A DNA stretch of 40,854 nt from Campylobacteraceae bacterium. GTDB taxonomy: Bacteria; Campylobacterota; Campylobacteria; Campylobacterales; Sulfurospirillaceae. The stretch is from contig JALUBH010000003.1 in the NCBI GenBank assembly GCA_027050775.1, positions 1 to 40,854 on the forward strand, written 5' to 3'. A model generated the notes under the pieces. That model did not search any database. It had not been told where the DNA came from and saw only the letters and a program-made list of their open reading frames with translations. Below, one piece after another: positions 1 to 40,854 of this stretch (position 1 is its first letter; each line of letters starts with the position of its first letter). The translations under genes and the position numbers were made by a program.

Positions 1-109
1 ACTGTATCAGGAATTGGTATGAAATTTATCCTCAACTTTGTATATTTTTCAGTGAAATTATGTCAAAATATACGAAGTGATTATTGGATAAGAGGTGGGT
101 TTACACAGT

Positions 110-496
110 TTATTTTACGGTCTCTTTTTTAGATTTGATTTTTTTAATATCACTTGGATCTCCTCTATCTTTTGGATCTTTATATATATCTATTTTTTCT
201 TCTGCTGTGATATGTATCTTATTAAGCTTCCTAAAAAAATCACCTGTAATCTTTTTATCTAAATGGTTGATAAATCTTATTTTTGGAGTAACTGACCTTG
301 AGTGAAAAGGTATAGACATAGCTTCCATAAACTCTTTAATTTTTATTTTCTTTATGCGATTATTGTCTTTAGCATCTATGTCCGATGATGATGTTGCATA
401 TCTGCTAAGTACAGTTTTATTTCCTTTTCTACTTACAGTCAGTGAAGGTATAAAAGGCTTTGTCAGCGACTTATATCTTCTAAGTGCTTTTAGCAT
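110..496 (-). CDS. Hypothetical lysine-rich protein
   Basis: I do not recognise this 128-residue protein. It is basic and lysine-rich throughout, with a charged tail ending in KKIKSKKETVK, and shows no signal peptide, membrane segment or cysteine motif. The ATG at 496 is preferred over the upstream TTG at 502 because an AAGGA Shine-Dalgarno lies six bases before it. It stands alone at the left edge, co-directional with the following minus-strand genes but separated from them by about 300 bases. A competing plus-strand frame overlaps its 3' end but has no good ribosome-binding site. It is probably a real but poorly conserved gene. Confidence 0.45.
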   Translation of the reverse strand: MLKALRRYKSLTKPFIPSLTVSRKGNKTVLSRYATSSSDIDAKDNNRIKKIKIKEFMEAMSIPFHSRSVTPKIRFINHLDKKITGDFFRKLNKIHITAEEKIDIYKDPKDRGDPSDIKKIKSKKETVK

Positions 497-502
497 AAAC
501 AA

Positions 503-808
503 TCCTTATATGATACACCATTTGAAGCAGTAGCACTACAGTAAGCATTTGTGATTTTTTTCGTATTTATAGCACAAGAGTGATAATATAATTTTATGTA
601 TAGCATCATAGCTACTCCTTGTTTTTCATAATTATAATTATTACACACAATTTAGACGCATAATGTCCAATAACTAATTTTATGAGTCTTGCTACCACAT
701 GTAGGAACATCGATTTTATAAACTCATAAAAAAGTATGGGATATTTTAGACTCGTAGCTGTAGATTTTAAGCTTGGCATGTTACTTTTTACAAAGTAAGT
801 TTAAATTA
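503..808. other. AT-rich gap without a convincing gene
   Basis: No frame of useful length with a ribosome-binding site was found here. A short hairpin, TTACTTT with AAAGTAA around a 4-base loop, lies at 781-798, just past the stop of the minus-strand nuclease-like gene at 809. It could be a weak terminator for that gene. The rest is AT-rich and may hold the promoter for the gene ending at 110. Confidence 0.4.
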
Positions 809-1855
809 TTAAATCCCTTCTATAATTTCTTTCAAATATGCCTTAAATAAAGGGATGCTATCCTTAAACCATTCGCTGGTAGCAACATAATAGCCCCCTT
901 GAATCATATATTTTTTCTTCCAATATCTATCTTGTTTTGGCGCATCTTTAGATATCCTCTTGAAGAAAGGATAATTAATATCAAATTTCCTTTTTGAATA
1001 TTCTTTTAAGAGTAAATTTGACAATTCATCTGTTTTATTACAGTAGTTAATAACAAAATCCATATTTCTTTTTACTAGATCACTAATTTTTTCTTTTATT
1101 TCCTCTTCCGCTAGAATATTGCTATTTGGGCCAATATTTTGTATATCGGAACGGGTCAATTTTGAGGCAAACTGCTTTTGATTGATTTTTTCTCTTACTG
1201 AGATGGTAAATTCTTTCAAAACTTCTTCAATAGTTTTCATATTAAATTTTTCTTCTTCTAAATCACCTATTATCAGTTGCATAATCCTATTTTGATAGTC
1301 TGTGGAATTTAACTTTTCTTTCAATTTCTCTTTTTTTGCTTTTAGTGCAATTTCCTCAAGTTTATTTTTTGCAAATACCTCTAGGCTCTGATAAGAAAAT
1401 AATTCTTTTTTAAACATTTCAACAAAAATTAAACCGTTTGCATCTGTCTTGGAAATATCAATCTCTATCAATAACGCTGGATCATCTGTCTGATTAAATT
1501 TGCCATCATAATAAAGTTCTATTTTGTTTCCAATAAGTAAACCAAAATCTAATTTTAGTTGCCTCATATATGATAAAAGTTGATCTTGATGAGATTGATT
1601 TCTTATATCAATTGATGGTCTTTTTACTTCTATAACAAATGCTTCTGAGTTATCTAGTCTCGTTACAATAATATCAGGTATTATTCTGTTGCAACTCCCT
1701 ATTCGAATTTTTTGCTTAAGCACAATCTCTTGAACATATCTACTCCAACCTAATTTTTCAAGAGATTGGATAATTTTTTGCTCATATAGTTCTTCCCTAC
1801 AAGCAGAAGGAACATCTTTAAGATGATAACAAATTTCTTCCCATAATTTAATCAT
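809..1855 (-). CDS. Type I restriction HsdR_N-like PD-(D/E)XK protein
   Basis: This 348-residue soluble protein has an N-terminal restriction-endonuclease-like fold of the HsdR_N type. P60-D61 is followed by a strand carrying E76-x-K78 (IEVKRP), the PD-(D/E)XK metal and catalytic set, after a strand-turn-strand recognisable from HsdR N-termini. It lacks the helicase part of HsdR, so it is not a complete type I R subunit. Residues 150-290 are charged and helical, and the C-terminus has an aromatic motif, GGYYVATSEWF, near residue 320. The ATG at 1855 has GAAGGG upstream. It is the last of four co-directional genes, 48 bases after the cytidine deaminase. A defence nuclease is plausible, but the substrate is unknown. 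Confidence 0.7.
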   Translation of the reverse strand: MIKLWEEICYHLKDVPSACREELYEQKIIQSLEKLGWSRYVQEIVLKQKIRIGSCNRIIPDIIVTRLDNSEAFVIEVKRPSIDIRNQSHQDQLLSYMRQLKLDFGLLIGNKIELYYDGKFNQTDDPALLIEIDISKTDANGLIFVEMFKKELFSYQSLEVFAKNKLEEIALKAKKEKLKEKLNSTDYQNRIMQLIIGDLEEEKFNMKTIEEVLKEFTISVREKINQKQFASKLTRSDIQNIGPNSNILAEEEIKEKISDLVKRNMDFVINYCNKTDELSNLLLKEYSKRKFDINYPFFKRISKDAPKQDRYWKKKYMIQGGYYVATSEWFKDSIPLFKAYLKEIIEGI

Positions 1856-1903
1856 ACATACCCTTCATATAAAGTTTTAAAAATATTAAGTTTGTGTAAA
1901 ATT

Positions 1904-2311
1904 TTATTCTTCATTTAAGCTAAAACTATAAGGAAGTAAAGTTTTCAGTTTTTCAACAACAATTTTATCATTCCACTTATATACCAAATCAATATCTGTA
2001 CCAAACTCGCTGATTACTTGACGGCAGGCGCCGCAAGGAGAAAAATTATCTCCGCTAGAAGCTATAGATATAGCTTGAAAATCACCAGGTTTATAGCCCA
2101 TCGAAACAGCCTTGTATATCGCTGTTCTTTCAGCACACATTGTTGAGCCATAAGCTGCATTTTCTACATTGCACCCATCAATAGTATTGCCATCTTTTGT
2201 CAAAATAGTTGCACCTACTTTAAAGCCAGAATATGGAGAATAAGCATTTTCCTTTGCTTTATCTGCTTGTTCTAGTAATTTTTTGTATTGATTATTTATA
2301 TTTTTTTGCAT
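1904..2311 (-). CDS. cdd: Cytidine deaminase
   Basis: This 135-residue protein would convert cytidine or deoxycytidine to the uridine form by zinc-dependent hydrolysis. The fold signature is clear: AYSPYSGFKVGA at 23-34, the catalytic C59-A-E61 motif (zinc ligand and proton-shuttling glutamate), and P-C93-x-x-C96 supplying the other two zinc ligands. Its length suits the small homotetrameric family. The start overlaps the end of the upstream 429-residue gene by 16 bases, so the two are probably translationally coupled. It could be ordinary pyrimidine salvage, but this overlap with a HEPN-like gene and a deoxynucleotidase-like gene is unusual for cdd and suggests a role in a combined system. 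Confidence 0.92.
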   Translation of the reverse strand: MQKNINNQYKKLLEQADKAKENAYSPYSGFKVGATILTKDGNTIDGCNVENAAYGSTMCAERTAIYKAVSMGYKPGDFQAISIASSGDNFSPCGACRQVISEFGTDIDLVYKWNDKIVVEKLKTLLPYSFSLNEE

Positions 2312-3585
2312 CCATCTTCCTTAGTAAAATTTTCCCATTCATCATCATTATTTTTTTTATTGCCCTGATCTAAATTTAATTTCTTTTGTGCATTGTGCAA
2401 TATATCTATATCTGGATCATCTTTAAATTTATATATCAAAAATTCATAATATATATGTGCTACTTTTTTAAAAAGTTTTATTAATTCAGCCTTTGCAATA
2501 TCTCTGGATGGTAATATAAATCCTGTTTTATTATAGCCAGCTGTCATAATATTGCCTTGTCTTTTTTCTTTTTCTATTATATCAATTGCATCTAGCGCCA
2601 TTGTATCTAATTTATTTTGTTCAACAACATCAAATAATTTATTCTTTTTTGTAATAAAAGAGTACCACTTGACATCGAATATTTCCAAAGGAGGATTTTC
2701 ATTTTTATATTGTAGAATATATTTTTTAAACTGCTCGCTTTGCAAAAAGTTTTGAAATGCCAGTCTATACTCATGATCTCCTCCTCCAAAATCAATATAT
2801 ATTCTAAAATCCAAAGGTGTGGCTAAAATAGAAACTGACCCTATGACCAAATTATTCCTTTGTGTCTTGAAATTATTAATATTATCTGTAAAATCTTTAT
2901 CAATAAATGGCATCCAAATATAAGCACTAGTGGTATCTATCGGGGACAATACAGTAGGCACTAAACCTACTGTATCAGTAAATTCAGCTTCAAGGTTACG
3001 CTGCAAATAAAGAAGTTTTTTTCTAAGTTGGAATAGATTATCAAAATCATTTATCCTAATACCGTTAAACATTTTAATAGCGTTTAAACCGTATTTTTGT
3101 GCTTCCGCCCTAGCAATCATACGCTCTGTAATTTCTTTGATTTTATAGTCTTGAAGCAATATGTTATTACTTGCAATGTCATTTATAACTGTCATATCAT
3201 AATTTTGATTTTTATGATATGAAAAATATACATAAAGAATAAGTTCTTTAATTTCTGGTTTTTTTTGAAAAATTATATTTTCACTCATATGATGAATAAG
3301 TTCATTTCTTAACTTTCTAAAATTATGTAGCTTTGTTGCTAAATCATCTGTTTGAGCGTAAAAGACATCGCACCTGCTTTTATTTTTTACATATGAATCA
3401 ATATAACTTAATAAGCTAGGATCTCCTTTTCCTGTAAACTCTTTCCTAGCTTCTCTTTTTGAAACTTGATTTTTAAAATATTTTTCAAATAAAACAGTAG
3501 CCATAAAAGCTGCAATATCTATATAACCCAATATATTGTTAGCCAACATATATTCAGCATACTCTTTATCAGTAATTTTCATCAT
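2296..3585 (-). CDS. Uncharacterised 429-residue protein with HEPN-like motif
   Basis: I recognise no full-length family. The N-terminal 120 residues look all-helical and contain R93-N-E-L-I-H98, which matches the R-x4-6-H catalytic motif of HEPN ribonucleases and is followed by H99. The rest is mixed alpha/beta with no membrane segment, and the C-terminus is very acidic and polar. The protein starts inside the end of the HAD gene (17-base overlap) and ends inside the start of cdd (16-base overlap), so the three genes are almost certainly co-translated. HEPN domains often act as RNA-cleaving effectors in toxin-antitoxin and phage-defence systems; that role here is inference. ATG codons at 3585 and 3582 are both possible starts. 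Confidence 0.6.
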   Translation of the reverse strand: MMKITDKEYAEYMLANNILGYIDIAAFMATVLFEKYFKNQVSKREARKEFTGKGDPSLLSYIDSYVKNKSRCDVFYAQTDDLATKLHNFRKLRNELIHHMSENIIFQKKPEIKELILYVYFSYHKNQNYDMTVINDIASNNILLQDYKIKEITERMIARAEAQKYGLNAIKMFNGIRINDFDNLFQLRKKLLYLQRNLEAEFTDTVGLVPTVLSPIDTTSAYIWMPFIDKDFTDNINNFKTQRNNLVIGSVSILATPLDFRIYIDFGGGDHEYRLAFQNFLQSEQFKKYILQYKNENPPLEIFDVKWYSFITKKNKLFDVVEQNKLDTMALDAIDIIEKEKRQGNIMTAGYNKTGFILPSRDIAKAELIKLFKKVAHIYYEFLIYKFKDDPDIDILHNAQKKLNLDQGNKKNNDDEWENFTKEDGCKKI

Positions 3586-4189
3586 CCAACTCCTTTAAAA
3601 CTTGCTCATATGATGTAGCCATACTAAAATTATCATTTTTTGTAATCTGAGAAAATTTAGTAAACTTTTCATCTAGTCCGTAATTGTGTAGTTTGCACCA
3701 TCCAAAACGATCTTCATAATTAAAAACTATTCCTTTTTGATTATTGTGATGTATATGTTCCATCACATGTAGAGGATAATCATCAATCAAGATACCATCT
3801 TTCGTATATTCATATTTTTCTTTTTCTGAAGCTATAAATTGCTCATCTGTTATACCAAAGTAATACTTAGCATGTTTAATTTTTTCTTCTTTATGATGTT
3901 TTCTCGTCGCAGAAATAATGATAACATTTGATTTTCCATATTTCTCTTCTAAAGCATGAAAAAAGTCAACTGCTCCTTCAAAAGGTAATAAAAATTCTTT
4001 ATCTGCATAGTGGTTATACTCTTCACTGCGCCAAAAATCATTAGCAGTTTTATCAAAAACTTCACCAAGAAAATACCAACGATTTATATCATTTGAGGTA
4101 ATATTTACACTATATCTTTTATTTATCCAATCAACCCATGGGTCAATCAGATTAATCAATGTCGTATCGTAATCTACAAATATTTTCAT
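3569..4189 (-). CDS. HAD-family 5'(3')-deoxyribonucleotidase-like protein
   Basis: This 206-residue soluble protein carries the HAD phosphatase motifs. Motif I is D6-x-D8-x-T10 (FVDYDTTLIN), motif II is the serine of IIISAT near residue 93, a lysine-rich helix follows, and motif IV is ILIDDYP with D136-D137. The order and spacing, including a KHAKYYFG-like segment before motif IV, resemble the NT5C group that dephosphorylates (d)NMPs to nucleosides. It is the first gene of an overlapping set with the HEPN-like protein and cytidine deaminase, so its product nucleosides could feed the deaminase. Substrate preference cannot be read from sequence. Confidence 0.75.
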   Translation of the reverse strand: MKIFVDYDTTLINLIDPWVDWINKRYSVNITSNDINRWYFLGEVFDKTANDFWRSEEYNHYADKEFLLPFEGAVDFFHALEEKYGKSNVIIISATRKHHKEEKIKHAKYYFGITDEQFIASEKEKYEYTKDGILIDDYPLHVMEHIHHNNQKGIVFNYEDRFGWCKLHNYGLDEKFTKFSQITKNDNFSMATSYEQVLKELDDENY

Positions 4190-4282
4190 CTTTTGTCTCC
4201 TAATATTTCAATAAATCTATTTTAGCATAAAGCAGTTGTAATCTCTTTATTTATACTTATATTTCTTTTCAGTAGTTATAAG

Positions 4283-4525
4283 CTATTCATCATTTTCAAA
4301 TTCATCAAAAAAAGATTTATCCTCATCGTTATCATCCTCTTTTTCAATATAACCACTACCGTTACATTCATAACATGTTATATATCCACTACCATAGCAA
4401 ACATCACACGATGTAAATCCACCGCCCCATGTTGCAAAGCCTGGGAGAGAGCCTGCACCTCCACATCGATCACACATTACTTCTCCTCTACCATTACATC
4501 TTTCGCATTCAACTTGTTGTGCCAT
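4283..4525 (-). CDS. Small DnaJ-type zinc-finger protein
   Basis: This is an 80-residue protein made almost entirely of four CxxCxGxG-type repeats (CERCNGRG, CDRCGGAG, CDVCYGSG, CYECNGSG), the two-zinc cysteine-rich domain of DnaJ, with a short acidic tail. No J-domain or substrate-binding domain is present. Stand-alone domains of this kind may bind unfolded protein or assist metal and redox work, but no partner is evident. The ATG at 4525 is preferred because AAGGA lies eight bases upstream; the ATG at 4534 overlaps that site. It is co-directional with the HAD gene but separated from it by about 90 bases. Confidence 0.7.
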   Translation of the reverse strand: MAQQVECERCNGRGEVMCDRCGGAGSLPGFATWGGGFTSCDVCYGSGYITCYECNGSGYIEKEDDNDEDKSFFDEFENDE

Positions 4526-4607
4526 AATGACCATCCTTTTTATTTATTTAATGTAATTATAAACTATTATATAGTCATATTTTGTCTATTGAAAATAGTT
4601 TTGTATT

Positions 4608-4820
4608 TTATTTTCCATATTGCATTTCAAGATAAGAAAATAGTGCCATTTTATCTTTAGCAATTCCAAAAAATCCACTCTCGTGTACAAACTCCATAGA
4701 TTCATCTGGTTTAAGAGATTTTGCTGATAGTTCAAAACTTCCTGCTCTTTTTTGTGGTATTTTTACTTTCCATTTTCCATCTTCTTCATCTTCCCATACT
4801 ACTGCTTTTATATCTGGCAT
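4608..4820 (-). CDS. Hypothetical 70-residue protein
   Basis: A short soluble protein with an N-terminal segment of alternating hydrophobic and charged residues (AVVWEDEEDGKWKVKIP) and no cysteines or membrane segment. I do not recognise the family. The ATG at 4820 has only a weak upstream GGA. It lies between the DnaJ-type zinc-finger gene and a MYG1-like gene on the same strand. The 110 bases upstream contain no other start in this frame. Codon use and the compact fold-like pattern favour a real gene, but support is limited. Confidence 0.45.
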   Translation of the reverse strand: MPDIKAVVWEDEEDGKWKVKIPQKRAGSFELSAKSLKPDESMEFVHESGFFGIAKDKMALFSYLEMQYGK

Positions 4821-4931
4821 TGTTTGTCCATTTATATATCTTGACCAAAAACGAGTATATTGTTTTAGCTCAATTATTTTTTTATTTTCCTCAAAATAAA
4901 ATGAATTATTTACAATGCTCTGTGCTTCTTC

Positions 4932-5396
4932 TCATTCATCTTCGTTGTCTTTGAGTGAGCTAAGAATGGTATATGCAAACTCTACTGCTTTTTTAAAACA
5001 CTCCTCTTGCTTATCTCCGTAGATATCATCATTATTATTGAAATGAGTGATGAGAGAAGAGTATTCAAATGGTTTAGCTTTTGTGATACCTACATCATTT
5101 TCATCAACCATTTTAATGAGTTTTGATATAGTTGGATAGTTATCCTCTTCTTCTAAATATTCCCAAATAAGCCCTGCGCTGCTTTTACCGCCTTTGTATT
5201 GGTGGTGATCAAAGTATTTTTTTCCATCATATTTTTTACCAATATCTATCACCATATCATACTTTGTAAAATCTGCTGTATCGTGATTAACTCTGTGGAC
5301 TACTATTTCGTCATCTCTGAAAATTTTCAAAAGAGCTATGGCACTCACTTCATCTGCATGCATTATTTTATTGTGCGTTGCTATATCTAATATCAT
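4932..5396 (-). CDS. Short MYG1/DHH-like metal-dependent hydrolase
   Basis: This 154-residue protein resembles the N-terminal half of the MYG1 (UPF0160) family. It has ATHNKIMHADEV (H8, H13, D15), a second metal aspartate in MVIDIGKKYD (D51) and the FDHHQ motif (D63-H64-H65), which together build a DHH-like metal site. MYG1 proteins are usually around 300 residues, so this is a short form or only the catalytic half. Eukaryotic MYG1 is a 3'-5' RNA exonuclease; activity here is unknown. An AAGGA lies about nine bases before the ATG at 5396. The stop falls cleanly at 4932 with no sign of a frameshifted remainder upstream. Confidence 0.7.
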   Translation of the reverse strand: MILDIATHNKIMHADEVSAIALLKIFRDDEIVVHRVNHDTADFTKYDMVIDIGKKYDGKKYFDHHQYKGGKSSAGLIWEYLEEEDNYPTISKLIKMVDENDVGITKAKPFEYSSLITHFNNNDDIYGDKQEECFKKAVEFAYTILSSLKDNEDE

Positions 5397-5507
5397 TTTT
5401 CATATCCTTTGTTTTTATTGTAGTAATTATACGAGAAAGGTTGGTCGTATTTTGTCTATATAATGATATTTTATAAATTAAGAGTAGAGAAGTTGAGAGT
5501 GAAAAAC

Positions 5508-6080
5508 CTAGCCCACTCTCTTTTTCTTCTTTGTTGCCAATTGCATGTAGAGCCATAGCAAGCCTAAAAGTGATATGAGTATCAAAGGTGCTAGCCAAGG
5601 GTTTGATGCTATATATTTACTTGCCCTCATCAAAGTTTCCCCTGCTTTATAACTTGCAAATGCTACTATGAGACTCCATAGAGCTGCTGAGATTACATTT
5701 AAAGTGTTGAATTTAAAAGCGCTGTATTTTGTGAAGCCTATCGCGATTGGTATCAAAGTTTTTATGCCATATACAAATTTTTGAAAAAATATGATTTTAT
5801 CTCCGTATTTTTTCATCAAAAGATGGCTAAGGGCTAGTTTTCTTCTATGCTTTTTAAGATATGGCATCATTTGAGGTTTATTGTATCTACTTATGTAAAA
5901 AAGAAGTGAATCCCCAAGTGCATTCGCCACAAATGCCACCAAAATAGAGATGCTCAAATCCATCTGACCTGAGTATGAAAGTACGCCTGCGGCTATAAGA
6001 GCAACCATACCGCCTCCGAGTGAGTATATAAACAAAATTATATACCCGTAAGTTGAGAGTGAGTTTAATATATCTTGCAA
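5508..6080 (-). CDS. DedA/VTT-family membrane protein
   Basis: A 190-residue integral membrane protein with the VTT (DedA, SNARE-associated) architecture: a glycine-rich re-entrant segment near residues 20-35, the GDSLLFYISRY motif, and FFQKFVYGIKTLIPIAIG, which corresponds to the family's F-x-R-F-x-P-x-x-R loop. Hydrophobic helices follow and the C-terminus is basic (KKKKRV). DedA proteins are linked to undecaprenyl-phosphate or phospholipid flipping at the inner membrane. The start is TTG at 6080, five bases after the upstream SYLF gene's stop codon; no ATG occurs before residue 25. It is the last gene of a run with the SYLF protein and ABC exporter. Confidence 0.85.
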   Translation of the reverse strand: MQDILNSLSTYGYIILFIYSLGGGMVALIAAGVLSYSGQMDLSISILVAFVANALGDSLLFYISRYNKPQMMPYLKKHRRKLALSHLLMKKYGDKIIFFQKFVYGIKTLIPIAIGFTKYSAFKFNTLNVISAALWSLIVAFASYKAGETLMRASKYIASNPWLAPLILISLLGLLWLYMQLATKKKKRVG

Positions 6081-6085
6081 ATTTT

Positions 6086-6745
6086 CTACCTTATCACATC
6101 TATGGCATTAAAAAACTGTTTTATTGCATAAGAGTCTTGTTTTTGGGGCATTGCCACTATATTTACTGCGTTTATACCGTTGCCATAGTACTCAATATCT
6201 TTATCTAAATCTTGATTTATCACTGCTCCTTTTAGGGAAACACCCAAAAACAAACCTTCTGATTTTCTATATGAAAATATCTCTGCACTTAAATTTAGCT
6301 TGCTATTTTTTTCATAGGTCTTAGCTAGTGGGCCAGCAGATATTGAGGCATCTGCACCCATAGTCATACTGCTATTGCTCAAAAGCGAACTTACACTCTT
6401 TTGTGTGTTAAATATAAGCAATATAGAGCTGTGTTCATATCCAAACTGCCAACCCAAACTGCCACTTTTTAGTTTTATAAAAAACGGATTACTCCATGAG
6501 CCGTTACTTTTTTTTATACTAGCAACCCCTTTGCCAAACTCACCGCCGATAAAAAAACCAATCTTAGTAGCACTCGGTATTATTACGATTGCTCTTGATT
6601 TTATCAATATCTTCGTTGGTATTTTATTTACCCTAAGTATTTCTTGTAAACTGTTTGCCGAGTCCAATAACTCTTCCCTTGCTCCCGCAAATGAATTTGT
6701 TAAAAACAATAACACAAACATAAAGATATAAATCATCTTTTTCAT
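6086..6745 (-). CDS. Secreted SYLF (Ysc84-like) domain protein
   Basis: A 219-residue protein with an N-terminal signal peptide (MKKMIYIFMFVLLFLTNSFA) followed by a SYLF domain: the SRAIVIIPSATKIGFFIGGEFGKG stretch in the first third, then GWQFGYEHSS and FNTQKSVSSLL, then TMGADASISAGP and the glycine-rich LFLGVSLKGAVI. SYLF proteins bind lipids; the bacterial members are exported and their role is poorly defined. An AAAGGGGG sequence precedes the ATG. The gene lies one base downstream of the ABC exporter stop and five bases before the DedA start, suggesting one transcript devoted to envelope lipids. Confidence 0.85.
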   Translation of the reverse strand: MKKMIYIFMFVLLFLTNSFAGAREELLDSANSLQEILRVNKIPTKILIKSRAIVIIPSATKIGFFIGGEFGKGVASIKKSNGSWSNPFFIKLKSGSLGWQFGYEHSSILLIFNTQKSVSSLLSNSSMTMGADASISAGPLAKTYEKNSKLNLSAEIFSYRKSEGLFLGVSLKGAVINQDLDKDIEYYGNGINAVNIVAMPQKQDSYAIKQFFNAIDVIR

Positions 6746-6746
6746 T

Positions 6747-8510
6747 TTAAACCCCCTTTGTATAACTGTAAAAAGTACCTTCCAAGCTCATCAGCTTATC
6801 GATTGTACCCTCTTCTTCTATAATTCCATTATCTAACACATAGATATAATCCGCTTTTCTTATCGTGCTTAGTCTATGTGCTATTATAATTGTAGTCTTA
6901 TCTTTTAAATAATCATTTAACGACTCGAAAAGTCTATTTTCCGTATGAACATCAAGAGCCGATGTGGACTCATCAAGTATGACAATATTTGAGTTTTGGA
7001 CTATCATTCTCGCTATCGATATCCTTTGCCTTTGTCCGCCTGAGAGCTTCACACCATTTCTTCCTATCTGCGTATCAAGACCATCATCCAAGCCTTCTAC
7101 AAACCCCCCTAATTGCGCGATATCAAGTGCTTCATAAAGGCTTTTGTCATCGATTTGTGCACCAAAAGTCAAATTTTCCCTGATTGAATCATTGAACATC
7201 TGCGGATTTTGCAACACCAAATATACATGATCTCTGATTATGCTCAAGCCTATATCTCTGATGGAACAATCATCATAAAGTATATCGCCTTTTTCAAAAG
7301 CATACAGACCGACCAAAAGATTTGCTAAAGTAGTTTTACCGCTTCCACTCGCACCTACTATAGCAATTTTCATACCTTTTTTGATTCTAAGATTTATGTT
7401 TTTGAGTATGTTTTTGTCATCATCATAAGCAAAACTAAGATTTCTGACTTCTATCTTATTGGTGCTACTTCTTTCAAAAGGGTTGCATCTGTGTTTATAT
7501 TGTGGCTCACTTTTTAATGCAAATATGGAGTTTATCCTCTTTAAAGATTTTTTTGCATTTTGATAAGCATATTGAATATTTAAAATATCTTGTATCGGTG
7601 TCATCATAACCCAAAGATAACCAAAAATCCCAAGCATAAGACCAATAGTCAAATCAGAATAAGCAACCACTAAAATGCTAGCTGCCCTAAAAACCTCAAA
7701 ACCTGATAAAAAAATCAAAAAAGAAAATCTACTCGCACCATCACTTTTATAGGTGAACTCTATAGATTTCTCTTTTATCTCTTTAGCACTATGTATTACT
7801 CTTGAAAAATAATTTTTATCTTGATTTGCGGCTCTTATCTGTGCAAAAAGTTCCAATGTTTCGCTCAAAGAGTCTTGAAAGATTTCAAATGCTCTGTTTT
7901 GCTCTCTCTTTAAAACAGAAACTCTCTTTGCTATTTTTGTCGTAAATATTATAACAAATGGATTTAAAATCAGTATAAAAAGTGCCAACTGCCATTTAAT
8001 CATCAAGAGGACAATACCGACCCCGATAATTGTCAAAACGGAGATAATCAGTCGGCTTACAAATGATCCCAAAAAGTTCTCTATAGTATCAACATCTACC
8101 ACCATCAAAGAGGCACTCTTGCCTGAACCAAAAAATTCTAGTTCATTTATAGCAACCTTGCTTAAATGCTTAAGTAAATCCTCCCTTAACTTAAACGAGA
8201 TATTTTTAGAAACAATCGTAAAAAGTTTGGTTTGATAGTAATTTAGCAAGAAGTAAACTGCACGCAACAAAATAACCAAAACAAGCATTATGCCGACATA
8301 AACATAAGCTTTTGAAGGGTGTCCCAAAAAAGCATCTATCGTGTTTGTAACAACTCCTGGTTTCTTGAGCAAAACCTCGTCCACGAGCACCGGCATAACA
8401 AGCGGAGCAGGAGTACTGACTATAACAGCAAGCAGAGCCAATATATTTGCAAATATCAGCTCTTTTTTATATTTTTTAGCCTCAGTAAAAAATCTATTGA
8501 AGCTATACAT
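6747..8510 (-). CDS. ABC exporter, fused membrane and ATPase domains (MsbA-like)
   Basis: A 587-residue half-transporter that would dimerise in the inner membrane. About six transmembrane helices occupy residues 20-310. The nucleotide-binding domain follows with Walker A GASGSGKT (386-393), the signature LSGGQ (489-493), Walker B IVILDES (509-515) and H-loop H545 in IIAHRLSTI. All motifs are intact. This architecture exports lipids, drugs or peptides; the SYLF and DedA genes immediately downstream favour a lipid or envelope substrate, but that is inference. The start at 8510 has only a weak ribosome-binding site, and the gene follows rny after a 27-base spacer holding a CTCTACATGTAGAG palindrome. 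Confidence 0.9.
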   Translation of the reverse strand: MYSFNRFFTEAKKYKKELIFANILALLAVIVSTPAPLVMPVLVDEVLLKKPGVVTNTIDAFLGHPSKAYVYVGIMLVLVILLRAVYFLLNYYQTKLFTIVSKNISFKLREDLLKHLSKVAINELEFFGSGKSASLMVVDVDTIENFLGSFVSRLIISVLTIIGVGIVLLMIKWQLALFILILNPFVIIFTTKIAKRVSVLKREQNRAFEIFQDSLSETLELFAQIRAANQDKNYFSRVIHSAKEIKEKSIEFTYKSDGASRFSFLIFLSGFEVFRAASILVVAYSDLTIGLMLGIFGYLWVMMTPIQDILNIQYAYQNAKKSLKRINSIFALKSEPQYKHRCNPFERSSTNKIEVRNLSFAYDDDKNILKNINLRIKKGMKIAIVGASGSGKTTLANLLVGLYAFEKGDILYDDCSIRDIGLSIIRDHVYLVLQNPQMFNDSIRENLTFGAQIDDKSLYEALDIAQLGGFVEGLDDGLDTQIGRNGVKLSGGQRQRISIARMIVQNSNIVILDESTSALDVHTENRLFESLNDYLKDKTTIIIAHRLSTIRKADYIYVLDNGIIEEEGTIDKLMSLEGTFYSYTKGV

Positions 8511-8523
8511 ATATCTGTTTACC

Positions 8524-8537
8524 CTCTACATGTAGAG
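8524..8537. repeat. Dispersed palindrome CTCTACATGTAGAG
   Basis: A perfect 14-base palindrome lies in the short spacer directly next to the rny stop codon. The same core occurs at 14568, 16764, 22471, 24766 and 36332, so it is a dispersed repeat. It may act as a transcript hairpin between rny and the ABC exporter or as a protein-binding site. Confidence 0.7.
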
Positions 8538-10094
8538 CTATCTAGCAAAGTCTATAGAGCGAACTTCTCTTATAACATTGACTTTGATTTCACCCGGATA
8601 TTGCACTTTTTCTTCTATCTCTTTTGCAATCTCTTTTGCTAAAAGCACAGCTTCGTCATCATTTACAAGTTTGGCATTTGCTATGACTCTGACTTCTCGT
8701 CCTGCATTTATAGCATAAGCATGTTTTATGCCGTCTTTATCGGTTGCTATCTCTTCTATGCTTTTTACTCTCTTCAAAAATGCTTCAAGTACCTCTCTTC
8801 TAGCTCCAGGTCTTGCAGCTGAGAGTGTATCCGCCGCACATACCGCAGCTGATTCTACACTTGTCGGCTCTTCGTGTCCATGATGAGCGTATATAGCATT
8901 TATAACCACATCTTTCTCTTTATATCTTTTACATATATCTGCACCCAAATCAACATGGCTTCCAGGGAAATCATGAGTTAATGCTTTTCCTATATCGTGG
9001 AGAATTCCAGCGCGTCTAGCTAGCATCTCATCTCCGCCACACTCTGCTGCTATAATACCTGCAAGGTGAGCGACTTCAAGTGAGTGTCCAAGTGCATTTT
9101 GACCATAACTTGCACGGAATTTAAGTCTTCCTATGAGTTTTACAATTTCCGGATGAACTTTTGTTAAACCTAGATCCATAAGAATATTTTCACCCTCTTC
9201 TATCAAGCCTTTATCAAATTCTTCTTTTGTTTTTTCATATATGGCTTCTATTCTTGCCGGCTGGATTCTTCCATCTTCTACAAGAAGCTCTATAACTTTT
9301 GTAGCAACTGCTCTTCTGTATAGATTAAAACTACTTAGTATGATAGCATTTGGTGTATCATCAATAATAATATCTACTCCCAAAAGCATTTCGAGAGTTT
9401 TTATATTTCTTCCCTCTTTTCCTATAATTCTACCCTTAAGTTCATCATTTTTAATGTTTACAACATTTATGAGTCTCTCTGCGGCAAATTCACCGGCAAA
9501 TCTACTTGTAGCTTGAGCTAATATATAGTTTACTCTTCTTCTAACATCTTGCTTCGCCTCTTCTTCGTACTTTCTGACGATATGCGCTATTTCTGATCTT
9601 GATTGCTCTTCTACTTTTTTAAGGACGATATCTCTTGCTTCACTTTGAGTAAGTCCTGCTGATTTTTCAAGCACATTCAACGCTTCTTGAACTTTTGTAG
9701 TATATTCGTTTTTAAGCTTTGTTCCCTCGGCATACAAATCTTTTGCCTCTTTTTGTATATTGCCGAGTTCACTTTTTTCTCTGTTTATCTTTTTAAGCTC
9801 TTCTTTGTAATGTTCCTCTTTTTTCTCGAGATCCAGCATCTTTTCAGAGTGATCTTTTTTATAAGATATGAGCTTATCTTCATATTTTTGTCGGGCTTCT
9901 AATTCAGCCTCTTTAACTTTTATATTGCTGTTTTTAAGCACAAGTTCAGCTTCGTGCTCTATCGCTTTTGCCTTTGCCTTTGCCTGTTCTACATGCACCT
10001 CATAATTTGCCGCATCCATTTTTTTGGCAGCAAAAAACCCTATTCCCGCGCCTACTATGGCACTAATACCAACTACGGTTGATTCTACTATCAT
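8538..10094 (-). CDS. rny: Ribonuclease Y
   Basis: This 518-residue endoribonuclease initiates mRNA decay at the inner membrane. Domains in order are an N-terminal membrane anchor (about residues 4-22), a long charged coiled coil (30-180), a KH domain with GRIIGKEGRN at 221-230, and an HD domain with the metal-binding H365-D366 (HDIGKA). Length and order match the family closely. The C-terminus is complete. Its ATG overlaps the end of the cyclo-ligase gene by four bases, so the two are translationally coupled. The same pairing is, as I recall, conserved in Campylobacter. Confidence 0.97.
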   Translation of the reverse strand: MIVESTVVGISAIVGAGIGFFAAKKMDAANYEVHVEQAKAKAKAIEHEAELVLKNSNIKVKEAELEARQKYEDKLISYKKDHSEKMLDLEKKEEHYKEELKKINREKSELGNIQKEAKDLYAEGTKLKNEYTTKVQEALNVLEKSAGLTQSEARDIVLKKVEEQSRSEIAHIVRKYEEEAKQDVRRRVNYILAQATSRFAGEFAAERLINVVNIKNDELKGRIIGKEGRNIKTLEMLLGVDIIIDDTPNAIILSSFNLYRRAVATKVIELLVEDGRIQPARIEAIYEKTKEEFDKGLIEEGENILMDLGLTKVHPEIVKLIGRLKFRASYGQNALGHSLEVAHLAGIIAAECGGDEMLARRAGILHDIGKALTHDFPGSHVDLGADICKRYKEKDVVINAIYAHHGHEEPTSVESAAVCAADTLSAARPGARREVLEAFLKRVKSIEEIATDKDGIKHAYAINAGREVRVIANAKLVNDDEAVLLAKEIAKEIEEKVQYPGEIKVNVIREVRSIDFAR

Positions 10095-10675
10095 CTTTGC
10101 CCTCGTCTTATTGTTTTATAAGGGGTTATATATATATCTGCTTGTATGTCGTGCGACTCTCCTACATGTGAAGCTGTAAAACACTCAACCGACTCTACAA
10201 ATGCTATCTTTGGTCTATATGGAAGAGATTCAAAAAATCTATCATACATCCCTTTTCCAAAACCAATTCTCCTAAATGTTCCATCTACCCCAAGAGTTGG
10301 AACAATAGCTAAATCTATCCTTTTGCTTATCGCAAAAGAATTTTTAGGCTCTTTTATATTAAATTTCTTTATATATAGAGGCAACCTAAATTTTACCATT
10401 TTAAAGCTGACACCTTCCATAAATGGAACAAAAACGGCAAATCTGTCTCTCTTTCTGATTGTTTGTAAAAGTTTGATTATATCTGCTTCTTCTTTTAAAG
10501 GCATATATAGTAGTATATTTTTTGCTCTTATTTCATCTATATATTTCATCAGTTTCTGATTTACAAAAAAATCTCTTTTGATTCTGTTTTTACAGTTTTT
10601 TAGTCTGTTTTTACAATATTTTCTAAATTCTTTTTTATTCTTGAAGATGATATTTTTCATTATTTTAGCTTTCAT
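10091..10675 (-). CDS. 5-formyltetrahydrofolate cyclo-ligase
   Basis: This 194-residue enzyme would use ATP to convert 5-formyl-THF to 5,10-methenyl-THF in the one-carbon pool. The family signature is seen as PTLGVDGTFRRIGFGKGMYDRFF, with the basic N-terminal helix (KNRLKNCKNRIKRDFF) that contributes to ATP binding and a hydrophobic IAFVESV strand near the end. Two ATGs are possible, at 10675 and at 10660 (five codons later); neither has a strong ribosome-binding site. It overlaps rny by four bases and is divergent from the tlpA-like gene across a 75-base promoter region. Confidence 0.9.
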   Translation of the reverse strand: MKAKIMKNIIFKNKKEFRKYCKNRLKNCKNRIKRDFFVNQKLMKYIDEIRAKNILLYMPLKEEADIIKLLQTIRKRDRFAVFVPFMEGVSFKMVKFRLPLYIKKFNIKEPKNSFAISKRIDLAIVPTLGVDGTFRRIGFGKGMYDRFFESLPYRPKIAFVESVECFTASHVGESHDIQADIYITPYKTIRRGQR

Positions 10676-10714
10676 TTAATCTTGATAAAATATTAGTTTT
10701 AAGGAAATTTTACA

Positions 10715-10720
10715 TATAAT
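10715..10720 (+). promoter_or_regulatory. Putative -10 box (TATAAT) for tlpA-ftsY-radA
   Basis: A perfect TATAAT lies 30 bases before the tlpA-like ATG in the divergent region shared with the cyclo-ligase gene. No clear -35 box is visible, which is common in AT-rich Campylobacterota promoters. The assignment rests on consensus match and position only. Confidence 0.45.
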
Positions 10721-10749
10721 AATATCCTTATTTTTATAAAAAGGTTTTT

Positions 10750-11325
10750 ATGATGAAAAAATACTCGTATCTTTTGTTGCTTATTTTAGCTTTGGTCGTC
10801 GCATCTTGCTCCAAAAACAAAGATGAAACAAAAAGCAATAGCGCTAAGAAAGAGACTAAAAAAATTGAAGTTCCGCAGAAAAAAAGCAATGGTATAGTTT
10901 TGACAACTACAAACGGTAAAAAAATAGAGGTGACAAAAACAGATAAAGGATTCACATTTTCAAATGCAAAAGGCAAGATAGTTTTAGTTAGTTTTTTCGC
11001 TACTTGGTGTCCTCCTTGCAAAGCAGAAATACCTCACCTAAATAATTTACAAGAAAAATACAAAAACAAAATCAAAATCATAGGTGTTTTGATAGAACCA
11101 AACAAAGACAACGACGAACTCAAAAAATTTATGAATAATTTTGCTATAAACTACACGATCACAAACTCCCCTTCAAACCAAATATTTGCAAATGCCGTCG
11201 GTGGAGTTGAAAATATACCTTTTATGATAATGTATAGTAAAAAAGGTAACTATATCACCCACTATTTAGGTGCGATTCCTGAAGAGATGATAGATTCTGA
11301 TATCGAGTCGGCACTGAAAAAATGA
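10750..11325 (+). CDS. TlpA-like thioredoxin lipoprotein
   Basis: A 191-residue periplasmic disulfide oxidoreductase anchored as a lipoprotein. The N-terminus is a signal peptide ending in the lipobox LVVASC, with lipidated Cys20. A lysine-rich linker follows, then a thioredoxin fold with the active site W86-C87-P-P-C90 after the strand [10 protein letters not shown]. Proteins of this family reduce disulfides or support cytochrome c maturation. A cis-proline-type loop (ENIPFMIMY) is present late in the domain. The stop overlaps the ftsY start by four bases, and AAGG precedes the ATG pair at 10750. Confidence 0.88.
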
Positions 11326-12212
11326 TCGGTTTTATCAAAAAAGGACTTGACAAAACACTAAATGTCATAAAAGAGGTTCTACCCCAAAAAGTTGAAAAAA
11401 TAGACAAAGATACTCTCGAAGAGATACTAATAGAATCAGATGTTCCTTATGAGTTGGTTGAAGAGATCATATATTACCTTCCACCTCAAGACAAAGTTAA
11501 AGAAAAAGATGTAAAAAGAGTACTTAAATCATATTTTATATATGAAACAAAGGAACAAGAAGATACATCAAAACCCTTCGTCGAGCTAGTAATTGGTGTT
11601 AATGGTGCCGGAAAGACAACTACAATAGCCAAACTTGCAAACAACTATAAAAAAGAGGGCAAGAAGGTTCTTTTGGGTGCATCAGATACTTTCAGAGCTG
11701 CCGCGATAGAACAGCTAAGCAGTTGGGCTAAAAAACTAAAAATTCCTATAGTCTCTACAAAACAAGGACATGATCCCTCAGCCGTCGCATTTGATGCTAT
11801 CAGTTCTGCTGCCGCAAAAAAGCTGGACAATGTGATAATTGATACTGCAGGCAGGCTTCACAACCAAACAAACCTTTCAAACGAGCTTAAAAAGATAGTA
11901 AGAATTTGTGATAAAGCAAAAAATGGAGCACCAAACAGAAAGATTTTAATATTAGACGGCACACAGGGAACTTCTGCTATAAATCAAGCAAAGGCATTTA
12001 ATGAGATAGTTGGAGTTGATGCTATCATCATCACAAAACTAGATGGCACGGCAAAAGGCGGATCTTTGTTTGCTATAGCAAAAGAGTTACAACTTCCGAT
12101 TATATATGTTGGAGTTGGAGAGGGTCAGGATGATCTTGTATCTTTTGATGCCGATGAATACATAGAGACTATCTTAGAGTCAATTTTCATAAGAGACAAT
12201 GGCAAAAGCTAA
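11322..12212 (+). CDS. ftsY: Signal recognition particle receptor FtsY
   Basis: This 296-residue SRP GTPase receives ribosome-nascent-chain complexes at the inner membrane. The N-terminal helical N domain (1-80) lacks the long acidic A domain of E. coli, as is usual in this phylum. The G domain has the P-loop GVNGAGKTT (92-100), the [13 protein letters not shown] motif typical of SRP GTPases, DTAGR (174-178) and TKLDG (238-242). All nucleotide-binding motifs are intact. It overlaps the tlpA-like gene by four bases and radA by 14 bases, so the three form one operon. Confidence 0.96.
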
Positions 12213-13548
12213 GACGGTATTTGAATGCCAGGCTTGCGGACACCAAAGCAGTAGATGGCTAGGAAAGTGCCCAAATTGTGGTGCTTGGGATCAATTTTTG
12301 GAATTAAATTCAAAACAGATAGAGGCACTAAAAGATATAGGAGTGCAGAAAAAAGAGTCCGCCGGAGCAATTCCCATAACTCAAGTTGAACACGAAAAGA
12401 TACAAAGATATAGTTGTGGCGACAAAGAACTAGATCTGGTTCTAGGTGGCGGTATAGTAAATGGTAGCATGGTTCTCATAGGCGGGAGTCCTGGTGTTGG
12501 CAAATCAACACTCTTACTCAAGATTGCAGGAAATCTTGCACAAAATGGCAAAAAAGTTCTATATGTCAGTGCCGAAGAGTCTGCAAGTCAGATAAAACTT
12601 CGCTCTGATAGGCTCCAAAGCAATAGTGACAATCTCTATCTTTTATCTGAAATCAGATTGAACACTATATTTGCCGAGCTTGAAAAGCATGATTTTGGTG
12701 TCTTGGTTATAGACTCTATTCAGACAGTATTTAGCGACAAACTTACAGCGGCTCCAGGAAGTGTATCGCAAGTCAGAGAGATAACATTTGATTTGATGAG
12801 ATATGCGAAAGAGAGCGGTGTAGCAGTTTTTATCATAGGTCACATCACAAAAGAGGGCTCGATAGCCGGTCCAAGAGTATTGGAGCATATGGTCGACACT
12901 GTTTTGTATTTTGAAGGTGACAGCTCAAGAGAATTGAGACTTTTAAGAGGATTTAAAAACCGTTTTGGCTCAACTAGTGAGGTTGGAATTTTTGAAATGA
13001 CAAAGAGAGGATTGGTGAGTGCAAAAGACATATCAAAGAAATTTTTCACAAGAGGTAAAGCACAGTCGGGTTCAGCAACGACAGTAGTAATGGAAGGCTC
13101 TCGTCCTATCATACTAGAAGTTCAAGCACTCGTAAGCGAAAGTGGATATCCAAATCCAAAAAGGAGTGCTACGGGGTATGAACTCAACAGGCTAACCATG
13201 CTTTTAGCACTACTAGAGCGAAAACTTGATCTTCCCTTTAACCAATATGATGTCTTTGTAAATATAGCAGGGGGTATCAAAATAGGTGAAACTGCGGCTG
13301 ATTTAGCCATCATAGCCGCTATTATCAGTAGTTTTAGAGATAGACCGATTAGTAAAGACACTATATTTTTGGGAGAAGTAAGCCTTATTGGAGATATTAG
13401 AGATGTCTTTAGTCTCGATGTGAGATTAAAAGAAGCAAAAAGTCAACATTTTACAAAAGCCATAGTACCTACACTTCCAATTGAGCAGATAGAGGAAATA
13501 AAATGTTATAATATCGATGAAGTACCAAAACTAATCGAGTGGATGTAA
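12199..13548 (+). CDS. radA: DNA repair protein RadA
   Basis: This 449-residue RecA-like ATPase helps process recombination intermediates. It has the N-terminal C4 zinc finger (C10, C13, C24, C27), Walker [10 protein letters not shown] (95-103), a Walker B strand ending LVIDS, the diagnostic KNRFGS motif (252-257) and a C-terminal Lon-protease-like domain (about 290-449) without protease activity. Length and order are typical. It begins 14 bases inside ftsY. The following 118 bases lead to fliL and contain no gene. Confidence 0.96.
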
Positions 13549-13666
13549 AGACATTTTTATATAACTTTTAGTAAAATTTTTTTTAGATATTACGATATAG
13601 AATATATAACTCCTCTTATGCACAAATCATAAGGTCAGTTTACAAAACATAAAACAAGGAGCCACT

Positions 13667-14197
13667 ATGGCGGATAAAAAAACGGATGAAGAAGAAGTAG
13701 TAGAAAAAAAATCTGGTGGAAATATGGTGCTTATAATTGTGATAGTACTGCTTGTTTTACTTTTAGTTGGTGGTGGATTGGCCGCTTACTTTTTACTTAG
13801 TGGCTCAAATGAAGCTGCAGTTGATGCTACTGCACCGCAAACAAAAGCTATGCCAACAAAAAGAATAACAAAAAGATCAACTAACTACCTGACCATAGGA
13901 CCAATATATCCTATGAGCCAATTTATCGTAAATTTGCTCAGTGAAAATGGTACTAGATTTTTAAAGACCACTATCGACCTAGAGATGGATAAACCCGAAC
14001 TTTCTGCTGAGTTAGACAAGAAAAAACCTCTAATAAGAGATATCATCATCAGAGTATTGTCTTCAAAGACTTTTGAAGAAGTAAGTACAATGAAAGGGAA
14101 AAGCAGATTAAAAGATGAAATTGTCAGCAAGATAAATGATGTATTAACAGATGGGCAGATAAAAAATATCTTCTTTACTGACTTTGTTGTTCAATGA
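13667..14197 (+). CDS. fliL: Flagellar basal-body-associated protein FliL
   Basis: A 176-residue single-pass inner-membrane protein that associates with the flagellar stator. It has a short charged cytoplasmic N-terminus, one membrane helix (about residues 19-46) and a periplasmic domain containing [17 protein letters not shown] and a C-terminal [12 protein letters not shown] strand. An excellent AAGGAG lies just before the ATG. The stop overlaps the acpS start by four bases. It suggests a motile organism, although no other flagellar gene is in the window. Confidence 0.93.
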
Positions 14198-14568
14198 TTG
14201 GTATCGACTTAGTAAAAATCGAGAGAATAAGAAGGTTTGCAGAGCGCTTTGGAGACAAGGCACTCTGTAAATTCCTAAGCGATGAAGAGATAAAACTAGC
14301 AAAAACAACAAATACAATAGCAGGGTTTTGGGCAGCAAAAGAGGCAATATCCAAAGCATTGGGTCTTGGCATCAGCCAAGAGTGCAGTTTTTTCGATATA
14401 AAAATCTACAAAGATAAAAAAAACAAACCATACTTCAAACTATCAAAAAGATTGATAGAAAATTTTAAAATAACAGAATTAAACCTTTCTATTACACACG
14501 ACAGCGGCTTTGCAATAGCAGTAGCATACATAAAAAGTATTAAAGAGGAAAAAGATATAAGCTTTTAA
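14194..14568 (+). CDS. acpS: Holo-[acyl-carrier-protein] synthase
   Basis: This 124-residue enzyme transfers 4'-phosphopantetheine from CoA to acyl carrier protein. The two family motifs are present: [10 protein letters not shown] with Mg-binding D5, and [12 protein letters not shown] with E50 and K54. The C-terminal [13 protein letters not shown] strand completes the trimeric fold. It is four-base overlapped with fliL, probably by translational coupling. Its stop is directly followed by an 18-base palindrome and a T-run that could terminate the transcript. Confidence 0.95.
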
Positions 14569-14587
14569 GCTCTACATGTAGAGCTCT
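14568..14587. terminator. Palindromic likely bidirectional terminator
   Basis: The perfect 18-base palindrome AGCTCTACATGTAGAGCT sits at 14568-14585, between the convergent ends of acpS and the MgtC/DUF4010 gene. It is followed by CTTTTT on the plus strand, and upstream of it GCTTTTA gives a matching A-rich run, so the arms and flanks could work as an intrinsic terminator in both directions. It is a copy of the dispersed palindrome. Confidence 0.55.
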
Positions 14588-14599
14588 TTTTATAAGTTT

Positions 14600-15856
14600 T
14601 TATATCTTGATAAAAAGACCAAATAAAATCGTTCCTACACCAAGTATCATCAACCAAGCAAAAGAGTGTATGGTATTTTTTCTTTTGCCAAACCAAATAG
14701 TATATATGGCTTTCAAGATATTATTACTGCCTGCGGAAACGACTATCGCTGTGTATATTTCATTTGAAGAGACTATATATTTTCCTGTTAAAAGTGAGAG
14801 TATAAACGGATCTATATCTGTGAAGCCTGCTGCAAAAGAGAGAAGTTTCAAACCATTTGCTCCAAAATTATTTGTAACATAGTGGGTTAAGAGTATCATA
14901 GCTACAAACAATGCAGAAAAGATAAGAGCTGTGCTTAATTCGAGTGGATTTTTGTCTACAAATTTCAAATCCTCTAGTTTTTCATGACTAGATTTGTAGT
15001 ATAAAAATGTAATACCAAATCCAATCAAAGCAAAAAGTAAAAATGGCAAAGAGACAGCTTTTGCGATTTGTGCATTAAATATAAACGCAACTACTATCAA
15101 TCTAAGATACATCATAACCGTAGCCATGATGATAGATGCCGTCATCATTTTACTCGGCCCTATCTCTTTTGCTTTTTTAGCTAAAACCACTGTTGTTGCA
15201 GTTGAAGAGTACATTCCGCCCACAATACCTGTCAAAAAAAGTCCTTTTGATGGAAAAATATATTTGTGTAGTATATATGCGCCATAAGATATTGAAGAGA
15301 CAACTACCACTGTCAGCCAGATTTTAAATGGAGATAAAGGGATATAGGGTATAATATTTTTATTTGGTAATAACGGCAATATGACTGCTGATAGAAGTAT
15401 AATCTTTCCTAAAGTTTCAAATTCATAAGGATCAACATTGGTCGAAAAACTAGATATATATTTTTGTGCATTTAAGACAAAGATAATCAATACAAAAACA
15501 AAAGCACTCATCCATAGAGGGTATATTTGTGTCAAAGGTCCAAAAGTATAAACAACAAGTAAAATCACAAACAGCAATACACTTGTCCCACCATTGTCTA
15601 AGACTTTTCTATAAAACAGCGCAAATAAGAGAGTTAAGCTAAGCAACCCTGAGACATACAAAATCAGACTACCTGCCCCAATCTTAAAAAATATAAAACC
15701 TAAGATACCAACGACTGTAAATGTTCTTGTTGTTCCTATGAAATAGAATTTTTTATCCATACCGAACTTTAATCTGTATGTTTTCATCTCTAAGCCCAAC
15801 AAAAAGCTAAAGAGCATAGTTACAACTAGATGTACCAAATCATTTTGAAGAGCCAT
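14600..15856 (-). CDS. MgtC/SapB and DUF4010 membrane protein
   Basis: A 418-residue polytopic inner-membrane protein. The first 130 residues resemble MgtC/SapB (LGLEMKTYRLKF, then TRTFTVVGILGFIFF); the remainder is DUF4010, with the motif GIVGGMYSSTATTVVLAKKA around residue 215 and FAAGFTDIDPFILSL near 345. About a dozen hydrophobic helices are visible. Function is unproven; MgtC relatives affect Mg and membrane-potential homeostasis. It stands alone and is convergent with acpS. A TATAAT-like element near 15905 on its own strand may be its promoter. Confidence 0.85.
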   Translation of the reverse strand: MALQNDLVHLVVTMLFSFLLGLEMKTYRLKFGMDKKFYFIGTTRTFTVVGILGFIFFKIGAGSLILYVSGLLSLTLLFALFYRKVLDNGGTSVLLFVILLVVYTFGPLTQIYPLWMSAFVFVLIIFVLNAQKYISSFSTNVDPYEFETLGKIILLSAVILPLLPNKNIIPYIPLSPFKIWLTVVVVSSISYGAYILHKYIFPSKGLFLTGIVGGMYSSTATTVVLAKKAKEIGPSKMMTASIIMATVMMYLRLIVVAFIFNAQIAKAVSLPFLLFALIGFGITFLYYKSSHEKLEDLKFVDKNPLELSTALIFSALFVAMILLTHYVTNNFGANGLKLLSFAAGFTDIDPFILSLLTGKYIVSSNEIYTAIVVSAGSNNILKAIYTIWFGKRKNTIHSFAWLMILGVGTILFGLFIKI

Positions 15857-15931
15857 TTTCCTACAAATCCTTTTTCATAACATACCAATCATCTCTAGCT
15901 TATTATACTATAATTTATAAAAAATCTTCAT

Positions 15932-16951
15932 CTATGTTTTTCGAAAAGCAACCATTTTAAATCTCTCTCCCATCATCGACGGGTCTATTAGGATTTTTAC
16001 TCTGTTTATCTCACTTTTGTATATCTCTTCTGTAGAATTTTTTTGTAATATCTCCAAAAGTTCACCCAAACCAAATCTCATCAAAGCTGAAAATTGACTA
16101 GAAAACAACTCCATCTTCGCACCACTTTTTTCATAAGCCTTTATGAGATAATCAAAATTCACATCATAGGTTATATCACTTTTTTTATAAAAATCTTTAA
16201 ATTTTTTTTCTTCTATTTTTTCTTCTATGAAGTTTGTCAGTGAAAAAAATGGATACACTTTATGCTTATCATAAACCCTGAGTGAAAAATCACCCCTTGC
16301 ATATCTGTCTCCATAATCAAAAGTTACAAATTCATACTTTTTAGCACTCTTAGACATATCTTCAGCAAACTCTTCATAGCCCAAAGGTATTTCACCCTTA
16401 TGTATATCATAACAAATTGATAATTTCTTAGTTATATCATCCATTGGCTCAAATGTAAGTTCACCGTTTTCATAAACCAACATTTTTCCATCATCTACCA
16501 CTTCACATGCGAATGCATCAAAAATCTCGTTAGCTATAAAAAATGCCTCTTCACATTTTAACTCTGAAAGCGACTGAAAATGAATCAATTTGACAGCATC
16601 TCCAAAGGACTCTTCGAAGTATTTTAGTTGAGTAACTCTGTTTTGCTCAAAAGGTTCAACTATCACAAAACTCATCGTTTTCAAAAGCTCGGGCTTGAGG
16701 GTAAATAAAAACTGCACTATATCTGCTAGCAGATAGCCTTTGTGTGCGCCAATTTCAACCACGCTACATGTAGAGCTTAAAAAACCACTCTCTATGGTAT
16801 TTATAATTCTCTTTGCAATGGAGCCGCCAAAAAATATACTACTACTTACAGCGGTGTAAAAATCACCTTTTTTTCCTATATCTTTGTGGCTCTCGTAGTA
16901 ACCGCCCTTGCCGTAGAGCCACTTTTGCATATAGGAGCTAAATTTTTCCAT
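15932..16951 (-). CDS. SAM-dependent methyltransferase, MidA/NDUFAF7 family
   Basis: This 339-residue protein matches COG1565. It has the N-terminal GDFYTAVSSSIFFGGSIAKRI segment, the SAM-binding glycine motif VVEIGAHKGYLLADI near residue 85, and the NEIFDAFACEVV motif near 160 typical of the MidA group. The mitochondrial relative methylates an arginine of the NDUFS2 (NuoD-like) subunit during complex I assembly. That is suggestive here because a NuoD-like complex lies 10 kb away, but bacterial targets are unknown. A partial copy of the dispersed palindrome (CTACATGTAG) lies inside the coding region at 16764. It overlaps the TolC-like gene by 14 bases. Confidence 0.85.
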   Translation of the reverse strand: MEKFSSYMQKWLYGKGGYYESHKDIGKKGDFYTAVSSSIFFGGSIAKRIINTIESGFLSSTCSVVEIGAHKGYLLADIVQFLFTLKPELLKTMSFVIVEPFEQNRVTQLKYFEESFGDAVKLIHFQSLSELKCEEAFFIANEIFDAFACEVVDDGKMLVYENGELTFEPMDDITKKLSICYDIHKGEIPLGYEEFAEDMSKSAKKYEFVTFDYGDRYARGDFSLRVYDKHKVYPFFSLTNFIEEKIEEKKFKDFYKKSDITYDVNFDYLIKAYEKSGAKMELFSSQFSALMRFGLGELLEILQKNSTEEIYKSEINRVKILIDPSMMGERFKMVAFRKT

Positions 16952-18116
16952 TCATCTTCGCATATAGGTTAAGTAGTGAAAGCTCTATATCTGTTTTGAA
17001 AATCTTCACATCAAGAGCCATGGTATTTTTGGAATTTTTTAAGGTATCTACATCATATATCGTCTTCTCACCGGCTTTATATGAGTCTTTTGTGGATTGT
17101 AAAAGTGAATCATAAAGTTTTACATCCTCTTTCGCCAAAGTGATTTTTTCTTTTAAAAGCTTTATCTTTTTCAAGGCTAAATCAAAATTTTCGCTCTCAG
17201 CCTTATAAGAGTCTTGAAGTTCTAGTTTTGATTTTAAATATTCTAATCTTTTTATCTCTATACTCCTACCTCTGTTTATATCAAAAATAGGCATACTTAC
17301 ACTTAAGCCAAAACTTGTATATTTATTGTTGCCAAAATCGTGAGTATTGTAGTAACCGGCGTTGAGAGTCACCGTCGGCAAATAGCTTGATATTGTCATC
17401 TTTTTAAGATAGTTATTTTTTGTAATCTCACTATTTTTTTGCTTCAAAAGCAGTGATTTATCTAAAAATTCAGATCTGTTTATCAGAGTAAAATGTGGTA
17501 GTGTTACACTATTTATATCTACATCGCTATATGATTTTAGAGTCCTTACAAGCTCTAACCTGCTTGATTTCATATCTAAAAGCGCTCTTTGAAGTGAACT
17601 TTGCGAGAGTATGGCTTGATTTAGATAGCTACTGTCTAAAAAACCGCTTTGATACTGTTCTTTTTTTCTAATTATATCTATCTTGGCATTATCTATCATA
17701 TAGTTTTGCTTTTGAATCTGTAAATCAAGCTTTTTTAAACTATAAAGCGAAGCAAGTACAGTCTTTATCTCACCTTGCTCGGTAAGCTTGGTACTAATCC
17801 TTAAAAAGTCCCTATTTGCATCGGCATATTTTATAGCATAATAGATACCACCACTCTTAAATATAGGTTGATTTATATAGACAGACAAAGTATTTGACTC
17901 TCTTCTTCTACCGCTAGAGTCACTGCTATTGTAAGAAAATGAACCAACTACGCTATTTATCCAACTCTTCTCCAAGTTGTCACTGTTCAATTCATTTGTC
18001 TTTTTTTCATTTTTAAGTATATCTTGTTTTAAACCTGAGAGCAAAGAGGTATTTTTTGCTTGCGCTACAGTAAAAATAGAGATTATAACTAGGCTAAGAG
18101 AGCTTATCAAGCGCAC
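16938..18116 (-). CDS. TolC-family outer-membrane efflux protein
   Basis: A 392-residue protein with a signal peptide (MRLISSLSLVIISIFTVAQA) and two halves of alternating coiled-coil and beta segments typical of TolC. Examples are NTLSVYINQPIFKSG in the first half and TSFGLSVSMPIFDINRG in the second. TolC proteins form a trimeric outer-membrane tunnel serving exporters. No periplasmic adaptor or pump is adjacent, so its partner is elsewhere or could be the ABC exporter at 6747. It overlaps argD by 23 bases and the methyltransferase by 14, so it is in that operon. Confidence 0.85.
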   Translation of the reverse strand: MRLISSLSLVIISIFTVAQAKNTSLLSGLKQDILKNEKKTNELNSDNLEKSWINSVVGSFSYNSSDSSGRRRESNTLSVYINQPIFKSGGIYYAIKYADANRDFLRISTKLTEQGEIKTVLASLYSLKKLDLQIQKQNYMIDNAKIDIIRKKEQYQSGFLDSSYLNQAILSQSSLQRALLDMKSSRLELVRTLKSYSDVDINSVTLPHFTLINRSEFLDKSLLLKQKNSEITKNNYLKKMTISSYLPTVTLNAGYYNTHDFGNNKYTSFGLSVSMPIFDINRGRSIEIKRLEYLKSKLELQDSYKAESENFDLALKKIKLLKEKITLAKEDVKLYDSLLQSTKDSYKAGEKTIYDVDTLKNSKNTMALDVKIFKTDIELSLLNLYAKMNGKI

Positions 18117-19278
18117 TTGTCATCCTCTTAAAGCCTTCATTTATCTCATCTTTGCTTATCGTGATAGGCGGTAGCATTCTTAGTGTATTTTTGCCGGCTT
18201 TCAATACCAAAAGTCCTTCATCAAAACAGGCATTTACCAACTTTGTAAGAGTCTCTGCATCCTTGCATCTGAAGCCTCTCATAAGACCAAGACCAACATG
18301 CCCGGTAAAAAAGTTTGGATAACTTTCGCAAATCATCGGGAGTTTCTCTTCAAAATACAAAAATGTCTCATCCAATAGACCACTGTTTTTGTAACTCTCT
18401 AAGATATTTATCACCTCAACTCCAGCTCTTGTGCTTAAAAAATTCCCTCCAAATGTGCTTCCGTGATCTCCTGGAACAAATATATCCTTATGCTTTGTCA
18501 TCACCGCACCTATAGGTACTCCTCCTGCGAGTCCTTTTGCCAAAGTGATGATATCCGGTTCTATGTCATATAGATTTGTCGCCAAAAATTCACCGCTTCT
18601 ATAAACTCCTGTTTGCACCTCATCCACGATAAGCAATAGTCCTCTATCTTTTAAATATTTTGCGAGTTCTTTGATTTCATTTTTATCAAAAGGTTGAACC
18701 CCGCCCTCTCCTTGAACGAGCTCTATCATCACGGCTATCGTTTCATCATCTATGCTATCGTATATCTTTTTTATATTTTTATCATAAGAAAAACCATCAG
18801 GATATGGGCTGAATTCCGACTTATGAAAACTCTCTTGACCTGTGGCTTTTACTGTGGTGATAGTTCTGCCGTGAAATGAATTCTCAAGCGTAATGATTTT
18901 GTATTTTTTATTATCAAAGTTTTTCTCGCCGTATTTTCTAGCTATCTTTATGGCTCCCTCATTTGCTTCCGCACCGGAATTTCCAAAAAATACAGCCATG
19001 TCAAAACCACTCAGCTCAACCAATCTTTTGGCCAATTTTGCCTGTGGCTCTATCAAATACAGATTTGAAGTGTGTATAAGATTTTTTGCCTGTTCACATA
19101 TGGCATTTGCAAGTCTTGCATTTCCATGTCCCACGCTACTCACACCGATACCACTTGTAAAATCTATATAATCCCTGCCCTTATCGTCATAGAGTGTTGC
19201 ATTGATACCTTGCTTAAAATTGATATAATTCCTAGCATAGGTATTTAGTACAAATTCTTTATCCATTTCTTCATACAT
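18094..19278 (-). CDS. argD: Acetylornithine aminotransferase
   Basis: This 394-residue class III PLP enzyme acts in arginine biosynthesis, making N-acetylornithine, and may also act in lysine synthesis. It has FFGNSGAEANEGAIKIAR (98-114), the SFHGRT motif, the DEVQTG motif binding the PLP pyridine nitrogen (219-224) and the Schiff-base lysine K248 in TLAKGLAGG. The family's usual length is kept. The ATG at 19278 follows AAGGA by eight bases. It heads the argD-tolC-like-midA-like run. Confidence 0.93.
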   Translation of the reverse strand: MYEEMDKEFVLNTYARNYINFKQGINATLYDDKGRDYIDFTSGIGVSSVGHGNARLANAICEQAKNLIHTSNLYLIEPQAKLAKRLVELSGFDMAVFFGNSGAEANEGAIKIARKYGEKNFDNKKYKIITLENSFHGRTITTVKATGQESFHKSEFSPYPDGFSYDKNIKKIYDSIDDETIAVMIELVQGEGGVQPFDKNEIKELAKYLKDRGLLLIVDEVQTGVYRSGEFLATNLYDIEPDIITLAKGLAGGVPIGAVMTKHKDIFVPGDHGSTFGGNFLSTRAGVEVINILESYKNSGLLDETFLYFEEKLPMICESYPNFFTGHVGLGLMRGFRCKDAETLTKLVNACFDEGLLVLKAGKNTLRMLPPITISKDEINEGFKRMTSALDKLS

Positions 19279-19341
19279 ATTATTTCCTTTTGTTGTGCAA
19301 TTATAGCAAATTTATCTAAATAGACTTTTTAGTAAGTGCCA

Positions 19342-19965
19342 TCAATCGCTCAAATGTGGTAAATGCCATTTTTTATAATATGACAAAAGCCTAAACCCAA
19401 GAGCCAAAATAAACACTATGCCTAGCGTGATAAAATTTACACTTCCATATAGACTTAAAACAAAAACTATCACCGCTACGATTATAGATATGGTACCATA
19501 CAACTCGCTCACTAAAAGAAGTGGTATTTTATTTAAAAGGATATCCCTCATAACACCACCTCCTGTGGCTGTGATGACTGCTAGTAAGCTCACCCCAAAA
19601 ATGCTAAATCCAGCCTGCAAAGCCACTAGTGACCCTGAGATGGAAAAAGATATAAGACCAACAGAATCACTAAGAATCAAAAGCTTACTCTTTAGTATTT
19701 TATCACTTTTGTGCAAGCCAAATAAAATACTCAAAATCAAAACACAAACAACTATCAAAGAGGGATATAAATGCAAAAAAGTAAATGGTGCTTTATTTGC
19801 TACTATATCTCTGATGACACCTCCGCCAAGGGCTGTTAAAAAAGAGGCGATAAAGATGCCAAGTATATCTAGCCTATCTTTAGTGGCCACATAAAAGCCA
19901 CTTAAAGCAAATGATGCGATACCTATAAAATCTGCAATATCAAGTAAAAAAGTTTCATTTATCAT
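19342..19965 (-). CDS. TRIC-type cation channel (UPF0126/YicG-like)
   Basis: A 207-residue membrane protein formed of two homologous three-helix halves. Each half contains a G-G-G-V-(I/M)-R-D-I motif: TALGGGVIRDIVANKAPF in the first and TATGGGVMRDILLNKIPL in the second. Seven hydrophobic segments are visible. Prokaryotic TRIC proteins form trimeric potassium-conducting channels; the physiological role in bacteria is not settled. It sits alone upstream of argD on the same strand with 63 bases between them. Confidence 0.88.
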   Translation of the reverse strand: MINETFLLDIADFIGIASFALSGFYVATKDRLDILGIFIASFLTALGGGVIRDIVANKAPFTFLHLYPSLIVVCVLILSILFGLHKSDKILKSKLLILSDSVGLISFSISGSLVALQAGFSIFGVSLLAVITATGGGVMRDILLNKIPLLLVSELYGTISIIVAVIVFVLSLYGSVNFITLGIVFILALGFRLLSYYKKWHLPHLSD

Positions 19966-20030
19966 AAAAATTATTTTAGCATATATGAAATTAAAAAATA
20001 ATATGTTATGCTTTCGCGAAAGGCATTTTG

Positions 20031-21206
20031 ATGTATGGAACTATTATATTTTACAATACAGACAACGGCTCTGGATTAATACTATCTGAAGAAAAAGACA
20101 AACATAGATTTGACATAGAATCTTGGGATGATTTAGATAATTTGCCTCAAATTGGTCTAAAAGTCTCTTTTATTTTGCAAAATGGAACAATCCAAAATAT
20201 CACTAAACACTCTTTTGCACCAACAAAAACCGATATCCCTATAAATATTCAAGACGCAAAAAAAACAATACTTCAGACAAGCTTACCAAATAGTGAAACA
20301 GAGTCATTTGAGAAAAAAATTGATCCCAAATTTTACTCTGTGAAGACTGTTCCAAAAAACTTTATAAACACCACTATGGATAACTTTTTTTCTTCCTTAA
20401 GAGAAACTGTCGGTAAATACAAAGATTATGAACTCCAATCTAGTGAAGAGAGGTTGGATTATTTTAAAATAAAAAGATTTTTATTTACTGCCTACAACAA
20501 TCTTTTAGAGATAGACAGTTCGCTTGCTGATGGAAATCTCACAGAAGTTTATCAGAATATTCAAAACATAAATGACATATACAATATATACAAAAAAAGT
20601 TATATGTACCCAAAAATAGCATTTTCAAATATATTTTTGAGATACACAAGATATAAAGAAGCCAAAAAGCGCCTTGAGAGAAATATCTCAAGCACGAAAA
20701 GCCTAAAAGCCAGCCTTAATGTTATGGAAATCGAGATAAAACAAAAAGTATCACAGTTAGAAGAGCTTGATAAAGACGATTTGGAGATGATAACTCTCAG
20801 ACAAAATATAAAACACTTAAAAGGTCTATATGTTGATGCTATAGATTATATTGGAACACTAAGAGAAGAAAATGAGATGCTTTTACCCATAACAGATGAG
20901 TATTTTGAGCACTTTTTCAATGAATTTAGCAAAAAATTTGAATCTTCATATAAAAACAATATAAAAAACCTAATCAATATCTTGGACTCCATGGCATTTT
21001 TATTTGATAGGCTTATGTGGAAAAAAGCAAGCTATTCCAAAGCGATTATAGCCCGCTTTGAGGAATCAAACATACCATACCCATACAGCTCTTTAACATT
21101 CTTAAGATACTACCTGAAAACTTTAGATAAATCCAAATTAAACGAAGAAAATCAAGAGTTGTTTAAGCTCTTAAACTACCTAGAAAAAAGGAAAACAGAG
21201 AAGTAG
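20031..21206 (+). CDS. Uncharacterised protein with cold-shock-like N-terminus
   Basis: A 391-residue soluble protein. The first 55 residues resemble a cold-shock/OB barrel: MYGTIIFYNTDNGSGLI, then HRFDI and GLKVSFILQNGTIQNI, similar in order to the Y/G-x-I-x-F-N...G-F/L-I core. The rest is highly charged and helical, with probable coiled coils at about 200-260. I know no function. The ATG at 20031 has AAAGG eight bases upstream, so it is preferred over the in-frame TTG at 20028. It is monocistronic, ending 127 bases before the membrane-complex operon. A nucleic-acid-binding role is a guess from the N-terminus. Confidence 0.6.
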   Translation: MYGTIIFYNTDNGSGLILSEEKDKHRFDIESWDDLDNLPQIGLKVSFILQNGTIQNITKHSFAPTKTDIPINIQDAKKTILQTSLPNSETESFEKKIDPKFYSVKTVPKNFINTTMDNFFSSLRETVGKYKDYELQSSEERLDYFKIKRFLFTAYNNLLEIDSSLADGNLTEVYQNIQNINDIYNIYKKSYMYPKIAFSNIFLRYTRYKEAKKRLERNISSTKSLKASLNVMEIEIKQKVSQLEELDKDDLEMITLRQNIKHLKGLYVDAIDYIGTLREENEMLLPITDEYFEHFFNEFSKKFESSYKNNIKNLINILDSMAFLFDRLMWKKASYSKAIIARFEESNIPYPYSSLTFLRYYLKTLDKSKLNEENQELFKLLNYLEKRKTEK

Positions 21207-21267
21207 AGATATTTTAATTTATTTGTTATTTGTCTAATATTAATATTAAGTAAACAAAATAGTTGCA

Positions 21268-21280
21268 ATTGCTTAGCAAT
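21268..21280. promoter_or_regulatory. Small inverted repeat before the 13-gene operon
   Basis: ATTGC-TTA-GCAAT lies 54 bases before the first gene of the membrane-complex operon, in the 127-base spacer that must hold its promoter. It could be an operator half-site pair. The arms are only five bases, so chance is not excluded. Confidence 0.25.
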
Positions 21281-21333
21281 CAAAAAGCATATTCAAGATA
21301 ATCTTGCATAAAGCAAACTTTAATGGGGCAATT

Positions 21334-21582
21334 ATGTTAAATTTTTTGATTTTACTTATAGCATTATCACTGCTTCTCGCATTGATTAGGTTTTTAAAAG
21401 GTCCGACTCTCGTAGATAGGGTTGTGGCTTTTGATTCGATGAGTATTATATCCACTTCACTACTGGTTGTTCTATCCTTCTACTTTCACAAAAGTCTCTA
21501 CCTTGATGTTGCATTTGTTTTTGGTTTAATAGGCTTTGTAGGTACTGTGGTATTTGCCAAATTTTTGGACAAGGAGTTTTAA
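21334..21582 (+). CDS. MrpF/MnhF-like antiporter subunit
   Basis: An 82-residue membrane protein with three hydrophobic helices and the MrpF signature RFLKGPTLVDRVVAFDSMS, followed by FGLIGFVGTVVFAKFL. In Mrp antiporters and in MBH/MBS complexes (where it is subunit B) it forms part of the cation-handling membrane module. The ATG at 21334 is preceded by GGGG. It is the first gene of the 13-gene cluster and is followed immediately by the MrpG-like gene, with TAATG shared between stop and start. Confidence 0.9.
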   Translation: MLNFLILLIALSLLLALIRFLKGPTLVDRVVAFDSMSIISTSLLVVLSFYFHKSLYLDVAFVFGLIGFVGTVVFAKFLDKEF

Positions 21583-21917
21583 TGCTGCTATTTTTAGGCT
21601 ATTTACTAGGACTTTTAGGAACTACATTGTTTTTCATAAGCGGTATTGGACTGCTTCGTATGCCAGATACTCTCACAAGAATGCAAGCTGCAACAAAAGC
21701 CTCAACCCTAGGTTCTCTTTTGGTTATTTTAGCAGTTGCTTGTTTTGAACCGCAATGGACATTTAAACTTGTCGTTTTGGCAGTATTTATACTCATAACA
21801 AACCCTATATCCTCTTCTGTGTTAGCGATGACCACATATAAAAGATTTTATAAAAATGTATACAACACAAGTGGTGCTGACGCATTTAGAGATGATTTAA
21901 AGAAGGAAGAAAAATGA
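21582..21917 (+). CDS. MrpG/MnhG-like antiporter subunit
   Basis: A 111-residue membrane protein with three helices and the MrpG motif GIGLLRMPDTLTRMQAATKA, followed by TLGSLLVI and ITNPISSSVLA. It corresponds to subunit C of MBH/MBS complexes. AAGGAG lies before its ATG, and it overlaps the next gene by four bases. The C-terminal tail is charged and cytoplasmic. Confidence 0.9.
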   Translation: MLLFLGYLLGLLGTTLFFISGIGLLRMPDTLTRMQAATKASTLGSLLVILAVACFEPQWTFKLVVLAVFILITNPISSSVLAMTTYKRFYKNVYNTSGADAFRDDLKKEEK

Positions 21918-22162
21918 TAGGATTACTCATACTCTTCACCTTTTTAGCAATTATTGTGGTGGCTCTTGGAGCAATATTAAGCAAAGATATAACTCAATCA
22001 GTCATGCTGTTTATGGGTGTTGGCCTAGGAAGTGTTGTGCTTTTCTTTATATTTCAAGCTCCTGATGTTGCATTGACTGAAGCAGTTATAGGCACGGGTC
22101 TAAGTACAGCTGTATTTTTACTTGGAATCAGACACACTTCGCAAGAGGAGGCAGAATCATGA
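21914..22162 (+). CDS. DUF4040/MrpB-like small subunit (MbhD-like)
   Basis: An 82-residue protein with three hydrophobic helices and the DUF4040 core VALGAILSKDITQSVMLF, then FIFQAPDVALTEAVIGTGLSTAVFL. The acidic and polar residues in APDVALTEA are conserved in the equivalent segment of MrpA and MbhD and are thought to lie on a proton or sodium path. It overlaps both neighbours by four bases. Confidence 0.85.
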   Translation: MIGLLILFTFLAIIVVALGAILSKDITQSVMLFMGVGLGSVVLFFIFQAPDVALTEAVIGTGLSTAVFLLGIRHTSQEEAES

Positions 22163-22887
22163 ACCTAAAAAAAGAGTTAAGACTTAAGCATATAATTCTT
22201 TCCTTACTCTCATCAGCCCTGCTTCTTTCTTTTCTTGGGCTTCTTATGCAGGTCAAGACAAATACATACAAAACAGTAGGTGATATATTTTTAAATCTAA
22301 ATATGCAAACTGCTACGGCAAATGCAGTGACATCTGTCGTTACATTTTTCAGGGGAATCGATACTGTTGGTGAAGTTACAGTGCTTTTTTTGGCAACATC
22401 CGGTGTAGCATTGATGCTTAGCTCAACTCAAAGAACCTCTAAAAAAGTAGTAAAACAAGAGAGTTTTGTACTACATGTAGGGAGTCGTTTACTAATGAGT
22501 GTGATTATACTCTTTGGTGTATATATCGTTATTCACGGACACCTAAGCCCAGGTGGTGGTTTTCAAGGCGGTGTTGTTATAGCCACTGCATTTTTGCTGC
22601 TATTTTTGGCAAACCCAAATATGTCTCTAAGTCACGGAATACTGACACTTGGCGAATCTCTGAGTGGCTCGGCTTATGTTTTGGTGGCTCTTATCGGGCT
22701 CTTTAAAATGAATATTTTACTTGGAAACTTTTTACCTCACCCAGTTGGTGAAATCGGAGAGTTAGTGAGTGGCGGTATCATACCTGTCATTTACATACTT
22801 GTCGGTATAAAAGTAGGAAGCGAAATGAGCGTTATCGTAGAGTATTTCATAAAAGAAGATTACTATAAAGAGGTGTATGATGCTTGA
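22159..22887 (+). CDS. MnhB-domain subunit, probable MbhE-MbhF fusion
   Basis: A 242-residue membrane protein with two parts. Residues 1-95 resemble the MbhE segment (related to the MrpA C-terminus), with FFRGIDTVGEVTVLFLATSGVALM. Residues 105-240 form the MnhB/MrpB domain, with YIVIHGHLSPGGGFQGGVV and HPVGEIGELVSGGIIPVIYILVGIKVGS. In archaeal MBH/MBS operons these are, as I recall, two genes, E and F. Here they appear fused in one frame. It overlaps the preceding gene by four bases and the following one by eight to eleven. Confidence 0.82.
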   Translation: MNLKKELRLKHIILSLLSSALLLSFLGLLMQVKTNTYKTVGDIFLNLNMQTATANAVTSVVTFFRGIDTVGEVTVLFLATSGVALMLSSTQRTSKKVVKQESFVLHVGSRLLMSVIILFGVYIVIHGHLSPGGGFQGGVVIATAFLLLFLANPNMSLSHGILTLGESLSGSAYVLVALIGLFKMNILLGNFLPHPVGEIGELVSGGIIPVIYILVGIKVGSEMSVIVEYFIKEDYYKEVYDA

Positions 22888-23257
22888 GTTTTTTAATGAC
22901 ACGCAAACCATACATTTTATCATCATAGTTGGCTCTATGTCCCTTTTTTTCATCGGATTTTATGGAATTGCTACACAAAAAAACTTGGTAAAAATTCTTG
23001 TCTCCTTTGACATAATGGAATCGGCCCTATTTCTATTTTTTATAGGGCTTCATTACAAAGTGGGATTAGTAGCTCCGATACTTGATAAACATCTAAAAAC
23101 ATTTACAAATATGGTGGATCCTGTTCCTCAGGCGATGATTCTTACAACCATCGTTATAGGACTTGCGGTTTTAGCACTCGGATTGTCATTTGGTATAGAG
23201 TATTATAAACTCACCGGCAGAAATGACATATCAAAGATGAATGAATTAAGGGATTGA
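22880..23257 (+). CDS. MrpC/NuoK-like subunit
   Basis: A 125-residue, three-helix membrane protein of the MnhC/NuoK family. It has GFYGIATQKNLVKILVSFDIMESALFLFFIG, with the glutamate in the second helix as in NuoK, and DPVPQAMILTTIVIGLAVLALGLS, the classic MrpC motif. It corresponds to MbhG/MbsG. Tandem ATGs at 22877 and 22880 follow AGAGG; either could be used. The next gene begins two bases after the stop. Confidence 0.9.
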   Translation: MLEFFNDTQTIHFIIIVGSMSLFFIGFYGIATQKNLVKILVSFDIMESALFLFFIGLHYKVGLVAPILDKHLKTFTNMVDPVPQAMILTTIVIGLAVLALGLSFGIEYYKLTGRNDISKMNELRD

Positions 23258-23258
23258 T

Positions 23259-24707
23259 ATGAGTTTAGGTTACTATTTTTTATTACCTGTAATTTTTTCA
23301 TTTTTAACCCCTTATTTTAAAAAAATAGGATTACTAAGAGCTAGTTCTATACTTCTAAACTTGCTCCTGTTTTTACAAACTTTAGTTTATACAATGATGT
23401 CTCTTCCACAAATTTCACTGTTTTCCATAAAGCCTCCTTTGGGAATTGCGTTTATATTAGATGGATACTCCTTACTCTTTTTACTGATATTTACATTTTC
23501 AGGTCTTATGGTATCTTTATATATGCCTTGGTTTTTTAAAGCAAACCCAAGAAGAGATGAAGCAAGGTTTTATCTGTTTTTCAACATGCTCATAGCCGGA
23601 AGTATCGGTATGATACTTAGTTGTGATATATTTAATCTATACATTTTCTTTGAAATTACCGGTATCTGCTCATACACTCTTTCGGCATACAACAAAGATA
23701 AACTAGGGCTTGAATCCGGCATAAAGTACCTCATCATCGGCTCGATTGCATCTATCTTTATAGTTTTTGCGATTATGCTTATATACTTGCAAATTGGAAC
23801 TGTAAACTTAGGTCTTATCGCACAAAGATTTCATCAGATTGATCCAAAAATCTCAGTTCTCATTGTCTTAATGCTCTTTATCGGATTTGGAACAAAAGCA
23901 GAACTTTTTCCGATGAACTTTTGGGCACCTGATATCTATCAAGGTAGCATATCACCTGTAAACGGACTCTTTAGTTCCGTCGTAGCAAAAGCTTATCTTT
24001 TTGTCTTTTTTCACCTTTTTTATCTATTTGGATTAAATTCAAAATATATGCTTTTCGTGATGGTCATAGGAGCTATTACTTTTCTTGTTTCCGAGTTTAC
24101 CGCACTAAACCAAACAAATGTCAAAAGGCTTTTTGCATACTCAACACTCGGGCAACTTGGTATTTTGTTTATGGCATTTAGCACAAACTCCATAGATACG
24201 GTCTCCGGCGCACTTTTTCATTTGACTAGCCACTCAATTTCAAAGCTATTGATATTTTTAACTTTAGGCATACTGATTCATAAATTAAAAAGCATGAAGA
24301 TAGATATTTTGGGCGGTTTTAAATCAACATTTTTAACAATTGTATTGGTTATCTCTTTCTTATCCGTACTTGGAATTCCACCATTTAGTGGGTTTATAGG
24401 AAAGATACTTATATTAAAAGGTTTTGCACTTTCGCACAATTATGCAGCTGTTGCATTTATACTTTTGGTATCCATCGTAGAAGCTATATACTTCTTTAGA
24501 ATTATAGCTATGATGCTTGATAAAAGTAGAGCCAAAGTGATAGTAAATGTCGGGGTTATGAATTATGCAATTCTTGCAGTTTTAGCAGCACTCATAGTGC
24601 TTTTTGGTATATATCCGTCACTTTTGCTTCACTATACTGATTTGGCGGCAAATGCGCTACTTCATCCGACTAATTATCTCACTTATGCACTAGGAGTAGG
24701 ACTATGA
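23259..24707 (+). CDS. Proton/cation-translocating antiporter subunit (MrpD/NuoM-like, H)
   Basis: A 482-residue protein with about 14 membrane helices. The antiporter motifs are present: a TM5 glutamate in YIFFEITGICSYTLSAY, the TM7 lysine in FIGFGTKAELFPMNFWAPDIYQ, and a discontinuous-helix region GIPPFSGFIGKILILKG near residue 370. A lysine follows in SHSISKLLIFLTLG. In MBH and MBS complexes the H subunit is the main ion-pumping channel. It overlaps the next antiporter gene by four bases. Confidence 0.9.
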   Translation: MSLGYYFLLPVIFSFLTPYFKKIGLLRASSILLNLLLFLQTLVYTMMSLPQISLFSIKPPLGIAFILDGYSLLFLLIFTFSGLMVSLYMPWFFKANPRRDEARFYLFFNMLIAGSIGMILSCDIFNLYIFFEITGICSYTLSAYNKDKLGLESGIKYLIIGSIASIFIVFAIMLIYLQIGTVNLGLIAQRFHQIDPKISVLIVLMLFIGFGTKAELFPMNFWAPDIYQGSISPVNGLFSSVVAKAYLFVFFHLFYLFGLNSKYMLFVMVIGAITFLVSEFTALNQTNVKRLFAYSTLGQLGILFMAFSTNSIDTVSGALFHLTSHSISKLLIFLTLGILIHKLKSMKIDILGGFKSTFLTIVLVISFLSVLGIPPFSGFIGKILILKGFALSHNYAAVAFILLVSIVEAIYFFRIIAMMLDKSRAKVIVNVGVMNYAILAVLAALIVLFGIYPSLLLHYTDLAANALLHPTNYLTYALGVGL

Positions 24708-26476
24708 ATTCAATATTTTTACTATTAAACTTACTGCCTATCCTGTTTTTGTACCAATTTGGGGGAGCTCTACATGTAGAGCTTAATTTTACATCAAGCT
24801 TTACGCTAAGCCTCATACAAACACCACTAGGTACATTCTTTGCATACTTGAGTATGATCTCATTTTTACTTGTTACGATAGCTCAGAAAAGCAAAAAATT
24901 CTCTTTTAGCTACTATATGTTACAACTTCTGCTCTCTTTAGCAATGTTTATGATAGTACTAGCCGGAGATTTTATCACATTTTTCATAGGTTGGGAGATT
25001 ATGACTTGGAGTAGTTATTTCATCATCTCAAAATCAAAAAATATAGATACAAAATCTCTGCAGAAATACATACTTTTTTCACTTGCATCAGCTTTTTCTT
25101 TGATAGCGGGCATGGTGATTGCTTACTCTTTTGCACACTCTTTTGATTTTTCTGTCATTTCAAGTGCATTTAGAGATATGCCATTTAATATACAAATTAC
25201 ACTTATCGTTCTATTTTCGCTCAGTTTTTTCACAAAAGCCGGTGTGATTGGATTGCACTATTGGGTAGTCGATACCTACTCAAAAGCACCTGATCTTTTT
25301 AGTTCTATTCTTTCAGCTGTTATGTCAAAGATGGGTATATACGGACTATTTTTGATATATGGCCACATCGTAGGATATCAAGAATTAAAGATGATGTTTG
25401 GAACAATATTGAACGGTACAAACTTCGGATACACTCTAGCATGGATAGGAGTTGCCACTTCAATCATAGCTACATTTAAAGCCATCACTCAAGATGAAGT
25501 CAAAAAGTTATTAGCTTACTCATCGATAGCACAACTAGGCTACATAATAACAGTTATAGGATTTGGAACAGCCTATGGTGTTGCGGGAGCCATGTATCAT
25601 ACACTTATACACACTATCATCAAACTGCTTCTATTTATAAATGTAGCGGCGATTGTAGCACAAACCGGTAAAAGTAAATTTAGCGAATTAGGTGGCTTGA
25701 TATATAGAACCCCTGTTTCATTTGTGATGCTTCTTATCGGTATTATAGGACTTGCCGGTATGCCTCCTCTTGGTGGTTTTGCCTCAAAATTTATGATGTA
25801 CAATGCTGCAATTGACACAAAATTTGCACTGATTCTTATAGGTATGCTCTTCTCGGGTGCAGCTTCATTTTTATACTGCTATAAACTTGTATACGGTATA
25901 TATCTAGGACATCCGACTTCAAAAAATTTAGAAACAACCAAAGAGGTACCGATCAGTTATTTGATTCCTCAAATCATACTTGCACTTTTACTTGTATTAA
26001 CCGGTGCGTTTCCAGGAGCATTTATCAAAGTTATCAACCCTGTATTAGTGGAATTTTCACTCTCAACCATACCTTATAGTGGGTTAGGCGTGATGAATAG
26101 TGCCGTCGGCAGTTTCAATGGACTTTTTATTATTAGTGCTTTTGTTGTATTTTTTGTACTGATACTTCTGCTCATCACAAGAATCAAATCAAAAGCCAAA
26201 AACAATCTAAACAGATTTGACATAAGCTATTGTGGCGAAGTACCTGCACAAGACACATCATTGCACTTTGGATTCGGATTCGGAGCTGATCTTCATAAAA
26301 TCAAATTTGCAAATGCTATACTAAAAAGGAGCTCATCCTCTTTTTATGAATCACTAGCAACACAAACCAAAAAAACATCTGAACTTTTCAGCAGGATGTA
26401 TTATGGAAATATTCATAATACCATGCTTATAATATTACTGTTTTTCAGTGCACTGTTTTTTATAGGAGTTAACTGA
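24704..26476 (+). CDS. Second antiporter-like subunit (NuoL-like, H')
   Basis: A 590-residue protein with about 15 membrane helices. The TM5 motif FFIGWEIMTWSSYFI holds the conserved glutamate. FFTKAGVIGLHYWVVDTYSKAPDLFSS carries the TM7 lysine. GIIGLAGMPPLGGFASKFMMYNA marks the broken-helix region. A C-terminal extension ends in one more helix, as in NuoL. Two antiporter subunits in tandem are typical of MBS/Mbx rather than MBH, which has one. The coding region contains the 18-base dispersed palindrome at 24766 (encoding part of GALHVELN). Confidence 0.9.
   Translation: MNSIFLLLNLLPILFLYQFGGALHVELNFTSSFTLSLIQTPLGTFFAYLSMISFLLVTIAQKSKKFSFSYYMLQLLLSLAMFMIVLAGDFITFFIGWEIMTWSSYFIISKSKNIDTKSLQKYILFSLASAFSLIAGMVIAYSFAHSFDFSVISSAFRDMPFNIQITLIVLFSLSFFTKAGVIGLHYWVVDTYSKAPDLFSSILSAVMSKMGIYGLFLIYGHIVGYQELKMMFGTILNGTNFGYTLAWIGVATSIIATFKAITQDEVKKLLAYSSIAQLGYIITVIGFGTAYGVAGAMYHTLIHTIIKLLLFINVAAIVAQTGKSKFSELGGLIYRTPVSFVMLLIGIIGLAGMPPLGGFASKFMMYNAAIDTKFALILIGMLFSGAASFLYCYKLVYGIYLGHPTSKNLETTKEVPISYLIPQIILALLLVLTGAFPGAFIKVINPVLVEFSLSTIPYSGLGVMNSAVGSFNGLFIISAFVVFFVLILLLITRIKSKAKNNLNRFDISYCGEVPAQDTSLHFGFGFGADLHKIKFANAILKRSSSSFYESLATQTKKTSELFSRMYYGNIHNTMLIILLFFSALFFIGVN
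24766..24783. repeat. Dispersed palindrome AGCTCTACATGTAGAGCT within a gene
   Basis: An identical copy of the 18-base perfect palindrome found at 14568 lies in frame inside the NuoL-like gene, just after its first helix. It sits at a tolerated periplasmic or loop position in the protein. Confidence 0.7.
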
Positions 26477-27369
26477 TGATTTTTCAAATTATTTTACTTA
26501 TTATGCTCGCGTATGTGGTCGGTTTTATCTATTTTGGTCTATATAGAAATATAACAGCTAGAATTCAAAGTAGATATGGTCCGAGCGTGTATCAGTCATT
26601 TTATGACAGTATAAAACTGTTTTCCAAAAAAAATACGGTCAATTTTGGCTGGATGTTTTATCTAGGACCTGTGATTATGGCAACCGGTGCTATTTTGACA
26701 CTTGTCTTAATCCCTATTTTTAGTGACAGCGATTTTCTAAGGAGTGTAACTAGTCAAGGAAATTTATTTGTATTGCTTTACTTGATGGTACTTGGACCTC
26801 TTGGAAATGCGCTTGCAGTTGGAACAGGCGGCAATCCTTTCGGAGTTATGGGAGTAGTGAGGGGTTTGACTAGACTCATCGGTTTGGAATTGCCATTTTA
26901 TATAGCAGTTGTCGGTTTAATCATAGCTGCAAACAGCAGTGATATAGTGCACATCATAGATCTTCAAAAAACAACCGGATTAAACATCATCAACCACCCT
27001 CTTCTTTTCATAGGTGCTATGATATCCATGGTTGGTTTCTTTGGAGAATCACCATTTGATATTCCTGGTGCTCCACAAGAGGTATATTCCGGGCCAAGAA
27101 CTGAGTTTAGCGGTAAATTTTTGGCACTTCTTATGAGTCAAGGTTCGCTCTTTGCATTTGCAAAGCTTGTTTTGATAGTTGATCTGTTTTTAGGTGGAGC
27201 TGATTCGTTAGAGATGCTGATTTTAAAAACTTTTGCTATATTTGTTACAATTATCTTTATAGGTGTCGTATATGGAAGATATAAGGTTGAACAAGCAGTT
27301 GACTTTTTGATGAAATTGCCCACGCTAATAGCCGTCTTAGGACTTGCTAGAGTCGTTTGGTTTGGATAA
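26476..27369 (+). CDS. NuoH/HyfC-like membrane subunit (M)
   Basis: A 297-residue membrane protein with about eight helices that anchors the peripheral redox arm. The family motifs are intact: ARIQSRYGPSVYQSFYDSIK, GGNPFGVMGVVRGLTRLIGLELPFYI, and ESPFDIPGAPQEVYSGPRTEFSGK, which carry the charged residues of the quinone-cavity/E-channel region in complex I and its counterparts in MBH. The stop and start codons of neighbours overlap (TGATG), so it is tightly coupled to the antiporter gene before it. Confidence 0.9.
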   Translation: MIFQIILLIMLAYVVGFIYFGLYRNITARIQSRYGPSVYQSFYDSIKLFSKKNTVNFGWMFYLGPVIMATGAILTLVLIPIFSDSDFLRSVTSQGNLFVLLYLMVLGPLGNALAVGTGGNPFGVMGVVRGLTRLIGLELPFYIAVVGLIIAANSSDIVHIIDLQKTTGLNIINHPLLFIGAMISMVGFFGESPFDIPGAPQEVYSGPRTEFSGKFLALLMSQGSLFAFAKLVLIVDLFLGGADSLEMLILKTFAIFVTIIFIGVVYGRYKVEQAVDFLMKLPTLIAVLGLARVVWFG

Positions 27370-27379
27370 GGGAGAAAAA

Positions 27380-28015
27380 ATGGAAAGTGGTTTTTACGGC
27401 AGCAGTTTAGATGATAGCTTGAAATGTAAATTTGAAGAGAGCGGCTTAGAAAATACTCACAAAATAATGGAAAAAGCTGTTAATTGGTTTAGAAGCAGGA
27501 GCATCTTTGTCGTAGCTTATGGAACAGGGTGTGGGGCTATCGAAATGCCCCCAACATTTACAAGTAGATATGATGCCGAGAGGATGGGAGTCATAGGGGT
27601 GGCAACACCTAGACAGGCTGATTTGATCATCTTATCCGGTTACTTGGCATACAAAACATTAAGAAGAGTTATAAGAACTTATGAACAGATGCAAAGACCA
27701 AGATACATAATGACTCTTGGCAGCTGCCCGATAAACGGTGGAATGTATTGGGATTCCTACAATACTATTAAAAAACTTGACGATTATATACCTGTGGATG
27801 TAGCGGTTACTGGTTGCATGCCAAGACCTGAAGCTGTTATAGACGGCTTTGTTCTCCTTCAAAAAAGAATCAAAAATGGCGAAAAAGCCGGATGGGAAAA
27901 GTATGATGAAAATTTTGAATTTTACAAGGATAACCAAAAAAGAGTTCTAGGAGGTCATATTGACCCATCTTACGAAACTGACTGGTACAATCTCAAAAGC
28001 GGGGGTAAGGCATAA
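27380..28015 (+). CDS. NuoB-like small subunit (J) with altered cluster motif
   Basis: A 211-residue peripheral subunit carrying the proximal [4Fe-4S] cluster. The motif reads YGTGCGAIEMPP, where complex I has a tandem CC. The later ligands are present in GSCPINGGMYWDSY and VTGCMPRPEAVIDG. Only three of the four usual cysteines are therefore in place; a fourth ligand might be C16 near the N-terminus or a non-cysteine residue. The start at 27380 has AAGGGAG upstream, so a longer frame beginning at 27344 inside the preceding gene is rejected. Confidence 0.88.
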   Translation: MESGFYGSSLDDSLKCKFEESGLENTHKIMEKAVNWFRSRSIFVVAYGTGCGAIEMPPTFTSRYDAERMGVIGVATPRQADLIILSGYLAYKTLRRVIRTYEQMQRPRYIMTLGSCPINGGMYWDSYNTIKKLDDYIPVDVAVTGCMPRPEAVIDGFVLLQKRIKNGEKAGWEKYDENFEFYKDNQKRVLGGHIDPSYETDWYNLKSGGKA

Positions 28016-28623
28016 TGGACTTAGCATCTAAATTAGAGAGATTATCACTTGAACTTGTACAAAAACAAGATTATCTCTATAAAGTTACTGTAAATTTAGA
28101 ACGACTCGAATCACTTTTACTCAGTTTTTTAAATGAGTTCGGATATATCACGCTTGATTCTATAAATTGCAGAGATGACTTAGAAGATGGATTTTTTACT
28201 ATTACATATTGTCTCCAAACAAAAAAGAGAGATCATATAGTTATGGTTCAAACAAAAATACAAAGAGAAAATGCTAGTTTGCCCACCATGCACACGATTT
28301 GGCCTCAGGCTGAGATAATGGAAAGAGAGATGCATGAGATGTTTGGTGTTGATTTTCCCGGACATCCGACGCTCATCGATTTTGCCTTGGAGTATTGGGA
28401 CAATATGCCTCCTCTAAGAAGAGACTTTGATACTTTAGAGTATGTAAACAGTATGAATCCTTTCCGAAAACAAAGAGGTGACGCTCTTGATGCAAAAGAG
28501 GAGATGAAAAAGAAAAGAGAGGCAAAAAAAGCTGCAAAACTAAAAGCAGAGAAAGAAGCCCAAACAAAAGCGGCACTAGAAGCACAAAACAATCCAAGCG
28601 ATGAGGTGAAAGATGAAGAATAA
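28015..28623 (+). CDS. NuoC-like 30-kDa subunit (K)
   Basis: A 202-residue soluble subunit with the complex-I 30-kDa signature MEREMHEMFGVDFPGHPTLIDF, followed by NMPPLRRDFDT. The C-terminal 50 residues are an Ala/Lys/Glu-rich helix that is longer than usual and may pack against a neighbour. It would dock the NuoD-like subunit on the J subunit. TAATG links it to the upstream gene, and it overlaps the NuoD-like gene by 11 bases. Confidence 0.9.
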   Translation: MDLASKLERLSLELVQKQDYLYKVTVNLERLESLLLSFLNEFGYITLDSINCRDDLEDGFFTITYCLQTKKRDHIVMVQTKIQRENASLPTMHTIWPQAEIMEREMHEMFGVDFPGHPTLIDFALEYWDNMPPLRRDFDTLEYVNSMNPFRKQRGDALDAKEEMKKKREAKKAAKLKAEKEAQTKAALEAQNNPSDEVKDEE

Positions 28624-29728
28624 TCTAGAAAATACTATCAAGATATTTCATGGACCTCAACATCCCGGAATCACAGGAAACATGAGCGTAGAGCTTGATC
28701 TGCTTGGTGAAACCATAAAAAGAGCTCAAACACATGTCGGATATCTTCATAGAGGATTTGAAAAGCTCATAGAAAGGCGAACTGTTGTGCAAGCCTTTAC
28801 TATCGTTTGCAGAATCTGTGTACCTGAGCCTGACCCAAACGAAGAAAATTTTGCAAGAGCAGTTGAAAATCTCACAGGGCTTGAAATCAGCGAAAAAGCT
28901 AAATATATAAGAACAATGGTCTTAGAGATGCAAAGGCTAGCGACTATGTTTTTGTGGATGGGTGGACAAGCAGGTTCCATAGGTCTTGGACTCATACCCC
29001 AATGGTCAGTTTGCGATAGGGACTATATGTTGGATAGATTTGAAGAATTGACAGGTGGTAGAGTTTATCACATGTACGCTTTTCCCGGTGGCGTAAGAAG
29101 AGATTTGCCTGAAGGCTTTTTGGAACGATTGTCTGATCTTCTTGATTATTATGAAAAAAGAATCATCGTCTATAATAATACTTTTTTTGATAATGTTATC
29201 TTTAGAAAAAGAGCTATCGGAGTTGGTGTAGTAAATAGAGATGATGTCTTGAAAAATGCCTATGTAGGGCAAACCATGAGGGGATGCGGCATAAAAAAAG
29301 ATGTCAGAAAAGATATGCCATACTTGATGTATGACAAGCTGGATTTTGACATACCGATTCAACAAGATGGCGATGTTTACGCAAGAGCAATCGTCAGAAG
29401 AGATGAGATGCTTCAATCCATCAGAATATTAAGACAAATCATAAAACAGATGCCTAAAGAGGGTGAGATTTTACAAAAGATTCCAAAGCATAGAAAATTC
29501 AAACTTCCCTCAGATGACACCTATGTACAGACAGAAAGCGCAAGAGGTGCTATGAGTTACTATATGGCGGGTGATGGGAGCGAAAAGATTAGAAGAATGC
29601 AAGTAAGAGGACCTTCATTGGTGCATGCGTACACTCTACTTGAAAAACTATTGGTCAATACCGAACTTGCAGATGTTGCTATGACTATGAATTCGTTGGG
29701 TATTTGCCCACCAGAAATAGAAAGATAA
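28613..29728 (+). CDS. NuoD/[NiFe]-hydrogenase-like large subunit (L) lacking paired Ni ligands
   Basis: A 371-residue catalytic-type subunit. The family is clear from IFHGPQHPGITGNMSVELDL at the start, HVGYLHRGFEKLIERR, and MQVRGPSLVHAYTLLEKLL near the end. In group 4 [NiFe] hydrogenases the N- and C-terminal CxxC pairs bind nickel. Here the first reads C69-V-P-E72 (with a nearby C66) and the second C365-P-P-E368, so only the first cysteine of each pair remains. A [NiFe] site is therefore unlikely. Mbx/MBS-type L subunits are known to have lost two of the four cysteines. GAGGTGA lies before its ATG. Confidence 0.88.
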   Translation: MKNNLENTIKIFHGPQHPGITGNMSVELDLLGETIKRAQTHVGYLHRGFEKLIERRTVVQAFTIVCRICVPEPDPNEENFARAVENLTGLEISEKAKYIRTMVLEMQRLATMFLWMGGQAGSIGLGLIPQWSVCDRDYMLDRFEELTGGRVYHMYAFPGGVRRDLPEGFLERLSDLLDYYEKRIIVYNNTFFDNVIFRKRAIGVGVVNRDDVLKNAYVGQTMRGCGIKKDVRKDMPYLMYDKLDFDIPIQQDGDVYARAIVRRDEMLQSIRILRQIIKQMPKEGEILQKIPKHRKFKLPSDDTYVQTESARGAMSYYMAGDGSEKIRRMQVRGPSLVHAYTLLEKLLVNTELADVAMTMNSLGICPPEIER

Positions 29729-29737
29729 GGGGAGATT

Positions 29738-30148
29738 ATGGCTATAGATATAAAAGGTGTTTTATCACCATTAAGCGCTATAGGAACTCTTTTTGAACAT
29801 CCTAAAACGCTTACTTATCCTCAAGCTAAAAAGGATATTCCTGTTGGATATAGAGGTTTTCACATAAATAACTTAGAAACTTGTATTGGGTGTGCTAGCT
29901 GTGAAGAGATATGTATGAATGAAGCCATCGATATGATTCATCCTGATATTGAATATAACCCAAAAAATACAAGTGGTTGTGTTCCGAGAATCGACTACGG
30001 TAGATGCTGCTGGTGTTCACTTTGTACTGATGTATGCCCTCCTAGCTCACTCAAGCTTGACAATATTTGCACTCACGCAGAGTGTGACCCTGACAATTTC
30101 CTCTATATGCCTAAAAATATTAAAAACATAGGGGAGGATGTATCATGA
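29738..30148 (+). CDS. NuoI-like 2x[4Fe-4S] ferredoxin subunit (N)
   Basis: A 136-residue protein with two ferredoxin-type cluster motifs: CIGCASCEEIC (about residues 49-59) and CCWCSLCTDVCP (about 91-102). Each gives a full CxxCxxCxxxC set. It would pass electrons from ferredoxin or another donor to the J subunit. AAGGGGAG precedes the ATG, nine bases after the NuoD-like stop, and it overlaps the MrpE-like gene by four bases. Confidence 0.92.
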   Translation: MAIDIKGVLSPLSAIGTLFEHPKTLTYPQAKKDIPVGYRGFHINNLETCIGCASCEEICMNEAIDMIHPDIEYNPKNTSGCVPRIDYGRCCWCSLCTDVCPPSSLKLDNICTHAECDPDNFLYMPKNIKNIGEDVS

Positions 30149-30615
30149 GGTTTGTATTTTGGACCGTTTTTCTGTTTATAATCTGGGTTGGACTAACCAT
30201 GAGTTTTAGTACTCAAGAACTTACAACAGGCTTCTTTGTTTCTTTTATCATCGCGATGCTATATGTGAAATATTATCCAACTAATCATAATTTTAAATTT
30301 AGGCCGATAGCATATATCATATACTTATTTACATTTTTAAAAGCCCTGGTTTTAGCAAACTGGGATGTAGCTAGAAGAGTTATAGACCCTAAACTACCCA
30401 TAAATCCAGGAATTGTTGCCATAAAAACCGATTTAAAAGAAGACTATAAAAAACTGATGTTGGCAAATAGCATAACCTTGACTCCAGGAACCATAACCAT
30501 GGATGTGCGAGATGATACTCTTTTTATACACTGGATAGATGTCACAGCTACAAGTATAGAAGAGGCGAGCGAAGTAATTGCAGGAGATTTTGAGCGAACA
30601 CTAAAAAATTTATAA
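30145..30615 (+). CDS. MrpE/MnhE-like subunit (A)
   Basis: A 156-residue protein with two or three N-terminal helices and a cytoplasmic C-terminal domain. The MrpE signature is seen in NPGIVAIKTDLKEDYKKLMLANSITLTPGTITMDV and in DTLFIHWIDV. It corresponds to subunit A of MBH and MBS, which as I recall is usually first in archaeal operons but is last here. A strong hairpin terminator follows within 35 bases, closing the 13-gene transcript. Confidence 0.9.
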   Translation: MRFVFWTVFLFIIWVGLTMSFSTQELTTGFFVSFIIAMLYVKYYPTNHNFKFRPIAYIIYLFTFLKALVLANWDVARRVIDPKLPINPGIVAIKTDLKEDYKKLMLANSITLTPGTITMDVRDDTLFIHWIDVTATSIEEASEVIAGDFERTLKNL

Positions 30616-30628
30616 CCAACCTTCAACA

Positions 30629-30650
30629 AGCAGGGGACAAAACCCCTGCT
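30629..30650 (+). terminator. Hairpin terminator of the 13-gene operon
   Basis: AGCAGGGG-ACAAAA-CCCCTGCT is a perfect 8-bp stem with a 6-base loop, 14 bases past the MrpE-like stop. It is not followed by a long T-run, but position and GC content against the AT-rich background support termination of the operon. Confidence 0.7.
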
Positions 30651-30800
30651 ATAATCAATCCAACAATTCCAAAATTAGAAACTAAGAACAAAAAAGCTAT
30701 AATCCTTTTTTTGTATAGTATTTTTATATTGTACTCATTATAAATTTTATCATAAGTGTTGCAAAACCACTGTAATTTATCTAAAAAATAGGAGAAAAAA

Positions 30801-31511
30801 GTGTCACTTAACAGACAAATTTACCTAACCATCTTTGCGCTTATCATAACCATACTTTTCTTTGAATTTACAAATGTAGATATATGGCTACAAAACTACT
30901 TTTACAATTTTAAAACTCACGAATGGCTTATAGACAGAAACGAACCTGTGTTGAAGTTCATCTTCTACAACGGCATCAAAAAACTTCTTATATTTTTTGC
31001 AGTTTCCATTCTTTTTTCTTTGATTTTTTTTAGAAAAAAAAGAGTCATACAGGAGTATAAAAAAGGATTGATTTTAGTTGTTTTGGCAGCTATATTGATT
31101 CCTGTGATAGTTGGTGGTCTAAAAGCTACGACAAATACGCCCTGCCCCAAAAATATAGAACATTTCGGAGGAGTTTACCCTGATATAAAAGTCTTAGACT
31201 CATACCCAAAGAATTTTCATCAGAAAAAAAATATAAAATGCTGGCCGGCCGGTCATGCAAGTGGAGGTTTCGCCCTTTTCTCTCTGTTTTTTCTTTTCAA
31301 ATCAAGAAAAAATAGAAAAAGAGCTTTAGTTCTTGCTATGACGGTGGGATGGAGTATGTCGTTATATAAGATGTTTATCGGCGATCATTTTCTCAGCCAC
31401 TCTATAGTCACGATGGAAATAGCGTGGCTGATAGTCTTGCTCTTAGAGAAATACTTAACCAAATTTTTTAGGAAAAGAGCGAAAAATAACGAGTATAATT
31501 ATTATCTCTAA
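30801..31511 (+). CDS. PAP2-superfamily membrane phosphatase
   Basis: A 236-residue membrane protein with about five helices and the three PAP2 phosphatase motifs: KATTNTPCP (motif 1, with CP in place of the usual RP), PAGHASGGFAL (motif 2, PAGH for PSGH) and GDHFLSHSI (motif 3, with the catalytic histidine). This variant is common in lipid A phosphatase-like and related enzymes acting on phospholipid headgroups. The start is GTG at 30801, after AGGAG. Its 3' end overlaps the convergent minus-strand gene by 57 bases. The exact substrate is unknown. Confidence 0.85.
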   Translation: MSLNRQIYLTIFALIITILFFEFTNVDIWLQNYFYNFKTHEWLIDRNEPVLKFIFYNGIKKLLIFFAVSILFSLIFFRKKRVIQEYKKGLILVVLAAILIPVIVGGLKATTNTPCPKNIEHFGGVYPDIKVLDSYPKNFHQKKNIKCWPAGHASGGFALFSLFFLFKSRKNRKRALVLAMTVGWSMSLYKMFIGDHFLSHSIVTMEIAWLIVLLLEKYLTKFFRKRAKNNEYNYYL

Positions 31512-32024
31512 TACAAAAAGCAGAATATAAAGATTATACACTTGAACTTGCTTATCTAATATATTTATATATTCTAAAGTTTTGTAGAACAAATAAGACA
31601 AAACCAGTCCCGCAAGATAGCCTTTTTGCTTGAGAACATCTGCCATGGAGATAAGAGCTGTTTTTTTAAGTGCGATTGTCTCCATCCTAACCAAATAGCT
31701 CCCAAATATAAAAGTCACCTGATATCCTAGATATACGAATAGAGCCGTCATATAAGAGTAGTCAAAAATCAAGAAAAATGAGACAAAAAGCAAAACCACC
31801 ACTTCGACAAGCAAAGTAATATAAAAAAACGCTTCTATGTTCATAATCTTGCTATAGAACTTTGCCACAATCAACATAGAAATTGCCAAAAAAATCCCAC
31901 CGAGAGAGAACACCGAGGGCTGCAAAGGAGTATATAAAACAAATATACTCCCAACTCCTAGCCCCAAGAAAAAAGAATTTAAAAACTTATAGCAAAGATA
32001 AGGTCTTACATGTAGAGCTCTCAA
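31455..32024 (-). CDS. Six-helix membrane protein of unknown function
   Basis: A 189-residue integral membrane protein with about six hydrophobic helices and short loops; I do not recognise the family. Its start overlaps the TonB receptor stop by four bases (ATGA), so it is co-translated with that receptor and could be an inner-membrane partner in uptake. The 5' end includes a variant of the dispersed palindrome (TTACATGTAGAGC), encoding part of MRALHV. The 3' end runs 57 bases into the convergent PAP2 gene. Confidence 0.6.
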   Translation of the reverse strand: MRALHVRPYLCYKFLNSFFLGLGVGSIFVLYTPLQPSVFSLGGIFLAISMLIVAKFYSKIMNIEAFFYITLLVEVVVLLFVSFFLIFDYSYMTALFVYLGYQVTFIFGSYLVRMETIALKKTALISMADVLKQKGYLAGLVLSYLFYKTLEYINILDKQVQVYNLYILLFVLEIIIILVIFRSFPKKFG

Positions 32025-34015
32025 AACTTGGCATTAACTCCTATATAATAACTTCTCTCTCCTGAGGCATAACCATAAACACTTTGGTACTTTTTATTCA
32101 ATAAATTTGTCACTTTAAAATATGTACTCCAGATTTTATTTATCTTATAATCAATCTTTGAATTTAAAACAAAATATTTACCCGTATCTACATCGCTTGC
32201 CGGATAAGTAGAAAAATCTTTATCAGTTCTTGAGCCTATATAAGTACCATTTGCATTTATATTTAGATTTTTTGTTGCAAAATATGTCACATTAAATCCA
32301 ATCTGATATCTAGGTCTCCTGAGCAATCTGTTTCCATCTTTATCCTTGGCATCTAGATATGTATAATTTACACCGAGTAAAAACTTTTCTAAAAGAATCT
32401 GCTGATATGAAACCTCTACTCCTTTTAAAACAGAAGTTCCCGGTATATTTACATTTTGACCGGGATCCCACCAATTTGCACCACTTTTCCAAACTATCAT
32501 ATCTTTTATCTCGTTTCTAAAAAAGTTAACTCCTAATCCGAAATATTTGATACCTATATTGTAGCTTAAAATCTTCTCTGGTTCTAGATTAAAATTGCTC
32601 AAACCCCATATATTGATCATGTTCATTATGTTTGGAGTTTTGTATGCTGTACCTATATTTGCATATATGTTAAGATTTTTGTTAAAAAGATATTTTACAC
32701 CAATTTTTCCTGTCAATTTATTTTTAAAATTACTAAAATGATCATACCTCAAGGCTTGAGAGAGCACAATATGTTTCAAACGGTATGTATTGGTCGCAAA
32801 TATAGCTCTGTTTGTATCATCTCTCTCCTTTTGTGCACCTTGGAGTATCGTATATTTAACTTTTCTCTTTTTGTAGTTTACTCCTATGACAAATGAATTT
32901 TTATGTCCATATCTCAGAGTATCTTTGATCTCAACAGATGGAATAGTACCCTTGCTCTCTTCTATCTGAGAATAATATGGACTAAACACCAAATCCTCTT
33001 GTTTACTGTGAAAATAACTTTGTGAAATGGTAGTTTCTATGGTATTTCTACCTATAAAATATTTATATTTCAAGTATCCTGTTTTGTCTCTAGAATCCAC
33101 GGCAGCCTGTGTGTTTGGTCCACTTGTATCATAGTTAGTATATGAATTTACATCGTGATAACCCAACTCAATATGACTTGAACTGCCAATCCAATACCCT
33201 GCATTGAAATTTACAGTAGTATTCCTATACGGATCTCTTTCAAAATCATCTATATTGGAGCCCTTAGGGGCTTGCGATGTGAAGCTCCTGCTGGTTGTTC
33301 TGAGCACTTGAAGCATTGCATTGTATTTTCTTGTTCTTTTGGAGAGCGAAACAGATAGATTTCTATACTTATAGCTTCCTGCCTCGACACCTACGCTAGC
33401 ATGCGTTCCCGGTTCTGCTTTTTTGGTAATTATATTTATAACTCCGGCAGCCGCATCAGCTCCCCAAACTCCACTTTGAGCACCTTTTATAACTTCAATC
33501 TTACTGATGTCATTAACCATCAAGTTACTCAAATTTGCTCCAGATATATTTGCAGGGTCATTGTATCTTATGCCATCTATCAATACCAAGGTGTATTTGT
33601 TTGACATACCTTGGAGGTATAGGCTTGTAGTTTCACCCAAACCGCCACTTTGAGTAAAACTGACTCCCGGTAGTGATTGCAGTACTTGCGCAACTGTCTC
33701 GTAACCTTGAAGTTTAATCTCTTGGGAAGTGATAATGCTCACATCATCTGTAGTATTTGCGGGGGTTGACATGCTCTTGAGTGCAGAGTATATCTTTGAT
33801 TTTTTATCTTTTATCTTCTTTGATATGACGACTATGGGCTGCTCATCTTGTGGTGGCGTCTCCTCTTCACTTGAGGCATACTCATCTTGTTTTTGCACGC
33901 TTGATTGTGAATCTTCATAACTAGCAGTTGTGCTAGCTAATGTCACAGTAGTGCTTACAGCAAGAATAGCAGCAAGTGAAAAATACTTACCACGAAATCC
34001 TTTTGGGTTTTTCAT
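32021..34015 (-). CDS. TonB-dependent outer-membrane receptor (BtuB/CirA-like)
   Basis: A 664-residue receptor with a signal peptide after MKNPKGFRGKYFSLAAILAV, a TonB-box-like stretch near the mature N-terminus (QPIVVISKK), a plug domain (about 100-230) with LQSLPGVSFTQSGGLGE, YTLVLIDGIRYND and GAQSGVWGADAAAGVINIITK, and a 22-strand barrel ending in aromatic F. The plug resembles BtuB/CirA receptors for cobalamin or siderophores; the ligand cannot be told. The ATG at 34015 has AGGAG just upstream, so a longer frame from 34063 is rejected. No cobalamin riboswitch is seen; a MITE begins 56 bases upstream. Confidence 0.9.
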   Translation of the reverse strand: MKNPKGFRGKYFSLAAILAVSTTVTLASTTASYEDSQSSVQKQDEYASSEEETPPQDEQPIVVISKKIKDKKSKIYSALKSMSTPANTTDDVSIITSQEIKLQGYETVAQVLQSLPGVSFTQSGGLGETTSLYLQGMSNKYTLVLIDGIRYNDPANISGANLSNLMVNDISKIEVIKGAQSGVWGADAAAGVINIITKKAEPGTHASVGVEAGSYKYRNLSVSLSKRTRKYNAMLQVLRTTSRSFTSQAPKGSNIDDFERDPYRNTTVNFNAGYWIGSSSHIELGYHDVNSYTNYDTSGPNTQAAVDSRDKTGYLKYKYFIGRNTIETTISQSYFHSKQEDLVFSPYYSQIEESKGTIPSVEIKDTLRYGHKNSFVIGVNYKKRKVKYTILQGAQKERDDTNRAIFATNTYRLKHIVLSQALRYDHFSNFKNKLTGKIGVKYLFNKNLNIYANIGTAYKTPNIMNMINIWGLSNFNLEPEKILSYNIGIKYFGLGVNFFRNEIKDMIVWKSGANWWDPGQNVNIPGTSVLKGVEVSYQQILLEKFLLGVNYTYLDAKDKDGNRLLRRPRYQIGFNVTYFATKNLNINANGTYIGSRTDKDFSTYPASDVDTGKYFVLNSKIDYKINKIWSTYFKVTNLLNKKYQSVYGYASGERSYYIGVNAKF

Positions 34016-34063
34016 TTTTTCTCCTAAAATAAATTTTGAAGTCAAATTATAGTAAAATTCCAC

Positions 34064-34343
34064 TTAAATAACTGACCTTACGCACTAAGCACATATCTGA
34101 GTGGTATAAGTTGCTTACAAGTGCTAGGCAGTAAGATGCAGGAGCTACTAGTAGCTTCAAATCTTACTAACGACGCAATTGTGAGCAAATTATACCACCC
34201 TTTGGGCAAAAAGATAAAGTATCATCTGACTTCGTTAGATTTTTTCATCTTAGCTTTGGCTAGGCTTTCAAAAATCTGCCTCGCATATGACACTTTCTCT
34301 TTTTGCTCAGATATGTGTTTAGTGCGTAAGGTCAGTTAAATAA
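34064..34343. mobile_element. 264-bp MITE with 30-bp terminal inverted repeats and 8-bp target duplication
   Basis: The element proper is 34072-34335. Its 30-base ends, beginning CTGACCTTACGCACTAA, are inverted repeats with one mismatch. It is flanked on both sides by TTAAATAA (34064-34071 and 34336-34343), a perfect 8-bp target duplication. It encodes no transposase. The left half holds nested inverted repeats: TGGTATAA/TTATACCA, AGTAAGAT/ATCTTACT and GCTACTAGTAGC. It lies between the divergent TonB receptor and lipoprotein genes. The parent IS family is not identified; 8-bp duplications fit several. Confidence 0.85.
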
Positions 34344-34357
34344 CTTTGGACTTATAT

Positions 34358-34774
34358 ATGAAACTTTTTTTATTATCATTTGTATTGATATCTCTTTTCA
34401 TAGGTTGTGATGACAAGTCGGTATCTACTTTATATGACAAATCATACACAAAAAACAGTATCCCATGTTTAAAACTTTCCATATATCCAAGAAATAAAAA
34501 GATGGAAAAAACTCTAAGAAGATTATATCCTTTTAAGCAACGATGTGAGTATCTCTTGCTCGTTTCATACAAAGCGGGCATAGTTTGCAACAGTAATCAA
34601 AATGCCCCAAGAAAAACTCTCTCAAACTTTCCAAATAGCTACCTAAGAATGGAAATAAATAGAAATATGAATGATTTGATATATAGCTACTATATAGATT
34701 TAAACGATAAAGTATCAAAAGATGATATACAAAATGGCTTTAAAAATATCAAAGACAATCTAAAATTCAACTAA
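34358..34774 (+). CDS. Small putative lipoprotein
   Basis: A 138-residue protein with a lipoprotein signal peptide (MKLFLLSFVLISLFIGC, lipidated Cys17). The mature part has three further cysteines and a basic central region; I do not recognise the family. The start at 34358 is the first ATG after the MITE's right end, only 22 bases away, with a weak TGGA upstream. The insertion may therefore have replaced or supplied its promoter. Confidence 0.55.
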   Translation: MKLFLLSFVLISLFIGCDDKSVSTLYDKSYTKNSIPCLKLSIYPRNKKMEKTLRRLYPFKQRCEYLLLVSYKAGIVCNSNQNAPRKTLSNFPNSYLRMEINRNMNDLIYSYYIDLNDKVSKDDIQNGFKNIKDNLKFN

Positions 34775-34792
34775 TTTTTTGTAAAATTTCTT

Positions 34793-34957
34793 ATGGAAAA
34801 AAAGATAATATGTCAAAAATGCAAATACTACTATGTCACATGGGATAAAAGCAGACCTCATGGATGCAAGGCTTATGGCTTCAAATCAAGGCATATTCCC
34901 TCACTTGTCGTCAAAAAAAATAGCGGTCAAAACTGCACTCTTTACCAAGAAAAGTGA
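34793..34957 (+). CDS. Small four-cysteine protein (zinc-ribbon-like)
   Basis: A 54-residue ORF beginning MEKKIICQKCKYYYVTWD and ending in CTLYQEK. C7 and C10 form a CxxC pair, followed by C25 in PHGCKAYGFKS and C47 near the end, giving four possible metal ligands. Small proteins of this pattern, as I recall, occur in Campylobacterota near core genes, but no function is known. A TTATGG context with AAATTTC upstream is a weak ribosome-binding site. It ends 32 bases before the eno start and overlaps eno's likely promoter. Confidence 0.6.
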   Translation: MEKKIICQKCKYYYVTWDKSRPHGCKAYGFKSRHIPSLVVKKNSGQNCTLYQEK

Positions 34958-34963
34958 TATAAT
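34955..34963 (+). promoter_or_regulatory. Extended -10 promoter of eno
   Basis: TGATATAAT matches the extended -10 consensus TGnTATAAT. It lies 27 bases before the eno ATG and overlaps the stop codon of the preceding small gene. No convincing -35 is seen. Confidence 0.5.
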
Positions 34964-34989
34964 ATGGAAAAATTATAAGGATGGAGACT

Positions 34990-36264
34990 ATGAGTAGCAA
35001 AATCAAAAATATAAGAGCCATGGAGATACTTGATTCAAGAGGAAATCCAACTGTTAGAGTATTTATGGAGCTAGAAGACGGTACAAAAGTCAAATCTTCA
35101 GTACCAAGCGGAGCAAGTACAGGTGAATATGAAGCTTGTGAACTAAGAGACGGAGATAAAAAGCGATATGGCGGAAAAGGTGTATTGAAAGCTGTCCAAA
35201 ATGTAAACGACATCATAGCTCCCGCATTAGTAGGTGTAGATGCCACAGAGCAGATGAAGATAGATGAACTGCTCATAAATCTGGATGGTACGCCAAACAA
35301 AGACAAGCTAGGAGCAAATGCTATCTTGGGTGTCTCTATGGCAGCCACAAAAGCAGCAGCCCTCAGTCACAATCTTGAAATCTACGAGTACTTAGGAGGC
35401 ACAGAAGCGAATAGAATCCCAGTGCCATGTATGAATATCCTAAATGGAGGCGAACACGCAGACAACAGTGTAGATATACAAGAGTTTATGGCTGTCCCTT
35501 TTGGAGCACCGACTTTCAAGGAAGGGTTGAGATATGTATCTGAAACTTTTCATACTCTAAAAAAACTGCTAAAAGACAGAGGAATGGCAACTTCTGTCGG
35601 GGATGAAGGCGGTTTCGCGCCAAATCTTGCTAGTAATGAAGATGCCATAGAAATAATCATAGAAGCGATTGAAAAAAGCGGATACAAGCCCGGAGTTGAC
35701 ATATCTATAGCACTTGACAATGCCGCTACATCTTTCGTAGTTGGGAAAGCTGGAAAATATGACTTAAAATGGTCAGGTGCAGGCATAAAAACAACCGATG
35801 AACTCATAGAGATGTCAAAAAAATGGGTGAAAGATTACCCTATCATCTTATGGGAAGACCCCCTTGCGGAAGAAGATTGGGATGGATTTAAAAAATTCAC
35901 AGAGGCTTTGGGCGACAAGATAGAGGTCGTAGGAGATGACATCTTTGTCACAAATACAAAATTCATAGAAAAAGGCATAAAAGAGTACACAGCAAATGCA
36001 TCGCTCATCAAACTAAACCAAATAGGCTCCGTCAGTGAAACAGTAGATGCCGTAAGACTCTGCTATGAGCACAACTGGAGAGCTTTCGTATCTCACCGCT
36101 CAGGCGAAACCTGCGACACTTTCTTGGCAGATTTCACAGTAGCTCTTGGCACCGGTCATCTAAAAACAGGCTCAGCCTCAAGAAGCGAAAGACTGGCAAA
36201 ATACAACAGACTACTAGAGATAGAAGACAAACTAGGCGACAGAGCCAAATACTACTGGAAATAA
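34990..36264 (+). CDS. eno: Enolase (2-phosphoglycerate dehydratase)
   Basis: This 424-residue glycolytic and gluconeogenic enzyme interconverts 2-phosphoglycerate and phosphoenolpyruvate and is part of the RNA degradosome in many bacteria. Motifs are intact: SVPSGASTGEYEACELRDG, the NILNGGEHADN loop, GDEGGFAP, the metal ligand regions SIALDNA and LWEDPL, and SLIKLNQIGSVSETV with the catalytic lysine, then VSHRSGET. The ATG at 34990 has AAGGA eight bases upstream; the one at 34981 does not. A terminator hairpin follows. Confidence 0.97.
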   Translation: MSSKIKNIRAMEILDSRGNPTVRVFMELEDGTKVKSSVPSGASTGEYEACELRDGDKKRYGGKGVLKAVQNVNDIIAPALVGVDATEQMKIDELLINLDGTPNKDKLGANAILGVSMAATKAAALSHNLEIYEYLGGTEANRIPVPCMNILNGGEHADNSVDIQEFMAVPFGAPTFKEGLRYVSETFHTLKKLLKDRGMATSVGDEGGFAPNLASNEDAIEIIIEAIEKSGYKPGVDISIALDNAATSFVVGKAGKYDLKWSGAGIKTTDELIEMSKKWVKDYPIILWEDPLAEEDWDGFKKFTEALGDKIEVVGDDIFVTNTKFIEKGIKEYTANASLIKLNQIGSVSETVDAVRLCYEHNWRAFVSHRSGETCDTFLADFTVALGTGHLKTGSASRSERLAKYNRLLEIEDKLGDRAKYYWK

Positions 36265-36272
36265 CGATAACT

Positions 36273-36300
36273 TCTAGCCCTGCGAGCTTGTGGGGCTAGA
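36273..36300 (+). terminator. Hairpin terminator of eno
   Basis: TCTAGCCC and GGGCTAGA form an 8-bp stem around a 12-base loop, nine bases after the eno stop. It is GC-richer than its surroundings and correctly placed to end the eno transcript. Confidence 0.65.
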
Positions 36301-36331
36301 GAATCAAATATATGCTTTTTATAAATTATAG

Positions 36332-36345
36332 CTCTACATGTAGAG
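36332..36345. repeat. Dispersed palindrome CTCTACATGTAGAG
   Basis: A perfect 14-base copy of the dispersed palindrome lies downstream of the eno terminator, followed by a TTTCTTTTTCT run. It could be a second, backup terminator. Confidence 0.65.
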
Positions 36346-36355
36346 TTTCTTTTTC

Positions 36356-36426
36356 TCAATGATTTATTATCACTATCTTATTTGTGGCAAATTGATGTAT
36401 CAATATTTGAATCACATCTTCAAAGT
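36356..36426 (-). pseudogene. C-terminal remnant of a second antitoxin
   Basis: Read on the minus strand, these bases encode DFEDVIQILIHQFATNKIVIINH and a stop. This matches the C-terminus of the intact antitoxin next door (NIIQMLIHQFASNKIQMSV) at most positions. No start or N-terminal part precedes it: the reading runs back into REP-like TGACTTTTGACTTT. It is the tail of a duplicated antitoxin cut off by rearrangement. Confidence 0.6.
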
Positions 36427-36432
36427 CAAAAG

Positions 36433-36552
36433 TCAGATTCCGACGTCCACCCTAGCAGTAGATAATCCGGAATCTCGAAGAAATTGTACCAATTCTTTTT
36501 GGTGTAACTTTATTTTTTCTATTGATTCATGACCTGCATTTTCTATTATCAT
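36433..36552 (-). CDS. Doubtful 39-residue ORF, possibly a gene fragment
   Basis: The frame encodes MIIENAGHESIEKIKLHQKE and a further 19 residues (ending VDVGI), and stays open upstream toward the antitoxin stop. It has the amphipathic pattern of a structured protein end, but no ribosome-binding site is visible. It may be a fragment of a larger lost gene rather than a functional ORF. Confidence 0.25.
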   Translation of the reverse strand: MIIENAGHESIEKIKLHQKELVQFLRDSGLSTARVDVGI

Positions 36553-36592
36553 TAGTTTGATATTTGACTTTTTACTCTGTCTTATTATCCTG

Positions 36593-36859
36593 TTAAACAC
36601 TCATCTGAATTTTATTAGATGCAAACTGATGAATAAGCATCTGAATAATATTTTGATAAGGTACACCACTCTCTAGAGCTTTTTTCTTTAGTTCATAAAT
36701 ATCATTTTCTCCAACTCGTATAGAGATAGCTTTTTTCTTTTGATTTTTTACATAGGATTGCAACTCTTTTATTCTACTGTCAATATTACCACGACTTTGC
36801 CATTCATCATGTTCAACACTTTGAAGTATATTAGTTTCATACTTATCTAAATCTATCAT
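36593..36859 (-). CDS. Type II antitoxin (CopG/BrnA-like)
   Basis: An 88-residue protein with an acidic N-terminal helix and a C-terminal ribbon-helix-helix-like segment (KAISIRVGENDIYELKKKALESGVPYQNIIQML), which would bind DNA as a dimer and repress the operon. The toxin gene is upstream and overlaps it by four bases (36856-36859), a common type II arrangement. A decayed relative of its C-terminus lies just downstream. Confidence 0.75.
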   Translation of the reverse strand: MIDLDKYETNILQSVEHDEWQSRGNIDSRIKELQSYVKNQKKKAISIRVGENDIYELKKKALESGVPYQNIIQMLIHQFASNKIQMSV

Positions 36860-37152
36860 TTGAGATCCTTTGTATTGTATTTTTTATTCATTTTTCTTGA
36901 TGGGATTATTGTTTTTAAAAATATTGATTTATCATCTTCCATATAAGGGACAAGATAAACATAATTTTTAATTTGAATCAAGATGATGAAAATATTTTGA
37001 TTCGGATATTTTTCTTTATGTGGATGTTCAATATCATCTAGTAAATAGCCATTTTCAAGTGCTAAAATTATATCTTCAAATGATATATTTCTAGTAGATT
37101 TGAGTATCTCGTTCTTTTCAAGGCTATATCTTATGGTTTTATTTTTAAACAT
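36856..37152 (-). CDS. Type II toxin (BrnT-like, RelE-fold)
   Basis: A 98-residue protein with the layout of the small BrnT-like toxins that pair with CopG-type antitoxins: FEDIILALENGYLLDDIEHPHKEKYPNQ, a hydrophobic strand pair NIFIILIQIKNYVYLVPYME, and the C-terminal FLKTIIPSRKMNKKY. These act as ribonucleases in studied cases; catalytic residues here are not assigned. It is first in the operon, with a TATAAT box 16 bases before its start. Confidence 0.72.
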   Translation of the reverse strand: MFKNKTIRYSLEKNEILKSTRNISFEDIILALENGYLLDDIEHPHKEKYPNQNIFIILIQIKNYVYLVPYMEDDKSIFLKTIIPSRKMNKKYNTKDLK

Positions 37153-37167
37153 ATTAATATCCTAAAA

Positions 37168-37173
37168 ATTATA
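37168..37173 (-). promoter_or_regulatory. -10 box of the toxin-antitoxin operon
   Basis: A perfect TATAAT on the minus strand lies 16 bases before the toxin ATG, leaving room for only a short leader with an AGGAT ribosome-binding site. A repressor binding here would fit autoregulation. Confidence 0.45.
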
Positions 37174-37229
37174 TATACAATGTATTTTAATCTTATTTGG
37201 AGATTTTGTCAAGTTTAAACTTAAACCAC

Positions 37230-37373
37230 TGCCGTTCAATCTCCATTTTAACAGCTCATAATATGATGATGATAACCTGCTATATTTGATATTGTAGGCA
37301 TAATTTTCTTTTTTTCTATATTAGACTTGTTGCGATATAAGGATATATCATAAAAAGTGCAGATTGAACGGCA
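37230..37373. repeat. 13-base inverted repeats around a non-coding 118-bp core
   Basis: TGCCGTTCAATCT (37230-37242) and its exact complement (37361-37373) flank 118 bases without a gene. The pair could be the ends of a degraded insertion or a long cruciform arm. No target duplication was found. Confidence 0.45.
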
Positions 37374-37436
37374 AGGAGTGTAGATTTTATCATTTTTTGG
37401 CATAATGATATATTAGTAACTATGAGTGAGGTGTAT

Positions 37437-37708
37437 ATGCCAACAGTATTAAAAATAGGGCATTTAAATTTTATTTTTATAGTCATGAACCTAATGAACC
37501 ACCTCATATTCATATAGATCGTGACCGTTACAATGCCAAATTTTAGCTTGAGCCGGTTCCTGTGGCAAAAAATATCGGTTTTTCACCACAGGAACTTAGG
37601 ATTTGATATGGTATCGAATGGAAAAATATCGATGAACATTTAAGCACAGAAGGACTTCTGCGTGGTGCTCCTGCTCCGGATCATCACACTAAAGAAGTTG
37701 CACGATAA
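37437..37708 (+). pseudogene. Decayed DUF4160 gene joined to a DUF2442-like end
   Basis: The ATG at 37437 (after GTGAGGTG) opens MPTVLKIGHLNF, then a one-base loss near 37470-37478 shifts the frame to FYSHEPNEPPHIHIDRDRYN, the DUF4160 core. The next codons read AKF-stop-LEPVPVAKNIGFSPQEL, with TAG where the family has TGG (W). A further TGA follows, and then YGIEWKNIDEHLSTEGLL and a short tail resemble the C-terminus of DUF2442, the usual neighbour of DUF4160. It looks like a collapsed two-gene pair, possibly once toxin-antitoxin-like. Confidence 0.7.
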
Positions 37709-37745
37709 GAAGTGCTAAGATACGATAAAAGAAAATATTTTATAA

Positions 37746-37785
37746 GGCCAGGTGATAGTGATAGTACTATCACTATCACCTGGCC
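37746..37785. repeat. 40-base perfect palindrome
   Basis: GGCCAGGTGATAGTGATAGT is followed directly by its exact reverse complement, centred between 37765 and 37766. There is no loop and no mismatch. The arms contain GATAGT twice. It lies 37 bases past the pseudogene and before the REP-like repeat. As RNA it would be a strong hairpin, as DNA a cruciform. Confidence 0.85.
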
Positions 37786-37811
37786 CCTAACACCCTACCC
37801 GTAGATATTTT

Positions 37812-37835
37812 TAGTTAAAAGTAAACCTCTGACCC
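37812..37835. repeat. REP-like repeat, copy 1
   Basis: A 24-base sequence beginning TAGTTAAAAGTAAAC and ending CTGACCC shares 20 of 24 positions with a direct copy at 38832-38855 on the other side of the RAYT-type transposase. Together they bracket that gene. A shorter relative (CTGACCCTC) occurs near 37899. Confidence 0.65.
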
Positions 37836-37993
37836 TCAAAATTTCGATCTAGTTTAAAACTGATCTTGTTGCCACACAAGCTTTTAATGTAATAATCTAA
37901 CTGACCCTCAAGCTAGTTATCTTCTTTAAGAAAATAACCGCTTCGGGTTTGGAACCGATTTATCACTATAAACAAACTCTTATAAAATGATAG

Positions 37994-38794
37994 CTAAATT
38001 GCTATTGGTGTATGATACGAGAGTTTGACTTTTGACTTTTTAGCTATTTTTGAAATCCATGAAGGGGATAATTCCAAATATCTTGCAACTTCACTACCTG
38101 TAAAACCATCTTTTAAGGCTTTTAGGATTTGTTCGTCTCTCTTTGCTTTTGGCAAATCAGCTTTAAAATACTCTTTAAGACTTAGGCTTTGTATCACTTT
38201 ATTAGGTTCTTTTTTAAAAGAAGTTGCTTTTTTTTGAAACTCTTGTATTTTTTTAAGTTCTTTATCATCTAGTTTTATACCGATAGAATTTAAAAGCTCA
38301 TTAGTGCTATCAAACCAATGAAGAACAAAACTATCTTGCATGCAAAATTTTATTTTATTTTGTAGTATATCATGTAAAAGAGTATATTTAAACTCTCCTG
38401 CTTTTTCTGTGATTTTTGCTTTGATAGGGTTAAACTCTAAATATTTAAAAAGCGTAAAGAGATATGCTTCATCAAAAACATACCATGACTTATATCTGTC
38501 TTGCCAAAGATGGCCGACTCTTTTATATTTTTTGTTAAAGTATTGTGCATAGGTAGCATTTATTTGTCTCATGCCATGTGAGAGATTTTCTCTTTTATTT
38601 TCAAGTAAGAGATGATAGTGGTTATCCATGATGACATACTCATGTATAGCAAAATCATAATGCATGGAAACTTCACAAACTATCTCTAAAAATTTATCTT
38701 TATCTTCTGCTGTAGTAAATACGATTCTTCTTTCAACACCACGATTATAGATATGATGAAACCCTGAAGTTTCTATCCTAGGTTGTCTTGCCAT
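37994..38794 (-). CDS. REP-associated tyrosine transposase (RAYT, Y1_Tnp)
   Basis: A 266-residue HUH-family nuclease. The N-terminus MARQPRIETSGFHHIYNRGV is diagnostic of the group. The HUH pair is H59-Y-H61 in MDNHYHLLLE, and the catalytic tyrosine is probably Y118 in KYLEFNPIKA. The C-terminal 60 residues contain a helix-turn-helix (GSEVARYLELSPSWISKIAKK), as seen in longer RAYTs. The protein is intact. It would cleave single-stranded DNA at REP hairpins. AAAAGGAAAAAGT lies before its ATG, and REP-like repeats flank it. Confidence 0.9.
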   Translation of the reverse strand: MARQPRIETSGFHHIYNRGVERRIVFTTAEDKDKFLEIVCEVSMHYDFAIHEYVIMDNHYHLLLENKRENLSHGMRQINATYAQYFNKKYKRVGHLWQDRYKSWYVFDEAYLFTLFKYLEFNPIKAKITEKAGEFKYTLLHDILQNKIKFCMQDSFVLHWFDSTNELLNSIGIKLDDKELKKIQEFQKKATSFKKEPNKVIQSLSLKEYFKADLPKAKRDEQILKALKDGFTGSEVARYLELSPSWISKIAKKSKVKLSYHTPIAI

Positions 38795-38831
38795 ACTTTT
38801 TCCTTTTGGTGTGGAAATAGTAGCAAAAAAC

Positions 38832-38855
38832 TAGTCAAAAGTCAAACCCTGACCC
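38832..38855. repeat. REP-like repeat, copy 2
   Basis: TAGTCAAAAGTCAAACCCTG and the following ACCC form the upstream partner of the repeat at 37812. On the minus strand it reads GGGTCAGGGTTTGACTTTTG and then ACTA. The stop codon and last four codons of the SWIM-like gene lie inside it. Confidence 0.65.
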
Positions 38856-39477
38856 CTTTTGACCTAAATTTGTCTTGAAATATTTGTTCAACTTCTTGAT
38901 AATTATTTGGTTTTATGCCTTTTGCCCATATTTTATCTCCAGTTTCCCAATCAAATCTGAAGCCATACCTGTTACCTTTAATATCAAAAACATCACACCA
39001 TTCACTAACAAACACCATCAATCCAAATTTTGATAAATCAATAATTTCATCAAAATCACGTTTAAAACCTCGTTCCTTATTTTTATAAAAAGCAATTTCC
39101 TGTTGATAATATGGATAGTGTTGTTGTACATCTAAATCTTTAAGTTCTTGGATGAGATGTTTGCAAAGCCTTCTTGGGTCATAAAGTTCATAATGACTTC
39201 TAGTATCAGTCCAATCTTTGCATGAACATGTTTTTTCTTTAATATTAGTGTCATATTTATTTCTTATTCCTGGATGGTCATAAGTTGTATAACCACCAGT
39301 AGATGTTTGATGTAATATAACATAACTTTCATCAAATGCTGCGACATCAAATTTTCCATCATTAAAAGACCTATCGTTAAATACAGAATCAATCTTTTTA
39401 TGTTTTTGAGTATCACTTATTTTCTGAAAAAATTCTATAGTTTTTTTACTAAATAAATTTTTTAAGTTTTTAAACAT
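38842..39477 (-). CDS. SWIM zinc-finger-like protein (cassette gene b)
   Basis: A 211-residue soluble protein. The middle carries a SWIM-type metal motif, C-S-C-KDWTD...RRLCKHLIQEL (CxC followed by CxH), expected to bind zinc and nucleic acid or protein. The C-terminal half has WCDVFDIKGNRYGFRFDWE and no known domain. The start is ATG at 39477, after GGGA; a frame extending upstream to 39687 is translated repeat and rejected. The last residues (GVRV) come from the REP-like repeat, so the native 3' end may be lost. It lies 19 bases past the 193-bp repeat. Confidence 0.7.
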   Translation of the reverse strand: MFKNLKNLFSKKTIEFFQKISDTQKHKKIDSVFNDRSFNDGKFDVAAFDESYVILHQTSTGGYTTYDHPGIRNKYDTNIKEKTCSCKDWTDTRSHYELYDPRRLCKHLIQELKDLDVQQHYPYYQQEIAFYKNKERGFKRDFDEIIDLSKFGLMVFVSEWCDVFDIKGNRYGFRFDWETGDKIWAKGIKPNNYQEVEQIFQDKFRSKGVRV

Positions 39478-39496
39478 TTTATTTCCCATTAGATAT

Positions 39497-39689
39497 AACG
39501 GTCGCGCTGAGCACCCCTTAAGTTTAGTTTCAGGAAATCCCGCAGGGTTTTCTGGAAATAAACTTGAGGATGTGGCTCCTGCTTTTTGTTGTTCGTAGCG
39601 AAGCGTAGAACGAATCAAAAAGCAGGTGGCACACTTTAGTGTGCTCAGCGCGACCGTTGTTCGGGCCCGCGTAGCGGGCACGAACAACG
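39497..39689. repeat. 193-bp branched-cruciform repeat, copy 1
   Basis: This GC-rich unit is 189/193 identical to 40483-40675 by my count. Outer 18-base arms AACGGTCGCGCTGAGCAC (39497-39514) and their complement (39641-39658) enclose two long hairpins: 39516-39569, with CCTTAAGTTTA and CCCGCAGGG within, and 39578-39626, with CCTGCTTTTTG/CAAAAAGCAGG. A third hairpin, CGTTGTTCG...CGAACAACG, occupies 39655-39689. The unit precedes cassette gene b by 19 bases on the minus strand. Confidence 0.85.
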
Positions 39690-39752
39690 TTTGTCGTGAG
39701 CAATAGTTTTCCGCTTACGGTAAACTATTGCGCTCCTCGTACTTGTTAGCAT
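39690..39752 (-). repeat. attC-like imperfect hairpin after cassette gene a
   Basis: Read on the minus strand, TGCTAACAAGTACGAGGAGC, AATAGTTT, a 12-base loop, AAACTATTGC and then CGACAAACG form an imperfect 60-base hairpin, extended by TTGTT in the adjacent repeat. The layout (outer AACAA/TTGTT, inner mismatched and long paired parts) resembles an integron attC site, but the core sites do not fit the GTTRRRY consensus exactly. Confidence 0.4.
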
Positions 39753-39817
39753 TTAATCACAGCCAATTTTGTAAGTTTTTTTCCTGTTTAGTATTTCTGA
39801 AACTCTTGATTCACTTC

Positions 39818-40462
39818 CTATGATTTGTTGTCATCTTCAACTAACTTTTTTATAGATTGCCATTTTTCGATTAATGCAGTTTTATTGAGACGTTTTTCAG
39901 TTTCAGAACGTTCATATTTATGCCAATCATCTAAGTCATTTAGCTTGAGTTGATTTATTCCTTTTGAAAAAAAGTAAAATGTTTTTTTCTCAAGTCTGCC
40001 AGATAGTTCAGCAAAATCTTGTCTAATTATTTTACCAATGAGTAAATATTTATCGCTTGGTACTCCTGATAAATTTTGATGTAGGGTAACCAAGTAATCT
40101 TGTACAAAATTCAATTCTCTTTTGGTTTCAGTTGTTAGCCACGTACTTCCTTCTAGCGTCAATTGTGTAAATTTTGTAAACCATTGTTCAAATACTTCTT
40201 TTGACATTAGCACTTGTGGTGCTCTTGCCACATCACCATTATCCTCAAAATTTCCCCATGAAACCATTACTCTCATTTCAAGTGCTATTGATAATACATT
40301 TTCATGTGCTTTAATTCTCTTATCTAGTAATTTATCCCAAAGCCGAAGAGAAAAATCACGTTTTTTGAGCATCCAAGATGCGTAAAAAGAAATTACTCCA
40401 CCACCAAGTGCACCTAGTAAAGCAAAAATTCCACTTGAATATTGATTAAAAAAGTCTATCAA
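39818..40462 (-). CDS. Membrane-anchored protein of unknown function (cassette gene a)
   Basis: A 214-residue protein with one N-terminal membrane helix (residues 11-32, rich in G and A) and a charged, helical cytoplasmic part. No family is recognised. The start is TTG at 40462, with AAGGA seven bases upstream; no ATG gives the complete N-terminus. It lies 20 bases past the second copy of the 193-bp repeat, the same spacing as cassette gene b. Genes with one helix and a coil of this sort are common among mobile-element cargo, but a function cannot be assigned. Confidence 0.6.
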   Translation of the reverse strand: MIDFFNQYSSGIFALLGALGGGVISFYASWMLKKRDFSLRLWDKLLDKRIKAHENVLSIALEMRVMVSWGNFEDNGDVARAPQVLMSKEVFEQWFTKFTQLTLEGSTWLTTETKRELNFVQDYLVTLHQNLSGVPSDKYLLIGKIIRQDFAELSGRLEKKTFYFFSKGINQLKLNDLDDWHKYERSETEKRLNKTALIEKWQSIKKLVEDDNKS

Positions 40463-40482
40463 GTATAATCCTTTTTCATGCT

Positions 40483-40675
40483 AACGGTCGCGCTGAGCAC
40501 CCCTTAAGTTTAGTTTCAGGAAATCCCGCAGGGTTTCCTGGAAATAAGCTTGAGGGTGTGACTCCTGCTTTTTGTTGTTCGTAGCGAAGCGTAGAACGAA
40601 TCAAAAAGCAGGTGGCACACTTTAGTGTGCTCAGCGCGACCGTTGTTCGGGCCCGCGTAGCGGGCACGAACAACG
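40483..40675. repeat. 193-bp branched-cruciform repeat, copy 2
   Basis: It has the same size, orientation and architecture as copy 1, with four base differences within 40530-40570. Outer arms are at 40483-40500 and 40627-40644, the inner hairpins have the same order, and the closing hairpin is at 40641-40675. It stands 20 bases before cassette gene a, and the repeat starts are 986 bases apart, so repeat plus gene forms a unit. Confidence 0.85.
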
Positions 40676-40800
40676 GGGGCGCGGGTGAACGGCGATTTCA
40701 TTGAAAAATTTTAATTTCTCGATGGAATTGTCCGTTCCGGCCGCTTGTTGCCTGGCGCGCAGTGCCGGGCTACAGGCGGGTGTTCAACCCGCGCCCCCGT
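40673..40800. repeat. Second GC-rich branched palindrome
   Basis: The 18-base arm ACGGGGGCGCGGGTGAAC (40673-40690) pairs with 40782-40800 (one bulge). The interior forms two more hairpins: an AT-rich one (about 40694-40731) and a GC-rich one with CCGCTTGTTGCCTGGC against GCCGGGCTACAGGCGG. The plan (outer stem enclosing two arms) is the same as in the 193-bp repeat although the sequence differs. It is far richer in GC than the rest of the window. Confidence 0.7.
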
Positions 40801-40830
40801 AGCCTCGGTAAGCGAAGCGTCCGAGGCTAC
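40799..40830. repeat. GTAG-flanked 10-bp hairpin
   Basis: GTAGCCTCGG and CCGAGGCTAC are perfect arms around TAAGCGAAGCGT. A GTAG at the foot of a hairpin is the hallmark of REP sequences recognised by RAYT nucleases, so this could be a REP unit. It adjoins the right edge of the window. Confidence 0.6.
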
Positions 40831-40854
40831 TATTTATTAGTGGACATTATATCA

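Follow-up and report, generated by a model that had tools for sequence, protein, structure and literature searches.

The window, that is the whole stretch of 40,854 nucleotides analysed here, contains 13 open reading frames on the forward strand at positions 21304-30615, each overlapping its neighbour or separated from it by no more than about 10 bases, and Pfam and NCBIfam families could be assigned to all of them. The first is an MrpF-like subunit (21304..21582; PF04066, E = 6e-18), whose frame opens with TTG at 21304 and for which the ATG at 21334 is the likely start. It is followed by an MrpG-like subunit (21582..21917; PF03334, E = 8e-23, with NF009314 over its cut-off), an MbsD/MbhD-like subunit (21914..22162; PF13244 MbhD, E = 2e-20), an MbsE-like protein that joins an MbhE-type N-terminal part (PF20501, E = 2e-05, below its cut-off) to an MnhB domain (22159..22887; PF04039, E = 1e-21), and the MrpC/NuoK-like subunit MbsG (22877..23257; Oxidored_q2, PF00420, E = 1e-22). 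Two antiporter subunits of the Proton_antipo_M family, MbsH (23259..24707) and MbsH' (24704..26476), precede the NuoH-like membrane anchor MbsM (26476..27369; NADHdh, PF00146) and the NuoB-like proximal-cluster subunit MbsJ (27344..28015; Oxidored_q6); for the latter an ATG at 27380 is a likelier start than the TTG at 27344, from which its residues are numbered here. The remaining genes encode MbsK (NuoC-like, Complex1_30kDa; 28015..28623; PF00329, E = 3e-22), MbsL (NuoD-like, Complex1_49kDa; 28613..29728), MbsN, a NuoI-like ferredoxin with two [4Fe-4S] clusters (29738..30148) that stands alone, without an NAD(P)H domain, in the length survey, and finally the MrpE-like MbsA (MNHE; 30145..30615; PF01899, E = 2.5e-40).

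The membrane arm is of the full Mrp type and includes both antiporter subunits (MbsH and MbsH'); M and the J, K, L and N subunits complete the set. The 13 contiguous genes of the preliminary description (an Mrp module, two antiporters, and H-, B-, C-, D- and I-like subunits) were all recovered with their families, and it was also right that no NADH-input gene and no hydrogenase maturation (hyp) gene is seen within the 40.8 kb. The genes flanking the operon are unrelated to it and differ in most relatives. As the same genes recur in the same order in relatives, the operon itself is not a chance arrangement. A promoter scan gave a signal no better than that of shuffled sequences.

Six subunits (L, J, M, N, H and H') were compared with solved structures, and each has the membrane-bound complex MBS of Pyrococcus furiosus (6u8y) as its best match. 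The antiporter genes correspond one-to-one to those of this complex, the first to MbsH (238 bits to 6u8y_H against 151 for MBH) and the second to MbsH' (235 bits to 6u8y_X against 142 for MBH), and the margins are similarly in favour of MBS for M (6u8y_M, 144 bits vs. 76 for MBH), J (6u8y_J, 221 bits vs. 125 for NDH and 99 for MBH) and L (301 bits to 6u8y_L, where the best complex I chain reaches 208 and MBH 135); for N, too, the top PDB match is the MBS chain, 6u8y_N. An AlphaFold model of J (m3978586c18f1; mean pLDDT 77) likewise has 6u8y_J as its clear best match, whereas for the model of L (pLDDT 91) the fits to MBS and to complex I are equally good, and the fold search does not discriminate between them. 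This is expected, as the L-type subunits of MBS and complex I share one fold.

For the L subunit the trees do discriminate. In a careful maximum-likelihood tree L belongs to a 32-row MBS clade (support 100/99) which has Nuo as its sister, and MBH, HycE and the three Ehr-like proteins of the host genome fall outside that clade. A quick tree of 93 rows agrees on this placement; long branches in the L tree limit the deep order, not clade membership. This is the tree of the D-like subunit that had been suggested as a check, and in it the window's L groups outside Nuo, outside MBH/FHL and outside the host's Ehr-like proteins. The alternative label 'Ehr-type' can be dropped, as the D subunits of the three Ehr-like loci fall with HycE, far from L.

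An MBS differs from its relatives in that its proximal cluster receives no more than three ligands from J and L keeps one Cys per NiFe motif, while the quinone-site His and Tyr of Nqo4 and the Glu of MBH are absent from L (PMC7684303). In J, the cluster residues C63, C128 and C158 are invariant in all rows of the Cys survey that have letters there, and the position adjoining C63, which Nuo fills with a Cys, holds a Gly in 73 of the 73 rows with letters; the window reads C63-G64 and lacks the tandem CC of Nuo. L retains C69 and C365, one Cys per NiFe CxxC, and has E72 and E368 in place of their partners (16/16 clade rows surveyed). The alignment hence bears out the earlier remark that paired Ni ligands were lost, as two of the four Cys are kept where a group 4 NiFe hydrogenase (MBH/Ech) needs all four. 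At the sites of Nqo4 His38 and Tyr87, L has T21 and V70, and E21 of MbhL is also absent, both in the window and in all clade rows. The preference for MBS/Mbx over MBH or complex I is firmly upheld by these residues as well as by the structure matches and the L tree, and on this evidence the region 21304-30615 is, as far as its sequence can tell, one that encodes a complete MBS (Mbx)-type complex.

L contains an extra Cys, C66, which is present in 16/16 clade rows and in 54 of the 67 other bacterial rows, and is a Leu in P. furiosus. It lies three residues before the retained Ni-ligand Cys (C66-C69, window positions 28808-28819). I considered the motif VCRIC as a kept hydrogenase CxxC, with three of the four Ni ligands, and rejected it; in the full alignment C69 alone occupies a Ni-ligand position, C66 aligns with a hydrogenase Glu, and the true partner of C69 is E72. 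Cys66 might donate to the proximal cluster of J.

Among the charged-axis residues of the pump modules, the residue map finds five of five kept in H' (E98, K178, K209, H299 and K362 are conserved), four of five in H (E132, K244, H321 and K382, with E219 replaced by Lys) and three of five in M. That most of these residues are kept speaks for the reading of the complex that I favour below; the acidic residues lost from MbsM (E104 is V105 and E193 is S192 in the window) count against it.

The window and P. furiosus MBS thus share an identical inventory of 13 subunits, two separate antiporter genes, the three-Cys proximal cluster pattern, one Cys per NiFe motif and a stand-alone N. They differ in that the window's L is about 40% identical to its counterpart, its MrpE gene is the last of the operon, the non-ligand Cys25 of P. 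furiosus MbsJ is a Gly, L carries the conserved Cys66, the two acidic residues of MbsM are changed, and the host is a bacterium (G+C of the window 34%).

A genome scan confirmed at least 565 relatives, and the 80 loci retained from these all have bacterial titles; bacterial carriers of MBS relatives number in the hundreds. The kept MBS-type loci show two architectures. The window's type, here class I, keeps its 13 genes separate, encodes a short N (about 130-160 amino acids) and ends with MrpE, although gene-order detail is partial on short contigs. Its hosts, mostly sulfur oxidisers, are Campylobacterota, Chromatiaceae (Thiocystis, Thiorhodococcus and Chromatium okenii) and one member of the Spirochaetales, and its members in the careful L tree form a clade of their own (support 100/100). 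C. okenii was omitted from the trees as its L is split: in the public contig of strain LaCa the gene (L061:2435-3537) consists of two overlapping frames, which is either a sequencing error or a real break. The remaining bacterial relatives (Bacteroidota, Cloacimonadota, Spirochaetota and others) share the L and J motifs and the subunit set, but mostly have MrpE first, often have H and H' fused, and carry an N of about 590-760 amino acids fused to Fer4_20 and Pyr_redox_2, a GltD/NfnB-like flavin/NAD(P)H domain. Behind the operons L033-L100 there is often a gene for a rubrerythrin-like, DHO_dh-like or CBS-domain protein.

The preliminary description had likened the locus to the archaeal complex. 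That holds for the best PDB match, which is P. furiosus MBS, but the closest kin of the window's L are bacterial; because P. furiosus MbsL is itself nested among bacterial sequences, 'archaeal-like' denotes the best solved structure and not the origin. An MBS L occurs in only 5 of 397 Campylobacterota genomes and 3 of 68 genera. This scatter, together with the sister group in the Chromatiaceae, suggests that MBS in Campylobacterota may have been acquired or passed on by transfer, in either direction. Bacterial MBS has already been published, and what is distinctive here is a clade with a testable role; among the open-licence papers that could be searched, none was found to describe MBS in either Campylobacterota or Chromatiaceae.

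The host genome (G000, 2.19 Mb) encodes six complex-I-family D subunits, namely those of MBS, two Nuo complexes, of which one has NuoF, and three Ehr-like complexes. The five further complexes are found at L009, L010, L011 and L012 (contigs C27, C20 and C28), and an amino-acid permease gene adjoins the Ehr-like pair on C27 (L012:5750-7150). A search of the genome for hyp genes and other hydrogenases had also been proposed: the genome does encode HypD and two NiFe hydrogenases, one of them of group 1 type, but on contig C8 and not on the window's contig. SoxB and PFK are encoded as well, as are ferredoxin-dependent 2-oxoacid oxidoreductases and proteins of the NrfD family, which are possible polysulfide reductases.

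The genes next to the MBS copy in the window belong to neither sulfur nor sugar metabolism. In the Sulfurovaceae, copies L018 and L019 adjoin Pgi, PFK, pyruvate kinase and GH57, i.e. glycolysis/glycogen genes, and copy L027 adjoins G6PDH and 6PGL. PFK is found in 4 of 5 MBS carriers and in 101 of 392 non-carriers (Fisher p = 0.019, with kinship ignored and the five carriers not independent). The close relative G061, a complete genome, lacks PFK; there, after a short gap behind the operon (L017:13264-18697), lie an acyl-CoA synthetase gene and methylcitrate-cycle genes (lyase, citrate synthase family and PrpD family). An association with NifJ-type pyruvate:ferredoxin oxidoreductase was dropped, as NifJ is found in 178 of the 397 genomes and in every listed genome of the window's family.

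The reading that I favour, and consider moderately probable as a whole, is that of a complete MBS which would pass electrons from ferredoxin or flavodoxin to polysulfide with export of H+ or Na+, and which would serve as a fermentative or dark electron sink. The sequence shows gene content, orthology, site residues and clade, whereas donor, substrate, direction and ion are inferred by homology to P. furiosus MBS. Reduced ferredoxin or flavodoxin would dock at the small NuoI-like N subunit, from which electrons would run over two [4Fe-4S] clusters to the proximal [4Fe-4S] cluster of J; with only three Cys ligands, the open iron of this cluster could bind polysulfide or other sulfane sulfur and split the S-S bond. 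M and H' would relay the energy to two H+ pumps of the antiporter type and to a distal Na+/H+ module that exports ions. In this lineage the complex would most likely act as a fermentative or anoxic sink for ferredoxin reduced in pyruvate oxidation, the acceptor being sulfur from storage or from the environment. The link between ferredoxin, sulfur and ion pumping put forward earlier is plausible.

My preference for this direction stems from the homologues studied, all of which are linked to sulfur reduction. For P. furiosus MBS the evidence is biochemical (PMC7684303), mbxA of Thermotoga maritima is induced by S0 (PMC9431562), and 10 of the 13 MBS genes of strain 3DAC respond to S0 (PMC10356935); these latter two are bacterial complexes of the same family from fermentative thermophiles, likened to the window by family. 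The sugar-catabolism genes beside the Sulfurovaceae copies and the higher share of PFK among the carriers also speak for this reading. For C. okenii, which carries an MBS copy (L061), the genome paper considers it possible that glycogen is oxidised to PHB while stored sulfur takes up the electrons (PMC6374484). Several observations count against sulfur reduction as the role in the host, namely that SoxB and NrfD-family proteins are already there, that no sulfur or sugar genes adjoin the window's copy, that G061 has its MBS beside methylcitrate-cycle genes and no PFK, and that no match to NSR, as a partner, exceeded its cut-off.

Alternatively, the complex could run in reverse, an ion gradient driving electrons from sulfide or persulfide to ferredoxin for CO2 fixation by the rTCA cycle or for N2 fixation. 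The clade occurs mostly in sulfur-oxidising lithotrophs of the Campylobacterota and Chromatiaceae, its carriers possess ferredoxin-dependent 2-oxoacid oxidoreductases, the rTCA cycle needs ferredoxin, and for a vent relative it has been proposed that group 4 enzymes use the proton motive force to reduce ferredoxin (PMC2628731). However, all studied homologues reduce or respond to sulfur, two copies adjoin glycolysis genes, and, since 5 of 397 Campylobacterota genomes carry the complex, rTCA ferredoxin can in general be made without it, so that I regard the reverse direction as unlikely, if worth keeping in mind. The sharper version, in which the MBS clade of sulfur lithotrophs is a gradient-driven ferredoxin reductase fed by sulfide or persulfide with the CxxC of L (C66-C69) at the substrate site, seems to me distinctly unlikely.

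It is also quite unlikely that sulfur is not the substrate and that the electrons go to another acceptor, for example NAD(P)+, a bound quinone or some organic disulfide. Mbx was formerly viewed as a ferredoxin:NADP+ oxidoreductase (PMC6349859), and the fold of L alone cannot tell MBS from complex I. The fusion of N to an NAD(P)H domain in most other bacterial MBS operons even suggests a widespread NAD(P)H-linked MBS, but the window's clade lacks that domain, its L has, like that of MBS, neither the His nor the Tyr of the quinone site, and the three-Cys cluster pattern matches the sulfane-reducing site.

That the locus is an Ehr complex or a divergent complex I is very improbable. These complexes belong to the same superfamily, Ehr shares the lack of a NiFe site, and the host has two Nuo and three Ehr-like loci of its own; used as references, the latter led me to reject the Ehr identity, as the D subunits of the Nuo and Ehr-like loci group elsewhere with strong support and lack the motifs RICVPEPD and CPPEI, those of the Ehr-like loci lacking all four Ni Cys as well. 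An ordinary NiFe hydrogenase of the MBH or Ech type, for which a weak, sub-threshold match to NiFeSe_Hases and the hyp genes in the genome could be cited, has a negligible chance of being right and was rejected on the Cys pattern and the tree, since two of the four Ni ligands are replaced in every clade member surveyed, L lies outside MBH and HycE, and C. okenii has an MBS copy with no hydrogenases found in its genome paper (PMC6374484).

If the favoured reading of forward sulfur reduction is true, a respiratory system of hyperthermophiles would extend to sulfur-oxidising vent bacteria and purple sulfur bacteria, and the clade would add enzymes from non-hyperthermophiles that represent the stage linking MBH with complex I. 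The complex would be a candidate for a step not yet assigned, energy saving in anoxia or darkness by cells that hold sulfur and glycogen, the sulfur being returned to sulfide, and the cultured carriers Thiocystis minor and Thiorhodococcus mannitoliphagus make this role testable. A vent-type sulfur bacterium and some purple sulfur bacteria may thus save energy by passing ferredoxin electrons to stored sulfur.
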